Source: Desulfobulbaceae bacterium
GTDB lineage: Bacteria > Desulfobacterota > Desulfobulbia > Desulfobulbales > Desulfobulbaceae
Direction of reading: 5' to 3'
NCBI GenBank assembly: GCA_011391865.1
Contig: JAABPV010000008.1
Location: forward strand, 1-55,459
Length of the DNA stretch: 55,459 bases
Made by a program: the position numbers and the translations under genes. This document shows, one piece after another, positions 1 to 55,459 of this stretch; positions within the stretch are counted from its first letter, which is position 1, and every line of letters begins with the position of its first letter. Under the pieces are notes generated by a model. It was not told the origin of the DNA. It saw nothing but the letters and a program-made list of their open reading frames with translations, and searched no databases.

Positions 1-90
1 GTTGGAGACTACAACGTTGATAGGCCGGAGGTGGAAGTCCAGTAATGGATGGAGCTGACCGGTACTAAGAAGCCGTGCGGCTTAACCATA
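1..90 (+). rRNA. rrl: 23S rRNA, 3' end (partial)
   Basis: The window opens inside the 3' end of a large-subunit rRNA. The block around 15-35 (acgttgataggccggaggtg) and the block around 57-88 (accggtactaagaagccg, then the closing cttaacca) match the conserved end of bacterial 23S rRNA. The gene runs off the left edge, so only about 90 bases are visible. The exact 3' end is estimated to within a few bases. A spacer of about 110 bases without recognisable genes separates it from the 5S gene. Confidence 0.93.
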
Positions 91-199
91 GCCTTTTCAG
101 TCTAGGCCGCGTTCAAGACGCTGTGCGATCAAGATACTCTGCTGTTTGATTTCAATATATGCGCTGATGCCCAGAGCACCGGGCTGAAAGCTCCGAATT

Positions 200-318
<119 letters not shown>

Positions 319-327
319 CTTGTTCAA

Positions 328-372
328 GCCGTTCATCACAGCCCTCACAGGCTGCGGTGGACGGCTTTTTTG
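328..372 (+). terminator. rRNA operon terminator
   Basis: A 16-bp stem (gccgttcatcacagcc against ggctgcggtggacggc, one mismatch and two G-U pairs) with a short ctcac loop is followed by six T. It is a textbook intrinsic terminator just behind the 5S gene. From about 373 to 533 I see no gene. Confidence 0.92.
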
Positions 373-533
373 TTTCCGCACGCGCCGCCGCGACGGCACA
401 ATGCGTCGGCGCACCATTTTTCTAATCTAAATGACTCCAAACTTACAGTAAATACGATTGGATGGAGACTGTGCTCTACATATACCTATAGGATTCAGAG
501 CGTTGATTTTTCGTCTCGGTTTTGCCCGACCCC

Positions 534-562
534 TTGCATTCATCTCCGGTCAGCGGTATGAT
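534..562 (+). promoter_or_regulatory. Putative sigma-70 promoter of the superoxide reductase gene
   Basis: TTGCAT (534-539) is separated by 17 bp from TATGAT (557-562), a good sigma-70 match, about 65 bp before the start codon of the downstream gene. The surrounding sequence is AT-richer than the flanking genes. Prediction by eye only. Confidence 0.5.
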
Positions 563-626
563 GAGAGAGCTTGCTCGCCGGAGCAGGCTGAACCGTTGTC
601 TGTTATTTCCATTCAGGAGGAAAAAG

Positions 627-1055
627 ATGATCGCATTCGACAGACGAGATTTGCTTAAAACCGCCGCTGCTTCCGCTACTATTGCTGCCGTAGGCTCCGC
701 TGTGTCCGTCTTTGCTGCTGACGAGGCCGCTGTGCCTGCACTGTCGGCAGGTTCGGTCTATTACACCAAGGAGCAGCCGGGCCACTGGAAGGGCAAAGAA
801 GGCACCCATGCGCCGGAAGTGAAGGTCGAGGGCGGCAAGGTCTCTGTCGTCACCCAGCATCCGATGACCGCCGAGCATTTCATTGTCCGGCACACCGTCA
901 TTCTGGCCGACGGCACTGTGTTGGGTGCTAAGAATTTCACCCCAACCGACAAGCCGGAATCCTCCTACGATCTGCCGAAAGACTACAAAGGCAAAATTTG
1001 CGCCACCAGCTTCTGCAACCTGCATGATCTCTGGGTGAGCGAGGCGGAAGCCTGA
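627..1055 (+). CDS. Tat-exported superoxide reductase (desulfoferrodoxin/neelaredoxin family)
   Basis: This 142-residue protein reduces superoxide to hydrogen peroxide at a mononuclear Fe(His)4Cys centre. All expected ligands are visible: H61, H78, H84, H133 and C130, the last two in the CNLHDLW motif. The N-terminal desulforedoxin (Cys4) domain is absent, so it is the one-iron type. The N-terminus carries a twin-arginine motif (DRRDLLK, residues 5-11), a hydrophobic stretch and an Ala-rich cleavage region near 30. This suggests export of the folded protein to the periplasm, where it would protect a sulfate reducer meeting oxygen. The start at 627 follows an AGGAGG ribosome site at 615-620; an upstream in-frame ATG at 522 has none. 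It is monocistronic, with its own promoter and terminator. Confidence 0.88.
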   Translation: MIAFDRRDLLKTAAASATIAAVGSAVSVFAADEAAVPALSAGSVYYTKEQPGHWKGKEGTHAPEVKVEGGKVSVVTQHPMTAEHFIVRHTVILADGTVLGAKNFTPTDKPESSYDLPKDYKGKICATSFCNLHDLWVSEAEA

Positions 1056-1080
1056 TTTACCGCCGCTCCCGCCTTTGCCA

Positions 1081-1112
1081 AGCCGCGCTGTTTGCAGTGC
1101 GGCTTTTTTTTT
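1081..1112 (+). terminator. Intrinsic terminator after superoxide reductase
   Basis: A 10-bp stem (agccgcgctg/cagtgcggct, one mismatch) with a TTTG loop is followed by a run of eight T. It ends the superoxide reductase transcript. Confidence 0.88.
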
Positions 1113-1195
1113 CACTTTCTGCTGACTTTTCCGCCGCTTTGTGAAACAATGCAGACAGAATCGCATCCTGACTGTCCTCAGCGGAGTCTTGGCGG

Positions 1196-3052
1196 ATGAA
1201 ACGCATCTTTCTATTTTTGCTGATTTTCGCAGTGCTCGCCGACGCGGCGTGGCTCGTCGTCATCCGGCCCAACCCGGAACTCCGGGAGCTGGCGCGGCTG
1301 CCCAGCCGCAGCGAGCTGACCGCTGCCGGGCGGGAAATCGCCGCGTCCGCTCCTGTGCGCCGGTTTCTTTCCGGAGAACTGCTGCGTCCGCAGCCCCTTG
1401 AGCCGCTGGAGCTGGTGCCGGAAGATGCCCTGCTTCTCATTGATGCCGCTGATGCCGCCGCCGCAGGCCGAACTTTCCTTAGCTCGCGTTTTGGGCGGAC
1501 GCTGAAGGACATCCATTGGTCAGCGGTGCTGGATCAGATAGACGTGCCGCTGCTGCTGCGCAAGCCTGCCGAGGAGCAGTTGGCCAGCTTGCAGCATTTA
1601 CTGGCCCATCCTCTGCTGCAAGAGGCGTTCAGCCGGAGAACAGTGTTGGCCCTGCTGCCACCGGAGCCAGAAGCCTTGGCGGCGGCTCCGCTCGACACTC
1701 TGCTGACACGCGCCCTGCTGCTCACCGCGCCGCCACCGGAGGGCGGCGCGGCCTTCCTTGACCTGCTCAAAACGGAGAAAAAACAACCGAATTTGCTCTA
1801 TCACCACGGTATGGGCATTTTGGTGCTGGAGCTGGACCATGACCGCAAGCTCCACGCCGCCTTGGTCGGCGGCCAGATTGCCTTGTCCTTGGGCTTGGAG
1901 CCGGTGCAGCAGAGCATTGATCTGTTCATCAGCCATTTCATCTACAAGCGGAACGGTTTGGCCGCCCGGCGCGATTACGCCGAGCTGAAGCAGGAGGCCG
2001 GGGGCCGCGATGATTTTTTTCTCTATGCCGATTTAGCCCGGCTGAAGGCTCTGCTCGCCGGTGAGGCGGCACTGCCGCCGCTGGAGATCACGATCACGTC
2101 CGGCATCCGCAGCATGGCTCTCTTTCATCGCCCGGACGGAGAAGCGGCCAAGCTGACCACAGTGCTGCGCTTCGCCCCGGAGGCCCTGCGCCTGCCCTTG
2201 CAGAAAAAAATCTACACCGCCGCGCCGGTCACCAACCGCACTTTGGCAAAAATGCCTGCCAGCCTCCTGCTCTACGTCTGGAGCGGCTGGCTTCAGCCCG
2301 ACTGCTGGCGGCAGAGCCTGATTGACAGCGGCAGGCAGGAGACGGCGGACAAAACCGACGCGTGGTTCAAGGCGCAGACCGGCCTCAGCTTCGGCGAGAT
2401 TCTCTCCTTGTTCGGACGCGAATTCAGCGTTAATATTGCTGAGATCAGCACGACCGGCCTCTTTCCCGTGCCACGGCTCTGCTTTGTCGTCGAGGTGCGG
2501 GAGCGGAAGAAGGCGGAACGCTTTCTCAGCCGGATGCTCTCCGGTCTGCCGGTCAAGAGCGAAAAATTGCCAAACGGCGGGACGATAGTCTCCTTGCAGG
2601 CGGCCAAGGGGATGCTTCAGCCTTCTTATGCTTTTGCCGACGGTTTTCTCTATTTGGCCGACAGCCGCGAGCAGTTGGTGGCAATCTTGGCCGAAAGCGG
2701 CGGGCGGATGCAGGATGATGCCAGCTTTCAGGCCGTGGACACCGGCAAGGGCCAGCCCGGCAATCTGCTGATTTTCGCCCGCGCCGCCCAGTTGACGGAC
2801 GGCCTCAAGGAGCTGGCCGCTTGGGGCGGAACAATGATCGCGGTGCGCAATGATCTGGCCGGAGAGAAAAGCAAGGTGCTGATTGATCAAGTGATCATGC
2901 CGCTCTTGGACAGCCTTGGCGGCTTTGAGACTGTGAGCCTGCGCAGCTTCACCCGCAGCGGCGAGCTGGTGCTGGAGGCCGCCGCCCTGACCGCCGCTGC
3001 CGCTGCAAAGCAGCCAGAGATTGCCTCCGAGGCGGAGCCGCAGTTTGAATAA
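1196..3052 (+). CDS. Large membrane-anchored protein of unknown function (DUF3352-like?)
   Basis: A 618-residue protein with an N-terminal hydrophobic segment (residues 3-24) that is either a signal anchor or an uncleaved signal peptide, followed by a long soluble part rich in Leu, Ala and Glu. Phrases such as DALLLIDAADAA near residue 77 and the later GNLLIFARAAQL recall the DUF3352 type of large exported bacterial proteins, but I cannot place it firmly. The chain is continuous with normal codon use, so it is a real gene. It stands alone between two intergenic regions of more than 130 bp. No ribosome site better than GGCGG precedes the ATG at 1196. Confidence 0.75.
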   Translation: MKRIFLFLLIFAVLADAAWLVVIRPNPELRELARLPSRSELTAAGREIAASAPVRRFLSGELLRPQPLEPLELVPEDALLLIDAADAAAAGRTFLSSRFGRTLKDIHWSAVLDQIDVPLLLRKPAEEQLASLQHLLAHPLLQEAFSRRTVLALLPPEPEALAAAPLDTLLTRALLLTAPPPEGGAAFLDLLKTEKKQPNLLYHHGMGILVLELDHDRKLHAALVGGQIALSLGLEPVQQSIDLFISHFIYKRNGLAARRDYAELKQEAGGRDDFFLYADLARLKALLAGEAALPPLEITITSGIRSMALFHRPDGEAAKLTTVLRFAPEALRLPLQKKIYTAAPVTNRTLAKMPASLLLYVWSGWLQPDCWRQSLIDSGRQETADKTDAWFKAQTGLSFGEILSLFGREFSVNIAEISTTGLFPVPRLCFVVEVRERKKAERFLSRMLSGLPVKSEKLPNGGTIVSLQAAKGMLQPSYAFADGFLYLADSREQLVAILAESGGRMQDDASFQAVDTGKGQPGNLLIFARAAQLTDGLKELAAWGGTMIAVRNDLAGEKSKVLIDQVIMPLLDSLGGFETVSLRSFTRSGELVLEAAALTAAAAAKQPEIASEAEPQFE

Positions 3053-3140
3053 AAAAATCCCGGCAGCTGGAAAACAAGCAACATTCTGTTCTCACACTGA
3101 AATATCTATAAACGGCAGAACAGCCGCCTGCGCAGAATTC

Positions 3141-3169
3141 TTGACAAAATTCCCAATTCATGTGAAGTA
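3141..3169 (+). promoter_or_regulatory. Possible promoter upstream of acsE
   Basis: The 228-bp gap 3053-3280 contains a perfect TTGACA at 3141-3146, about 135 bp before the acsE start. The matching -10 (GAAGTA near 3164) is poor, so the promoter is tentative. The rest of the gap holds a small CCGGTT...AACCGG hairpin (about 3201-3225) and nothing else I recognise. Confidence 0.35.
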
Positions 3170-3280
3170 GAGCAGAACAGATTTCGTCTTTTCCCTGACC
3201 GGTTCAAGCGGTTGAGAAACCGGCAGGAATCAATTTCTCATCCATTCATTTTTTTTCAACAACTGCAAGGAGCAACAAAG

Positions 3281-4177
3281 ATGGCACTGACGGTAAAGGC
3301 AATCGCCGAGAGCATCAACATCATGGGCAAGCGCAGCGGCACCGCCATGAAAGAGCGCATTCAGGGACCGATTCAAGAAATGGCGCGGGAGGAGGCGGAC
3401 GCAGGCGCATCCTACCTCGACCTCAACATCGGGCCGGCACGCAAGGATGGAATCAATCTGATGCCTTGGATGGTGGAGACCGTGCAGAGCTGCGTCGCCA
3501 CCCCGCTCTGTCTTGACACCACCAACACCGACGCGATGATCGCGGGCTTCAAAGTGGTGCAGAACAAGAGCGAGGCGATTATGAATTCCATCTCCGCCCA
3601 GCCGGAGCGGATGGAGAAACTGATCCCGGCTGCCGCTGAGGCAGGCTGCAACGTCATCGCTCTGCTCTGGGGACCGGACGGAATGCCGCGCGACTCCAAC
3701 GAGCGGGCGGCGATGGCCGTGGATCTTATGATGGCCCTCAACGCCGCAGGCATCCCCAACGAAAAAATCCTCTTCGATCCGATCGGCACACCGATCACCT
3801 TGGGCGCGGATCAGATCGCATCCGGCCTTGAGTTCATGATGATGCTACAGGACATCGCGCCGGGATCAGGCTCCACCGTCGGCCTGTCCAACGTCTCCAA
3901 CGGCGTGGCCGAGCACCTGCGCAAGTATCTTGACCGCACCTATTTGATGATGCTGATGAAGCATGGCATCAGCACCGCGATTGTCAATGCCTACGACAAG
4001 GAACTGATGGCTATCTGCAAAGGCGAGCGGCAGGATTTGGTTGATCTGGTGCACGGAATGATGGCCGACAATGATCCCGATCCGTCCGCCCTGAGCGGCG
4101 CGGCTTTGGAGCATTACAAGACCTACAAGGTGCTTTCCGGCCAGGCGGTCTTCTCTGAATCTTGGCTGACACTGTAA
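3281..4177 (+). CDS. acsE: Methyltetrahydrofolate:corrinoid iron-sulfur protein methyltransferase
   Basis: This 298-residue protein is a pterin-binding TIM-barrel methyltransferase. It moves the methyl group of 5-methyltetrahydrofolate to the cobalt of the corrinoid Fe-S protein in the Wood-Ljungdahl pathway, in either CO2-fixing or oxidative direction. The signature parts are GASYLDLNIGPAR (residues ~46-58), the LCLDTTNTDAM strand, and IGTPITLGADQ. The ATG at 3281 follows AAGGAG at 3267-3272; the in-frame ATG at 3212 would add 23 residues unlike the family. The length is normal for AcsE. No other acs genes are in the window. Confidence 0.9.
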   Translation: MALTVKAIAESINIMGKRSGTAMKERIQGPIQEMAREEADAGASYLDLNIGPARKDGINLMPWMVETVQSCVATPLCLDTTNTDAMIAGFKVVQNKSEAIMNSISAQPERMEKLIPAAAEAGCNVIALLWGPDGMPRDSNERAAMAVDLMMALNAAGIPNEKILFDPIGTPITLGADQIASGLEFMMMLQDIAPGSGSTVGLSNVSNGVAEHLRKYLDRTYLMMLMKHGISTAIVNAYDKELMAICKGERQDLVDLVHGMMADNDPDPSALSGAALEHYKTYKVLSGQAVFSESWLTL

Positions 4178-4241
4178 TGGAGCGATGCGGCAGGGACGGC
4201 AAATGTTCCGTCCCTGCGGCGAACGATATCAGGGAGGAGAT

Positions 4242-5330
4242 ATGAACAACAACATCCTGCGGAAACCGCTGCTGAACACGGCGACGGTTTTTGCCTTTTT
4301 CATCGGCCTGCTCGCGGTCAGTCTCACTTACCCGGAGGCAACGCTCTTCGAGTCGGTCGGGCTGCTCATTCAGGCCGTGCTCCGCGCTGTCCAGCTGCTG
4401 ATTGGACTGACTCTGGCGGCGGCCTTCTGCGTGGCTGTGCTGATTGGCATTTTTCTCGGCGCAGTGGCCTTGGCCAGCCGGGAAACCGCAGCCCGCATGT
4501 ACGGCGAGTTGCGGCAGACGCTGGCCGACTGGCTCGCGCCTGCTCTGGCTCTCGTCGGCAAAAAAAAAACAGAGGAGCCTGTCAATTTTGAACCGGTGAA
4601 AGAAGAAATGCGGCAGGAACTTCGAGCGAACATCGAGGAAATTCAAGATCATATCCACTCCACCCGCGAGCTACTGGCAGGCAAAATCGGCCAGCTCTCT
4701 AGCCGGATTGACGCGCTGGAGGAAATGACCGCCAAAATGGCTGACAGCAGTCAGGTGGACGAGCTGCGCAGCGAGGTGCGCGGGGCGATGACCACCTTGG
4801 CCGGAATCGAAGGCGCGGTGGGCGGTATGAAAGCCTGCGTCGAGCAGACCGCCCAGCAGATTTTGCAGATCTCGCCGGAAAAGCTGCTCGGCGATATGCC
4901 GGAGCGGCTGCGGCAGATAGAGCAGCGCGAGCCGGAGGTGATCGACATCACCCCGTTGGAGCGCGACATTGCGGTGATGCAGCAGGAGGAGCTGGCCTCA
5001 GTGCGCGAGAAGGCTGACAAGGCCCTGCTCGCGGCTGAGACAGCACCTGCCGCCGTCCCTTCTGCTGTGATGCAGGAGCCACTGCCCTCCGCCTCAGCGG
5101 TGCAGGAAGCCCCGCTGACGGACGAACATCGCCTTCTCAGCTACTTCGATGATCCTGCCGACAAGCTAAAAGTCGCCGAGCTGACTGAGGCAGCCTTGGA
5201 GAAAGGTCTTAACCAGAAGCAAATCGTTGATTATCTGACACGTGGACTGGGAGCGCAGAAAGGCAAAATCATCAGCTCGCATCCCGCTGTTTTTAAAGAC
5301 TACCTCAAAACCTGCCGCCGGAACGACTGA
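4242..5330 (+). CDS. Inner-membrane protein with coiled coil, function unknown
   Basis: A 362-residue protein with two hydrophobic regions (about 13-32 and 42-80) followed by a long charged, Glu/Gln/Ala-rich helical region (about 110-260) that reads as a coiled coil. A Pro/Ala linker (about 265-290) leads to a compact C-terminal domain of about 65 residues (EHRLLSYFDDPADKLKVAEL onward), which looks like a small helical domain. The start at 4242 has GGGAGGAG directly upstream; the earlier ATG at 4185 has none. It follows acsE after 64 bp. I do not recognise the family. Confidence 0.72.
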   Translation: MNNNILRKPLLNTATVFAFFIGLLAVSLTYPEATLFESVGLLIQAVLRAVQLLIGLTLAAAFCVAVLIGIFLGAVALASRETAARMYGELRQTLADWLAPALALVGKKKTEEPVNFEPVKEEMRQELRANIEEIQDHIHSTRELLAGKIGQLSSRIDALEEMTAKMADSSQVDELRSEVRGAMTTLAGIEGAVGGMKACVEQTAQQILQISPEKLLGDMPERLRQIEQREPEVIDITPLERDIAVMQQEELASVREKADKALLAAETAPAAVPSAVMQEPLPSASAVQEAPLTDEHRLLSYFDDPADKLKVAELTEAALEKGLNQKQIVDYLTRGLGAQKGKIISSHPAVFKDYLKTCRRND

Positions 5331-5333
5331 GCA

Positions 5334-5378
5334 GAGCGAACGGACAGAAAGGGAGCCGCCCTTTCCGTCCGTTCGCTC
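5334..5378. terminator. Bidirectional hairpin between convergent genes
   Basis: A near-perfect 20-bp inverted repeat (gagcgaacggacagaaaggg and its complement, one mismatch) with an AGCCG loop lies between the plus-strand coiled-coil gene and the minus-strand PilZ gene. Its right arm reaches the PilZ stop codon. It has no T-run, but its strength and its position between convergent genes suggest termination in both directions. Confidence 0.7.
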
Positions 5379-5778
5379 AGTCACGGCTGGAGCCTGTGCG
5401 CCGCTCCCAGAGACAGTCGTCCTCTTCCATTATCTGTTCTGCTGTTTTTGACAGATTCTTCTGGATGAACGTTCGCCAGCCAGGAGGAGCCTCGGCGATG
5501 TTGAATCCCACGTCCACGAGGAGACCGTTCTTCCGCCGCCAGCGCGGAGAGACCTTCAGCTTGTAGCAAGGCGAGTCCGGCCCGCCGGAGACCACCACGC
5601 TGTAGCGTTTGCCCTGCACGGCAAATTTATCCGGCAGATCGTTCAGCCGCAGTCCTTCCAGCGAAACATCCTCCACCATGCCGCCATAAACAAAATGGCC
5701 GTCCGCGATATCGGCGATGTAGCCCTTCAGCTTTGTGCGGCCCTGCCGCCGTTTTTCAATTGTTGCCGCGTCCATCAT
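5377..5778 (-). CDS. PilZ-domain protein (predicted c-di-GMP receptor)
   Basis: A 133-residue single-domain PilZ protein. The two c-di-GMP-binding signatures are present: RxxxR as RRQGR at residues 10-14, and the D/NxSxxG motif as DVSLEG at about 37-42. The rest fits the PilZ beta-barrel length, ending in an acidic helix. It would be a soluble cytoplasmic effector acting on motility, polysaccharide or transcription targets that cannot be named from here. Its ATG overlaps the stop of the upstream HAD gene as ATGA, so the two are translationally coupled. Confidence 0.82.
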   Translation of the reverse strand: MMDAATIEKRRQGRTKLKGYIADIADGHFVYGGMVEDVSLEGLRLNDLPDKFAVQGKRYSVVVSGGPDSPCYKLKVSPRWRRKNGLLVDVGFNIAEAPPGWRTFIQKNLSKTAEQIMEEDDCLWERRTGSSRD

Positions 5779-6518
5779 AGCCTTGTCTCCTTGCCGTGCG
5801 CATGTGTTGTTCGGTCTGTTCTGCCGCAGGCGGCGGCAGCCAAGTCAATCAGCTCCCTGAACGAGTCAATGGAGGGATATAGTGCCGAGCGGACGGCTGG
5901 TCTGCGACTGCTGGGCCGTGCCACATGCACCAGCCAGCCGATTCCGTACCGCTCCGCTGTCCGCAGCACTTTTTCGGTGTCGTCGGCCAGCAGGGAGCGA
6001 GCCGGATCAAAGCAGAGCATTTCTTGCAGCTTGGCCCAGAACTGAGGCTGCTCCTTGGCGAACCCTACCTCGTCGGCGCAGATCAACCGGTCGAACCAGC
6101 CGCCAATCCCGGCTTTGTCCAGCTTAATGGCCAAGGTTCGAGGATGGGCGTTAGTGACAAGGTGCAGCCGCTTGCCCTGCGTCCGGCAAAAATCAAGAAA
6201 ATCTGTCACGTGCGGATGCACGGCGATCAAATGGTCAATCCGCAGCTTCAACTCCGGGATGTCCAAGCCCAGTTCGCGGGACCAATGTTCCACATCAGAC
6301 CACAGAAGGGAATTTTCCATGCTGCGGTAGCGTTCCAGCAGCTCCATCGCCGCTTCCTCCACGGTTATGTTGTGGAGCAAGCTGTAATGTTCCGGGATAT
6401 AGACTTCCCAGAAATAATCGTCAAAATGTTTGTCCAAGAGGGTGCCGTCCATGTCCAACAAGACGGTGGCAATGGCATCCCAAGAAAATGTGCGAGCTGT
6501 TTGGGCGGAATTCTGCAT
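5775..6518 (-). CDS. HAD-superfamily nucleotidase, YrfG-like (GMP/IMP 5'-nucleotidase)
   Basis: A 247-residue HAD phosphatase. Motif I is DMDGT (residues 22-26, catalytic D22 and D24), motif II is LVTNA around 121-125, the Lys is in GFAKEQP, and motif IV is LLADDTEK. The LLDKHFDDYFWEVYIPEHY segment after motif I is typical of the YrfG group, which hydrolyses GMP and IMP. The last 40 residues are a basic extension. It is the first gene of a two-gene unit with the PilZ gene. Confidence 0.75.
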   Translation of the reverse strand: MQNSAQTARTFSWDAIATVLLDMDGTLLDKHFDDYFWEVYIPEHYSLLHNITVEEAAMELLERYRSMENSLLWSDVEHWSRELGLDIPELKLRIDHLIAVHPHVTDFLDFCRTQGKRLHLVTNAHPRTLAIKLDKAGIGGWFDRLICADEVGFAKEQPQFWAKLQEMLCFDPARSLLADDTEKVLRTAERYGIGWLVHVARPSSRRPAVRSALYPSIDSFRELIDLAAAACGRTDRTTHAHGKETRL

Positions 6519-6662
6519 AGTAACGTATTATACTGACTCTGTTTGACTTTGTACAGAGCTTATTCGGCGATGCGGCACCGCCTTTGCACACCTGTCTGCG
6601 CACCGCCGCCGCGTCTTTTTTGAGGCAAATGCATCTTTTTTTTCGATTTCCGCGCTTTACGC

Positions 6663-6692
6663 TTGACAGAAAAACAGGGGTATGGTTATAAC
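6663..6692 (+). promoter_or_regulatory. Sigma-70 promoter of the DUF1161 gene
   Basis: A perfect TTGACA (6663-6668) and TATAAC (6687-6692) with an 18-bp spacer lie about 93 bp upstream of the start codon at 6785. They are in the 266-bp intergenic region between the divergent HAD gene and the DUF1161 gene. The remainder of that region shows two T-runs but no further recognisable element. Confidence 0.65.
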
Positions 6693-6784
6693 TCGTTAAT
6701 ATAGCTGATGTTCAGCCGCATCAGGGGCGGCGGGGATTCAGCAGTCACCATGCAGACCGGTCACGCGGACAAAGGAGAACAGCG

Positions 6785-7324
6785 ATGATGCGATGTGTTG
6801 TTTTTGCGGCAGCGGCAATTTTTTTGAGCTTAGGCTCAGTCTCCGCCGCCGTCAAACCCTGCGCGGAATTGAAGGCTGAAATTGCGGCCAAGCTTGATTC
6901 CAAGGGTGTAAAGGGCTATGAGCTGAGCATTGCAGATAAAAACGACAAAGCGGCAGGCAAGGTCGTCGGCACCTGTGAGGACGGTCGCAAGAAGATAGTC
7001 TACAGCAAACAGCAGCCAAGCGGGACAGCGGCAGCCCAGTCGCAGCCAGCCGCAGCCGAGGAACCAACAGCGCAGCCGGAGCCGATGCCATTGGTTTCGG
7101 TGCGAATGGTGCCAGTGGCAACAGACGAGCAGCAGCCTCAGGGCGCCAGCTCATCCGTCAGAGCCTGCGCGGATTTGAAGGCCAAAATTGCGACCAGGTT
7201 AGACTCCAAGGGCGTGAAAAACTACACGCTGATCATTATCAACAAGAACGCGGGGTCTCCTGGTCAGGTCGTCGGAGCCTGCGAGAATGGCTCCAAGAAA
7301 ATCATTTACGCCAAAACCAGATAA
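6785..7324 (+). CDS. Exported protein with two DUF1161 domains
   Basis: A 179-residue protein with a cleavable signal peptide (about residues 1-21) and two copies of the small DUF1161 domain (about 24-75 and 126-178), joined by a Pro/Gln/Ala linker of about 50 residues. The repeats share the pattern C-(A)-[ED]LK-x-[EK]IA-x-[KR]LDSKGVK-x-Y and VVG-[TA]-CE-[DN]-G-x-KKI-[VI]-Y. Each has one cysteine pair (C26/C64 and C128/C166), probably a disulfide in the periplasm. DUF1161 proteins are normally single-domain and of unknown function. The start has AAGGAG at 6773-6778; the gene has its own promoter and terminator. Confidence 0.82.
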   Translation: MMRCVVFAAAAIFLSLGSVSAAVKPCAELKAEIAAKLDSKGVKGYELSIADKNDKAAGKVVGTCEDGRKKIVYSKQQPSGTAAAQSQPAAAEEPTAQPEPMPLVSVRMVPVATDEQQPQGASSSVRACADLKAKIATRLDSKGVKNYTLIIINKNAGSPGQVVGACENGSKKIIYAKTR

Positions 7325-7336
7325 CACTATGTGAAA

Positions 7337-7364
7337 GCGCAGGAATCCGGTGCCTGCGCCTTTT
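7337..7364 (+). terminator. Intrinsic terminator after the DUF1161 gene
   Basis: A perfect 7-bp stem gcgcagg/cctgcgc with a 9-base loop is followed by CTTTT. It lies 13 bp after the stop codon. Confidence 0.7.
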
Positions 7365-7512
7365 CGCCCCGTCCTCCCGCCTTTCCCGCACATCTTGCTC
7401 AATCTGCAAGCTGCCAATTTTCGTGACATTTAAGCAAAACTTGATAAAATAATTCAGAAATGCCGTCCAGACGCTGTCCGGGCGGAACAATCAATAACAA
7501 TCAGGAATCATT

Positions 7513-7608
7513 ATGGAGACCGCCCTTGGAGATTTAAGATGCTGGAGTGATAATAAAAAGGCTGTTCAGACAGACGGCGGGGCCAAGCCGGACAGGGAGG
7601 CCGTCTGA
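7513..7608 (+). CDS. Possible 31-residue leader ORF coupled to bpt
   Basis: An ATG at 7513, six bases after AGGA (7503-7506), opens a 31-codon frame (METALGDLRCWSDNK... to ...REAV) whose TGA at 7606-7608 overlaps the bpt start as TGATG. The peptide has no recognisable domain. The placement suggests translational coupling with bpt, but a chance frame of this length is quite possible. Confidence 0.35.
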   Translation: METALGDLRCWSDNKKAVQTDGGAKPDREAV

Positions 7609-8381
7609 TGATGCATTCAAGCTTTCCGAGCCGCCAGACAGCAGGCCGGACTATCAAGCAAGGGCGCAATGCGCCGCCGGGCATTGACGGCAGGCTGGAG
7701 CAGTATTTCACAGATGTCGCCACTCGCTGCCCGTATGAAATGCCGCATAACGCCGTCTATCATCAGGCGGTTTTCGGCTCGCTGACCGATTCCACCGTGA
7801 GCCTGTTTTTTGAAAACGGCTACCGCCGCAACGGCAACTGCATGTATTCGATGCGCTGCCCGCGCTGCTCAGCCTGCGTCCCCATCCGCCTGAACCCGGA
7901 AACCTTCAGCCCCAACCGCAGCCAGCGGCGAGTCTGGAAAAAGAACGGCGACATCAGCGTCGGCTTGGCACCGGTGACAATGTCCGATGAGAATCTTGAG
8001 CTTTTGGAACGCTTCCTCCGCGCCCGCTTCCCAGACGGCAGGGCTGATGCGGAAAGCTACTACAGCGGTTTTTTCATCACTTCCATGACCAAGTGCTTTG
8101 AAATCCGTTACCGGAGCGAAGACAACAAGCTGCTGGGCGTGGCCGTGGTTGACTGTTCAGACCAATGGATGAACGCGGTCTATTTCTTCTTTGATCCAGC
8201 GCAGGACTGGCGCAGCCCTGGCACGCTGAACATCCTTTACCTGCTTGATTTCTGCCGACGGCACGGCATTGCCAGCCTTTATCTCGGCTACTGGATCAAG
8301 GGCCTCAAAGGGATGCACTACAAAACTGATTTCCGGCCCCACGAGATTTTGACCGACGGTCGCTGGCAAAAAGTGGGTTAA
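7608..8381 (+). CDS. bpt: Aspartate/glutamate leucyltransferase (arginyl-tRNA-protein transferase family)
   Basis: This 257-residue enzyme attaches leucine from Leu-tRNA to proteins with N-terminal Asp or Glu, making them N-end-rule substrates for ClpS/ClpAP. The N-terminal Cys-containing motif (MRCPRCSACVPIR) and the C-terminal GYWIKGLKGMHYKTDFRPHE block are the ATE/Bpt hallmarks, with the full expected length. The ribosome site AGGGAGG sits at 7594-7600. The start codon overlaps the stop of a putative short upstream ORF. It converges with the OmpA-type gene, two bases apart. Confidence 0.92.
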   Translation: MMHSSFPSRQTAGRTIKQGRNAPPGIDGRLEQYFTDVATRCPYEMPHNAVYHQAVFGSLTDSTVSLFFENGYRRNGNCMYSMRCPRCSACVPIRLNPETFSPNRSQRRVWKKNGDISVGLAPVTMSDENLELLERFLRARFPDGRADAESYYSGFFITSMTKCFEIRYRSEDNKLLGVAVVDCSDQWMNAVYFFFDPAQDWRSPGTLNILYLLDFCRRHGIASLYLGYWIKGLKGMHYKTDFRPHEILTDGRWQKVG

Positions 8382-8383
8382 AC

Positions 8384-9499
8384 TTATTTCCCCTTCCGCA
8401 GCTGGACAGTCACCCGGCGGTTGAGCCGCCGCCCTTCCGCCGTCTTGTTGGAAGCCGCTGGTTTGGCCTTGCCGTACCAGTAGAGCAGCACCCGGTCTTT
8501 TTTCAGCGGGAAGTTATCTAAAAGATATTTCCTTGCGCTCTCCGCCCGGTGCCGGGAGAGGCTGATGTTGTACGCATTGCCGCCAAGGCTGTCGCAGAAA
8601 CCGGAAAGCACCGCGTATTCCTGCGGATGATCGACAAGATGGCGGCCCAGCCGGTTGAGCGCGTGCTGATGCTCCTTTCTGATCTGGGCCTTGTCAAAGG
8701 CGAAAAGCACGTTGGGATAAGGGCTGCTGGCAGGCATGTGCAGCCTGCCAAGAAGATGCTCAGGATGGGCGGCCACGGTGTCAAAATCAATCACCTGCGA
8801 GCAGTCGTTGACAGCGGCGATGTCGTTGAGCAATTTCTCCGCCGTGCTGTTGGTCGCGCTGCTGATCAGGGTGAAGCAGACATCGTGTTTTTTTGCCAGC
8901 ATTTTCGCCTGCTCCAGCGGTTCCGGCTCGTCCACGCCCTCGAAGCGGAAAGCGGCCCCGTTGGTGAAAATGAAGACCTCGGTGCGGCCCGGCAGCGGCA
9001 GCAGATATTCAAGCTTCATCAGCGCAGTCTGGAGCATGGGTGGGCCGGAGCTGGTCACAGGCAGCTTTTCCAAGGCCGCGCCGAACGTCTCCTGATCATA
9101 ATTTTGTAGCTGGTAATAGGGCTGGAAGGTGCGCTCCGCGCCAGGCAGCCACATCACGTTCCGCCAGTGCGGATACAGCCCGGTCTGCCAGTTCAGCTCT
9201 GGCAGGCTGGCATTGCTTTTAAGGAGAATCTGCTTGGACATCTCCAGCCGGGTCATGCCGCTGTCCCGATACGGCACGTCCATGGCGGTGGAGGGATCAT
9301 AGAAGACAAAGAAATTATCCGCCATGCGGATGGAGTCCTGCTTTTTCTCAGCCAAGAAGGCATCGGGCTGCCAGATCCAGTCTTTTTTGTCAAATTTCTT
9401 GTTTTTCTTGCTCGGTTTTGCTAGAGCGAAGGACGGCGCGGTGGCCAGCAGCGCGAAAGCCAGCAGCGCGGCCAGCAGCCGCAGGGTTCTGGAGGTCAT
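8384..9499 (-). CDS. OmpA-family outer-membrane protein with VWA-like domain
   Basis: A 371-residue exported protein. A signal peptide (about 1-27) is followed by a Lys-rich segment, then a region of about 220 residues resembling a von Willebrand A-type fold (FFVFYDPSTAM, then TEVFIFTNGAAF, then VCFTLISSATN). The C-terminal OmpA peptidoglycan-binding domain covers about 255-371 (NVLFAFDKAQI, LSGFCDSLGGNAYNISLSRHRAES, EGRRLNRRVTV). It probably tethers the outer membrane to peptidoglycan. It follows the metallo-beta-lactamase gene by 10 bp, so they likely share a transcript. It could in principle stand in for Pal, which is absent from the tol operon, but it has no lipobox. Confidence 0.85.
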   Translation of the reverse strand: MTSRTLRLLAALLAFALLATAPSFALAKPSKKNKKFDKKDWIWQPDAFLAEKKQDSIRMADNFFVFYDPSTAMDVPYRDSGMTRLEMSKQILLKSNASLPELNWQTGLYPHWRNVMWLPGAERTFQPYYQLQNYDQETFGAALEKLPVTSSGPPMLQTALMKLEYLLPLPGRTEVFIFTNGAAFRFEGVDEPEPLEQAKMLAKKHDVCFTLISSATNSTAEKLLNDIAAVNDCSQVIDFDTVAAHPEHLLGRLHMPASSPYPNVLFAFDKAQIRKEHQHALNRLGRHLVDHPQEYAVLSGFCDSLGGNAYNISLSRHRAESARKYLLDNFPLKKDRVLLYWYGKAKPAASNKTAEGRRLNRRVTVQLRKGK

Positions 9500-9509
9500 G
9501 CTCTTCTCC

Positions 9510-10259
9510 TTAAAAAGTCAGCCGGTGTCCTGCCGCCGGCAGCAGGGCATGAGGCACTGCCCGCACCATCTCCTCAAGCTGCGGCAGCTGGGTCCGCCGC
9601 AGGGTGTGGTCAAGATGGACTAGCGCGATCCGCCCCATGTCCAGCTCTTCAGCAATCTGGAGTGTGCTGGTCACGGAGCCGTGGTAGGGATAGGTGTCAA
9701 CCATGCTGAACGACTCATGAACGACAAAATCGCAGCCCTGGATCAGCTCTTTGGCCTGCGCGTTCGCCCGTCCGTCGCCGCTGCAATAGAATGTCACTGG
9801 GCCGTCCTCAATCCGCAGCCCCAAGTTGTACTGGGAGTGCTGCGTCAGCGCGGCGGACCAGCGCAGTCCGGCCAGCGAAATGGTTTCTTGAGCCTGAATT
9901 TGATGAAATTCAAAGTCGAAGCTCAGTTTTTTCTCAAAGGTGGGATAAGCCAGCTCCAAGGCTCCCCGCACTTTCTGCTCCGTGCCTTTCTGACCGACGA
10001 TGTGCAAAGGCTTGGTCCTGCCGAGCTGCCAGAGCCGGAGAAAAAGCAGCGGCAGTCCGAGAAAATGGTCGCCGTGAAAATGAGATATCCAGACGCAGTC
10101 CAGCTCCTCCGGCTGGTCGACAGTCCGAAAATACTGATGTGGCACGGAGAAGCCGCAGTCGAGCAAGATTCTGGTGCCGTTGCTGGCGGTGAGCAGGGAC
10201 GAGCTGTTGCCATGCGCCGTGTCACAGGCTTCCCCCACGCCAAGAAAGAAAATTTCCAC
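9510..10259 (-). CDS. Metallo-beta-lactamase-fold hydrolase, RNase Z-like
   Basis: A 249-residue protein of the MBL superfamily. The metal motif HFHGDH is at about residues 60-65, further ligands are in the SGDGR and VHESF stretches, and the last His is in LVHLDH. The layout resembles RNase Z/ElaC and small-molecule phosphodiesterases of the same branch. Without the exosite arm being evident I call it a generic RNase Z-like hydrolase. It is first in a probable pair with the OmpA-type gene. The 130 bp upstream, 10260-10389, holds no further gene. Confidence 0.82.
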   Translation of the reverse strand: MEIFFLGVGEACDTAHGNSSSLLTASNGTRILLDCGFSVPHQYFRTVDQPEELDCVWISHFHGDHFLGLPLLFLRLWQLGRTKPLHIVGQKGTEQKVRGALELAYPTFEKKLSFDFEFHQIQAQETISLAGLRWSAALTQHSQYNLGLRIEDGPVTFYCSGDGRANAQAKELIQGCDFVVHESFSMVDTYPYHGSVTSTLQIAEELDMGRIALVHLDHTLRRTQLPQLEEMVRAVPHALLPAAGHRLTF

Positions 10260-10389
10260 CGTAGCCGCTCCGTTGCATTATGTTCATTCAGGAAGTCCAG
10301 CAGTCCTGACCTGTCATTTTTTCACCTGCGCTCTCTGCAATATATGTATTTTTTCGTTCTGAAGCAAGCCGCTTGTGCGCATGACCCGC

Positions 10390-10968
10390 TCAGAGCGAGA
10401 CAGCCCGCTTTTCAATCTGCTCCGCCAAGCTGTCCGGGATAAAATCCAAGAAGGAGAACAGCTGGTTTTCCAGTTGTTCGCACCTGCTGAAGTTTTCTTG
10501 AATGCCTTCCTGCTTGCGGGTATCGCCGCCGCTGTATTTGTCTAAGATGTAGTCCAGCCGTTCGGGCAGGCTGACGATCTCATCGTGCAGGACGCGCTTG
10601 TCCGAGTAATAGACTATTTCGACTGGAAAAAAAATGCCTGCCGCATACCGCTCCGGGGAAAAATCCGGCAGGACGACATGCCCCGCGACAATTGCAGCGA
10701 TTTCCGGGAAGCCAAGGCTGCGGCAGAGTTCCGCGCCTGCCTTGGCATGATTCTCGCCGCTGCTCAGGCACGGTGTTTTGGCGATGTCGTGCAGGAGCGC
10801 GCCGCTGACGCAGAGCTGAAGATCAGGCGGCTGGCGGCTTGTTTTCTGCAACTCTTTAGCCAGCAATTCTGCAATCTTTGCCACAAGGAGCGAATGCGCC
10901 CGGATGTTGGCCAGCATTCCGTGCTGCTCCATCAGCGCGGCGCAGGCGGCAAGATTGGGAATATTCAC
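10390..10968 (-). CDS. HD-domain phosphohydrolase
   Basis: A 192-residue HD-domain protein. The first metal His is in the RAHSLLV helix (about residue 25), the HD pair is in LLHDIAKTP (about 60), and further His residues occur in NHAKAG and AGHVVLP. This small HDIG-type domain is found in nucleotide or oligonucleotide phosphohydrolases; the substrate cannot be told. It lies three bases downstream of hemE in the same direction, so it is probably co-transcribed. Confidence 0.82.
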   Translation of the reverse strand: MNIPNLAACAALMEQHGMLANIRAHSLLVAKIAELLAKELQKTSRQPPDLQLCVSGALLHDIAKTPCLSSGENHAKAGAELCRSLGFPEIAAIVAGHVVLPDFSPERYAAGIFFPVEIVYYSDKRVLHDEIVSLPERLDYILDKYSGGDTRKQEGIQENFSRCEQLENQLFSFLDFIPDSLAEQIEKRAVSL

Positions 10969-10971
10969 GAC

Positions 10972-12036
10972 CTAACGGCGGCTGAGGCGATGCACGGCCT
11001 CGACAGCAATTTTCACCTGCTCCGGCGGCGTTTGCGGCAGAATGCCGTGGCCAAGATTGAAAATATGGCCTTTAGCTGCTTGACCTTCAGCAAGAATGGC
11101 AGCAATCCGCGCTTCCAGCTCCTCTTTGGGCAGGAAAAGGGCAATTGGATCCAAATTGCCTTGCAGAACATGCTGCTGCGCAATTTTCGCCGCTTCATCC
11201 AGCTTGATCCGCCAGTCCAAACCAAGCACGTCGGCTCCGCTGGTCTCGCTTAATTCAAGCAAGGTCGCGCCGTTGTTGGCAAAATAGATGATCGGCACAT
11301 CCGTCATCTGGCGCAGATCGGCAATGATGGATTGCACATAGGGCAGGGCAAAGCGTTCAAAATCACAAGGAGCAAGAATGCCTGCCCACGAATCAAAAAT
11401 CTGCAAAACCTGTGCGCCTGCACGGGCTTGCGCTTGCAGATAAAGGCTGGTGCAGCGAGTGATTTTCTCCAACAAAGCGTGATACAGTTCCGGCTGCTGA
11501 TAGGCCATGCGCTTGGTTTCCAAGAAGACTTTGGACGAGCCGCCTTCAATCAGATACGTGGCCAAGGTGAACGGCGCGCCGGAAAAACCGATCAGCGGCA
11601 CCTTGAGAGCGCGACGGAGCAGGCGGATGGTTTCCAGCACAAAGGGCAGGCTCTCCTCCGGGTCGGGAATCAGCAGCCGGTCAACCGCTGCCTGCGTCCG
11701 CACCGGCTCAGGAAAAAGCGGCCCTTTGCTCTCGTGAAACTCCAGCTTCAGGCCCATCGCCTCCATCGGAATGAGAATATCCGAGAAGAGAATTGCGGCA
11801 TCAAAGCCAAAAATATCAATCGGCTGGAGCGTGACTTCGGTGCACAGCTCCGGGCGTTTGCACAGATCGAGAAAGCTGACTTTGCCCCGCACGGCCTGAT
11901 ATTCGGGCAGATAGCGGCCCGCTTGGCGCATGAACCAGACCGGCGTGTATTCGGTGCGCTCGCCCCGGCAGGCGCGTAAGAAGGTGTCGTTCATGAGATT
12001 GGAGAGGTTAGAAGTTGCCCAGTTGATTTTGTTCAA
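10972..12036 (-). CDS. hemE: Uroporphyrinogen decarboxylase
   Basis: HemE removes four carboxyl groups from uroporphyrinogen III to give coproporphyrinogen III. The protein carries the family motif [13 protein letters not shown] near its N-terminus, [25 protein letters not shown] and NLGHGILP near the end. Start choice: a TTG at 12036 has a well-placed AGGAG eight bases upstream (12045-12049), giving 354 residues. The conserved MNDTFLRAC start at 11994 has no ribosome site, and an ATG at 12060 overlaps that site. It sits in a minus-strand run with the ahbD-like gene upstream and the HD gene downstream. Confidence 0.93.
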
Positions 12037-12076
12037 CGGTGCAACTCCTATTGATAGCATTAGCTATGTTACGCTA

Positions 12077-12550
12077 CTATGGGCGGCAGGTGCAAGTCAG
12101 TTCAGGTCCATTTAGAAAACCAGGAACATAGCTGCAAGATGTATCTTTGTTTTGGTTTGTTTTAGTGTTCCATGCAGCTACGCATCGACCGGATACTCCA
12201 TCCCATTTGCTGTCTCCGCAATAAGTATCGCAGGAAACTGTTCCGTTATTTCCGTGCTTTACAAAAACATCATCATTGCATACGCAGGTCAGTTCCTTTC
12301 CTGAAGGAAGATATCCTGGAGGTGCGTTGCATGATTCTGTTTCGCCAGTATGTTGATTGACCGCTGCTTTGCAGTAGCCAACTTTGTTTCCCCATTTTGG
12401 CTGCTGACCATTCATAGCCCCACAATAGATGTTGCATGTAACTGTCCCGTTATTGCCATGTTTCTCGAATTCTCCTGCGTAAGAAGAAGTTGAGATGACA
12501 AGCACTCCAGCAAAAATTAAACCAGCACTGACAGAGTAACGCATAAACAT
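12077..12550 (-). CDS. Secreted cysteine-rich protein made of two repeats
   Basis: A 157-residue protein with a signal peptide (about 1-25) and two repeats of about 62 residues, each opening with KHGNNGTV[TS]C and closing with LTC-x-C. Each repeat has six cysteines in matching order (C39, 43, 60, 74, 89, 91 and C107, 111, 123, 139, 153, 155), which suggests three disulfides per repeat outside the cytoplasm. I do not recognise the family. The gene is clearly AT-richer than its neighbours and sits between ahbD-like and hemE with 40-bp gaps on both sides, suggesting later insertion. AAGGAG lies eight bases before the ATG. Confidence 0.72.
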   Translation of the reverse strand: MFMRYSVSAGLIFAGVLVISTSSYAGEFEKHGNNGTVTCNIYCGAMNGQQPKWGNKVGYCKAAVNQHTGETESCNAPPGYLPSGKELTCVCNDDVFVKHGNNGTVSCDTYCGDSKWDGVSGRCVAAWNTKTNQNKDTSCSYVPGFLNGPELTCTCRP

Positions 12551-12590
12551 AATTCTTTCTCCTTATCTTAACTTCGTTAAAGGTGTTAAA

Positions 12591-13643
12591 TCAACTCCTC
12601 GGCTGGTACGCGCAGAACGGCTCCTGCGCTAAATAATCGCCGCTGACCGCATAGGCTCTAGCCCGGCAGCCGCCGCAGACGTTGACGTATTCGCAGCGTC
12701 CGCAGTTTCCTTTATAGCTCTTGAAGTCGCGCAGTTCCAGAAAAAGTTTTGACTGCTCCCAAATCTCTTGGAACCGCTGCTCGCGGATGTTGCCTGCGGC
12801 CTTGGGAAAATAGCTGCACGGCAGGACGTTGCCGTCCACGTCAATCAGGCAGATAAGCTGGCCGGCAAGGCAGCCCTTCGAGCCGCCGGTGGAAAATTGC
12901 AGGCTCCTACGCTTGAATTTTTCGCCGTCCTCTTTGGCCCGCTGGAGCACGATGCGGTAATACTGCGGGGCGCAGGTCGGGCGGACAAGCAGCTCCGGTT
13001 CCTCCTTCTCCATGTCGTAATGCCAGTTGAGGATGTCCTCATATTCTGAGGCGGGAATCAGCTCCTCCATGATCTCCTCGCCGCGTCCGGTCGGCACAAT
13101 CATGAAAAGATACCAAGCCGTTGCGCCGAGCTTTTTGACCAGCTCGTAGAGTTTGGGAGCCTCGGTTTTGTTGCGCTGGGTGAAGGAGGAGTTGACCAGG
13201 AACTTGATGCCCTGCTCGTTGAAAAGGCGGATGGCGTTCATGGTGCCATCGAACGCGCCGGTCTGATTGCGGAAATTGTCATGTACCGCTGCGGTGGAGC
13301 CGTCCAAGCTGAGGGAAACCATCCTGATGCCGGATTCCTTGATCCTGCCGCAGATGTCGTCCTTGACCAAGGTGCCGTTGGTGGCCAAGCACATCCTCAG
13401 GCCAAGGCTGGTGCCGTAGGCGGCGATATCGAAAATGTCGGGCCGCAGCAATGGCTCGCCGCCGGAAAGCACCACCACCGGGCTGGCGTAGGATTTGATG
13501 TCGTCCAACACCCGTTTGGCCTCATCCAGCGAAAAATCAGGATGCCCTTCCACCGCAAGGGCCGACGAGGAGCGGCAGTGGACGCAGTTCAAATTGCAGC
13601 GGCGGGTGGTCTCCCAAGCGATCCATTTCGGTTCAAAATCCAT
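12591..13643 (-). CDS. ahbD: Radical SAM protein, AhbD-like (haem b synthase of the sirohaem route)
   Basis: A 350-residue radical SAM enzyme. The SAM-binding cluster motif is CNLNCVHC (residues ~16-23), followed by [10 protein letters not shown]. The C-terminal auxiliary-cluster (SPASM-type) cysteines are in [34 protein letters not shown] and PFC. The opening [20 protein letters not shown] and the [14 protein letters not shown] end are typical of AhbD, which decarboxylates Fe-coproporphyrin III to haem b in sulfate reducers. NirJ and AhbC are relatives, so the exact step is inferred. The nearby hemE supports a tetrapyrrole role. Confidence 0.75.
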
Positions 13644-13788
13644 TCCAGCCCCCGGCTTCGGAAAAACTGACTTGCGGAAAAGAGAAAAAGGACATAACTA
13701 TGTTCAACTATATTCCGTCTGGCGGGTCAGGGTCAACAGCTTTGTACGCCGCTGGAGGCGACAACTTTCTTCAGAAGGAGGGCATCTC

Positions 13789-14271
13789 ATGCAGGCAATC
13801 AAAACCGTGGTCACGCCTATCGACTTTTCCGACAACGCCAAAATGGTCGCCGACTCAGCCGCCTACGTGGCAGGCAGGTTCGGCGCGGAGCTGCATCTCA
13901 TCTTTGTGGTGCAGGACTTCCAAGACTACACTGGTTTCTTTGTCCCGCCAGTCAATCTGCCTAATCTAACCAAAGACCTGCTGGAGTCGGCCCAGCAGAA
14001 GATGGAGGAGTTTGCGGAGAGCTGCCGCGAGCAGGCGACCGCAGCCGGGGTCTCCGCCCTGCGCAGCCGGGTGCTGACCGGCGACGTAACCGAGGAAATC
14101 CTCAACTACTCCAAAGAGGTGAACAGCAACATGATCATCATGGGCACCCACGGCTACAAGGGGCTGGAGCGAATCATGTTCGGCAGCGTGGCCGACAAGG
14201 TAGTGAAGACCGCCTGCTGCCCGGTGCTGACCATCAACCCCTACCGCCATAACTGCGGCGGCAAAGACTGA
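13789..14271 (+). CDS. Universal stress protein (UspA family)
   Basis: A 160-residue single UspA domain. It opens with TVVTPIDFSDNAK and carries the ATP-binding signature GTHGYKGLERIMFGSVADKV (G-2x-G-9x-G-S) near residues 122-141. It is therefore of the nucleotide-binding kind. The ATG at 13789 follows AAGGAGGG at 13775-13782; upstream in-frame starts would add a non-conserved tail overlapping the divergent ahbD-like gene. It is transcribed alone, away from ahbD. Confidence 0.9.
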   Translation: MQAIKTVVTPIDFSDNAKMVADSAAYVAGRFGAELHLIFVVQDFQDYTGFFVPPVNLPNLTKDLLESAQQKMEEFAESCREQATAAGVSALRSRVLTGDVTEEILNYSKEVNSNMIIMGTHGYKGLERIMFGSVADKVVKTACCPVLTINPYRHNCGGKD

Positions 14272-14312
14272 GCATAGGGCGGGGGCGGCCAGACTGGCTG
14301 CCCCGCTTCGGC

Positions 14313-15332
14313 TCACCGCTCCGCTGCAATCCCGTGTATGCGCAGAACATCTTTAGCGGCCAGATCTTTCAGAGCCGCTTTAAATTTTTTGTGCAACTTC
14401 TGCTCCTCCATCACCATCCACGCGCAGTCGACTATGCCTTCCGCGCCTGCCTTGGCCGCTTCGTCGTCGGCAAAGGTGACGCTGCCGTCCGCATGAGAAA
14501 TGCAGGCTTTGCCGTAAGGATCCAGCACCGGGTAAACGGAGACAAAGTCTATGAATTTCAGCCGCAGCTCCAGCAGGGGATCCAAGCCGCTTTTGGCGTG
14601 GCCCGCCTCCAAGTAAACAGCAAGAAATTCATTGACTGCCTGATCAATCTCCAGCAGCAGGCGCGGCGGCTTGGCCTCCGGCGCAGCCTCCTCAGACGGG
14701 GGGGAGGAGGGCGGTTCGGCGGCTGGTGGCGCGGCAACCGGATCGCTGGTGAAGTAGCCAAGCCCGTAGCTGCCGCCGCTCTTCTGCAGCATGGCCAGTA
14801 GGGTGTTGTAGTCGTCGTCTGAGGGGCTGAGACCGCCGGTGCCCCAGTAATAGGAGCCGCCCCGTCGCTGACCTTGATGGAAAAAAAGGACGGCAGCCTG
14901 CTCGTTGCGGCCTTTCACGTCCACTTCGATGAAACCGGAAAAGTCCTTTTTATTGAGCCGGAAGACTAAGTCGGGCAGACTGACTTTGGAGGAGGGCAGC
15001 CGCTCTTTAGCGCGGCGGAAGGCGGGCAGCTGGCCCCAGAAAAAGATGGAGTCTGGATCGAGGTAGTAGACGGAAACCTGAAAATTGCGCTGGCGCAGGG
15101 CTGCGAGGACGTGATCCAACTGCTCCGAGGCCAAGGCGTGCTCGCCCCTGTTCTGGGTCAGGCCCCGGACAATGTCCGACTCGTCAAAATAGACTATCAG
15201 CTCCTGATCCGCGCCTTTGCCGTAAAGGCAGCCTGTGCCGATTTCTCCCTGCAAATGCTGAATGAATTTCTCAACATCCAGATAGTAGCTGTTTAGGCCG
15301 CTGAGAAAGGGCTTTTCGCGGGGCAGAAGCAT
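14313..15332 (-). CDS. Uncharacterised protein with two DUF4388-like modules
   Basis: A 339-residue cytoplasmic protein. The first module (about 8-90; FLSGLNSYYLDVEKFIQHLQ, ELIVYFDESDIVRG) and the second (about 110-190; FSGFIEVDVKG, AAVLFFHQGQRRGGSYYWG) have the DUF4388/PATAN-like pattern of a hydrophobic strand followed by G-x-L/I. A Pro/Ala/Glu linker (about 200-225) leads to a C-terminal helical domain. Relatives tend to occur with Mgl-type GTPase or two-component signalling. It is the last gene after a HAMP sensor and a micro-ORF, which suggests a role in that signalling unit. Confidence 0.6.
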   Translation of the reverse strand: MLLPREKPFLSGLNSYYLDVEKFIQHLQGEIGTGCLYGKGADQELIVYFDESDIVRGLTQNRGEHALASEQLDHVLAALRQRNFQVSVYYLDPDSIFFWGQLPAFRRAKERLPSSKVSLPDLVFRLNKKDFSGFIEVDVKGRNEQAAVLFFHQGQRRGGSYYWGTGGLSPSDDDYNTLLAMLQKSGGSYGLGYFTSDPVAAPPAAEPPSSPPSEEAAPEAKPPRLLLEIDQAVNEFLAVYLEAGHAKSGLDPLLELRLKFIDFVSVYPVLDPYGKACISHADGSVTFADDEAAKAGAEGIVDCAWMVMEEQKLHKKFKAALKDLAAKDVLRIHGIAAER

Positions 15333-15337
15333 GGGCG

Positions 15338-15454
15338 TTATGCAGGCTGAGTTTTTTCGGCCAGAAGACGGCGTACAGGATCTCCTGTATTTTTCAGCAG
15401 CTCAAGTCGTCGCATCAGTCCGCCAAGTGCCGCGTTTAGTTTTTGATGCTTCAC
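15338..15454 (-). CDS. Possible 38-residue micro-gene between sensor and DUF4388-like gene
   Basis: A GTG at 15454 overlaps the TGA of the upstream HAMP gene as GTGA. It opens a 38-codon frame (KHQKLNAALGGLMRRLELLK, then ...EKTQPA) ending five bases before the ATG of the next gene. The peptide is basic and reads as one amphipathic helix. The tight coupling on both sides fits a real small gene. It is not in frame with the downstream gene (offset 122 bases), so it is not simply that gene's N-terminus. Confidence 0.45.
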   Translation of the reverse strand: MKHQKLNAALGGLMRRLELLKNTGDPVRRLLAEKTQPA

Positions 15455-16476
15455 TGCCGCTTGGCGGTCAGCCGCTCCACGGCGATGCGGACTGAATGGC
15501 GCATCCGCTCCAAGGCTGCGCCGAGGTCGCGCAGCTCGCGGGAACCTTCCACCGTGATGGCCAAATCCAGCTCGCCCAAGCTGATCCGGTTGGCGATGTT
15601 GGTCAATGTGCGGGCAGGGCGGACAACGAGCCAGTCGGCGAGAAAGAGAATCAGTCCGGCGACGAGCAGGGCCAGTCCGGCAGACACGAGAAAAAGCTGG
15701 GAAAGCATGGCCTGACGCGCCATTTGGCCGACTCCGGCGGCGGGAATGCCGATATGGATTTCGCCGTCGGCATCGCCGAGGGCCAGCACCCGGTCATGCA
15801 CCGGCAGGCCGCCGATACTGAGGAGGACACTTCCTTCCTTGGCCCCGGCTTTCAGGCCATTCTGGGCCAGCACTTCCACTGGAAAGCCTTTTTCCTTAAC
15901 CTGCTGGATAAAACGACTGTCAAATCCAGCTTGCGGATTGAACAATCCGGCCACTGCCGCGCCTTGCTCGTTGATCACTGCCGCATAAGCCATGCCGGGC
16001 AGCAGAGCGGCTCGTTCGGTCTCTTGGGTGATCAACGAAGAATCTTGCCGGAGCAGCGATGTTTTCACCGCCTCCTTCAGCGACAGGGCCAGAGCGAGGC
16101 TGCGCAGCTCCCGCTCTTGAGCCAGCAGCGTGGCCAGCTCGCGGGAATACAGGTGCAAGAAGGATCCGCCGACGGCCAGCAGGCCGACAGCCATCGCGGC
16201 CATGAGCCAGAGAAGAAACGGCTTGCCCCGGCCCCGCGCCGCTGCTGCGGCGACTGGATCCGCCGTCTTCCGCCGGTCAGGCTGAACGCTGGCCGCTCCC
16301 GCTTTGGCCGCCGCCGCGTCCAATTCCGCCGCTGCTGGCGGACTGTCGGCTCCCACCGGCTTCTCGACCACAATGATGTGGCCGCAGGCTTTGCAGGCGA
16401 ACTTCGCCCTCTGGCCTTTGATCCGGCTCTCCTCAATGTGGTACTTCTTGGCGCAGTCCTCGCAGATGACCAGCAT
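15451..16476 (-). CDS. Membrane sensor with N-terminal zinc-ribbon and C-terminal HAMP, no output domain
   Basis: A 341-residue protein that starts with an MJ0042-type zinc finger (MLVICEDCAKKYHIEESRIK ... CKACG, Cys at about 5, 8, 28 and 31). An Ala/Pro linker is followed by TM1 (about 87-108), a periplasmic domain of about 140 residues, TM2 (about 258-282), and a HAMP domain (VVRPARTLTNIANRISLGEL) plus a short helix to residue 341. No kinase, cyclase or methyl-accepting domain follows, so signal output must pass to a partner. The downstream micro-ORF and DUF4388-like gene are the obvious candidates. Confidence 0.75.
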   Translation of the reverse strand: MLVICEDCAKKYHIEESRIKGQRAKFACKACGHIIVVEKPVGADSPPAAAELDAAAAKAGAASVQPDRRKTADPVAAAAARGRGKPFLLWLMAAMAVGLLAVGGSFLHLYSRELATLLAQERELRSLALALSLKEAVKTSLLRQDSSLITQETERAALLPGMAYAAVINEQGAAVAGLFNPQAGFDSRFIQQVKEKGFPVEVLAQNGLKAGAKEGSVLLSIGGLPVHDRVLALGDADGEIHIGIPAAGVGQMARQAMLSQLFLVSAGLALLVAGLILFLADWLVVRPARTLTNIANRISLGELDLAITVEGSRELRDLGAALERMRHSVRIAVERLTAKRQ

Positions 16477-16617
16477 GTCGCACGCTCCTTTCCTGTCTGC
16501 CTGTCAGATCCGGCGGCTGCCGCCGGACATTCCTGCTTCAGTTATATGAGCCTGAAACCCTGCGGTCAATTGTTATTTCATCCGCAGCGGCTTCAGGCCA
16601 GAAGAGAAAGAAAGGCT

Positions 16618-17193
16618 TCAGTTTTTGAGCTTTTTCAGCAGCCAAGCCATGTTCTGGCCCAGTGTGCGCATGACGGCCACGCCTTCTGTATCGGCGGCGA
16701 CCTCGCCCTTCTCCCGGCCCATGCCGATGTTCCAGTGCGAGGAGCCAACGATGATCATTTGGCCGATGGTGAAGAAGTGGTTGATGGAGTCAAAGACGTG
16801 GATCGCGCCGGAGCGTCGGCAGGCCACCACAGCGGCTCCGACTTTGCGGCGGTGCATGTCGCCGTTGGCCCGTGAGACCATGCCGCTGCGGTCAATCAGG
16901 GCCTTCAGTTCGGAACTCATATTGGCGAAATACGTAGGCGAGGCGAGAATGATGCCGTCCGCCTCTTCCATCTTGGCGATGCAGTCGTTGATGCAGTCGG
17001 TTGTCACCGCGCAGCGGCGGTTCTTCTTGGCAAAACACTGGTAGCAGGCGATGCAGCCGTGCGGGTGGGTTCCAGCCAAGCTCACCAGCTCGGTTTCGAC
17101 ACCCTCTTTTTCCAGCTCCTCAAACACATAGCTGATCAGCGTCTCAGTGTTGCCGCCCGTGCGCGCGCTGCCGTTGAATGCCACAACCTTCAT
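16618..17193 (-). CDS. Iron-sulfur flavoprotein / NAD(P)H-dependent FMN reductase family
   Basis: A 191-residue flavodoxin-fold protein. The FMN-binding loop is GSARTGGNTETLI (residues 8-20), followed by ASPTYFANMSSELK. The compact cysteine motif C47-x2-C50-x2-C53-x7-C61 matches iron-sulfur flavoproteins that bind a [4Fe-4S] cluster close to FMN and act in electron transfer or oxygen and peroxide detoxification in anaerobes. It is monocistronic; the GGAGG ribosome site lies just upstream of the ATG. Confidence 0.82.
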   Translation of the reverse strand: MKVVAFNGSARTGGNTETLISYVFEELEKEGVETELVSLAGTHPHGCIACYQCFAKKNRRCAVTTDCINDCIAKMEEADGIILASPTYFANMSSELKALIDRSGMVSRANGDMHRRKVGAAVVACRRSGAIHVFDSINHFFTIGQMIIVGSSHWNIGMGREKGEVAADTEGVAVMRTLGQNMAWLLKKLKN

Positions 17194-17245
17194 GCTGCCT
17201 GCCTCCTTTTTTAGTCAAGCGAAGTAAAATGTGCTCACCGGGAAA

Positions 17246-17707
17246 CTATACGCCAGATGGCGGCAGGGAGCAACGGGAAAGCGAGCCGCGCAGCCGCTCC
17301 AGCTCGATCTTCAGGCAGCGGTTCATGACCACAGCCAGCCCAGCTTCTTCAGCAATCTTGGCCGCCGCCGCATTGACCACGCCCTGCTGCATCCAGACTA
17401 ATTTTGCACCAACGGCAACAGCCTCGCGGACAATCGGCTCAACGTCCTCGGAACGGCGGAAGATGTCCACAATATCTATCTGCACCGGCACCGAGCGCAC
17501 GTCAGGATACGAGATTTCGCCCAGCACCTCGACACAGCTCGGATTGACCGGGATGATTGTATAACCTGCCTCTTGCAGGTAGCGGGCCACCTGATGACTG
17601 GGCCGCTCTGGCTTGGGCGAGAGGCCGACCACAGCCACGTTGCGGCTTTCGGCAAGGATACACTGGACAGCGGCGGACAGCGGGATTTGCGGGAACATAA
17701 TTGACAA
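17246..17707 (-). CDS. CoA-binding domain protein (YccU-like)
   Basis: A 153-residue Rossmann-type CoA-binding protein. VAVVGLSPKPERPSHQVARY (about 24-43), IIPVNPSC and the DIVDIFRR segment are typical of the small YccU/YneT family, related to the CoA-binding part of succinyl-CoA synthetase. The function is not established. The ATG at 17707 and a second at 17698 are both possible. It is divergent from glyQ; the glyQ promoter overlaps its first codons. Confidence 0.82.
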   Translation of the reverse strand: MSIMFPQIPLSAAVQCILAESRNVAVVGLSPKPERPSHQVARYLQEAGYTIIPVNPSCVEVLGEISYPDVRSVPVQIDIVDIFRRSEDVEPIVREAVAVGAKLVWMQQGVVNAAAAKIAEEAGLAVVMNRCLKIELERLRGSLSRCSLPPSGV

Positions 17708-17729
17708 AGGCGGAAAAAGACCATATTAC
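17701..17729 (+). promoter_or_regulatory. Promoter of glyQ
   Basis: A perfect TTGACA (17701-17706), a 17-bp spacer and TATTAC (17724-17729) lie about 60 bp before the glyQ start. Confidence 0.62.
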
Positions 17730-17790
17730 TGTGCAGCGCGCACGCTGCGCGAGAGACCGTCAATTCTAACCGGCAGGAGGCGTTTCAGCC

Positions 17791-18687
17791 ATGTATTTTC
17801 AAGACATCATCGCCGCTCTGAACAAATATTGGGCATCGGTCGGCTGCGCTATCATGCAGTCCTACGACATGGAAGTCGGCGCAGGCACCTTCCATCCCGC
17901 CACCCTGCTCAAAGCCTTGGGGCCGGAGCCGTGGAAGGCCGCCTACGTGCAGCCCTCGCGCCGCCCGACCGACGGACGCTACGGCGAGAACCCCAACCGC
18001 CTTCAGCATTACTATCAATATCAGGTGGTGATCAAGCCCTCGCTGCGCAACATTCAGGAGCTGTACCTCGGCAGCCTGCGGGAGTTCGGCCTCAACCTGC
18101 TGGAGCACGACATCCGCTTTGTCGAGGACGACTGGGAGTCGCCGACACTGGGCGCGTCCGGCCTTGGCTGGGAGGTCTGGTTAGACGGCATGGAGGTGAC
18201 GCAGTTCACCTACTTCCAGCAAGCTGGCTCGCTGGAGCTGTACCCGGTCACAGTGGAGATCACCTACGGCCTGGAGCGACTGGCTATGTATCTTCAGAAG
18301 AAGGAGTCGGTCTATGACATCCAATGGAACCGGGACGTGACCTACGGCCAGATATTCCTTCAGGCCGAGCGCGAGTTCTCCGCCTTCAACTTTGAGGAGG
18401 CCAATGTTCCTGATCTGACGGCCAACTTCAACAACTGGGAGCGCGACGCGCTCAAGCTGATTGAGAAGGGGCTGATCCTGCCTGCCTACGACCACTGCCT
18501 GAAGTGCTCGCACACCTTCAACCTGCTTGATGCCCGCAAGGCAATCAGCGTGGCCGAGCGCACACGCTACATTGGCCGCATCCGCAACATCGCCCGCCAA
18601 GTGGCGCAGTCTTACGTGGCCCAGCGCGAGGCAATGGGATATCCGCTGCTGGCCGAGCGGCAGGCGATGCTGGCGGAAGCGGCCTAA
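17791..18687 (+). CDS. glyQ: Glycine--tRNA ligase alpha subunit
   Basis: This 298-residue catalytic alpha subunit of the bacterial alpha2beta2 glycyl-tRNA synthetase activates glycine. Strong family markers are [19 protein letters not shown] at the start, [20 protein letters not shown] (about 52-71), [20 protein letters not shown] and [12 protein letters not shown]. The length is normal and AGGAGG lies at 17775-17780. The usual partner glyS, normally next door, is absent here; the next gene is a YcaO-TPR fusion, so glyS must be elsewhere if the enzyme is functional. Confidence 0.96.
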
Positions 18688-18709
18688 GCTCCACAAAGGC
18701 ACATATCCA

Positions 18710-18742
18710 AGGGATGCTGCGGCGGCGCGGCATCCCTCTTTC
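18710..18742 (+). terminator. Hairpin between glyQ and the YcaO-TPR gene
   Basis: A perfect 8-bp stem agggatgc/gcatccct with a GC-rich 12-base loop is followed by CTTTC. It could end or attenuate glyQ transcription before the YcaO gene 26 bp further on. The T-run is weak. Confidence 0.45.
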
Positions 18743-18767
18743 ATTTCAGCTTTCCAAGGAAAAGCCC

Positions 18768-20513
18768 ATGCGCACCAACACCATCCGTCTGAGTAGCTGC
18801 CCGAAGCACTACACCTACGACCAAGACAAAGCCTGCACGCCCGTGCAGACCGTGGAACGCTTTCAGGAGCGGCTGAAGGCAGTCCAGCTCGACATCCTCA
18901 AAGAAGTGCGGCGGATTGACACCGGGCGCTTAGACATCCCGGTCTTCTTCAGCGTCTGCGGCAGAGACGCGGCCCGGATCATCGGCACCAAGAAGCAGAT
19001 GGGCAAAGGCTCCACGCCGGAGCAGTCCAAGGCCAGCGCCTGCATGGAGCTGGCCGAGCGCTTCAGCTTCTTCGCCTTCCTCAAGAATGCTGACAACTTC
19101 CTTGTCGGCGACTACGCGGCCATGCGCGCCGCCGGGCATCCTGTCCTGCCGCTGACCGAGCTGCTGCGCTCGGTGCATGACGAGACCCGCAGCCCGGATC
19201 TGCTGGAGCGGCTGCTGGCCGGGCTGCCGCTGCGCTGGACTTGGGCGCGGAACCTCAGCCGCGACGAGGACGTGCTGGTGCCGTTCTCGTGGTTCTACGC
19301 CATCAACGAGTTCAACGGCCCCTGCGCGGGCAACACCATTGAGGAGGCCATGCTGCAAGGGATCAGCGAGATCATCGAGCGGCATGTCTGCGCGGTGATT
19401 GCGCGGGAGCAACGGCCTGTCCCGGCGATTGACCTCAGCAGCGTGAGCGACCCGGTGGCCCGCGAGCTGATTGAGAAGTTCGAGCGCAACGGCATACGGC
19501 TGCATTGCAATGACTTCTCGCTCGACACCGGCATTCCCACTGTTGGGGCACTGGCCTGGGATCCGGCTACCTTCCCGGAGAAGAGCGAGCTGGTTTACAC
19601 CGCAGGCACCACGCCGGGGCCGGACAAGGCCCTGATCCGCGCCCTGACCGAGGTGGCGCAGTTAGCTGGCGACTTCGAGTCTGGCTCCAACTACGTCGCC
19701 TCTGGCCTGCCCAAGCCGCTCACGCTGGCCGAGGTGGACTACGTCATCAATCCCGGCCAGACCGTCGCCCTCAGTGCTCTGCCCGACCTCAGCGCGGACG
19801 ACATGCTTGACGAGCTGCGCGGCTGCCTTGATGCCCTGCGCCAGCGGGGCATGGAGGCACTGGCGGTCAACACCATGCACCCGCAGCTGCAAATCCCGGC
19901 GGCCTACACCATCATTCCCGGCGCGCACTTCCGCGAGCGGGCGGCTTCCGGCGACGCGGCTCTCTTCGCGGCCAAGCTGGCAGCAGAGCTGCTTGATCCA
20001 GCGGCCTTGGAAGACAAGCTGGCAACAATGAGCCAGGAGCTGCCGCAGGCGTATTACCTCGAATTCTACCGAGGGCGCAATCTCTACGACCAAGGCATGG
20101 CCGAGGCCGCGCTGGCCTGCTTCACCAAGGCACTCACCCTTGAGCCGCAGGACGAGGACAGGCCCTACCTCTACTCCTACTGCGGGGCCTGCCTGCGCGA
20201 CCTGGGCCGTTTTGAAGAAGCCGTGCCGCTGCTGGAGCAGGGGCTGGCCTGCGACGAGGAGCGGCCCGACCTGCACAATATCCTCGGTGTCTGCCACTAC
20301 AAGGCCAGCCGCTTCGAGCAGGCTGTCCACCACTTCCAGCGGGCGGTGCAGCTCAACCCGGTCTCATCCATCGACTACGCCAACCTTGCCCTGAACTTGC
20401 AACGCTTGGGCCGCAAGGACGAGGCCGTGCGCAACTATCAGATTGCCCTGAGCCAGGACGGGGACATCGCCTTTGCAGCGGAGAATCTCGCCAAGCTGCT
20501 GGCTGAAGCCTGA
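18768..20513 (+). CDS. YcaO-domain protein fused to TPR repeats
   Basis: A 581-residue protein. Residues ~1-400 are a YcaO domain: SVCGRDAARIIG, KASACMELAERFSFF and EAMLQGISEIIERHVCAVIA carry the Glu-rich ATP/Mg-binding helices. Residues ~410-581 form about four to five TPRs (YYLEFYRGRNLYDQGMAEAA, YLYSYCGACLRDLGRFEEAV, DLHNILGVCHYKASRFEQAV, SIDYANLALNLQRLGRKDEA). YcaO proteins activate amide carbonyls with ATP, in azoline or thioamide formation, or support RimO methylthiolation of ribosomal protein S12; the TPR end probably recruits the substrate. The start at 18768 has AAGGA seven bases upstream. No precursor peptide or other tailoring enzyme is visible nearby, so the target is open. Confidence 0.85.
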   Translation: MRTNTIRLSSCPKHYTYDQDKACTPVQTVERFQERLKAVQLDILKEVRRIDTGRLDIPVFFSVCGRDAARIIGTKKQMGKGSTPEQSKASACMELAERFSFFAFLKNADNFLVGDYAAMRAAGHPVLPLTELLRSVHDETRSPDLLERLLAGLPLRWTWARNLSRDEDVLVPFSWFYAINEFNGPCAGNTIEEAMLQGISEIIERHVCAVIAREQRPVPAIDLSSVSDPVARELIEKFERNGIRLHCNDFSLDTGIPTVGALAWDPATFPEKSELVYTAGTTPGPDKALIRALTEVAQLAGDFESGSNYVASGLPKPLTLAEVDYVINPGQTVALSALPDLSADDMLDELRGCLDALRQRGMEALAVNTMHPQLQIPAAYTIIPGAHFRERAASGDAALFAAKLAAELLDPAALEDKLATMSQELPQAYYLEFYRGRNLYDQGMAEAALACFTKALTLEPQDEDRPYLYSYCGACLRDLGRFEEAVPLLEQGLACDEERPDLHNILGVCHYKASRFEQAVHHFQRAVQLNPVSSIDYANLALNLQRLGRKDEAVRNYQIALSQDGDIAFAAENLAKLLAEA

Positions 20514-20551
20514 AGCAGCGGTACAGAGCGCAGCCAAGCAAACCGCTGCCT

Positions 20552-20585
20552 GAGCGGAGCCGAAGGCAGTGGTTTCGGCTCCGCT
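20552..20585. terminator. Bidirectional hairpin between convergent genes
   Basis: A perfect 13-bp inverted repeat (gagcggagccgaa/ttcggctccgctc) with an 8-base loop lies between the YcaO-TPR gene and the convergent HU-like/DUF4469 gene. There is no T-run; termination of both is inferred from strength and position. Confidence 0.65.
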
Positions 20586-20615
20586 CAACCGCCTTGACGC
20601 AACATTGCCGCCGTC

Positions 20616-21686
20616 CTACGCCGCCTGCACCTCCAAGATGTCTGTCAGTCTGCCGCCGTAGCTGTCGCGGATCAGCTCCTTCAAGGCCGCGAAGTTGTTC
20701 ACCCGCACGGTCAGACTGCTCACCGTTGAGCCGCTGAAGCCTGCCAGCGTCTGCTCGCCATTGCCAGTAACCGTGACCGCCGCGCCTGTCCTGCCGCCCT
20801 CCTCCTGCATGTCCGCCAGATTAAAAAGGAGCACGTCCGCCCGCAGATCAAGCGTCACCTGAATGCGCAGGGTCTCGTCCGCAGAAACACTGCCGCTCGT
20901 GATGCTGACGTATGGGTTCGAGGCCCTGCCGGTAAGGATGCCGGTCTCGCTGGCAAAGCCGTTCACAGGCAGCGGGGCGCGCAGCATCCGGCTGTACGTC
21001 CCAGTGCGCAGCGTACCGCGCTCGCTATAGCGGGCACTGACCGAGATCGTGTACTCGTTGTTCCACGGATTGGCCTGCGCTGGGATCTCCGGCATCAGGA
21101 GCATTTCTCCCGGCTCAATGCGGACAAAGCGACTCTGCGCTGTCCTGCCGCTCCGCGTGCCCTCAATCACACAGCCGCCTGCGTCTGGCTTAGTCCGGTC
21201 GAAGAAAAGATTCTCGCCAGTGAGCAGCAGCACGCCTGCCGGGTTGAGCAGATCTTTCAGCCCGGACACCGTGTCTTTCGCTGTGGCAATCAGCGGCAGC
21301 TTCTTCTCAAGCGGCAGGCGTTCGGTCTTGGCTGCTTGGCGCACGCTGTCAACAAAGGGCTGTGAGGCGTAAATACGGACTTGCAGGCATTGATCCAAGG
21401 GCGGCAGCGGATCGTCCGGGCTGTTCAGCCGTCCGGTAAAGGCCAGACTATAGGTGAAGGCGTTCTCCTCAGTCACCTGCTCGCCGCTGCTCAGGCTTTC
21501 CGCGATGAGCTGATTATGGAGGTCAATAAAGGTGCGGAACTCTTCCTCGCTGTAGTTCGGCAGCACCTTGGCCATGCGGGCGGCCATATCAGCCTTGCTT
21601 GCCACATTGCGGGGCAAGAAACGGATCCAGTACGACTGCGGCGTGGTCATAGAATTGATTTCAGGCCGCCATTGAATTGTTGCCAT
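20616..21686 (-). CDS. HU/IHF-like DNA-binding domain protein with DUF4469 (IG-like) domain, paralogue 1
   Basis: A 356-residue protein. The N-terminal part (about 1-130) fits the HU-like DNA-binding domain seen in Bvu_2165-type proteins (YSEEEFRTFIDLHNQLIAES, GEQVTEENAFTYSLAFTG). It is followed by an IG-like DUF4469 region (about 160-245: [37 protein letters not shown]) and a C-terminal beta-rich part of about 110 residues. A second copy, alike at roughly half of the positions by eye, is at 27427-28491. Neither has a signal peptide. Its promoter abuts a 23-bp-period palindromic repeat array, as does that of its paralogue. The function is unknown; DNA binding is inferred from the fold assignment. 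Confidence 0.72.
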   Translation of the reverse strand: MATIQWRPEINSMTTPQSYWIRFLPRNVASKADMAARMAKVLPNYSEEEFRTFIDLHNQLIAESLSSGEQVTEENAFTYSLAFTGRLNSPDDPLPPLDQCLQVRIYASQPFVDSVRQAAKTERLPLEKKLPLIATAKDTVSGLKDLLNPAGVLLLTGENLFFDRTKPDAGGCVIEGTRSGRTAQSRFVRIEPGEMLLMPEIPAQANPWNNEYTISVSARYSERGTLRTGTYSRMLRAPLPVNGFASETGILTGRASNPYVSITSGSVSADETLRIQVTLDLRADVLLFNLADMQEEGGRTGAAVTVTGNGEQTLAGFSGSTVSSLTVRVNNFAALKELIRDSYGGRLTDILEVQAA

Positions 21687-21741
21687 CGCTCTTCCTCCTT
21701 GCTTGTTCAGTCAGAATGACCGGTGATCTGTCTGGAATAGC

Positions 21742-21770
21742 AGACTAACAGACGCGCTGGATTCTGTCAA
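21742..21770 (-). promoter_or_regulatory. Promoter of HU-like/DUF4469 paralogue 1
   Basis: On the minus strand TTGACA (21770-21765), a 17-bp spacer and TAGTCT (21747-21742) stand about 55 bp before the start codon. The paralogue at 27427-28491 has the same TTGACAGAA...17 bp...TAG layout at a nearly identical distance, which supports both. The repeat array begins 11 bp upstream of this -35. Confidence 0.6.
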
Positions 21771-21781
21771 GAACTACAGGA

Positions 21782-21902
21782 GGACAACAGCAAGGAGCCT
21801 CCTTGGATAACGAGAAGGAGCCTTGCTGCATACCGAGAAGGCTCCTCCTTATAAAACGAGAAGGCTCCTTGCCGTTGTCCAGCAAGGAGCCTTCTTGTCT
21901 GC
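21782..21902. repeat. Five tandem 23-bp palindromic units (array 1)
   Basis: Five units start at 21788, 21811, 21834, 21857 and 21880, exactly 23 bp apart. Each has a conserved core of about 13 bp, C[AG][AG][CG]AAGG[AC][GT]CCT, and a variable linker of about 10 bp. Core orientation alternates between AAGGAGCC and AAGGCTCC, so units can pair with one another. Examples are a perfect 12-bp stem aaggctccttgc/gcaaggagcctt (units 4 and 5) and an 18-bp outer stem with one mismatch (21782-21799 with 21863-21880). The array lies between the -35 of paralogue 1 and the cbiM terminator. There are no unique spacers of CRISPR kind and no cas genes. Confidence 0.85.
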
Positions 21903-21932
21903 ACGCCTGATCAGTAGCTACTGTCTGCCAAC

Positions 21933-21962
21933 AAAAAAGGGCGGACCCGAAGGCCCGCCCTT
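21933..21962 (-). terminator. Intrinsic terminator of cbiM
   Basis: On the minus strand an 11-bp stem aagggcgggcc/ggtccgccctt with a TTCG tetraloop runs into six T. It lies about 30 bp beyond the cbiM stop. Confidence 0.9.
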
Positions 21963-21994
21963 GTCATGCAGCTTCAGCTTTTGCTGTGTTCCTG

Positions 21995-22645
21995 CTACGC
22001 GGCTAACCGCAGGCTGCGGACATCGAAGCAGCGATCAACCAGCTTGTGCTCCTGCCAGCGTTTGAGCAGGCGCACCGCGCTCATGGTCATGACTGGCTCA
22101 AGCAGAACCAGCGGCGCATAGGCAGCGGCGAACTTGGCCCAAGCGAAGAACGGGGTCTCCACCTCACCGATCAGCAGCCAGAAGCCGACCATCAGAGTCA
22201 CGCCGCCGTAGTAGACCGCGTCCAGACGGACAATCTCCTGCCAGCTCATTTCGCGCCGCCCCTCAGTCAGCCGCTTGCCGACGCTGTGATGCACGGCCAT
22301 CAGGGGCACGATCAGCGAGAGGCTGTTCACGGCTAAATGCATCAGGTCGCCCGGCTCAAAGAGCAGCCCTTGCAGCAGCAGGCCGAAGGCGAAGCCGTAC
22401 AGGGCCGGGAAGTAGCCAAGGGTCAGGTAAATGGCCATGCCACCGACAAAGTGCAGCTCAGACGGCCCGACCGGCATGTGGAAGGACTGCATGAAGAGCG
22501 AGAAGAACAGGGCCGCCAGCAGGGTGCGCAGCAGCACGGCAGGAGCGCGGAAAGCGTCCTTCAGATGCGCTGCCAGCAGGACAGCGGCGGATACGTTGGC
22601 CAAGGCTAACTTGGCCGGGGCGATGAAGCCTGGTTCGATGTGCAT
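21995..22645 (-). CDS. cbiM: Cobalt/nickel ECF transporter substrate-binding membrane protein, CbiM family
   Basis: A 216-residue polytopic membrane protein of the CbiM/NikM family, which binds Co2+ or Ni2+ for uptake. The N-terminal MHIEPGFI stands where the metal-binding MHIxEG of CbiM lies. SFHMPVGPSELHFVGGMA (about 54-71) holds the conserved His residues, and about six TM helices follow. CbiN, CbiQ and CbiO are not beside it; a terminator follows directly, so the ATPase parts must be elsewhere or absent. A cobalamin riboswitch upstream points to cobalt as the cargo. Confidence 0.87.
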   Translation of the reverse strand: MHIEPGFIAPAKLALANVSAAVLLAAHLKDAFRAPAVLLRTLLAALFFSLFMQSFHMPVGPSELHFVGGMAIYLTLGYFPALYGFAFGLLLQGLLFEPGDLMHLAVNSLSLIVPLMAVHHSVGKRLTEGRREMSWQEIVRLDAVYYGGVTLMVGFWLLIGEVETPFFAWAKFAAAYAPLVLLEPVMTMSAVRLLKRWQEHKLVDRCFDVRSLRLAA

Positions 22646-22819
22646 GGTGTACCTCCGGGTGAGAATAGGTGATAAGCTGCCGGGCCGTCATGACACGGCA
22701 AGGTGATTGCGGCGGAGGACACGCGGAGGAGGGCAGGGGGGGTCGGGACAGGGACGGGAGGCTGCGGAGGCGGCTTCCCGGCGTGTGCCGATGCCGCCCG
22801 CCGCAGCATGTCAAGGCCG

Positions 22820-22990
22820 GACTGACAAGGCAGGTTTCCGGGCTTGCGCGTGGAGCTTCCGCAGAAGCTCCCTCTCCGCCGCCTTCCCAGCCTGAGGGGC
22901 CAGTGGCATGAGGGCGGAGATTATACGCGCCTACCGTTGCGGGGGCAGCACCGGATTCGCCGGGGGGTCGGCTAACCGGATTTCCCTATC
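22820..22990 (-). promoter_or_regulatory. Cobalamin riboswitch
   Basis: Reading the minus strand, the conserved parts appear in the right order: GGGAAATCCGG near 22985, then gaatccggtgctgcccccgc and aacggta (about 22955-22930), GCCACTGG (about 22905), and the B12 box-like ggaaacctgcc (22839-22829) with the closing tgtcagtcc. This is the standard order for the AdoCbl class. It lies about 175 bp upstream of cbiM, so B12 would repress cobalt uptake. The stretch between it and cbiM (22646-22819) is very GC-rich and probably holds the expression platform. Borders are approximate. Confidence 0.9.
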
Positions 22991-23009
22991 CTTGACAGTT
23001 GCGAAGCGC

Positions 23010-23038
23010 AGTCTACCCCGGAGCCGCCGCGCTGTCAA
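23010..23038 (-). promoter_or_regulatory. Promoter of the cobalamin riboswitch-cbiM transcript
   Basis: On the minus strand TTGACA (23038-23033), a 17-bp spacer and TAGACT (23015-23010) stand about 20 bp before the first conserved riboswitch block. Confidence 0.65.
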
Positions 23039-23057
23039 GAGGGCAGGGGAGGCGGAG

Positions 23058-23624
23058 TCAGCAGCCCTGCCAGCGCGGCAGGTCGTCGATGCGGATGCCC
23101 ATCAGGCCGCAGAGCCGCCCGGCGAAGTGCTGGGCCATCTCGCGCAGATTGGCGGGATGCAGGTAGAAGGCGGGCATAGGCGGGCAGATGATTGCGCCTG
23201 CGTCGTGCAGAGCGAGCATGTTGCGGAGATGGGTGCGGTTGAGCGGGGTCTCACGCACCGCCAGCAGGAGTGGCCGCCGCTCTTTCAGAGTCACGTCCGC
23301 CGCCCGATGGATGAGGTTGCCGGAGCAGCCTGCGGCTAACGCGCCCAAGGTGCCGACGGTGCAGGGCAGAATGAGCATGGCCTCGTACAAGGCGGAGCCA
23401 GAGGCGGGCAGGGCGGTGAAGTCATCTGCGGCAAACCAGCGGCTGATGCCGGGCAGCTCGTCAGGGGACAAGTTCTCTTCTAACCGCAGCACCTTTCTCC
23501 CGGAATCGGAGATGACAGCGTGTACCTCGATGTCCTGCGTGGCGAGCAGATCCAGCAAGGCCGTGACGTAGATCATGCCGGTGGCACCGGTGATGCCGAG
23601 GAGGATGCGGCGGGGCGGGATCAC
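23058..23624 (-). CDS. ubiX: Flavin prenyltransferase
   Basis: A 188-residue UbiX-family protein. It makes prenylated FMN from FMN and dimethylallyl phosphate, the cofactor for UbiD-type decarboxylases. Family motifs are LGITGATGMIY (residues ~8-18), ILPCTVGTLGALAAGCSGNLIHRAAD in halves around 84-109, and LAVRETPLNRTHLRNM (about 120-135). It starts with GTG at 23624, overlapping the stop of the glycosyltransferase gene as GTGA. No ubiD is in the window; menaquinone or aromatic-acid metabolism are the likely users. Confidence 0.93.
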   Translation of the reverse strand: MIPPRRILLGITGATGMIYVTALLDLLATQDIEVHAVISDSGRKVLRLEENLSPDELPGISRWFAADDFTALPASGSALYEAMLILPCTVGTLGALAAGCSGNLIHRAADVTLKERRPLLLAVRETPLNRTHLRNMLALHDAGAIICPPMPAFYLHPANLREMAQHFAGRLCGLMGIRIDDLPRWQGC

Positions 23625-24724
23625 GGCAGGTGTACGCCGTGGCGGCTGTAGACGCTGAGGATGTTCTCCACCATCCGCTTCAGGCCGTACTTGGCCGCGA
23701 TGTCCTGCCGCTGGAGCCGCACTGTCTCCTCGTCGCGCTCCAAGTTCTCAGCCAGCTCCAGCAGTCCCTGCCGGGCGGCGGTCACGTCGCCGTAGTCCAC
23801 CAAGCGGTGTCTGCGGACGAACTCCAGCGGCTCAAGGATGGAGGGTGTGCGGCAGGCGAGCAACGGCAGGCCGTAGAGCAGGCCCTGGATGAAGGACTGG
23901 GAGATGCCCTCGGTCTCGTAGGAGGAGAAGAAGATCATGTCCATCGCCGAGAAGTAGCGTTCCGGGTCCTCGCGGTGGCCGGTGAGGATGAAGCGCTCCT
24001 GCGCTCCGGCCTTGGTGATGGCCTCCTCCAGCAGAGCGCGGCCATTGCCCCCGCCGACGATCATGAACTTGAACTGCTCCGGCAGGGCCGCAGCAGTCCG
24101 GGCGATGAACTCATGGCCCTTGTAGTGGCGGAGAAAGGCGACGTTGCCGATCAGCACGTCTGTGTCAGCGATGCCGCAGCTGCGCCGCACCTCCTCGCGG
24201 TCGCGGGCGGAGAAGCGGAAGCGCTCCTCGTCAATGCCTGTGGACTGCGTCACGATCTTCCGGCGCGGCACGCCCTGCCCGGCTAACTGCTTGGCGATAG
24301 CCTCGCTGCACGCGAAGATGACATGGGGAAAGGCGCGGTAGCTGAAGGAGGAGGAGACCGGCTCCAGCACATGCCGGGTGCGGGCAACCAAGGGCACGCC
24401 GCAGAGCCGGGCCGCCGCGCCCGCCATCCACGAGTCTTCGGAGGAATGGGTGTTGACCACTGCGGGCCGCAGCTGCCGGAGCAGGCGGAGCAGGTCCAGC
24501 CAGGCGCGCAGGTTGAACTTGGAGGAGAAGTCGATGTGATGCACGGTAAAGCCCTCCGCGCCGCAGCGGCGGGCGAGTTCTGCGCCTTCGCGGACAATCA
24601 GGGCCGTGCGGAAGCCGAGCCTGCGCATCTCCCGCAGCTCGGTCAGGGTGCGGATTTCCTGGCCGCCCCAAGAGCGGGACCAGTCAGTGTGGACGATCAG
24701 CGGCAGGCTGCTCACGCTGCGCAC
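23621..24724 (-). CDS. Glycosyltransferase, GT4 family
   Basis: A 367-residue GT-B glycosyltransferase. The N-terminal acceptor half includes SWGGQEIRTLTELREMRRLG, resembling family 4 enzymes that act on lipopolysaccharide or other surface glycans. The C-terminal donor half has VGGGNGRALLEEAI and the E-x7-E-type region SSYETEGISQSFIQGLLYGLP. It starts with GTG at 24724 and overlaps the histidine kinase gene by 13 bp. The substrates are unknown. Confidence 0.85.
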   Translation of the reverse strand: MRSVSSLPLIVHTDWSRSWGGQEIRTLTELREMRRLGFRTALIVREGAELARRCGAEGFTVHHIDFSSKFNLRAWLDLLRLLRQLRPAVVNTHSSEDSWMAGAAARLCGVPLVARTRHVLEPVSSSFSYRAFPHVIFACSEAIAKQLAGQGVPRRKIVTQSTGIDEERFRFSARDREEVRRSCGIADTDVLIGNVAFLRHYKGHEFIARTAAALPEQFKFMIVGGGNGRALLEEAITKAGAQERFILTGHREDPERYFSAMDMIFFSSYETEGISQSFIQGLLYGLPLLACRTPSILEPLEFVRRHRLVDYGDVTAARQGLLELAENLERDEETVRLQRQDIAAKYGLKRMVENILSVYSRHGVHLP

Positions 24725-26133
24725 CCCGCCTGCGTCTCTTGGATGATCGGCAGGATGAAGTAGAAGTTGTTCCCCTCAGGAGTCCGCTCGTAACCGACTA
24801 TGCCGCCGTGCAGCTCGACCACATGCTGGACAAAGGCCAGGCCGTGGCCAGTGCCGTGGATGCCCTCCACGTCCTTGCCGCGCACGCCCTCCTGAAAGAT
24901 CTGCCGCGCCTCCTCGCCGCCCAGATGCGGGCCGGTGCTGAAGACGTTGAACTTGATCCCCTTCTCGCCGCATTCCGGGAAGTTGTCGATCACCTCGCGG
25001 CCATAGGCCACGGCCTTGCGCGGCCTGCCGTCGCGGGTGATGATCTCGCGGGCGTACTTGGCCGCGTTGGAGAAGAGGTTGGCGTAGACTTGGGAGAGCA
25101 GGCCGATGTCCACATAAAGCTGAAACTCCTCCTCCAGCATGTTGCCGGGCCGCTCCACCGTGATGCTGGCCGAGCGGAAGCGGCTGTCGTAGTGGTCCAG
25201 CTGCGGCAGGATGATCTCCTTCTCGATAAAGCAGCGTTTGGGGTGCAGGATCATCCGGCCTGCGGCGAAATGCTCGCGCCGGAACAGGCTCTCAACAAAG
25301 AGGGTGATGTTCTGATGATGCTTGACCAATTCGCCGTGATGCAGGAGCAGGCTGTCCTGAATGGCCTCGCAGTGCGCCGCGCAGGCCGCCGTGTCCTCTG
25401 GCCTGCCAGACTCCGCCGCCTTGCTGATCTCGCTGCGCAGCCCTTCCAGCTCCAAGATGCTCTTCCGCAGCTTCTTGAAGAGCAGGCGGAAGAACATGTT
25501 CGGGGTGATGATGTTGTGATCAATGTCCTGCACCAAGGTGTTGATGAACTTGAGGTGCTGGATGTTCTGCATGGCTGTCAGCCGGTTGTGCAGGCTGTAG
25601 CCCATCCGGTTGGTGTATTTGCTGAAGAAGAAGCGGTCGTTCTTGGAGAGCTTGCTGCACGGCGAGACGCTGTACATGCCCAGCACCCGGTTCTTGCCAT
25701 GCAGGCCGCCAGGCAGGGCGCATTGCGGCGGATGCTCGGCCTCCTCTTCCGGCGGCGCATCCGGCTCCCGCTGCGCCTTGCTCCAGACCGGCAGCACATA
25801 GCTTTCGCCGCTCCGGTACGGCTCGCCGCAGAGGATGACGCTCTCCGGCGCAGCCACCTTCTTTTGCAGCACGCCCTGCTCCGAATCGCAGACCAGATAT
25901 AGCACCTGATCCTTCTCCTCATAGAGATACAGCGCGCTGGACAGGCTGAGCATCTCCAGCGGCACGCTCACGCAGACCCGGTAAAAGTCGTGCAGCGAGT
26001 CATATTCTTGGGTCAGATCAAAGAAGGCCTTGAGGAAGTCATCAAAGTAGCAGGTGAAGTTGTACTGCTCATAGCTGACGGACTTCTCCCGCACCCGCTG
26101 ACGCATCTTCTGCAAATCAGGACAGTCGCTCAT
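24712..26133 (-). CDS. Soluble sensor histidine kinase with GAF-like N-terminus
   Basis: A 473-residue cytoplasmic kinase without TM segments. The N-terminal 180 residues look like a GAF-type sensory domain. An H-box-like DIDHNIITPNMFF places the phospho-acceptor at H206. A helical stretch of about 120 residues separates it from the HATPase_c domain, with N-box NLFSNAAKYA (about 352-361) and G-box GTGHGLAFVQHVVELHGG near the end. The ATG at 26133, 28 bp after purN, is preferred; the upstream start at 26244 would overlap purN by 83 bp. No response regulator is adjacent. Confidence 0.78.
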   Translation of the reverse strand: MSDCPDLQKMRQRVREKSVSYEQYNFTCYFDDFLKAFFDLTQEYDSLHDFYRVCVSVPLEMLSLSSALYLYEEKDQVLYLVCDSEQGVLQKKVAAPESVILCGEPYRSGESYVLPVWSKAQREPDAPPEEEAEHPPQCALPGGLHGKNRVLGMYSVSPCSKLSKNDRFFFSKYTNRMGYSLHNRLTAMQNIQHLKFINTLVQDIDHNIITPNMFFRLLFKKLRKSILELEGLRSEISKAAESGRPEDTAACAAHCEAIQDSLLLHHGELVKHHQNITLFVESLFRREHFAAGRMILHPKRCFIEKEIILPQLDHYDSRFRSASITVERPGNMLEEEFQLYVDIGLLSQVYANLFSNAAKYAREIITRDGRPRKAVAYGREVIDNFPECGEKGIKFNVFSTGPHLGGEEARQIFQEGVRGKDVEGIHGTGHGLAFVQHVVELHGGIVGYERTPEGNNFYFILPIIQETQAGCAA

Positions 26134-26161
26134 CGTGCTTGCTCGGCGGTCGTTGTATTCC

Positions 26162-26737
26162 TCATCTTTTGCGCCAGAACTGCTCCGCGCCGCGCTCGTC
26201 CACCACGTTGATTGCCGCCGGATACACCTCGCATTCCAGCTCAAAGACCCGGTCGGCGATCTCGTCTGCCGTGCCGCAGCCCGCGATGTCCACGCAGCTC
26301 TGCATCACTATTGGCCCCTCGTCATAGGCTTCGTCGGCAAAATGGACCGTGCAGCCGCTGACCGTGCAGCCCCGCGCCAGCACCGCCTCATGGACATGAT
26401 GCCCGTAGAAGCCCGGCCCGCAGAAGGCCGGGATTAGCGAAGGATGGATGTTCAGCACCCGCCGCTTGAGCTGCTCCGGCGGCTGATAGAGCTTGAGATA
26501 GCCAGCCAAGACGATCAGGTCAAGCTCGTAGTCAGCAAGGATGGCGTTGGTCGCCGCGCTGCCGACAGCATGCAAGGCTGGATAGCCATACCGCCGCGCC
26601 TTCTCCAAGCCCAAGGCATCAGCCGCAGTGGAGATCACCACCTGAATCTCCGCCCGCAGCGTGCCCGCTTGCATCCGCTGATGGAAGTTGTCCAGCGTCC
26701 TGCCGGAGCCGGAGAGCAGCACGGCTATCTTCTGCAT
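26162..26737 (-). CDS. purN: Phosphoribosylglycinamide formyltransferase
   Basis: This 191-residue enzyme uses 10-formyltetrahydrofolate to formylate GAR in purine synthesis. Typical parts are AVLLSGSGRTLDNF (phosphate-binding loop), LAGYLKLY, the catalytic block NIHPSLIPAFCGPGFYGHHVHEAVL (Asn and His of the active site) and the GPIVMQ strand. The ATG directly follows the purH-like stop (TAAATG), so the two are co-translated. Confidence 0.93.
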   Translation of the reverse strand: MQKIAVLLSGSGRTLDNFHQRMQAGTLRAEIQVVISTAADALGLEKARRYGYPALHAVGSAATNAILADYELDLIVLAGYLKLYQPPEQLKRRVLNIHPSLIPAFCGPGFYGHHVHEAVLARGCTVSGCTVHFADEAYDEGPIVMQSCVDIAGCGTADEIADRVFELECEVYPAAINVVDERGAEQFWRKR

Positions 26738-27358
26738 TTATCGGCCCTCGAAATAGGGGTTGCTGTCAACATCGACATTGGTCAGCCAGGCGGCAATGGC
26801 GGTGTCGTAAGTGGACGTAAGCTGGAAGACCTTGACCGCCAAGCGGAAGCGGGTCTTGAGCGTGGTGTTACCATGCTCACGCAGCTCGGCCAGCACCTGC
26901 GGGTAGTCTGCCGGATCAACGATCACGGTCACATCGTGGAAGTTCTTGGCCGCTGCCCGCAGCATGGTCGGGCCGCCGATGTCAATGTTCTCAATCGCCT
27001 CATCCAACGGGCAGTTGGGATCGGCCACGGTCTTCTCGAAGGCGTAGAGGTTCACCGCGATGATGTCAATCGGCAGGATGCCGTGCGCGGCGCACTGCCG
27101 CTGATGCTCGGCGTTGGCGCGCTGGTTGAGGATGCCGCCATGCACCAGCGGGTGCAGGGTCTTGACCCGGCCATCCAGCATCTCCGGGAAGCCGGTGAAT
27201 TCAGACACATCCTTGACCGACAGGCCACTGTCGCGCAGCTTCTTGGCCGTGCCTCCGGTGGACAGTATCTCAATGCCCAGCCCGGCCAGCTCTTTGGCAA
27301 AGCTCTCGATGCCGGATTTGTCGGTCAGGCTGATCAGGGCGCGTGCTGCTTTGTTCAT
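26738..27358 (-). CDS. purH: IMP cyclohydrolase (PurH N-terminal domain only)
   Basis: A 206-residue protein corresponding to only the MGS-like IMP cyclohydrolase half of PurH, which closes FAICAR to IMP. Key segments are [54 protein letters not shown] and [18 protein letters not shown]. The AICAR transformylase half (about 300 residues) is missing; the frame ends cleanly after SNPYFEGR and is followed at once by purN, so this is a natural stand-alone form rather than a break. The ATG at 27358 has AGGAG upstream; an upstream start at 27424 would run into the spacer. Confidence 0.88.
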
Positions 27359-27426
27359 GGTGCAGGTCTCCTCTTGCGTATTGTGTAGAGTCAGGTTGTC
27401 AGATGCAGGCGCGGCGCAATGCACGG

Positions 27427-28491
27427 TCAGGCCGTCTCCACCTTGAGCACATCCACCAGCCTGCCGCCGTAGTCATTGCGGATCATGTCCCACAGCGCGG
27501 CGTAGCTGTTCACAGTGATCTCGACGCTCGACACCGGCGAGCCGGCAAAGCCCGGCAGGATGTATTCCCCGTTCTGCGGCACGATCACCTCCGCGCCTGC
27601 CGCGCCGCCTTCCTGCATGTCCAGCAAGGAGAAGAGCAGCCGCCCGCCTTGCAGATCGAGGACGGCCTGGATGCGCAGCACAGTGTCCGCGCTGGCCGTG
27701 CCGCCGGTGATGCTGACATGCGCGGTCGCAGCATTGCCGGTGAGGATGCCGGTCCAGCTGCTCAGGCCGGGCACAGTCAGCGGGCTGCGCAGGAACCGGT
27801 CGTATGTGCTGGTGCGCAGCGTGCCGTGCTCAGTGTAGCGGGCGCTGACTGAGACGGTGTATTCATTGTTCCACGGATGCGCCTGGGCCGGAATCTCCGG
27901 CATGAGCATGATTTCGCTCGGCCCGACCTTGAGCAGCCGGGTCTGGACTATGCTGCCGCCTGCCGTGCCTGCAATCACGCACTGCCCTGCGCCGGGCACG
28001 CTCCGGTCAAAGAAGAGGTCATCGCCCAAGAGCTGAAGTGCGCCGTCCGGGTTGAGCACGTTCTTCAGATCCAGCAGGCTGTCTTTGGCCGAGCTGATCA
28101 GAGGGGCCTTCTTCTCCAGAGGCAGACGTTCGACCTGAGCGGACTGGAGCAGCCGGTCAAGAAAATTCTGCGAGATGCGCACCTTGACGTGCAGGCATCC
28201 GTCTAAAGGCGGGGTCGGGTCGTCCGCATTCTCCAAAACGCCGGTAAAGCTGAGATACCAGCTGAAGCTGCCGTGCTTGGTCACCTGCTCGCCGTTGAGC
28301 AGCCGCTCCAGAATGGCCTCGTCCTCGGCCTGGAGGATGGTCGCCACCGCTTCCGGGCTGAAGTTGGGCTGGCTGCGGTGGATGTCTGCGGCAAGGTCCT
28401 GCACATCCGCCGTGTTGCGGGACACAAAGCGCAGGCTGTAGGTTTCGGGCGTGGTCAGGGCGTTGGGTTCCGGTTTGCATTGAATGCTCAT
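27427..28491 (-). CDS. HU/IHF-like DNA-binding domain protein with DUF4469 (IG-like) domain, paralogue 2
   Basis: A 354-residue paralogue of the protein at 20616-21686, with the same domain order: HU-like N-terminus, IG-like DUF4469 middle ([32 protein letters not shown]) and a beta-rich C-terminus ending in [12 protein letters not shown]. The two align along their whole lengths with few gaps. It is followed after 68 bp by the purH-purN genes and preceded by its own promoter and a 23/24-bp-period palindromic array. The function is unknown. Confidence 0.72.
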
Positions 28492-28542
28492 GGCTGCCTC
28501 CTTGCAAGGATGAGAGAATGCCGGGAAGAACTGCGACAGCTC

Positions 28543-28571
28543 ACCCTAAAAAGTCGGCCCGGTTCTGTCAA
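28543..28571 (-). promoter_or_regulatory. Promoter of HU-like/DUF4469 paralogue 2
   Basis: On the minus strand TTGACA (28571-28566), 17 bp, then TAGGGT (28548-28543), about 52 bp before the start codon. The TTGACAGAA context matches that of paralogue 1. Confidence 0.6.
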
Positions 28572-28574
28572 GCG

Positions 28575-28668
28575 AAAAACATGCGCCCCGGCATACGGAG
28601 CGTATGCGCAGGGGCATACGGGGATGTATGCGCAAGGGCATACGGAGCGTATGCGCAGGGGCATGTTT
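28575..28668. repeat. Tandem 23/24-bp palindromic units (array 2)
   Basis: Three full units start at 28591, 28614 and 28638, and a half unit starts at 28661. Each holds the palindrome GCATACGgagCGTATGC (middle unit GCATAC...GTATGC) followed by GCA[GA]GG. An outer inverted repeat (aaaacatgc...cccc at 28576-28589, ggggcatgtttt at 28658-28668) encloses them. The whole can fold as a branched hairpin. It begins a few bases upstream of the -35 of paralogue 2, matching the position and period of array 1 although the sequence differs. Confidence 0.85.
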
Positions 28669-28682
28669 TCCGCATGAGGGAG

Positions 28683-28702
28683 GGGCGGTTCGCGAACCGC
28701 CC
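28683..28702. terminator. Perfect 20-bp palindrome, likely terminator of the TPR gene
   Basis: GGGCGGTTCGCGAACCGCCC is a perfect palindrome 57 bp beyond the stop of the minus-strand TPR gene. It has no clear T-run on the minus strand. It could be a terminator or a protein-binding site. Confidence 0.5.
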
Positions 28703-28758
28703 TTACTGTGCCTTGAGCTTGGCGCGAAGTGCGGTCAATGCCCATCAGCACTGACACC

Positions 28759-29640
28759 CTAAACAACTCTCAGGTAGCTCTCAGAACGCTCCAGCTGCCA
28801 GAGCATATGCTTCGCTTGTCTCATGCCGCCCTCACTCCATATAATGTCATCCACGAAGTTTATGGCTCCATTGCCGCCGTTCTCCTGTCTGATCAGCTCG
28901 CGGCAGCGCAGGAAAGCTGGATGATCACCCTGCACCCCATGAAGATAGAGCATGGTGTACAGCGTCGCCACTCTCTGGTTCCTGTGGCCGATCTCATGGC
29001 TGATGCGCAGGCTCTGCTCAAGATGACTCAGGGCGGCGGCATAGTTGCCCTGCTTCCTGTGAAGACAGCTGATGTGGTTGAGCGTCGTCCTTTCCTGCTT
29101 TCTGTCGCCCAGCTCTTGGCATAGGGCAAGCATCTGCTCAAATATGGACACCTCCTCCGTGTGCTTGCCAATGCGCTCAAGGTCGCAGCCTGCCTCGCGC
29201 AGGCACAGCAGGCGCTCCTCCTTGCTCTCTTCCGGCAGCAGGGCGGCGGCCTTCTGCCAGTACGTGGCTGCCTTGGCGTAGCGCAACTGGACTTCTTGCA
29301 GGCGGGCTTGGGTAGCGCAGACCTCGGCAGCAGCGAGGGTGCGGCGGCGGGCCGCATCCTCCAGCAGCTCCTCGGCTTTAGCGTACTCGCCCGCCTCAAC
29401 GGCCTGCCTGACCGCCTGATCGTCGCCCACGCGGGCCAGCAGATCTTTGCGCTGGCGGGCAAGGTCGTGCTCCAGCAGCATAATGAGGAAGTCCTGGAGG
29501 TCGTCCTTGGTCATGTCCAGCTCCTTGGCATAGTGGGCAAAGACCTCCGGCGGGATGCCGCAGTTGTTCTGCTTGCCAATGGCGTGGTCGCCTTGAGCGG
29601 TGTTCTGCTCGCCGCCCTTGCTGTCGAAGTGGTCGTTCAT
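28759..29640 (-). CDS. TPR-repeat protein
   Basis: A 293-residue cytoplasmic protein. The N-terminus (GGEQNTAQGDHAIGKQNN, residues ~9-26) has the Gly/Asn/Gln-rich look often found at the front of large TPR, CHAT or NTPase signalling and defence proteins. Residues ~100-260 hold about four TPRs (RYAKAATYWQKAAALLP, EVSIFEQMLALCQELGDRKQ, HLEQSLRISHEIGHRNQ). The closing helices (INFVDDIIWSEGGMRQAKHM) are not TPR-like. It is probably a protein-interaction scaffold; partner unknown. It follows tamA by 28 bp. Confidence 0.75.
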   Translation of the reverse strand: MNDHFDSKGGEQNTAQGDHAIGKQNNCGIPPEVFAHYAKELDMTKDDLQDFLIMLLEHDLARQRKDLLARVGDDQAVRQAVEAGEYAKAEELLEDAARRRTLAAAEVCATQARLQEVQLRYAKAATYWQKAAALLPEESKEERLLCLREAGCDLERIGKHTEEVSIFEQMLALCQELGDRKQERTTLNHISCLHRKQGNYAAALSHLEQSLRISHEIGHRNQRVATLYTMLYLHGVQGDHPAFLRCRELIRQENGGNGAINFVDDIIWSEGGMRQAKHMLWQLERSESYLRVV

Positions 29641-29668
29641 GTCTATCCTCCTTATCTACATGTGGCGC

Positions 29669-31432
29669 TCACAAATCCGCACCCAAGGTCAGGTGGATGC
29701 GCACGGAGAAGCTGCCTTCAGAGATGGGGTCGGCCAGATCAAGGCGTATCTGGCCGAAGGGGAGGGTCATGCGCACGCCCACGCCCACGCCTTGCTGCAA
29801 GTCCGCGTCAATGCTGTCGTAGGCGTTGCCGATGTCGTAGAAGACCGCCGCGCTCCAGATGCCGGACAGCTTGCGCTCCAGCTCAACGCTGGCTTCACTC
29901 AGATACTGGCCGCCAACCACCCGGCCTGAATCGTCCTTGGGGCCGAGCCGCTTGTAGCCGTAGCCGCGCACTGACTGGTCGCCGCCCGCGTAGAAGCGCA
30001 GCGACGGCGGCAGCTCGTTGATCGAATCCATCATCGTCGCCCCGAAGCTGCCCCTGCCGATCAGCCGCCACTTGTCCACGGGGCTGAAGATGGCCTTGCC
30101 GCCGACGCGGAACTGCACAAAGCTGGTGCTGGCCAGATACGGAGCCTGCGCTGCCCGAATGCTGCCGCCCACCCGGATGCCGTGGTCGGTGTTCACCCGG
30201 TTCTCGGCGAAGATGAGGGTGAGGAAGGCGTTGGGCATCAGCAGCCAGGTGCTGTCGTCCTGCCGGTCGCCCACGCTGTAGGCTTCGTGCAGGTACTCCA
30301 CTCCCGCGCCGAACTGGTATTCAGGGGCGTTGTGCTTGAGCGTTGCGCCGATAGTGTACTGGTTGATCTCGGTCTCGTCCCACGTCTCTTCTGAATAGAG
30401 CGTGTCAAAGCTGAGGGTATCGTAGCGCAGGTCGAAGACCGGCAGGGGGATCTCGTAGCCGCCGACTGCCTTGCTGCCTTTCTCGGCCAGTTGGATGTTG
30501 AAGGAGGGCTTGTGGCCCAGTCTGTTGATCATCCGGTTCTTCCAGCCGATGCCGCCGCGCACGCCGGTGTCGGTGCCGTAGCCTGCGCCGAAGCTGTAGC
30601 GGTTCTTCAGCGCAGGGGCAAGGTGCAGCTCCACGGGCACTTCCTCCCGCGTCTCCTCCGCCGCTGCCAGCTTCGGCTCCACCGTCACCTGGCTGAAGTA
30701 GCCGGTGGCGTAGAGGTCGCTTTGCAGCCGGTTGAGGGCGACCAGCGAATAGACCTCGCCGGTCTGGTAGGGGACATAGCGTTGCAGCAGCTCCGGCCTG
30801 AGGATCAGGCTGCTGCTGAAGGTCTGGCCGAAGACATGCAGCGGCCCGGTCTCCAAGCGGAGACGGACAGCCGCCTTGCCCTTCTTGGCCCGCACCTCAA
30901 CCCGGCTCTCGCTGAACTTAGCCCGGATGTAGCCCGCGGCCAGCGCCGCGCTGAGGATGCTCTTCTTGCCCTTCTCGTAGGCCGCGTCGTTGAGCTGCGA
31001 GCCGCGCTGAAGGGGAAAGCCCGCTTGCAGGTTCTTCAGTGCCTGATGCTCCTTGCCCGGCCCGCTGACTTCGACGCTCAGGCTGTCCACCCGCACCGGC
31101 GGCCCGGCATCGACCTCATACACCGCCTGCCAGCTCTGGCCGCGCTTCTCCAGCAAGCCGCGCCCCTTGTTGTTGTTCACTGTGGCGACATAATAGCCGA
31201 AGGGCTTGAGCGCGGCGGCGATCTGCTCCGGTGCTCTCTTGTGCATCTGGCGGAGCTGGCCCGCACTGAGCTGGGCATCCTCCTTCTGCTGGGCGATGCT
31301 CAGGCTGGCGAGGATGTTCTTATGCAGCTCGCCGTCAACGCCCCGGACGATGACTGTCACCGGGGCGGCAAAGGCGGCGGAAGGAAGGAGCAGGAGGAAG
31401 AGCAGCCAGAGATGTCGGAAGAATGCAGCCAT
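29669..31432 (-). CDS. tamA: TamA-type outer-membrane assembly protein (Omp85 family)
   Basis: A 587-residue Omp85 protein: signal peptide (about 1-22), about three POTRA domains (about 25-265) and a 16-strand barrel (about 275-587). The barrel contains the conserved FYAGGDQSVRGYGYKRLGP (about 483-501) with the RGY motif of loop L6, and ends in a typical outer-membrane C-terminus. With TamB it helps insert some outer-membrane proteins and takes part in lipid transport. In many bacteria tamA and tamB are adjacent; here tamB is about 17 kb away on the other strand. Confidence 0.9.
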   Translation of the reverse strand: MAAFFRHLWLLFLLLLPSAAFAAPVTVIVRGVDGELHKNILASLSIAQQKEDAQLSAGQLRQMHKRAPEQIAAALKPFGYYVATVNNNKGRGLLEKRGQSWQAVYEVDAGPPVRVDSLSVEVSGPGKEHQALKNLQAGFPLQRGSQLNDAAYEKGKKSILSAALAAGYIRAKFSESRVEVRAKKGKAAVRLRLETGPLHVFGQTFSSSLILRPELLQRYVPYQTGEVYSLVALNRLQSDLYATGYFSQVTVEPKLAAAEETREEVPVELHLAPALKNRYSFGAGYGTDTGVRGGIGWKNRMINRLGHKPSFNIQLAEKGSKAVGGYEIPLPVFDLRYDTLSFDTLYSEETWDETEINQYTIGATLKHNAPEYQFGAGVEYLHEAYSVGDRQDDSTWLLMPNAFLTLIFAENRVNTDHGIRVGGSIRAAQAPYLASTSFVQFRVGGKAIFSPVDKWRLIGRGSFGATMMDSINELPPSLRFYAGGDQSVRGYGYKRLGPKDDSGRVVGGQYLSEASVELERKLSGIWSAAVFYDIGNAYDSIDADLQQGVGVGVRMTLPFGQIRLDLADPISEGSFSVRIHLTLGADL

Positions 31433-31455
31433 GCGGCCCGGAGCGGTGAACAGCT

Positions 31456-31806
31456 TTACTGCGCCTCAGCCAGAGAGCGGAGGAAGTCAGCGTCATGCTC
31501 CATTGTAAAACATTTCAGTAGGTCAATGTCAATAGCCTGCTTGGTCTTCAGCGGCGGGCTGTAGTTCTTGACTAAGAGCGAGGCGCGCTCGTACTCCTCC
31601 GCCGAGGCCGAGCCGCGCTCGACCATGCCGCCGGAGATGCCCCGGATGTCCTCAAGGTCATAGCCCTTCTTGCTGAAGTACCAGAAGAGGCAGTTGGCCT
31701 TGGCGAAGTCCAGCAGCTCGGCCTGCGGCGGCGGTGCCTTCTCCGCCGCATGGACGCAGGAGCTGAGGAGAACAGCAGCGCAAAGAATCAGTAGATGCCT
31801 GCTCAT
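31456..31806 (-). CDS. tai4: Tai4-like T6SS amidase immunity protein
   Basis: A 116-residue exported protein. The N-terminus is a signal peptide ending in LLSSC, which can serve as a lipobox (C17). The mature part FAKANCLFWYFSKKGYDLED ... SLLVKNY ... DIDLLKCF matches the Tai4 immunity family, which sits in the periplasm and blocks Tae4 amidases. It begins three bases after the adjacent Tae4-like gene, in the usual effector-immunity pair order. It would protect the cell from its own or its sisters' effector. Confidence 0.8.
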   Translation of the reverse strand: MSRHLLILCAAVLLSSCVHAAEKAPPPQAELLDFAKANCLFWYFSKKGYDLEDIRGISGGMVERGSASAEEYERASLLVKNYSPPLKTKQAIDIDLLKCFTMEHDADFLRSLAEAQ

Positions 31807-31809
31807 TGC

Positions 31810-32340
31810 TCAACTCCCGGCAGGTGCTGCCGCCTGCGACTGCGCGGCTTCGTCAGAGGCAGCTTCCCAGAAGAGTATCTTATGGGCAACGTCATTGTAG
31901 CCATGCCACAAACAGGCTGCTCCGTCCCAAAGGTCGGCGTGACCGGTGGCATCTGCCCAGCCCTTCACCTCAAAGACGATGATACCCTTGCGGCCCGCAA
32001 CCTTCTGTAGATATTCCTCTGGCAGAAACTCCTCTGGCTTGCCGTACCGCTCAGTCAGATGCTTGACCAGCATCGTGACGCGGAAGATATACCATTTCCC
32101 ATTCGCGCCGGAGGAGACCTGCGCCTGCACCTTTCCTTGCGGCCATTCAGCCCGGAAGAATGGCAGCTCATGCTCCTTGCCGGAGCTGTTGAGCGCGGCT
32201 GAGACTCTGATGGAGCAGGCGTTGCTGAACACGCCGATTTGGTAATTGTAAAAGACCTTGCCGCCGATGGCTTGAAAGACATCTCCGGCTGACTTGGCGG
32301 GAAAGTGCGCTTGCAGAATACTCCAAGGCGGCAGCTTCAT
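31810..32340 (-). CDS. tae4: Tae4-like type VI secretion amidase effector
   Basis: A 176-residue protein without a signal peptide, of the Tae4 peptidoglycan amidase family (NlpC/P60-like). Such enzymes cut the D-Glu/mDAP bond in murein. The catalytic Cys is C42 in SNACSIRVSAALN; the catalytic His is H134 in ATGHADLWDG. Both conserved blocks are intact, so the enzyme should be active. The start at 32340 has AGGGAG five bases upstream; the longer frame from 32427 would run into holB. No type VI apparatus genes are in the window, so delivery depends on a locus elsewhere, or the pair is an orphan. Confidence 0.85.
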   Translation of the reverse strand: MKLPPWSILQAHFPAKSAGDVFQAIGGKVFYNYQIGVFSNACSIRVSAALNSSGKEHELPFFRAEWPQGKVQAQVSSGANGKWYIFRVTMLVKHLTERYGKPEEFLPEEYLQKVAGRKGIIVFEVKGWADATGHADLWDGAACLWHGYNDVAHKILFWEAASDEAAQSQAAAPAGS

Positions 32341-32372
32341 GATAATCTCCCTGAGATGAAGGACGGGTTGAT

Positions 32373-33347
32373 TCAACCGCAGAACATGTCCAGCAGCAGC
32401 ACCTCGCAGACCAAGGCGCGGCTGCAATTTCTCGCCAAGTCGCTGCGGGCGGACTCAGCTGCTTCCACGATAGCAGAAAGCCGCTGCAAACTCCAGTGCT
32501 CTCTTGCCGCAAGCGCATGAGCTTCCTGCGGCTCCCTGCCGCAGAGCGCATCGGTCATGACCTCCTTGAAAAACAGACTGAGCAGGTCGAGGAAGTGATT
32601 GAGGTCGTCCTTGAGTTCCGCCAGCCGCCCGGCCAAGGCAAGTGCCTGCTCGACCGCCGCCGCCTCGCTCGCTGCACCGGCCAGCAGGGCATCCAGACAT
32701 TCCTTGTGCAGATTTAATGCCTCGCTGCTGTGCAGCGCGTCGGCGCGGCCCGGACAGCCGCCGGTGAGCTTGGTCAGCAGCCGGGCTTCTTCTTGGGAAA
32801 GCTGCGGATGCGTCCGCCGGATGATCTGTTCAGTCTGTGCCTCGGTCAGCGGGGCAAAGGGTATGACTTGGCAGCGGGAGACGATGGTCTCCAGCATCGG
32901 CTCCGCGTCTGAGGCGATAAGCAGTATGATGTTGTCCGGCGGCGGCTCCTCCAGCAGCTTGAGCAAGCTATTGCCCGCCTCGCGGCCCATACTCTGCGCG
33001 TCTTCGATGATCACTGCCCGCATTCCCCGCTCAAAGGGCGGAAAGGTCAGAGCCTTTTTCAGCTCACGGATTTGATTGATCTTGATGCCCGCACCTTCGG
33101 GTCGGATCAAGAGGAAATCAGGGTGACTGCCTGCGGTGGATTTCCGGCAGCCGGGACAAAAGCCGCAGGGCGGGCCGCTGTCCTTCTGCTCGCAAAGCAG
33201 TTTAGCGGCCAAGGCGCGGGCGGTTGTGCTTTTGCCCACGCCTTCCGGCCCGGTGAAAAGATAGCCGTGCGCCAACCGACCGCCGTGCAGGGCGCGGCGA
33301 AGCAGGCTCAGGGCTTTAAGCTGGCCGATGATTTGAGAAAAGGGCAT
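32373..33347 (-). CDS. holB: DNA polymerase III subunit delta'
   Basis: A 324-residue clamp-loader subunit of the AAA+ type. QLKALSLLRRALHGGRLAHGYLFTGPEGVGKSTTA is split by the Walker A motif GPEGVGKST (about 34-42). A zinc module CGFCPGC (about 60-66), the GGNSLLKLLEEPP-like segment (GNSLLKLLEEPPPDN) and sensor 1 IVSRCQ follow. The ATG at 33347 begins at the usual family start (MPFSQIIGQ); an in-frame upstream start at 33521 would add 58 poorly conserved residues. It is upstream of tae4 by 32 bp on the same strand. Confidence 0.9.
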   Translation of the reverse strand: MPFSQIIGQLKALSLLRRALHGGRLAHGYLFTGPEGVGKSTTARALAAKLLCEQKDSGPPCGFCPGCRKSTAGSHPDFLLIRPEGAGIKINQIRELKKALTFPPFERGMRAVIIEDAQSMGREAGNSLLKLLEEPPPDNIILLIASDAEPMLETIVSRCQVIPFAPLTEAQTEQIIRRTHPQLSQEEARLLTKLTGGCPGRADALHSSEALNLHKECLDALLAGAASEAAAVEQALALAGRLAELKDDLNHFLDLLSLFFKEVMTDALCGREPQEAHALAAREHWSLQRLSAIVEAAESARSDLARNCSRALVCEVLLLDMFCG

Positions 33348-33617
33348 GGTCGCTTCAACCGCAGGCAGAAAGATGCTGAACGACTGGCCGGGCTGCGCCA
33401 TGTCAGAAATTGCCCGGAAAACAATGCCATTTTTCAGCGGAAAAAGGAACCGAAAAAATGTCTCAGGCCAGCCAGCCACTCCTGCGCCAGCAGCCGGTCC
33501 GCCTCTCTTTTTCATTGACAAATATGGGTGATGCGTTTAAGTTCTCATTCTGAGAAATGGCAGTTGAGCAGGCAGCCCGGCCTCCCTTGAGATGACAGCC
33601 GTGCGCCTGTCGCAGGG

Positions 33618-33623
33618 TATAGT
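33618..33623 (+). promoter_or_regulatory. Possible -10 element of the dsrABD promoter
   Basis: TATAGT at 33618-33623 lies 53 bp before dsrA within the divergent holB-dsrA intergenic region. No good -35 stands at 17 bp (ACAGCC); TTGAGA at 33587 is too far away. The promoter may depend on an activator. The dsrA ribosome site AGAGGAGG is at 33661-33668. Confidence 0.35.
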
Positions 33624-33676
33624 AGTTACGATTCTGATTTTATTCAATCTCATTCCCATTAGAGGAGGAACACCCG

Positions 33677-34957
33677 ATGGCAAAGCACGCTACGCCTTTG
33701 TTGGACGAACTGGAGAAAGGCCCGTGGCCAAGTTTCGTCACCGACATGAAGCGGCAGGCAGAGACCCACCCGGAATGCTGGGACATCCTCGGCCAGCTGG
33801 AGCTTTCGTTCAAAGACAAAATCACCCACTGGAAGCACGGCGGCATCGTTGGCGTGTTCGGCTACGGCGGCGGCATCGTCGGTCGCTACTCGGATGTGCC
33901 GAAACTCTTCCCCGGCGTTGAGCACTTCCACACTGTCCGCATCGCCCAGCCCTCCGGCCTGTACTACTCGACCAAGAACCTGCGCGCCCTGATGGATCTG
34001 TGGGACAAGTACGGCTCCGGCATGACCAACATGCACGGCTCCACCGGCGACATGATTTTCTTGGGCACCCGCACTGAAAACTTGGAGCCGCTGTTCTGGG
34101 ATTTGACCCACAATCTGGAGCAGGATCTGGGCGGTTCTGGCTCCAACCTGCGCACCCCGTCCTGCTGCTTGGGCGAGTCCCGCTGCGAGTGGGCCTGCTA
34201 CGACGCGCAGGATGTCTGCCACCACCTGACCATGCACTATCAGGACGAGATTCACCGTCCGGCTTTCCCCTACAAGTTCAAGTTTAAATTCTCCGCCTGC
34301 CCGAACGACTGCGTGGCATCCATCGCTCGTTCCGACTTCGCTCTGATCGGCACATGGAAGGATGACATCCGCATTGATCAGGCCGCAGTGAAAGAGTATA
34401 TCGCGGGCAACTATCCGGCCAACGCCGGTGCGCACGCAGGCCGCGACTGGGGCAAGTTCGACATCAAGAAAGAGGTCATCGACCTCTGCCCGACCGGCTG
34501 CATGTGGATGGAAGGCGGCGAGCTGAAGATTGACAACGCCGAATGCACCCGCTGCATGCACTGCATCAACGTCATGCCCCGCGCTCTGAAGCCCGGCAAA
34601 GAGAAGGGCGCGACGGTCTGCATCGGTGCGAAAGCCCCGATCCTTGACGGTGCGCAGTTTGCCACCATGGTCATCCCCTTCCTCGAAGTCTCCAAAGAAA
34701 ACGAGTACGAGAACGTCATTGACGTGATTGAGCAGATTTGGGACTGGTGGATGGAAGTCGGCAAGAACCGCGAGCGCGTGGGCGAGACCATGCAGCGCGT
34801 CGGCCTGCCCACATTCCTCCGCGTGATGGAAGTGGATGCCCTGCCGCAGCATGTGAAGGAGCCGCGTTCCAACCCCTACGTCTTCTGGCGTGAGGAAGAG
34901 GTCGAGGGCGGCTGGCAGCGCGACGTGGAAGAGTTCCGTCGCAAGCACAACGCCTGA
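33677..34957 (+). CDS. dsrA: Dissimilatory sulfite reductase, alpha subunit
   Basis: A 426-residue subunit of the enzyme that reduces sulfite in sulfate respiration, with DsrB and DsrC. The sirohaem-[4Fe-4S] ligand cysteines are in CCLGESRC (C164-x5-C170) and CPNDC (C208-x3-C212). The inserted ferredoxin domain has CPTGC (271-275) and CTRCMHC (C290, C293, C296). The length and sequence are of the reductive bacterial type, which marks the organism as a sulfate/sulfite reducer or a disproportionator of that lineage. It is first in dsrABD. Confidence 0.97.
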
Positions 34958-35013
34958 TGGCTGCTGTTCTGTCCTGAATCTTGAACCATTTTCATATATA
35001 AGGAGAGTCTGCA

Positions 35014-36156
35014 ATGGGTTACGATCCAACTAATCCGATGGAAGGCCGGATCACCGACCTTGGGCCGCGTCCATACACCGAAATGCTGCCGCCGGTCATC
35101 GCGGCCAATAAGGGCAAGTGGGACTATCATGAGATTCTGGCTCCGGGTGTGCTGGTGCACGTGGCCGAGAGCGGCGACAAGTGCTTCACTGTCCGCGTCG
35201 GCTCCCCGCGTCTGGTGTCCATTGAGTACGTTCGCGAGCTGTGCGACATCGCCGACAAGCACTGCAAAGGCTATCTGCGCTTCACCACCCGCAACAACGT
35301 GGAGTTCATGACTGACTCCAAAGAGTCCTGCGACGCGCTGATCGCCGATCTGAAAGGCCGCACCACCAAGTTCCCGATCGGCGGAACCGGTGCCTCTATC
35401 ACCAACATCGTCCACACCCAAGGCTGGGTGCATTGCCACACCCCGGCTACCGACGCTTCCGGCCCGGTCAAGGCGGTCATGGATGACCTCTTCGAGTACT
35501 TCGGCTCGATGACCATGCCTGCGCAGGTGCGCATCGCTCTGGCCTGCTGCCTGAACATGTGCGGCGCGGTGCACGCTTCAGACATCGCCATCCTCGGCAT
35601 CCACCGCAAGCCGCCGATGATCGACCACAACCGCATCACCGGCGTGTGCGAGATCCCGCTGGCCATCTCCTCCTGCCCGCTGGGCGCGGTCAAGCCAGCC
35701 AAGGTGCAGGTCAACGGCAAAGAAGTGAAGTCGGTGCAGGTCAACGCCGAGCGCTGCATGTTCTGCGGCAACTGCTACACCATGTGTCCGGCCATGCCGC
35801 TGGCCGACCCGGATGGCGACGGCATCGCCATCCTCGTCGGTGGCAAGGTCTCCAACTCCAGATCCATGCCGAAGTTCTCCAAGTTAGTCGTGCCGTTCCT
35901 GCCCAACACCCCGCCGCGTTGGCCGGAGACTGTGCAGGTTATCCGCAAGATCGTTGATGTCTATGCCAAGGACGCGCGCAAGTACGAGCGCATCGGCGAG
36001 TGGGCGGAGCGCATCGGCTGGGAGAAGTTCTTCGAGAAGTGCGAGATTCCGTTCACCGACAAGTCTATCGACGACTACCGTCTGGCCTACGACACGTGGC
36101 GGACCAGCACGCAGTTCAAGTTCACCAAAGCCACGGCCGCGTACACCAGCAAGTAA
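35014..36156 (+). CDS. dsrB: Dissimilatory sulfite reductase, beta subunit
   Basis: A 380-residue beta subunit. It carries the catalytic sirohaem site region, with cysteines in [12 protein letters not shown] (C141) and ACCLNMCG (C179-x3-C183), and a ferredoxin domain with CPLG (C221) and [12 protein letters not shown] (C248, C251, C254, C258). AAGGAGAG is placed eight bases before the ATG. It follows dsrA after 56 bp; the same operon is almost certain. Confidence 0.97.
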
Positions 36157-36169
36157 GCCGCCGCGCACA

Positions 36170-36192
36170 CCCGGCTAGGTTTTCTGGCCGGG
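36170..36192 (+). terminator. Hairpin between dsrB and dsrD
   Basis: A 9-bp stem cccggctag/ctggccggg (one G-U pair) with a GTTTT loop lies in the 75-bp gap between dsrB and dsrD. Without a T-run it may be an attenuator or an mRNA-stability element rather than a full terminator. Confidence 0.4.
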
Positions 36193-36231
36193 CGTTCTCC
36201 TGACAAAACTTTTGCCGACAGGGAACCTATC

Positions 36232-36477
36232 ATGGCAATGAGTGTTGAAGAAGTTGAGGCCAAGATCATCGAGAAGGCAACCAACTCGCCCAAGCCGCAG
36301 CTGTACATCAAAGATTTTTACGAGTGTGACACCGAACGCTCACCGCGCGACATCAAGAAGATCGCCAACGCGCTGGTCACCAAGGGCAAGATGATGTTCT
36401 GGTCATCCGGCTCCACGACTATGTACGCGATTCCTGCGCGGATTAAGAACGAGGAAAACGCCGAAGGCGTGAACTGA
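36232..36477 (+). CDS. dsrD: DsrD, activator of dissimilatory sulfite reductase
   Basis: An 81-residue winged-helix protein found beside dsrAB in sulfate reducers. EAKIIEKATNSPKPQLYIKD and DIKKIANALVTKGKMMFWSS GSTTMYAIP are family blocks. DsrD raises the turnover of DsrAB rather than acting as a transcription factor. Its presence supports the reductive direction of the pathway; sulfur oxidisers generally lack it. It closes the operon before a strong terminator. Confidence 0.95.
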   Translation: MAMSVEEVEAKIIEKATNSPKPQLYIKDFYECDTERSPRDIKKIANALVTKGKMMFWSSGSTTMYAIPARIKNEENAEGVN

Positions 36478-36502
36478 GTTTTTTCTTCGTCTGAGAGGAG
36501 CG

Positions 36503-36532
36503 AAGCAGAGGCCGCAAGGTCTCTGCTTTTTT
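36503..36532 (+). terminator. Intrinsic terminator of dsrABD
   Basis: The stem agcagaggcc/ggtctctgct with a GCAA tetraloop runs into TTTTTT. It lies 26 bp after dsrD and separates dsrABD from cbiG. Confidence 0.92.
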
Positions 36533-36558
36533 ATTTTCCTTTTTTTGTTGCGACAGAG

Positions 36559-37536
36559 ATGCCTGAACCCCGCATCGCCCTTATCGCCCTGAGCAAAGGC
36601 GGCAGAGAGCTGGCCGCCCGGCTGGCCGCTGTTCTGCCCGGCAGCCAGCTTGTCCCAGTGCAGGGCGGAGTCAGCAGGACTATCGCCCGCGCTTGGCAGG
36701 ACGGCGGCAGCCTGATCTGCATCATGGCCGCAGGCATCGTGGTGCGCGCCATCGCTCCGCTGCTCCGGGACAAAACCTCAGACCCGGCGGTGCTGGTCTG
36801 CGACGAGCGCGGCCTGTTTGTTGTTTCTCTGCTGTCCGGCCATCTCGGCGGCGGCAACGCGCTGGCCCGGCAGGCAGCCGCCCTGCTGGGCGGACAGGCG
36901 GTGATCACCACGGCTTCCGACGTGCTGGGTCATACAGCCCTTGATATCTGGGCGCGGAATGCTGGTCTTGCGGTCGCGGACAAACGCAGCTTGACCCGTA
37001 TCATGGCCAAGCTGGTGAACAGCGGCTCTGTGACTCTTTGCAGCGACTGTCCACCGCCGCCGGAGCTGCCGCCGGACATCATCCTGACTGATAAGAAGGA
37101 GCAGGCCGATCTGCGCATCACCTGCCGAACGGCGCAGGGGGCTGGGCAGGTGATGCTGCATCCGAAAAGGCTGATCGTCGGCATCGGCTGCAAACGCGGC
37201 GCAGCGGCGGAAGACATTGCCGCCGCGCTGCGGCTGGTTTGCGCAGAGCACGGTCTTGCCTTGCAGTCCGTGCGGCAGCTGGCCTCCATTGACGTGAAAC
37301 GGGATGAACCCGGCCTGCTGGCCGCCGCTGCTGCCCAAGGCTGGCCGATTGAGTTCCACAGTGCGGAGCAACTTAACCGCGTGGAAGGCGTAGCCATCTC
37401 GGCGGCTGCGCTCCGGGCGGTCGGCGTGAAAGCTGTGGCCGAGCCTGCCGCCCTGCTCAGCTCCGGCGGCGGCAGGCTGCTGGCTGGAAAAAGGAAATGC
37501 GGCAATGTGACCGTGGCGATTGCGGAAATCGCCTGA
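36559..37536 (+). CDS. cbiG: Cobalt-precorrin 5A hydrolase
   Basis: A 325-residue CbiG of the anaerobic cobalamin pathway, which opens the delta-lactone of cobalt-precorrin 5A and releases acetaldehyde. The N-terminal domain has CIMAAGIVVRAIAPLL and LLSGHLGGGN (about 95-104); the C-terminal domain begins with LIVGIGCKRGAAAEDI (about 213-228). It lies alone behind dsrABD, and no other cob/cbi synthesis genes adjoin it. It is convergent with gatC, nine bases apart. Confidence 0.92.
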   Translation: MPEPRIALIALSKGGRELAARLAAVLPGSQLVPVQGGVSRTIARAWQDGGSLICIMAAGIVVRAIAPLLRDKTSDPAVLVCDERGLFVVSLLSGHLGGGNALARQAAALLGGQAVITTASDVLGHTALDIWARNAGLAVADKRSLTRIMAKLVNSGSVTLCSDCPPPPELPPDIILTDKKEQADLRITCRTAQGAGQVMLHPKRLIVGIGCKRGAAAEDIAAALRLVCAEHGLALQSVRQLASIDVKRDEPGLLAAAAAQGWPIEFHSAEQLNRVEGVAISAAALRAVGVKAVAEPAALLSSGGGRLLAGKRKCGNVTVAIAEIA

Positions 37537-37545
37537 CCTCAGCTT

Positions 37546-37833
37546 TCAGCCGATCACACGGGGCACGACAAAGGCCGCGTCGTCATGGCGCGGGCTGTTG
37601 GCCAAGGCCGCTTCCCGCAGCAGCGAGGGCAGCACCTCGTCGTCGCGGAAAGCGTTGGTCGCGCCAAAGAGATGCGTTTCCGCCGGAAACCCGGATGTGT
37701 CAATCTCATCCAATTTCGCCACGTAACTGAGAATATTATCCAATTGCGCAGTAATCCGCTCGGTTTCCTCGCTGTTCAGCTCCAGTCGGGCCAGCCGGGC
37801 GGTTTTCTCCATTTCTTCGCGTGTTATTTTCAT
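37546..37833 (-). CDS. gatC: Aspartyl/glutamyl-tRNA amidotransferase subunit C
   Basis: A 95-residue GatC that wraps the GatA-GatB interface in the enzyme converting Glu-tRNA(Gln) and Asp-tRNA(Asn). The N-terminal helix TREEMEKTARLARLEL and the LDNILSYVAKLDEIDTSG block are typical, as is the VVPRVIG end. gatA and gatB are not in the window. Confidence 0.93.
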   Translation of the reverse strand: MKITREEMEKTARLARLELNSEETERITAQLDNILSYVAKLDEIDTSGFPAETHLFGATNAFRDDEVLPSLLREAALANSPRHDDAAFVVPRVIG

Positions 37834-37990
37834 CGTCGCTCCATATTATATAGATTGCTGCGGAACCCCGCCGTCGCAGAGGTAGACGGACGGAAGCAGG
37901 AGAAAGCATAGCATCTCTGCCCTCCGCTGCAAAGTCAAAACGCCTTTGCGCCTTGACGAAAACTACGGTCTGGCCAATTCAGTTGAGGGT

Positions 37991-38019
37991 CGACATGACT
38001 GCCAAAAGCCGCTATAATC
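37991..38019 (+). promoter_or_regulatory. Promoter of the tol operon
   Basis: TCGACA (37991-37996), a 17-bp spacer and a perfect TATAAT (38014-38019) lie upstream of tolQ. The 344-bp gap 37834-38177 otherwise holds a GC-rich leader (about 38056-38125). I looked for a tRNA or structured RNA there and could not establish one. Confidence 0.72.
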
Positions 38020-38177
38020 TGTGAGGAGCGTTCCGCCCTGATTTTCTGTTTTTCAGGAGGAGCTGGCCGAGTGCTAGGCGGCGTGAGGGGCGGAGAAGCG
38101 GCGAGAGCGTTTTTTCATGTCCGGCTGGCGGAACATGAATGAAAAATCAACCAGTTGTCGGTTCAGGAGCAGGCTTC

Positions 38178-38885
38178 GTGGATCTTTCTGTTTTCAGCAT
38201 GATGGCTCATGCTGGCCTTGTTGTCAAGCTGGTCATGCTTACACTGCTGTTTTTCTCGGTGGTCTCATGGTGGATCATCATCGCCAAGTATTTCCTGTTC
38301 TCCCGCTCCAGAAAAGCGTCAGAGGAGTTTCTCGCTGATTTTTGGGAATCAAAAACTCTCAACAATGCTTACGAGTCGGCCAAGGCAGCGCCCCTCAGCC
38401 CGGAGGCGGCTGTTTTTGTCTCCGGCTTCAACGAGCTGCGCAAGATCAGCGCGGCCCGCAGCGCAGGACAGCCGCAGCCTGCGGAAAAGCAAGAAACCCT
38501 CCAGACCAAGCTGGCGGTGATGGACAACCTCAAGCGGGCGGTGCGCAAAGCCCAGCTCATCGAGATTGAACGGCTGGAGCGGTCCTTGGCCTTTCTCGCC
38601 ACCACCGGCAGCGCGACCCCCTTCATCGGCCTTTTCGGCACGGTCTGGGGCATTTTGGTTTCTTTTCAGGAGATCGGCGCACGGGGCAGCGCGTCTCTGG
38701 CTGTGGTCGCGCCCGGCATCTCTGAAGCACTGGTGGCGACCGCCGCCGGCTTGGCCGTGGCCATTCCGGCAGTGGTTTTATATAATTTTTACGCCAACAA
38801 AGTGGCGGACGTGCAGTCAGATATTGAGAATTTCTCTTTCGACTTCCTCAATCTGATTGAACGTGACATGCTGACCAGAAAGTAA
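38178..38885 (+). CDS. tolQ: TolQ, inner-membrane proton-channel protein of the Tol system
   Basis: A MotA/TolQ/ExbB-type protein of about 235 residues with three TM helices. LATTGSATPFIGLFGTVWGI and ISEALVATAAGLAVAIPAVV form the channel helices that, with TolR, use the proton gradient to drive TolA. Start: a GTG at 38178 has AGGAG eight bases upstream and gives the short N-terminus usual for TolQ; an ATG at 38139 would add 13 residues without a ribosome site. It heads tolQRAB-cpoB. Confidence 0.92.
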   Translation: MDLSVFSMMAHAGLVVKLVMLTLLFFSVVSWWIIIAKYFLFSRSRKASEEFLADFWESKTLNNAYESAKAAPLSPEAAVFVSGFNELRKISAARSAGQPQPAEKQETLQTKLAVMDNLKRAVRKAQLIEIERLERSLAFLATTGSATPFIGLFGTVWGILVSFQEIGARGSASLAVVAPGISEALVATAAGLAVAIPAVVLYNFYANKVADVQSDIENFSFDFLNLIERDMLTRK

Positions 38886-38923
38886 GGACAAGTCAAACTG
38901 AGGGCAACAAAGCATTCAAAGCA

Positions 38924-39373
38924 ATGGGAATGGGGTCTGTCGGCGGCAAAGGCCGCAAAGGTCTGGCGGCGGAGATCAATGTGACTCCGCTGGTGGATGT
39001 TATGCTGGTTCTGCTGATCATCTTCATGGTCTCCGCGCCGATGATGACGCAGGGCATTGACATCAATCTGCCGAAAACCACAGGAGAAGCGCTGGAGCAA
39101 AAAGATGATCCGCTTTCCGTGCTGATCAACAGCGACGGCCAGCTCTTCTTTGAGAAAAATCCTGCGCCGCTTTCGGCAGCCGCCCTGCGGCATGAGTTGG
39201 AGAGCCTGCCGCCGGAGAAACGGCAGGAGCCGATTTATTTGCAGGCGGACCGCGATGTGCCTTACGGCGCGGTGGTGCAGGTCATGGCACTGATCAAGCA
39301 GGCCGGATTTGAAAAGCTGGGCATGGTGACGCAGGAATCCGACGAGAAAAACGCAGGAGGCGACAGGCAATGA
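38924..39373 (+). CDS. tolR: TolR, inner-membrane protein of the Tol system
   Basis: A 149-residue ExbD/TolR protein. AAEINVTPLVDVMLVLLIIF contains the conserved channel aspartate (D25) inside the single TM helix, and the periplasmic domain follows with the YLQADRDVPYGAVVQVM block. It works with TolQ in proton-driven envelope constriction. Its stop overlaps the tolA start as ATGA. Confidence 0.93.
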   Translation: MGMGSVGGKGRKGLAAEINVTPLVDVMLVLLIIFMVSAPMMTQGIDINLPKTTGEALEQKDDPLSVLINSDGQLFFEKNPAPLSAAALRHELESLPPEKRQEPIYLQADRDVPYGAVVQVMALIKQAGFEKLGMVTQESDEKNAGGDRQ

Positions 39374-40935
39374 ACGCGGTGCGGCATGATGAGTGGCAGG
39401 CGTTTTTGGAGCGGCGGCAAGGGCCGGGCTGGCAACTGCCGCTGAATCTTGCGGTGGCCATGCACCTCGCTGTGTTCGGCGGCGCGGTTTTTCTTCAGAA
39501 CATCGAGCGCAGCACCGGCTTCAAATCCGAGAATGTCGTCACTGTCGATTTGATCAGCATGGCGGAGCTTGGCCCGGCAGTCGCGCCAGAAGCCGCTGTC
39601 AAGCTGTTGCCTGAGGCTGTTCCTCCTGCGGAGCCGCCTGCGCCGATAGTGGATATCCGCGCTCCGAAGGCGCGGAAAACATCCATGGCAAAGCCTGTTG
39701 CGCCGCCACCGCCAAAGGAGGAAGTTAAGACAGAGAAGTCACTGCCAAAGGAAGTTGCTCCTGAACCTGAGCCTGTGCAGAAAGAGGCAGTGCTACCGGA
39801 GAAAGTTAAACCGGAATTTGTGAAAGCCGCTGCCGTCAAACAGCCTGAACCTAAGCCGGTGAAAAAAGAGATTGCGGCTGAAGTCAAGCCAGAGCCACCG
39901 CCTGCGGTCATCAAAGAGGCGGTTGAAATTAAACCAGCTCAGGCTGTCAAAAAAGCGGTGCAGCCGCCTGCGCCTGAAGCTGCCGCCGCGCCTGCGCCCA
40001 AACCTGAAGCGGCTCCGGCTCCGGCGGCGAAAGAGGCTGTCTCTCTCAATCCGGTCAAGGTTAAGGAAAAGGCACCAGCCAAACCTGCTGAAGACAAAAT
40101 GAAGGAGCTGCGGGCCAAAGAAGCCGCCCAGGCTACAGAGGTGAAGCAGCAGCAGGAAAAAAATGCTAAGCTGGCTGAGATAAAACGGCAGGAGGAGCAG
40201 GCGAAAGTCGCCAAGCTCGAAGAAGAGCGCAAGGCCGTTGTGGCCGCCGCCCGCCAAGAGAAGCTGGCTGAGGAGAAACGGGCCAAAGAGGCGGCTCAGG
40301 TCAAGCGGAAGCAGGAAGAACAAGCGCGGCTGGCTGAAGTCAGACGGCAGGAGGAGCAGGCTCAGGCCGCCAAGCTGGAGAAGCAGCGTAAGGCTGCCGA
40401 TGCCCGCAAAAAACTGGCAGCGCAGGAACGGCAGAAGGCGCTTGCCGAGGCCAAGCGCATTGAGCAGGAGGCGGCGCAGGCCCAGCTTGAGGCGGTCAAG
40501 GCCAGAGAGCAGCTTGTCCGCGCCCTGCGGGAAAATCTTGCGGTCAGCGCGGCAGTGTCTGGAACCGGCGGCGGCGCGGGTGGCGGAGCAGGACATGGTC
40601 GCGGTTCGGGCAGCGGCAAGGGTTCAGGGCAGACCAATCCCGCAGCGTTGAATCAGTATGCCTCAGCCCTGAACGCCAAGGTCAGCGGGCATTGGAAGCT
40701 GCCGGAGCTGGTGGCCGCCAACCGGAACCTTAAGACCGTGGTCGCCCTCACCGTCCGCAAAAATGGGACGATCGAGGATGTGAAAATTGAGCGGAAATCA
40801 GGGGATCCTTTTTTTGATCAGTCGGTGATGAAGGCCCTGCGCAGCGCAGAGCCGCTGCCAAACTTCCCTGCGCTGATCAGCGACTCCAAGCTGGAATTTG
40901 CCTTGAACTTCACCCCGCAAGGGCTTACTTTTTGA
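39370..40935 (+). CDS. tolA: TolA-like protein with long Lys/Ala/Glu-rich helix and TonB-type C-terminus
   Basis: A 521-residue protein. One TM helix near the N-terminus (about 24-42) is followed by a Pro/Lys/Val-rich region (about 75-240) and a very long charged helix of AKLEEERKA- and EEQARLAEV-type repeats (about 240-390). A Gly/Ser linker (about 398-420) and a C-terminal TonB/TolA domain (about 430-521) end it. It spans the periplasm to link the TolQR motor with outer-membrane partners. The Pro/Lys segment before the helix makes it longer than the usual TolA of about 420 residues. Confidence 0.9.
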   Translation: MNAVRHDEWQAFLERRQGPGWQLPLNLAVAMHLAVFGGAVFLQNIERSTGFKSENVVTVDLISMAELGPAVAPEAAVKLLPEAVPPAEPPAPIVDIRAPKARKTSMAKPVAPPPPKEEVKTEKSLPKEVAPEPEPVQKEAVLPEKVKPEFVKAAAVKQPEPKPVKKEIAAEVKPEPPPAVIKEAVEIKPAQAVKKAVQPPAPEAAAAPAPKPEAAPAPAAKEAVSLNPVKVKEKAPAKPAEDKMKELRAKEAAQATEVKQQQEKNAKLAEIKRQEEQAKVAKLEEERKAVVAAARQEKLAEEKRAKEAAQVKRKQEEQARLAEVRRQEEQAQAAKLEKQRKAADARKKLAAQERQKALAEAKRIEQEAAQAQLEAVKAREQLVRALRENLAVSAAVSGTGGGAGGGAGHGRGSGSGKGSGQTNPAALNQYASALNAKVSGHWKLPELVAANRNLKTVVALTVRKNGTIEDVKIERKSGDPFFDQSVMKALRSAEPLPNFPALISDSKLEFALNFTPQGLTF

Positions 40936-40956
40936 TCTCACAACCTTTTCGTGTGC

Positions 40957-42207
40957 ATGACAATGAACCGCCGTCCATCCGCATCTGTCTTTTTCCGCAG
41001 TGTTGTCCTCGCCCTGCTTTTCTTGCTGGCAAGCAGTTTTCAAGCCGCCGCCGAGCGGATTCAGTTGGATATTTCCAGCTCAGGAGTGCGCAAGCTCGCT
41101 GTGGCGGTGCCGCCCTTCAGCTGCGCGGCGGGCAAGGACATCGCCCGCCTGATCACCAGCGCACTGGAGTTTCATGGCTTTGCGCAGATCACCGAGACCG
41201 CCGCAGGAGCGGACTATGTGGTTGAAGGTGCCTGCTCCATGCAGGGCGGACAGATGCAGGTCGAGGGCCGCCTGCTGGATGCAGCAGCGGACAAGCGGCT
41301 ACCGGTCAGGCAGTTCCGGGGGGCAGCCGCGCAGCAGGATGACTTGGCCCTGCGTCTGGCTGACGCTTTGGTTGAGGACTTCACTGGCGAACCGGGCATC
41401 AGCCGCACGTCCATCGCCTTTGTCTCTGACGCGTCAGGTCGCAAAGAAATCTACATCGCCGACGTGCTGGGCCGCAAGGTGCGGCAGATCACCAAGCACA
41501 ACCATCTCTGCGTCTCGCCCCGATTTTCACCGGACGGCAGCCTGCTCGCCTATTCCTCCTACCACCGGGGCAATCAAAATCTGTATATCACCGATCTGAG
41601 CCAGAATCAAACAACCAAGGCCCTTTCCCGGCGTGAGGGCATGAACTTGGCTCCGGCCTTTGCCCCGGACGGCAGAACCATGATCGCCACCCTAAGCAAG
41701 GACGGCAGCCCGGATCTGTACCGTTTGGACATGCAGGGCAAAATTCTGGAGCGGCTCACGGAAGGCTCCGGCATCAATGTGTCCGCCTCCTTTTCGCCCG
41801 ACGGCCGCTCAATCGCCTTTGTTTCGGACCGCAGCGGCAAGCCACAGGTCTATGTCATGGATCTGGCCAGCCGGAAAACCCGCCTGCTCACGTTGCAGGG
41901 ACAGGAGAATGTTGAGCCGTCGTGGTCGCCAAAAGGGGACCAGATTGTGTACACCAGCCTGACATCGGGCCGTTACCACATTTTCGCCATCCCGGTGGGC
42001 GGCGGCTCTCCGACCCGTCTGACCTCCGGCTACGGCGATTACGAGGCACCGTCGTGGTCACCGGACGGCAAGCAGGTCGCCTTCGCCAGAAAACGGAACG
42101 GAATCATGGAAATATGCACCGTTTTCGCCAACGGCAAGGGCGAACGGACGCTGTTCCGGCTCAAGGGCAATCAGTCGTATCCGCGCTGGTCTCCGCGTCG
42201 CCGCTGA
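40957..42207 (+). CDS. tolB: TolB, periplasmic beta-propeller protein
   Basis: A protein of about 416 residues with a signal peptide (about 1-30), an N-terminal alpha/beta domain and a six-bladed propeller. Repeats of the form RFSPDGSLLAYSSY, AFAPDGRTMIATLS, SFSPDGRSIAFVSD, SWSPKGDQIVYTS and SWSPDGKQVAFARK are visible. Start codons ATG 40957, ATG 40963 and GTG 40951 lie together without a clear ribosome site, so the exact start is open. TolB normally binds Pal, whose gene is missing from the expected place downstream. Confidence 0.93.
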   Translation: MTMNRRPSASVFFRSVVLALLFLLASSFQAAAERIQLDISSSGVRKLAVAVPPFSCAAGKDIARLITSALEFHGFAQITETAAGADYVVEGACSMQGGQMQVEGRLLDAAADKRLPVRQFRGAAAQQDDLALRLADALVEDFTGEPGISRTSIAFVSDASGRKEIYIADVLGRKVRQITKHNHLCVSPRFSPDGSLLAYSSYHRGNQNLYITDLSQNQTTKALSRREGMNLAPAFAPDGRTMIATLSKDGSPDLYRLDMQGKILERLTEGSGINVSASFSPDGRSIAFVSDRSGKPQVYVMDLASRKTRLLTLQGQENVEPSWSPKGDQIVYTSLTSGRYHIFAIPVGGGSPTRLTSGYGDYEAPSWSPDGKQVAFARKRNGIMEICTVFANGKGERTLFRLKGNQSYPRWSPRRR

Positions 42208-42259
42208 AGGCAGCGCGTTTGTTTTTTCTCTGTCTTTTTTTACCATCAGGGGTTTGTCC

Positions 42260-43372
42260 ATGAACAGGTTGAACATAGCGGCTGCGGGCGGTGCCCTTCT
42301 GCTGCTCTGCCAATGCGCCAGCCAGGACGAGGTGCGCCGGTTGAACTATCAGCTGCGCACCGTGAATCAGAAAATGCAAACCGTTGAGTCGCAGACGGCG
42401 GAACAGCTCAAGAAGGTTGAGTCCAGTGCCTCGGACCGGCAGCTGAAGGAAGCGGCCATGTCCGCCAGCCGGATGGAGGCCGTGGCTGAGGAGGCCCGTC
42501 AGCTGCGAGAAGTGAATCAGGAAAACATCGAACGCTTCAATCAGTACAAAACTGAGACCGAGGATAAAATCGCCGCGCTTTATGCGGCGATTGAGCAGAT
42601 GCAGACCGAAAACGGCCATCTGAGCAAATCTAATGAAGAGCTGGTCAGCTCCATGCAGCTAAAAATAGAGCAGCTCTCAAGCGGTCTCCAGCAGGCCAGT
42701 CAGAGCAAGGTGCACGAGGCGGCGCAGCGGGCCAGAGAGGCTGAGCAGCGGGCCAAGGAGGCGGCGGAAAAGGCCACCGAGGCGAGAAAGAAAGCAGAAA
42801 CAGCCCTTCGCACCGCAGATGGAGGAAAGGTGCTGTCGCCACCAGCCGCAAGCGGCGATGCCGCCGCTGCTGAGCTGACCACGCTCCACCCGGACGGCAG
42901 GAAAATGCGCAGAAGCGGCGGAACATCAGCAGTTGTCAGCTCGACAGAGAATGCGGATCCGTTTGAAGCATATGAAGAGAATGATGAGCCACCAGCTCCG
43001 GCCGCTGAGGATGGACTTTTCACTCAAGGCATGGACAGCTTCAAGAAAAAGGACTACAAAAAGGCGTACAAAGCCTTTGAGCAGCATCTGGCCGGACAGC
43101 CGGACAGCAAGCAGGCGGCGAACACGCTGTATCTGATGGGCGAATGCCTGTTTAATCAGGGAGAATATGACTTGGCCATTCTGGAGTATCAGAAGGTGAT
43201 CTCCAACTACGGAGGCGACCCGCACTGCTCCGCCGCGCTGCTCCGTCAAGGCATGGCCTTTGAAAAGCTGACCGACAAAGAGACAGCCAAGATCATCTAC
43301 GGCAAGCTGATCAAAGAATATCCTGATAGTCGCGAGGCCAAGGTGGCGCAGGAGCGGCAGGGAAACCTGTAG
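42260..43372 (+). CDS. cpoB: CpoB/YbgF-type lipoprotein with coiled coil and TPRs
   Basis: A 370-residue protein. The N-terminus (ALLLLCQCAS) looks like a lipoprotein signal with C19 as the likely anchor, although Gln at -1 is unusual. A coiled coil (about 22-180) is followed by a disordered stretch and three TPRs (about 255-365: FTQGMDSFKKKDYKKAYKAF, ANTLYLMGECLFNQGEYDLA, ALLRQGMAFEKLTDKETAKI). CpoB links the Tol system to cell-wall synthesis during division. It follows tolB by 52 bp; the coiled coil is longer than in the Escherichia coli protein. Confidence 0.88.
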   Translation: MNRLNIAAAGGALLLLCQCASQDEVRRLNYQLRTVNQKMQTVESQTAEQLKKVESSASDRQLKEAAMSASRMEAVAEEARQLREVNQENIERFNQYKTETEDKIAALYAAIEQMQTENGHLSKSNEELVSSMQLKIEQLSSGLQQASQSKVHEAAQRAREAEQRAKEAAEKATEARKKAETALRTADGGKVLSPPAASGDAAAAELTTLHPDGRKMRRSGGTSAVVSSTENADPFEAYEENDEPPAPAAEDGLFTQGMDSFKKKDYKKAYKAFEQHLAGQPDSKQAANTLYLMGECLFNQGEYDLAILEYQKVISNYGGDPHCSAALLRQGMAFEKLTDKETAKIIYGKLIKEYPDSREAKVAQERQGNL

Positions 43373-43376
43373 GCGG

Positions 43377-44138
43377 ATGCCGGGAAAGAAACGGCTTGAC
43401 CTGCTCCTAACGGAGCAGGGGCTGGCCGCCGATCTGCGGGAGGCGCAGGCTCTGATCGGCGCAGGGCGGGTGATGGTGGGCACCCGGACGGACTGCAAGG
43501 CTGGAACTTTGGTTCCGGCGGACAGCGACATTCAAGTGAAAAAGCTGCCCGCCTATGTCAGTCGCAGCGGCGAGAAACTGGCAGGCGGCCTGCGCGATCT
43601 GGGCATTGATCCCGCAGGCTGGATCTGCGCCGACATCGGCTGCTCCACCGGCGGCTTCACCGACTGCCTGCTTCAGCGCGGCGCGGCGCGGGTTTACAGC
43701 GTTGATGTCGGCTACGGCCTGCTGGCATGGAAACTCCGTCAAGACCAGCGAGTGACAGTGCTGGAGCGGACCAATGCCCGGCATCTGAGCAGAGAGCAGA
43801 TTCCTGAGCCGCTGGATTTCGCTGTTCTCGATGCTTCGTTCATTTCGCTACAGCTCCTTCTGCCGCCGCTACTGCCGCTTTTCGGCAATTTTGTTCAAAT
43901 CTTGGCTTTGGTCAAACCGCAGTTCGAGCTGCCGAAAGAGAAGGTCGGCGCGGGCGGGATCGTCCGTGAGCCGCAGTTCCGCGAGGAGGCGGTGGCTGGA
44001 ATCCGCCGTTTTGCTGAAGGGGCAGGGCTGGTCTGCGCTGGAACTGCCGCCGCATCTGTCTGCGGAGCCGGAGGCAATCAAGAATTTCTCTTGCATCTCA
44101 AATCAACGCTGTATAATAAAAAGGAGGACTTTCAATGA
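43377..44138 (+). CDS. tlyA: TlyA-family rRNA (cytidine-2'-O)-methyltransferase / haemolysin A-like
   Basis: A 253-residue protein with an N-terminal S4 RNA-binding domain (RLDLLLTEQGLAADLREAQA) and an FtsJ-type methyltransferase domain with the SAM motif ADIGCSTGGFTDCLLQRGA (about 83-101). LVKPQFELPKEKVGAGGIVR is the family block. TlyA methylates 16S and 23S rRNA. It begins four bases after cpoB, and its stop overlaps the next start as ATGA, so it is part of the tol transcript. Confidence 0.92.
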   Translation: MPGKKRLDLLLTEQGLAADLREAQALIGAGRVMVGTRTDCKAGTLVPADSDIQVKKLPAYVSRSGEKLAGGLRDLGIDPAGWICADIGCSTGGFTDCLLQRGAARVYSVDVGYGLLAWKLRQDQRVTVLERTNARHLSREQIPEPLDFAVLDASFISLQLLLPPLLPLFGNFVQILALVKPQFELPKEKVGAGGIVREPQFREEAVAGIRRFAEGAGLVCAGTAAASVCGAGGNQEFLLHLKSTLYNKKEDFQ

Positions 44139-44584
44139 AGCACCGGACTTTTTCAGCGGGATCAGGACTGCTGCTGGGTGCGCTGCTGCTGGCGGCTTCG
44201 GCGGCTTCGGCGGCAGAGTTTGTGTCCGTTGTCAAAGACGGCGTAAATCTCCGGTCTGGTCCTGACACCAGTGCCAACGTGCTATTTCAGCTGCCTGCTG
44301 GGTATCCGCTCCAAGTGATTGAGCGCAAAGGCGACTGGATCAATGTGAGCGATTACGAGAACGACAAAGGCTGGATTTCTACGACCCTTGTCTCCAGCAT
44401 CCCGCATGTGATTGTCAAAACAGAGCGGGGCAATGTCCGCTCCGGCCCCGGCACAGATCAGCCGCAGACGGGCAAGGTGGTGCGGGATGTCATTCTCAAG
44501 AAGCTGGATCAGCAGGGAGATTGGGTCAAGGTTTCTCATCCTCAGCTGACGGGCTGGATCCACAAGCAGTTAGTCTGGCCCTGA
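44135..44584 (+). CDS. Exported protein with two bacterial SH3 domains
   Basis: A 149-residue protein: signal peptide (about 1-27), then SH3b domain 1 (about 30-85; GVNLRSGPDTSANVLFQL, GDWINVSDYENDKGWIS) and SH3b domain 2 (about 90-149; GNVRSGPGTDQPQTGKVV, GDWVKVSHPQLTGWIHKQLV). Such domains bind peptidoglycan or wall peptides in the periplasm. It is coupled to tlyA by an ATGA overlap, in keeping with an envelope role beside tol. Confidence 0.88.
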   Translation: MKHRTFSAGSGLLLGALLLAASAASAAEFVSVVKDGVNLRSGPDTSANVLFQLPAGYPLQVIERKGDWINVSDYENDKGWISTTLVSSIPHVIVKTERGNVRSGPGTDQPQTGKVVRDVILKKLDQQGDWVKVSHPQLTGWIHKQLVWP

Positions 44585-44640
44585 ACAAGGCGGGCGGCTG
44601 CGCAAGGTCGCTGATTGGATTTCCGGGAGGAAAATTCAGC

Positions 44641-45462
44641 ATGAAACAGAAACATCATGTGGGCATCATTGTTTTGTGCGCAGCCATGCTCGGCGGCGGT
44701 GTCGGCTTGGCCGCCGAGCTGCTTGGCTCGCCGGTTCCAGAAATTCGTAAAAATTTCAATCAACTTCTCACCACCAACACCTGTCCGGGCTGCGATCTGC
44801 GCGGTGTGGTGCTGAACCGGATTGACCTGTTCGGTGCTGATCTGTCCGGCGCGAATTTAGCTGGGGCGCAGTTGAGCCACGCCTGCTTGGCCGGAGCAAA
44901 CCTCCGCAATGCCAATCTGCGCGGCGCGTGGCTGGGCGGGGCGGATTTAAGCGGAACGGACATGACTGGAGCTGACCTTGAAGGGGTGAATTTCACTTTG
45001 AACAAAAGCAGCAGCCCTTCGACAGCGCAAGATGACGACAAGACGACAGGCTGGCAGGCGACAGCGGCGGCGGCGGACACAGTCAACGGCGTGCTGGATC
45101 AGCTTTTTGCCCGCTTTGCCGAGCTGCCCGCAAGCCCTCCGGCTCAAGATGCCGCGACCCCGCCGCCGTTCAACGGCATGTCCGCGTTTGCCGAGCCAGC
45201 CCTTGATCCGCCCAAGCGCTCTGTTGATGAAATACCGGTGATTGAGCCGATGCCCGTCCAGCCGCCGAAGCAGTCGGCAAGGCCCCGTTTTTGGGAGCGA
45301 ATCTGGTTCGATTCGGCAGAAAAAAACAGGGGAGAAAACGAGAGGAAAAAGACTGCGCCGACGGACGGGAGCCGTCAGTCTGTCCCGACAGAGGACGCAG
45401 GCCAGCTGGTTGTCAATGACGGTTTTGGAGCGGCTGTTGCCGCGCAGCGGACCGTCCGCTGA
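44641..45462 (+). CDS. Exported pentapeptide-repeat protein
   Basis: A 273-residue protein with a signal peptide (about 1-25). A CPGC motif (about residues 48-51) is followed at once by about ten pentapeptide repeats (RGVVLNRIDL FGADLSGANL AGAQLS..., about 53-120) that would form a right-handed beta-helix of two to three coils. A long Pro/Ala/Ser-rich, probably disordered tail makes up the second half. GGGAGG lies upstream of the ATG at 44641. The function is unknown. Export, the Cys pair and the location behind the tol genes suggest an envelope structural role. Confidence 0.82.
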   Translation: MKQKHHVGIIVLCAAMLGGGVGLAAELLGSPVPEIRKNFNQLLTTNTCPGCDLRGVVLNRIDLFGADLSGANLAGAQLSHACLAGANLRNANLRGAWLGGADLSGTDMTGADLEGVNFTLNKSSSPSTAQDDDKTTGWQATAAAADTVNGVLDQLFARFAELPASPPAQDAATPPPFNGMSAFAEPALDPPKRSVDEIPVIEPMPVQPPKQSARPRFWERIWFDSAEKNRGENERKKTAPTDGSRQSVPTEDAGQLVVNDGFGAAVAAQRTVR

Positions 45463-45484
45463 ACCATTCCGGCTGCAAATAGAG

Positions 45485-45513
45485 TTGACAATCGCATGGC
45501 GGTCAGCTATATT
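45485..45513 (+). promoter_or_regulatory. Promoter of rpsT
   Basis: TTGACA (45485-45490), 17 bp, then TATATT (45508-45513), a near-consensus sigma-70 promoter 56 bp before rpsT. The AGGAG-type ribosome site (aaggagc) follows at 45559-45565. Confidence 0.82.
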
Positions 45514-45568
45514 TTCTTCTTTTTTAGAAGAAATTTTTAACTTTTCAGGATAGCAGCAAGGAGCTTTC

Positions 45569-45841
45569 ATGGCAAACCACGCTTCAGCAGCAAAGCGGGA
45601 CAGGCAGTCCAAAGTGCGCCGTCTGCGCAACCGTATCAATAAATCCAAGGTTCACACCGCCATCCGCCGTGTTGACGACGCGCTGGCCGCAGGCTCACAG
45701 GACGGAGTGCAGGATGTGCTGAAAAAGGCCATGTCCGTCATTCACAAGACGGCAGGCAAGGGCACTATCCACAAGAACACCGCCGCCCGCAAGATTTCCC
45801 GGTTGGCCAAGCGGGTCAACCGGACTCTGGCCGCCGCCTGA
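45569..45841 (+). CDS. rpsT: Small-subunit ribosomal protein S20
   Basis: A 90-residue, very basic S20. It opens MANHASAAKRDRQSKVRRLR, continues with the NKSKVHTAIRRV helix, and ends with KNTAARKISRLAKRVNRTL, all typical. It binds 16S rRNA. It is monocistronic with a strong promoter and terminator. Confidence 0.96.
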   Translation: MANHASAAKRDRQSKVRRLRNRINKSKVHTAIRRVDDALAAGSQDGVQDVLKKAMSVIHKTAGKGTIHKNTAARKISRLAKRVNRTLAAA

Positions 45842-45867
45842 ACCGGCTGGTTGAGGAAGGGCTGTCG

Positions 45868-45905
45868 GCCACGGAAGCGTTCCGCTTCTGTGGCTTTTTC
45901 TTTTT
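45868..45905 (+). terminator. Intrinsic terminator of rpsT
   Basis: The stem gccacggaagcg/cgcttctgtggc (one G-U pair) with a TTC loop is followed by TTTTTCTTTTT. It stands between rpsT and trpE. Confidence 0.92.
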
Positions 45906-45919
45906 GCGCAGGACAGAAC

Positions 45920-47401
45920 ATGTATTTTCCTGATCTGGAAGCGTTTTCGGCGATGCTGGCGCAGGCCGGGCTGGTGCCGCTGCACCGCACGGTGATTGCC
46001 GACTTGGACACGCCGCTGACCATTTTTGCCAAAATTGCGGGCAACGAGCGGCACGCCTTTCTTTTTGAATCCATGGAAGGCGGCGAAAAAGGGGGCCGCT
46101 ATTCCTTCATCGGCCTTGATCCGCTGCTGACCTTTCAATCCAAGGGCGGCCAGATCACCCTGACCCGCTGCGGCGCGGCTGCCGAACAGCGTGAGGGAGT
46201 CAATCCGCTCACCGAGCTGCGCGAGCTGCTTGCCGCCTTCAAAGCCAGCACCGCGCCGGGCCTGCCGCGTTTTTACGGCGGCTTGGTCGGCTTCCTCGGC
46301 TACGACATGATCCGCTTTATCGAGGAAATCCCTGACCGCCACACGCCGCAGGATCTCCCCGATTCATTCTTTATCGTCCCGCGCTTGGTGCTGATTCACG
46401 ACTCCATCAGCCAAAAGCTGACCGTGGTCTGCAACGTGCTGCGCGAGGAAGGCAAAGACGCGGCGGCCTTGCACCAAGAAGGCTGCGCCCGGATTGAGGC
46501 GGTGATCGCCCGCTTGCGGCAGCCACTGCCGGAAGACTGTGCCGCGAAAGGCTGCGGGCCGCACGAATTCCGCTCCAACATGGACGAGCAGCAATTTTGC
46601 CGCATGGTCGAGCGGGCCAAGGAGAACATCGCTGCTGGCGACATCATCCAAGTGGTGCTCTCGCAGCGGTTTCAAACGACGACCACGCTTGACCCCTTCC
46701 TGCTCTACCGCTCCCTGCGCCACGTCAATCCCAGCCCTTACCTCTTTTATCTCCGCTTGGACGATCTTTGTCTGATCGGCTCTTCGCCGGAAATTTTGGT
46801 GCGCTTGGAGGATGGCGAGATTGAGCTGCGCCCGATTGCCGGCACCCGCAAGCGCGGCGTGAATGCCGAAGAGGACAAGGCTCTGGCGGCGGAGCTGCTC
46901 GCTGATCCCAAAGAGCAGGCCGAGCATCTGATGCTCGTAGATTTGGGCCGCAACGACACAGGCCGGGTCGCCGAGCGCGGCACGGTCGAGGTGCGCGACT
47001 TGATGGTGGTCGAGCAGTACAGTCATGTCATGCACATCGTTTCCGGCGTGCATGGACGGCTGGCTCCGGGCAAAGACCAGTTCGACGTGCTGGCGGCCTG
47101 CTTTCCGGCAGGCACGGTCAGCGGCGCGCCGAAGATTCAGGCGATGAAGATCATTGACGAGCTGGAGCCGACGCGGCGCGGCCCGTATGCAGGCGCGGTC
47201 GGTTATTTCGGCTTTTCCGGCAACATGGACTTCTGCATCGCCATCCGCACCTTTGTCATGCAGGGCAATGCGCTTTGGATTCAGGCCGGGGCTGGCATCG
47301 TCGCCGACTCAGTGCCGGAGAAGGAATTCGAGGAAACCGTCAACAAGGCCCGCGCTCTGCGCCGGGCTGTCGAACTCGCCGAACAGGGGCTGCTGCCGTG
47401 A
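45920..47401 (+). CDS. trpE: Anthranilate synthase component I
   Basis: A 493-residue chorismate-binding enzyme making anthranilate in tryptophan synthesis. The tryptophan-feedback region is recognisable (FLFESMEGGEKGGRYSFIG, about 54-72). The catalytic half has IAAGDIIQVVLSQRF, RPIAGTRKRG, SHVMHIVSGVHG, FPAGTVSGAPKIQAM and IQAGAGIVADSVPEKE. The ATG at 45920 starts the usual N-terminus. Its stop overlaps the trpG start as GTGA. Confidence 0.93.
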   Translation: MYFPDLEAFSAMLAQAGLVPLHRTVIADLDTPLTIFAKIAGNERHAFLFESMEGGEKGGRYSFIGLDPLLTFQSKGGQITLTRCGAAAEQREGVNPLTELRELLAAFKASTAPGLPRFYGGLVGFLGYDMIRFIEEIPDRHTPQDLPDSFFIVPRLVLIHDSISQKLTVVCNVLREEGKDAAALHQEGCARIEAVIARLRQPLPEDCAAKGCGPHEFRSNMDEQQFCRMVERAKENIAAGDIIQVVLSQRFQTTTTLDPFLLYRSLRHVNPSPYLFYLRLDDLCLIGSSPEILVRLEDGEIELRPIAGTRKRGVNAEEDKALAAELLADPKEQAEHLMLVDLGRNDTGRVAERGTVEVRDLMVVEQYSHVMHIVSGVHGRLAPGKDQFDVLAACFPAGTVSGAPKIQAMKIIDELEPTRRGPYAGAVGYFGFSGNMDFCIAIRTFVMQGNALWIQAGAGIVADSVPEKEFEETVNKARALRRAVELAEQGLLP

Positions 47402-48012
47402 TCGTCATCATTGACAACTACGATTCGTTCACTTTCAACATCGTCCAGACCTTGGCCGCTGCGCCGCCCAATGCGCCGCAGGGCTGGCAGCCGCCGGAAA
47501 TCCGGGTCTTCCGCAATGACAAGATCACGGTCGAGGAGATCGAGGCCATGCGGCCCGACCGCCTGCTGATCTCGCCCGGCCCTTGCACGCCCAAGGAGGC
47601 GGGCATTTCTGTGGCCGCGATTCAGCATTTCAGCGGCAAAATTCCCATCCTCGGTGTCTGCCTTGGCCATCAGTCCATTGGCGAGGCGTTCGGCGGCAAG
47701 GTGATCCGGGCTGGGCGGGTGATGCACGGCAAAACCAGCCCGATGCATCACGACGGCAAGGGCGTGTTCACCGGCTTGCCAAATCCTTTTGAAGGAATGC
47801 GCTACCACTCACTGGTGGTGGAGGAAAGCACTTTGCCCGACTGCCTCGAAGCAACCTGCCACACCGATCAGGGCGAGCTGATGGGCCTGCGCCACAAGAC
47901 CTTGGCCGTGGAAGGCGTGCAGTTTCACCCTGAATCCATCATGACCAAGGCGGGGATTGTGCTGCTGCATAATTTTTTTCAGGAAGATTATTCTGAGATG
48001 CTGAGGAAGTGA
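47398..48012 (+). CDS. trpG: Anthranilate synthase component II (glutamine amidotransferase)
   Basis: A 204-residue class I glutamine amidotransferase supplying ammonia to TrpE. It opens IIDNYDSFTFNIVQTL. The active Cys is in ILGVCLGHQSIGEAFGG, and the His-Glu pair is in VQFHPESIMT. It starts with GTG at 47398. The rest of the trp pathway is not in the window. pabA-type double use in folate synthesis is possible. Confidence 0.93.
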   Translation: MIVIIDNYDSFTFNIVQTLAAAPPNAPQGWQPPEIRVFRNDKITVEEIEAMRPDRLLISPGPCTPKEAGISVAAIQHFSGKIPILGVCLGHQSIGEAFGGKVIRAGRVMHGKTSPMHHDGKGVFTGLPNPFEGMRYHSLVVEESTLPDCLEATCHTDQGELMGLRHKTLAVEGVQFHPESIMTKAGIVLLHNFFQEDYSEMLRK

Positions 48013-48060
48013 AGAAGGCAGATGAATAATGGGTGATTTTTCATCATTAGAATGTAGGGC

Positions 48061-48164
48061 TTACGCAGTTGAAATAAGAAGTTCAACTATTATAGATAGT
48101 TGTCTTTTTGTCGCCTAAATCGTCAGTTGAATAAAATCAACGGGTTGGTGGTCGAACTGCGTAA
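48061..48164. mobile_element. Possible MITE-like element (104 bp, inverted ends)
   Basis: In the 260-bp gap between trpG and tamB, a clearly AT-rich stretch is bounded by the inverted repeat TTACGCAGTT (48061-48070) and AACTGCGTAA (48155-48164). Inside are further small palindromes: gttgaa...ttcaac, caactat-tatag-atagttg and gttga-ataaaa-tcaac. No coding frame is present. The ends and composition suggest a non-autonomous miniature transposable element. I see no clear target duplication, so a structured regulatory RNA or terminator is an alternative. Confidence 0.4.
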
Positions 48165-48272
48165 CTCATAGATAAATTTAATATATTCTTCAGGACGGCC
48201 CGCCTATTCACTCATAAATCACCATTACCTGCTCATCTGAGCATGGGGGCATAAGGCAATACGCTGCAACCA

Positions 48273-51200
48273 ATGCAAGAACCGAGTCCCGAACCCCGCC
48301 GCTCCACCTTCCGTGCCGCTCTGCGCCGCCTTGCGCTCTGCGGCACTGGCTTCTTCCTCCTCCTCGCCGCCAGCCTCGCTGTCCTCTTCAGCACGGAGCG
48401 CGGCTTGCAGCTTTCTGTCCGCACTGCTGACCGGCTCGCCAAGCCGTACTTCTCGGCGGAGTGGGCGGAAGGCCGCCTGCGTGATCAGTGGCGCGTCCGC
48501 AACATCCGCATTCAGGTCACGGACGAGGTGGAGATCACCGTTAAGGAATTAAGCTTTAGCTGGCGGCCGCAGGCCCTGCTGCGGGAGCGCACGCTGCATG
48601 TCAGCCAGGCCGCCGCAACCGGCTTGGTTGTGCGCATTCTGGATTCGGCGAAGAAGGAGAAGAAGGCGCGCAAGCGGATCGTGCTGCCGGAACTCCGCCT
48701 GCCGCTCGGCCTGCGCATAGACGAGCTGCGGATTACCGAGAGCAAGATTGTGGCACCGGACGGCGAGGATGCGCTGGTCATCCATGAGGCATTCGTTAAG
48801 GCAGCGGCGCAGGGTGATCATGCTGAAGTGATTCTGCTGCAAGCAGACACCTCGCAGTTCGGTGCTAATCTGAGCGGCAAGGTGCAGTTCACTGGCGCGT
48901 GGCCGGTGCAGGCGGGCGGCAGCTGGAGCGTGCCGGATCACGGCATCAACGAGCTGCGCGGCACCGTTGCGGCGGCAGGCGATTTCAGCAAGGTGGCGGT
49001 GCAGGCGGCCATGACCAGCCCGGCCAAGGTGACGCTGCAAGGCGAGGCCACCGACATCCTCAACGAGCTGCATTGGCAGGCGGCGGCGGAAACCGGCTAC
49101 TTCCAGCTCCGCGACATCAAGGTGGATGTGCCGGTGGACGGCACGCTGCGGATTGTCTCGGCTGCTGGGACAGTGAAGAGCTACGGCGGCGTGCTTGCGG
49201 CGGAGATTCACCACGAGGGCTACCCGCCCGTGCAGGCTGAGGCCAAGGTGACAGCGGCGGACTACACCGGCCTGAAGATTGATTATCTCACCGTCCGCCA
49301 TGCGGCTTCCGAGCTGACCCTGCGCGGCGGTATGCAGTGGAAAGGCGGCTTCGCGTGGCAGGCCGAGCTGGCGGCCAAGGAGCTTGATCCCGCTCTTGCC
49401 GCCGCCGACTGGCCGGGCAAGATCAGCGGCCAAGTGCGCAGCAGCGGCCTGCTCGCTGCTGGCAAGCAGTCGCTGGAGCTTCAGTTAGACGGCATTCAGG
49501 GCGAGCTGCGCGGCCAGCCCTTCACGCTGGGCGGCAGCGTGACGTTTGCGGACAAGACGCTGACTGTCAAGGACTTGGCTTTGAACTCCGCTCTTGCCAA
49601 GGCGAGGATCAGCGGCACGGCGGACGCGGCAAAGCAGATCAACCTGAGCGTGCAGGCTGAGGCAGCTGATCTGGCCGCCTTCACCCCGGAGGCGGGCGGC
49701 TCGCTCAAGCTCGAAGGCAGTGCTGCCGGCCCGGCTGAGAATGCGGCGGTCACGCTGCATCTCAGCGGCTCCATGCTCAAGTTCCGCGACCATGCGCTCT
49801 CCAGTCTTGAGGTCACGGCAGATGCGGCGCTGACGGACGGCGGCATGACTGTGCATGATGTCCACGCTGTCGCTGAGGGCAAATCCGCTGTGCAGCTGCG
49901 CGGCAGCCTTGGTTGGAAGGACGGCCTGAGCTGGCAGGCGGACGTGAAGGCGGCGGAGCTTGATCCCGGCCTGATTGCCCCAGACTGGCCCGGCGCGATC
50001 AACGCCGAGCTGCGCAGCCAAGGCCGCAAGACCGCTGACAGCCTCGCCGCTGCGGTGCAGATTGACAAGCTGGACGGCAGGCTGCGCGGCTTTCCCCTGC
50101 AAGGCAGCGGCACGGCGGCATTTGACGGCAGCTCCTTGGCTGTGGACGGGCTGCGCCTGCAATCCGGCTCCACCTTTGTCCAAGCCAGCGGCACAGCGAA
50201 CATGACGAAGGAGCTGGCCCTCAGCTTTAAGGCCGGTTCGGACGATCTCGCCAGCCTTGCCCCGCAGGCAGGCGGCAGCTTTCGGCTCGAAGGCGCGGTC
50301 AGCGGTACGGCGCAGCAGCCCGCTCTCAGCCTGAACGCCAGCGGCTCCAAGCTGCGCTTCCAAGACCACAGTCTGAAGGAGCTGAAGGCGGCGGTCAAGG
50401 CGGACTTGGCGGCGGACGGCCAGGTGGACGCGGAGATCAAGGCGGACGGCATTCAGCTCGGCAAAGAAAGCATCACCCAGGCCAGCCTGCGGGCCAAGGG
50501 CAGCGCGGCGCAGCACCGGCTGGACTTTGCGGCGGCGGGCAGTCCGGGCGAGCTGCGGTTGGCGGCAGAAGGCGGCTGGAAGGAGCAGCAGTGGCAGGGG
50601 CAGCTCGACGAGCTGGAGCTGCGCAATCCGCAGTTCGGCACGTGGAAGACGGGGCAGGCAGCTAACTTGCTGCTGTCCGCCGAACGTTGCGCCCTCTCCG
50701 GCTTTGCCTTGACGCAGGACAAGGTGCGGGCGGCGGTGAATGGGCAATGGACAAAGGCAGGCGGCTGGCAGGCGCAGGCGCAGCTCGACCGCCTTTCGCT
50801 TGCGCTGCTGGAGAAGTGGCATGTGCCTGTGCCGGAGAATTTCCCGGAGATGCGCGGGACGCTGGCCGTCGCAGCGACGGCGCAGGGCCAAGGCGCATTG
50901 CCGCAGCAGGCCGAGCTGACGGTCTCCCTGCCGGAGCTGGCCCTGACAGCCGAGGATTACGAGGGCGAGGAAGGCAAGACCACCACGTGGCGGTGGACAG
51001 ACAATCAAGTGGCTGCCACGCTGAAGAACGACACGCTCCGCCTGACTGCGCAGACCAAGTTCCAGGACGGCAGCACCGCTGCGCTGAACGCTTCAGTCGG
51101 CAAGTGCGGCGACTTCAGCAGATTGGAGCAGATGCCGCTCTCTGGCAAGGCGGTGATCAATATCATGGACATCGCCCCATTGACCCAGCTCACCGGCTAC

Positions 51201-52424
51201 ATGGTACAGACGCAGGGCGGCTTCGGCGGCACGATTGACCTGCGCGGCACAGCGGCCCGGCCTGAACTGGACGGCCTGCTGGCTCTCAAGAAGGGTCTGA
51301 GCGGCGAGGGCAAGATTCACGTCCCGGCAGCAGGAATCAACGTAACCGGCCTGCGGCTGGCCTTGCAAGGGGACGGCAGCAGCAATCAGCTGGATGTGAC
51401 AGCGGTTTCCGGGCAGGGCAAGCTGCGGGCCAGCGGCGAGATCAGCCGGAAGCCCGGCCAGCCGCTGGCTGCTGATCTCAGCATCAAGGGGGAGAACTTT
51501 CAGGCCGCTGACCTGCCGGAATACAACGTGCTGATCAGCCCGGATCTTAAGCTGCAACACAGCGGCAAAGGTACTGTTCTCAGCGGCAAGATTGCCGTGC
51601 CCAAAGCGAAGATCGCCCCGAAGGGCTTCAGCGGCTCGGTCTCCTCATCGAAGGATGTGACGGTGGTGGACGGCGAGGACGGCCCGGCGGCTAACAGCCT
51701 GCCTTTTTCTGCGTCGGTCGCTTTGGACATGGGCAAGGACGTGGCGGTGGATGCCTTCGGCTTCAAAGGCTTTCTCGACGGCAGTCTGAAGATCAGCGCC
51801 AAGCCGGAGCAGACCGTCACCGCCCTTGGCGCGATTTATCTCCGCGACGCTTCGGTAGATTTTGAGGGAGTCGCCCTCCAGCTCACCGAAGGCCGCATCT
51901 TCTATCAGGGCGGCCCGATTGACCAGCCCGGCTTGGACATCCGCGCCTCCAAGACCGTGAACAAGGTCGAGGCGGGCATTCATCTCACCGGCGGCGTGGA
52001 TGACATGAACATCAAGCTCTTTTCCGACACGCCGATGCAGGATTCGGAAATCCTTTCTTGGCTGCTCTCCGGCCAGAACAGCATGTCCAGCAGCCGGGGC
52101 GGCAATGCCGCGCTCTCGCCTGCCGCCGCAGCCCTGAGCAAGGTGGGCGGCGGCGCGCTGCTCAAGTCGGTCAATCCGCTGGCCGCCCTCGACATGGAGG
52201 ACTTCCTTGATGTGAGCATCGGCGGCGGCAAGGAGGCATCCGATGTTTCCTTGGTCATGGGCAAGGAGATCTACAAAGACCTCTACCTCAGCTACGGCAA
52301 AGACCTCACCGGCGAGGGCGGCTCCTTCAGGGCGCGCTATGATCTCAAGTACGGCTTCTCTGTGGAGAGCGAGACCACGGCCAAGACCACAGGCGCGGAT
52401 TTGATCTGGTCGCTGGAGCGGTGA
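48273..52424 (+). CDS. tamB: TamB-type translocation and assembly module protein (AsmA-like/DUF490)
   Basis: A 1383-residue inner-membrane-anchored protein. One TM helix (about 20-38) is followed by a long, repeat-rich beta-taco region in which units such as LSGSMLKFRDHALSSLEVTA and LNASGSKLRFQDHSLKELKA recur. The C-terminal DUF490/TamB domain (about 1090-1383) includes GVALQLTEGRIFYQGG, DSEILSWLLSG and LYLSYGKDLTGE. TamB bridges inner and outer membrane with TamA and helps move phospholipids and some outer-membrane proteins. Internal duplication of about 200 residues (around 340-660) is visible. Confidence 0.9.
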   Translation: MQEPSPEPRRSTFRAALRRLALCGTGFFLLLAASLAVLFSTERGLQLSVRTADRLAKPYFSAEWAEGRLRDQWRVRNIRIQVTDEVEITVKELSFSWRPQALLRERTLHVSQAAATGLVVRILDSAKKEKKARKRIVLPELRLPLGLRIDELRITESKIVAPDGEDALVIHEAFVKAAAQGDHAEVILLQADTSQFGANLSGKVQFTGAWPVQAGGSWSVPDHGINELRGTVAAAGDFSKVAVQAAMTSPAKVTLQGEATDILNELHWQAAAETGYFQLRDIKVDVPVDGTLRIVSAAGTVKSYGGVLAAEIHHEGYPPVQAEAKVTAADYTGLKIDYLTVRHAASELTLRGGMQWKGGFAWQAELAAKELDPALAAADWPGKISGQVRSSGLLAAGKQSLELQLDGIQGELRGQPFTLGGSVTFADKTLTVKDLALNSALAKARISGTADAAKQINLSVQAEAADLAAFTPEAGGSLKLEGSAAGPAENAAVTLHLSGSMLKFRDHALSSLEVTADAALTDGGMTVHDVHAVAEGKSAVQLRGSLGWKDGLSWQADVKAAELDPGLIAPDWPGAINAELRSQGRKTADSLAAAVQIDKLDGRLRGFPLQGSGTAAFDGSSLAVDGLRLQSGSTFVQASGTANMTKELALSFKAGSDDLASLAPQAGGSFRLEGAVSGTAQQPALSLNASGSKLRFQDHSLKELKAAVKADLAADGQVDAEIKADGIQLGKESITQASLRAKGSAAQHRLDFAAAGSPGELRLAAEGGWKEQQWQGQLDELELRNPQFGTWKTGQAANLLLSAERCALSGFALTQDKVRAAVNGQWTKAGGWQAQAQLDRLSLALLEKWHVPVPENFPEMRGTLAVAATAQGQGALPQQAELTVSLPELALTAEDYEGEEGKTTTWRWTDNQVAATLKNDTLRLTAQTKFQDGSTAALNASVGKCGDFSRLEQMPLSGKAVINIMDIAPLTQLTGYMVQTQGGFGGTIDLRGTAARPELDGLLALKKGLSGEGKIHVPAAGINVTGLRLALQGDGSSNQLDVTAVSGQGKLRASGEISRKPGQPLAADLSIKGENFQAADLPEYNVLISPDLKLQHSGKGTVLSGKIAVPKAKIAPKGFSGSVSSSKDVTVVDGEDGPAANSLPFSASVALDMGKDVAVDAFGFKGFLDGSLKISAKPEQTVTALGAIYLRDASVDFEGVALQLTEGRIFYQGGPIDQPGLDIRASKTVNKVEAGIHLTGGVDDMNIKLFSDTPMQDSEILSWLLSGQNSMSSSRGGNAALSPAAAALSKVGGGALLKSVNPLAALDMEDFLDVSIGGGKEASDVSLVMGKEIYKDLYLSYGKDLTGEGGSFRARYDLKYGFSVESETTAKTTGADLIWSLER

Positions 52425-52443
52425 GACGGCGGAAACACAAGCC

Positions 52444-52472
52444 TTTCAAAATGCTCCTCTCTGTGCTATAAC
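52444..52472 (+). promoter_or_regulatory. Possible extended -10 promoter upstream of the transglutaminase-like gene
   Basis: TGC-TATAAC (TATAAC at 52467-52472) has an extended -10 TG and a weak -35 TTTCAA (52444-52449) at 17 bp. It lies about 70 bp before the start; AAAGGAGA precedes the ATG at 52543. Confidence 0.45.
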
Positions 52473-52542
52473 GCATCCTGAGCGTCGCCCTGACGCGCCC
52501 TCGCTTCAGGGTTTCCATTTCATCCTCCAAAGGAGAAAAGCT

Positions 52543-54027
52543 ATGTCCCAAGAGCTGCACGACCAGATCAACGCGGAGCTGAAGGCGTTTCACGACAATC
52601 CTGCCGAGTTCATGAATCGGCGGCCTGTTAAGGAGGAGGTGCCGCCGGGTGCGCCGGGCTGTGGAGCCGCGCCTGTTTTCGATCAAGCCGCACTGGAGCG
52701 GCATGATTACGTCGAAGCCCGCGACCTCCTGCGCAAGCAGACGGCAGACTCTGGCGAGCTGGACGAGCGGGCTAGGGCGTTGTTCTTGGACAACGACCGC
52801 GCCGACCGCCTCACCGACACCTACAGCTATGTCGGTTTGCAGAGCATGGAGAGCAACGGCCTGATGAATGCGCGGCTGCCGGAGCAGCCTTGGTCAGATG
52901 ATTACTGGGCACTTTATCTCGGTGTGCTGGGCAAGCGCTACGCTACAGGCAGCGGTTTCCCCAGCTCAACTGACTGGAAGGTGAACTTTGACTTCATTCA
53001 GCGTAATCCGGCGGCAGCTGTCCTCGCGGGCGGCGACCAGAACGCGATCAACCGGCTCTCGCCTTCGGAGAAATACGACATTCTGGTCGGCGACCGGCAG
53101 TTCTCGCTGACTAAGCAGATGTGGGAGGAAGGCAGAGTCTACTACGAGCGGAGCGGGCAGGTTGAGATGTGGATGGGTATCTGTCACGGCTGGGCTGCTG
53201 CGGCCTACATGCTGGACAGGCCGGTCAATGCCGTCACAGTCTTGGCGGCGGACGGTCAGACACGCCTGACCTTTTATCCGTCTGACATCAAGGCATTGGC
53301 CTCGCTGCTCTGGGCCAAGGTCAGCCCACGGGCCAAATTCATCGGCGGACGCTGTAACGACAAGAATCCGCAGACTGATCCGCGCACCGGACGCATCCTC
53401 GCCCAGCACTGTTTTGACACCAATCCCGGTACATGGCATCTGGCGATGGTCAACCAGATCGGCGTATCCCAGCGCAGCATGGTTATGGACGCGACCTATG
53501 ATTACGAGGTCTGGAATCAGCCGGTGCTCGCCTACAGTTGCAGCTATTTCAATCCCGCCAGCGGCGCGGCGGTCAATTCGCTCGCTGAGGCCACAGTCCG
53601 CAGAGCGCAGTTCAGCAATGACAAATTTGCCGCCTACCGGGGGCCGCAGACCGACAGCATCGTCGGTATCTCCATGGAGGTGGAATATATTGTCGAGACC
53701 GCGCCGTCGCAGCACAGCCCGGACGGCCCGCACCGCGACCGGGTGACGAAAGTCCGCTATCTGTACGATCTGGAACTGGATTTTTCTGGCAAGATCATCG
53801 GCGGCGAGTGGTACCAGAACGCGCATCCTGATTTTCTCTGGACACCGGCCAAAGGCGCACGCGCTCTGCCGCCGTGGGAGGCCCGCAACACCGTCCGCCC
53901 GGAAGACTGGCAGGAGGGACGGCCTGTTCCTGAGATGTGGCGGCAGGTTGCTGCCATCACTTCGGAATACTCCAAAACGCCCATGGCGGCCATCACTGAG
54001 CGGCTGATCCAGCTATCGGGCCGCTGA
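52543..54027 (+). CDS. Transglutaminase-elicitor-like protein (oomycete GP42/M81 TGase family)
   Basis: A 494-residue protein whose middle matches the transglutaminase elicitor family best known from Phytophthora. Its motifs are LSPSEKYDILVGD (about 172-184), the catalytic Cys in WMGICHGWAAAAYMLDRP (C214), FYPSDIKALASLLWA (about 244-258), FIGGRCNDKNP, and NPGTWHLAMVNQIG with H299. MDATYDYEVWNQPVL supplies a likely Asp (D316). The Cys-His-Asp triad thus appears intact. The enzyme would crosslink Gln and Lys side chains or act as a related acyltransferase. No signal peptide is evident; the N-terminal 110 residues are charged and of unknown role. Confidence 0.82.
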   Translation: MSQELHDQINAELKAFHDNPAEFMNRRPVKEEVPPGAPGCGAAPVFDQAALERHDYVEARDLLRKQTADSGELDERARALFLDNDRADRLTDTYSYVGLQSMESNGLMNARLPEQPWSDDYWALYLGVLGKRYATGSGFPSSTDWKVNFDFIQRNPAAAVLAGGDQNAINRLSPSEKYDILVGDRQFSLTKQMWEEGRVYYERSGQVEMWMGICHGWAAAAYMLDRPVNAVTVLAADGQTRLTFYPSDIKALASLLWAKVSPRAKFIGGRCNDKNPQTDPRTGRILAQHCFDTNPGTWHLAMVNQIGVSQRSMVMDATYDYEVWNQPVLAYSCSYFNPASGAAVNSLAEATVRRAQFSNDKFAAYRGPQTDSIVGISMEVEYIVETAPSQHSPDGPHRDRVTKVRYLYDLELDFSGKIIGGEWYQNAHPDFLWTPAKGARALPPWEARNTVRPEDWQEGRPVPEMWRQVAAITSEYSKTPMAAITERLIQLSGR

Positions 54028-54373
54028 CCGGCGCGGCTGCCCCGGATGTCGGTTGTTCCGGGGCAGCCTGCCGGAGCCGTTCTTTCTCCGCCTGCCCGGC
54101 ATATTCGTGCAGGCCGAAGAAAAAGGCGAAGAAGATGCCGACAGTGAAGAAAATCCGGGCAACGCGGTCCCAAGCCAATTTTTTGCCGTGGTGCAGATAG
54201 CTGATCATGCGGACGAAAATCCACGTAAAACCGATGCAGTAAGGCGCGGTGGTCAGCAGCTGCATGACCGTGCCCGCCAGCATTTCCCCAGCAGTCGCGC
54301 CGCCCCGCAGATGTAGCAGCAGGTACAATGCGACGGATGCGGCAAAGGTGATTTTTTCTTGAAGGGTTTTCAT
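53993..54373 (-). CDS. Small membrane protein, function unknown
   Basis: A 126-residue protein with about three hydrophobic segments (about 8-24, 30-58 and 72-90) and a charged, Ala/Pro-rich tail. It starts at 54373, three bases from the divergent start of the next gene. Its C-terminal tail overlaps the end of the convergent transglutaminase-like gene by 35 bp. A longer frame reaching 55333 on this strand is only antisense to the neighbouring gene and is not used. I do not recognise the family. Confidence 0.6.
   Translation of the reverse strand: MKTLQEKITFAASVALYLLLHLRGGATAGEMLAGTVMQLLTTAPYCIGFTWIFVRMISYLHHGKKLAWDRVARIFFTVGIFFAFFFGLHEYAGQAEKERLRQAAPEQPTSGAAAPVSGPIAGSAAQ
54035..54068. terminator. 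Hairpin behind the transglutaminase-like gene
   Basis: A perfect 12-bp inverted repeat ggctgccccgga/tccggggcagcc with a 10-base loop starts eight bases after the stop of the plus-strand gene. It falls within the 3' coding tail of the convergent membrane-protein gene. There is no T-run. Confidence 0.6.
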
Positions 54374-54376
54374 CTC

Positions 54377-55336
54377 ATGCGTGCTGACATTGTCACTGTT
54401 TTCCCGGATTCCTTGCCCAAGGACGAGCTGCTGTTCCCTCTTGTACAGTTTTTTGCCGAGGCTGTCTATACTTTGCCGGTGGAAAACAGTCTGCCTGTAC
54501 CGGAGGAGCTGCCGCCGCTGGCAGGCGGGCTGCTGGCGCAGGGTCTGCTCAGTTTGCACTATCCGGCACCGCTCGGCGCGGAACGGGAACGTTTTCTCAG
54601 TCTGCTCGAAGAGCTGCGGCAGCGACCTATCGATTATGCCGCCCTTGCTCTGTCTGGCAGAAGGGAGATGGAGAGTAAAAACAATATTATCAGCGCAGTG
54701 CGTCGGCAGCAGGCCGGGCAAAACGGGCCGGAGGACGCGGACGGTCGGGCCGCCGCGCTCTGGCAGGCACGGCTTGTCCTGAAATTGGCCGAGCTGGCCG
54801 AGCGGCAGGAAGAGGAAATCCGGCAGAGCCTGCGCCGCATCGCCCGCCGCGAGCAGGAAATCTTCAGAACATTGCGTGATATGGACAGCCTGTCCAGCCA
54901 AGGTCCGGCAGAGGCTGCTCCGCCTGACAGCCGACGGACACGCCTGCGCCTCAAAGCGTGGCGCACTCTGAACAGTCTTGGCAGCCCGTCGCCTGCCAGA
55001 GCTTTTGTCGCCGCTGACCAAGATGCCTTTGAGCTGCTTGTTGAAGAATGCGGCGAGGCGCGGGCAGTTGTTGCAGTGCCGCTGCCTGCGGTTTTGGCGG
55101 GAGAGGATTTTGCTGCCAAAAGGGTCACATTCCGCCACGCAGCGGCGGACTTGCTTACGAATTTGCCCGCCTCTTTTGACCAAGATGCGTGGAACCTGCT
55201 GCTGGAGCAGCATTATCCGGCACAACGGCACGGCAGACGCAGGCTGCTGCTTCATTTTCTGCCCAATGCCGCCCTGTTCGGCGGAACAGCGGAAGAGACA
55301 ATGCTCGGCTTCTTGACGCAGGCGGAACAGCAATAA
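54377..55336 (+). CDS. Hypothetical protein, mostly helical, function unknown
   Basis: A 319-residue soluble protein rich in Leu, Ala, Glu and Arg, without TM segments or signal peptide. Residues ~130-180 form an Arg/Glu-rich helix (LAERQEEEIRQSLRRIARRE) that may be a coiled coil. The end (GRRRLLLHFLPNAALFGGTA) has no match I know. The ATG at 54377 follows AAGGG; the frame also opens at a TTG at 54359. It is divergent from a small membrane protein with overlapping upstream regions, so the two could be co-regulated. Confidence 0.68.
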   Translation: MRADIVTVFPDSLPKDELLFPLVQFFAEAVYTLPVENSLPVPEELPPLAGGLLAQGLLSLHYPAPLGAERERFLSLLEELRQRPIDYAALALSGRREMESKNNIISAVRRQQAGQNGPEDADGRAAALWQARLVLKLAELAERQEEEIRQSLRRIARREQEIFRTLRDMDSLSSQGPAEAAPPDSRRTRLRLKAWRTLNSLGSPSPARAFVAADQDAFELLVEECGEARAVVAVPLPAVLAGEDFAAKRVTFRHAAADLLTNLPASFDQDAWNLLLEQHYPAQRHGRRRLLLHFLPNAALFGGTAEETMLGFLTQAEQQ

Positions 55337-55348
55337 GTCATCGTGGAT

Positions 55349-55459
55349 TCAAGTTCCAAGTGCAATTTTTTGGCAAGTTCCCAAGAATAGCTTTTTTGGC
55401 GTGTTGAAGCCAAGAGATTTTCGTGGCCTGTTGTTAATTTTTTCCGCGATGCAGTTGAT
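55349..55459 (-). mobile_element. IS30-family transposase, C-terminal end (partial at window edge)
   Basis: Reading the minus strand from the right edge, a frame of 36 residues (INCIAEKINNRPRKSLGFNT, then PKKLF ... CQKIALGT) ends in TGA at 55349. The NNRPRK-x-LGF-x-TP block is the hallmark of the C-terminus of IS30-family transposases. The element runs off the window, so it cannot be said whether it is complete. Its end lies only 12 bp from the stop of the preceding gene. Confidence 0.8.

Follow-up and report, generated by a model that had tools for sequence, protein, structure and literature searches.

In ParR-parC and Rep-iteron systems a DNA-binding protein is autoregulated through an array of binding sites that belong to it and precede its promoter, and paralogous versions of such systems are mutually exclusive. 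Dyad operators beside the gene's own promoter are also the rule for ordinary autoregulated repressors, while the marks of a CRISPR locus are cas genes and near-identical repeats of more than 20 bp that alternate with unique spacers of about the same length. Classical HU proteins bind DNA with little sequence specificity, and the HU-HIG name for a set of HU-related domains reportedly goes back to the domain survey of Burroughs et al. 2017. For the HU-HIG/HU-DNA_bdg plus DUF4469 proteins (PF18291, PF14848, PF14734; solved example 4fmr, BVU_2165) no array or target is reported in the accessible literature, in which DUF4469 itself goes unnamed. REP/BIME elements are regularly spaced palindromes of alternating orientation that are dispersed between genes, and that flank and coevolve with a fast-evolving RAYT gene (PMC2817692).

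The window analysed here, a stretch of 55,459 nucleotides from a Desulfobulbaceae bacterium, belongs to the genome of a cable bacterium that shares its genus with Ca. Electronema aureum. It contains an array of five 23-bp units (21788..21902, no strand assigned), each with a AAGGNNCC(TT) dyad core and a linker of about 9 bp, and a detector score of 105 out of 140 that is attained solely at period 23. The five AAGGNNCC cores (21792-21799, 21815-21822, 21838-21845, 21861-21868 and 21884-21891, likewise unstranded) follow one another at the exact 23-bp step noted in the sequence-only reading of this DNA; they are AAGG(AG/CT)CC dyads that appear on the plus strand as AAGGAGCC or AAGGCTCC. When the 600 bp around the array were shuffled 2000 times in dinucleotide blocks, three or more in-phase cores never arose, and a scan of the window at periods of 15 to 35 bp returned this as the sole array above the scan threshold. 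The stems between units described in the same reading are also present (17-nt arms at 21856-21872 and 21882-21898, 94% complementary; 43-nt arms, 79%). Other details have to be revised: the alternation of core orientation is not strict, the centre dinucleotides being AG, AG, CT, CT and AG; 23 bp amounts to 2.2 turns of a helix with 10.5 bp per turn rather than to exactly two, which would be 21 bp; and the distance of 11 bp to the -35 box holds solely if the array is taken to start at 21782, the first unit lying 17 bp away.

The array sits between the terminator of an upstream cbiM-like gene and the TTGACA -35 box (21765..21770, minus strand) of the gene for a protein with HU-like and immunoglobulin (Ig)-like domains, hereafter HU-Ig. 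The position of this box is conserved among the paralogues, and it was missed by a plain consensus scan because the -10 element is weak; the likely -10 is TAGTCT (21742..21747, minus strand) at a 17-bp spacer, as judged from its sequence and from homology with the other paralogue promoters. The terminator is an ordinary intrinsic one (21937..21962, minus strand), which adjoins the array and is separate from it. Neighboring genes encode the cbiM-like, YcaO and flavoprotein products, and a cobalamin riboswitch lies upstream of the cbiM-like gene at 22812-23035.

The HU-Ig gene itself (20616..21686, minus strand) encodes 356 amino acids and belongs to a set of at least 30 paralogues in this genome. 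An AlphaFold model built from 89 relatives (pLDDT 95) predicts an HU fold at about residues 25-120, an Ig-like (DUF4469) domain at 128-238 and a third β-domain at the C-terminus. In structure comparisons the first region matches HU/IHF with Z-scores of 8.6-9.9 and the second matches Ig folds; the top solved match is 4fmr, an HU-Ig protein from Bacteroides, followed by HU and IHF. Over residues 1-239 the match to 4fmr (Z 12.4, rmsd 15.9 over 216 residues) reflects domains that correspond individually and differ in their mutual placement. A fold search with the C-terminal domain gave nothing above Z 4.7, an absence that is not in itself evidence. The earlier HU-like/DUF4469 label agrees with the predicted fold and with the many paralogues that match HU-HIG/DUF4469, but the window protein's own Pfam match falls short (HU-DNA_bdg, 21.7 bits against a cut-off of 30), whereas other members exceed both the HU-HIG and the DUF4469 cut-offs. 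A domain search found no nuclease or transposase domain in the window protein. An origin from phages, plasmids or viruses was considered and rejected, the protein having no match among phages, plasmids and viral contigs, and the downstream neighbors of the paralogues include no recurrent partner gene. A second paralogue in the window (27427..28491, minus strand), 55% identical to the first, is preceded by an array of four ATGCnCnnnnGCAT dyads at spacings of 23, 24 and 23 bp (28581..28664, no strand assigned), and a motif similar to ATGCnCnnnnGCAT recurs at C26:15976.

Among 74 genomes of the family, HU-Ig proteins are confined to two genera of cable bacteria, which a search of named genomes identifies as Candidatus Electronema and Candidatus Electrothrix. 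To our knowledge, no cable bacterium has yet been obtained in pure culture. Up to 27 matches are detectable per cable genome, in addition to a divergent subfamily (22-28% identity) that emerged on reading the loci. Across 297 genomes of the phylum, DUF4469 scores above the cut-off solely in the window's own genome, with weak matches in two others. In four cable genomes (G059, G061, G063 and G064) many of the paralogues are fragments or contain internal stops; as far as the sequences tell, family members are still being gained and lost.

The link between array and gene had been proposed for this one locus, and it proves far more general. We scored the upstream regions of 104 HU-Ig paralogues and homologues from cable bacteria with a detector that rates four 14-bp units on their mutual similarity in either orientation and on their self-palindromy. 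At a score of at least 84, a level that no other period exceeded within the same 104 regions, a 23-bp-period dyad array precedes 76 of the 104 genes (85 at a score of at least 75), and a clear array is missing at the remaining 28. The arrays keep step with the promoter: where a -35 box can be recognised, 34 of 47 sequences place their dyads in two neighboring positions modulo 23 (R=0.71), a figure for which we withhold a P value because the related genes are not independent. The distance from the -35 box to the start codon is 84-90 bp in most paralogues. The dyad, in turn, differs for nearly every paralogue (GCAAGnnCTTGC, CACAGnnnnCTGTG, ACATACnnGTATGT, CCATGCnnGCATGG, TCCACTATAGTGGA and more), which rules out a single motif common to all homologues; AAGGNNCC is retained upstream of a homologue of 59-60% identity in the other cable genus. 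The 5' untranslated region of many paralogues additionally contains a conserved stretch, approximately ATCTCAACCAGTTGAA, ahead of the ribosome-binding site.

Arrays of this kind are not limited to HU-Ig promoters. A scan of 1.67 Mb of the 2.80-Mb window genome (about 60%) recovered 62 arrays at period 23, against 0-7 at each other period from 15 to 35 with the exception of 21, and none after local shuffling. They are absent where the paralogues are few or lacking: a cable genome with one or two HU-Ig paralogues (G060) has no 23-bp array in 200 kb, where about seven would be expected at the density of the window genome, and two relatives without an HU-Ig protein have none in the 100 kb scanned in each. 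In the window genome 45 of 58 arrays do not adjoin any HU-Ig gene. We compared symmetrised motifs across 70 arrays, including separately obtained paralogue loci, and found 29 array pairs with a common motif (r at least 0.8) as opposed to one in a column-permuted null. These define 17 motif families of 2-4 arrays each, with 1-4 copies per motif. Exactly one HU-Ig-promoter array is present in 14 of the 17 families and two are present in none, compared with a mean of 7.4 under label permutation (P=0.002); some families have no paralogue within the roughly 60% of the genome that was sampled. The scattering that the sequence-only reading had set against a tie to the gene is thus found in part, the window motif recurring at two unrelated loci (C11:20060 and C37:17165), while the link to the promoter is still strong. 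The array is therefore not the private regulator of one gene, and specificity for the window HU-Ig gene alone is ruled out. The motif of a paralogue at C48 likewise recurs at C37:16912, beside the copy of the window motif at C37:17165.

The dyads have a characteristic anatomy. Across 57 strong arrays the two sides of a dyad are complementary at a rate of 0.39 in the central pair and of 0.53-0.82 over the eight pairs that follow, dropping to 0.31-0.36 beyond them, with 0.25 expected by chance; one pair out from the center the value is already 0.71. As the relaxation affects the central pair alone, this argues for two half-sites around an indifferent 2-bp center, as would suit a dimer, rather than for a hairpin loop, which would loosen one more pair or several. 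Same-motif arrays at different loci agree at 0.76 in their cores and 0.44 in their linkers (unrelated pairs, 0.28 and 0.26), and the core agreement between loci approaches that of the units inside one array (0.78).

The reading we favor, with a probability of about 0.6, pairs every HU-Ig protein with a dyad array that it would recognise and through which it would autoregulate, while copies of such an array would spread and turn over at a small number of intergenic positions elsewhere. Cable bacteria encode a family of some 30 paralogous HU-fold/Ig-like proteins, and on this account each protein, as a dimer, would contact its dyad through two half-sites of 4-6 bp about the indifferent 2-bp center. 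Four to nine dyads at 23-bp steps might pack dimers side by side; where the array directly precedes the -35 box of the gene encoding the protein, their occupancy would set expression, probably by repression or tuning through a bent nucleoprotein array. One to three further intergenic copies would be bound by the same protein. These distal arrays turn over between species, and protein and motif would diversify together, leaving no motif common to two distinct paralogues in the sampled genome. A tentative extension, to which we give somewhat less than even odds, is that dozens of orthogonal HU-Ig/dyad-array pairs address chosen sites on the chromosome, with fast joint change of specificity and a layout comparable to that of expanded zinc-finger families; this would be the first known function of HU-Ig proteins.

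Motif sharing follows protein similarity in broad terms, being observed in 18 of 22 protein pairs with at least 80% identity versus 22 of 2828 pairs below 80%. An attempt to map specificity onto the HU helices failed. Of about 70 residue windows in an identity-matched test, the one at residues 36-45 stood out with a z of no more than 2.9, and such suggestive windows are contradicted by individual pairs: the window protein and L068 have a common motif with HU helices that are just 52% identical, whereas L075, L076 and L087 are 81-88% identical in these helices, yet have other motifs. L076 and L087 lie at the same place beside purL in two species and are 73% identical, and their motifs are unrelated. 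In the absence of a match between HU helix and motif, other parts of the protein may decide specificity, or arrays may have been swapped between some genes. This mismatch is the chief weakness of the favored reading, against which also stand the 28 genes lacking a clear array, the low sequence specificity of classical HU, the majority of arrays that lie away from HU-Ig genes and the motif families in which no paralogue was seen.

The strongest rival, though on balance an unlikely one, regards the arrays as selfish repeats of the REP/BIME type, that is, as non-autonomous dispersed palindromes with a founding copy at an HU-Ig gene, which the protein helps to spread or persist, or which hitch-hike, regulation being incidental. 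The cable arrays resemble REP/BIME elements as spaced palindromes that are dispersed between genes and are tied to, and apparently coevolve with, a cognate gene. The setting of the distal arrays fits this rival: their neighbors are housekeeping genes that share no function (lysA, bioC, transketolase, hisD, cysS), and divergent gaps hold few of them (2 of 36, against 105 of 462 gaps). So does their turnover. At the lysA site, the 23-bp array of Ca. E. aureum (G054; lysA 96% identical) carries a different motif, which the window genome has at C5:23645, and five other cable genomes have no array there; at the bioC site the array is present in the window genome alone. A reading as conserved distal targets was rejected on these two sites, neither being kept in relatives. 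Against the rival stand the HU-Ig protein's lack of a nuclease or transposase domain, the 1-4 copies per motif rather than hundreds, the fixed promoter phase at HU-Ig genes and the variation of linkers among copies, owing to which the arrays are not fresh duplicates. The cable arrays further differ in their strict 23-bp period and their location on the promoter side of the gene. Of the defining features of REP elements, a Y1 (HUH) transposase flanked by repeats is represented in the genome by one partial Y1_Tnp match (C4:19470), which is not beside the window array; the GTAG/CGTC tag at the palindrome foot is absent from the window array on reading; and instead of a high copy number per class there are 2-4 arrays per motif family in 1.67 Mb. 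With RAYT gene and tag absent, membership in REP/BIME fails, though the two behave similarly over time and the cable arrays may well be selfish in part.

That the arrays might be chromosome-organising sites, anchoring nucleoid bridging or segregation instead of serving as operators, appears improbable. The HU fold, the occurrence of one motif at a few distant loci and the position of some arrays between convergent genes (C11:20060) would agree with it, but neither the dozens of orthogonal motifs nor the rapid turnover would be expected of segregation sites, and the gene-proximal array stands at a fixed promoter phase. Least probable is an RNA-level element whose transcribed hairpins end or stabilise transcripts: the minus-strand RNA of the window array does fold much more stably than its shuffled versions (z=-5.2), one stem inside it scores as terminator-like and many arrays lie between co-directional genes, but paralogue arrays are upstream of the promoter, pairing is loosened at the central pair alone (0.39, then 0.71) rather than over a loop of three or more, every paralogue keeps its own sequence, and RNA folding needs no lock to 23 bp or to the -35 box.

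The sequence-only reading had also set aside terminators, REP elements and CRISPRs, and we concur, none of them fitting when its defining features are tested. An intrinsic terminator, a single G+C-rich hairpin ahead of a T-run where a gene ends, is ruled out by five phased units on the HU-Ig promoter side, with the cbiM terminator separate at 21937-21962, and a CRISPR by 14-bp variable dyads with 9-bp linkers beside cbiM-like and YcaO genes. Coding repeats are ruled out too, 23 not being a multiple of 3 and the arrays showing no sign of translation, though some long open reading frames overlap them. A ParR-parC locus is rejected, the neighbors being CbiM, YcaO and flavoprotein genes with no gene for a ParM/ParA filament or NTPase; in contrast to ParR-parC and Rep-iteron systems, the arrays lack a ParM/ParA/Rep partner, are chromosomal, number dozens per genome, are built of dyad units and have distal copies. 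From ordinary repressor operators they differ as tandem arrays of 4-9 dyads at fixed 23-bp steps with orthogonal motifs across a paralogue family. The proteins resemble other HU-HIG/DUF4469 proteins in domain order, predicted fold and, for many members, family matches, but stand apart in their number, about 30 paralogues in each genome, and in the private 23-bp array that most of them possess.

A text search of six cable-bacterium papers from the non-subscription literature (PMC10926707, PMC10030654, PMC10580974, PMC12093952, PMC11976967 and PMC7873302) turned up neither palindromic arrays nor the HU-Ig family. The arrays and the HU-Ig genes look like a large undescribed set of matched protein/DNA-address pairs. 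We know of no system in which non-transposase proteins, orthogonal to one another and numbering dozens, are each matched to a private, phased dyad array. As there is no known equivalent, and no array family tested shares its defining features with these arrays, we regard the system as new in kind; if binding served ordinary autoregulation alone, it would be closer to known kinds. Should the favored reading hold, it would give the HU-Ig (HU-HIG/DUF4469) proteins a testable function, indicate that the HU fold is able to evolve dozens of separate DNA specificities, provide a natural, ready-made set of orthogonal protein/array pairs and offer an opening onto gene regulation and chromosome layout in cable bacteria.

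Several further observations concern the neighborhoods of the arrays. A TPR/STAND gene is the upstream neighbor of about 13 of 93 HU-Ig genes, as against 14 of 1401 genes overall, and the second paralogue in the window has such a neighbor at 28759-29640. Two different arrays occur in tandem twice, at C37:16912 and C37:17165 (L010) and at C5:23645 and C5:23814 (L200); these arrays, and those of G059/G064 (L072, L073), are found directly downstream of NB-ARC/TPR (STAND, NLR-like) genes. Palindromic arrays also occur in a second class, with a period of 21 bp, ATTCCAATTGGAATCGNNNNN and other motifs, up to at least 12 units per array and 54 arrays in 1.67 Mb (e.g. C12:13841, C22:2780, C33:96022, C2:1756 and C3:18854; L154, L161, L178, L191 and L194). 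None of these adjoins an HU-Ig gene, some overlap open frames, and one is also present in G060, which is nearly devoid of HU-Ig genes. Other dispersed palindromes of the form TAGGGGCGATTC...GAATCGCCCCTA share intergenic gaps with arrays, namely upstream of lysA in G054 (L321), in G000 (L320) and upstream of the C13 paralogue (L117). Finally, nearly identical arrays at C11:88611 and C11:91187 (L172) lie 2.6 kb apart and flank one large gene, and are possibly the outcome of a local duplication that carried the array with it.
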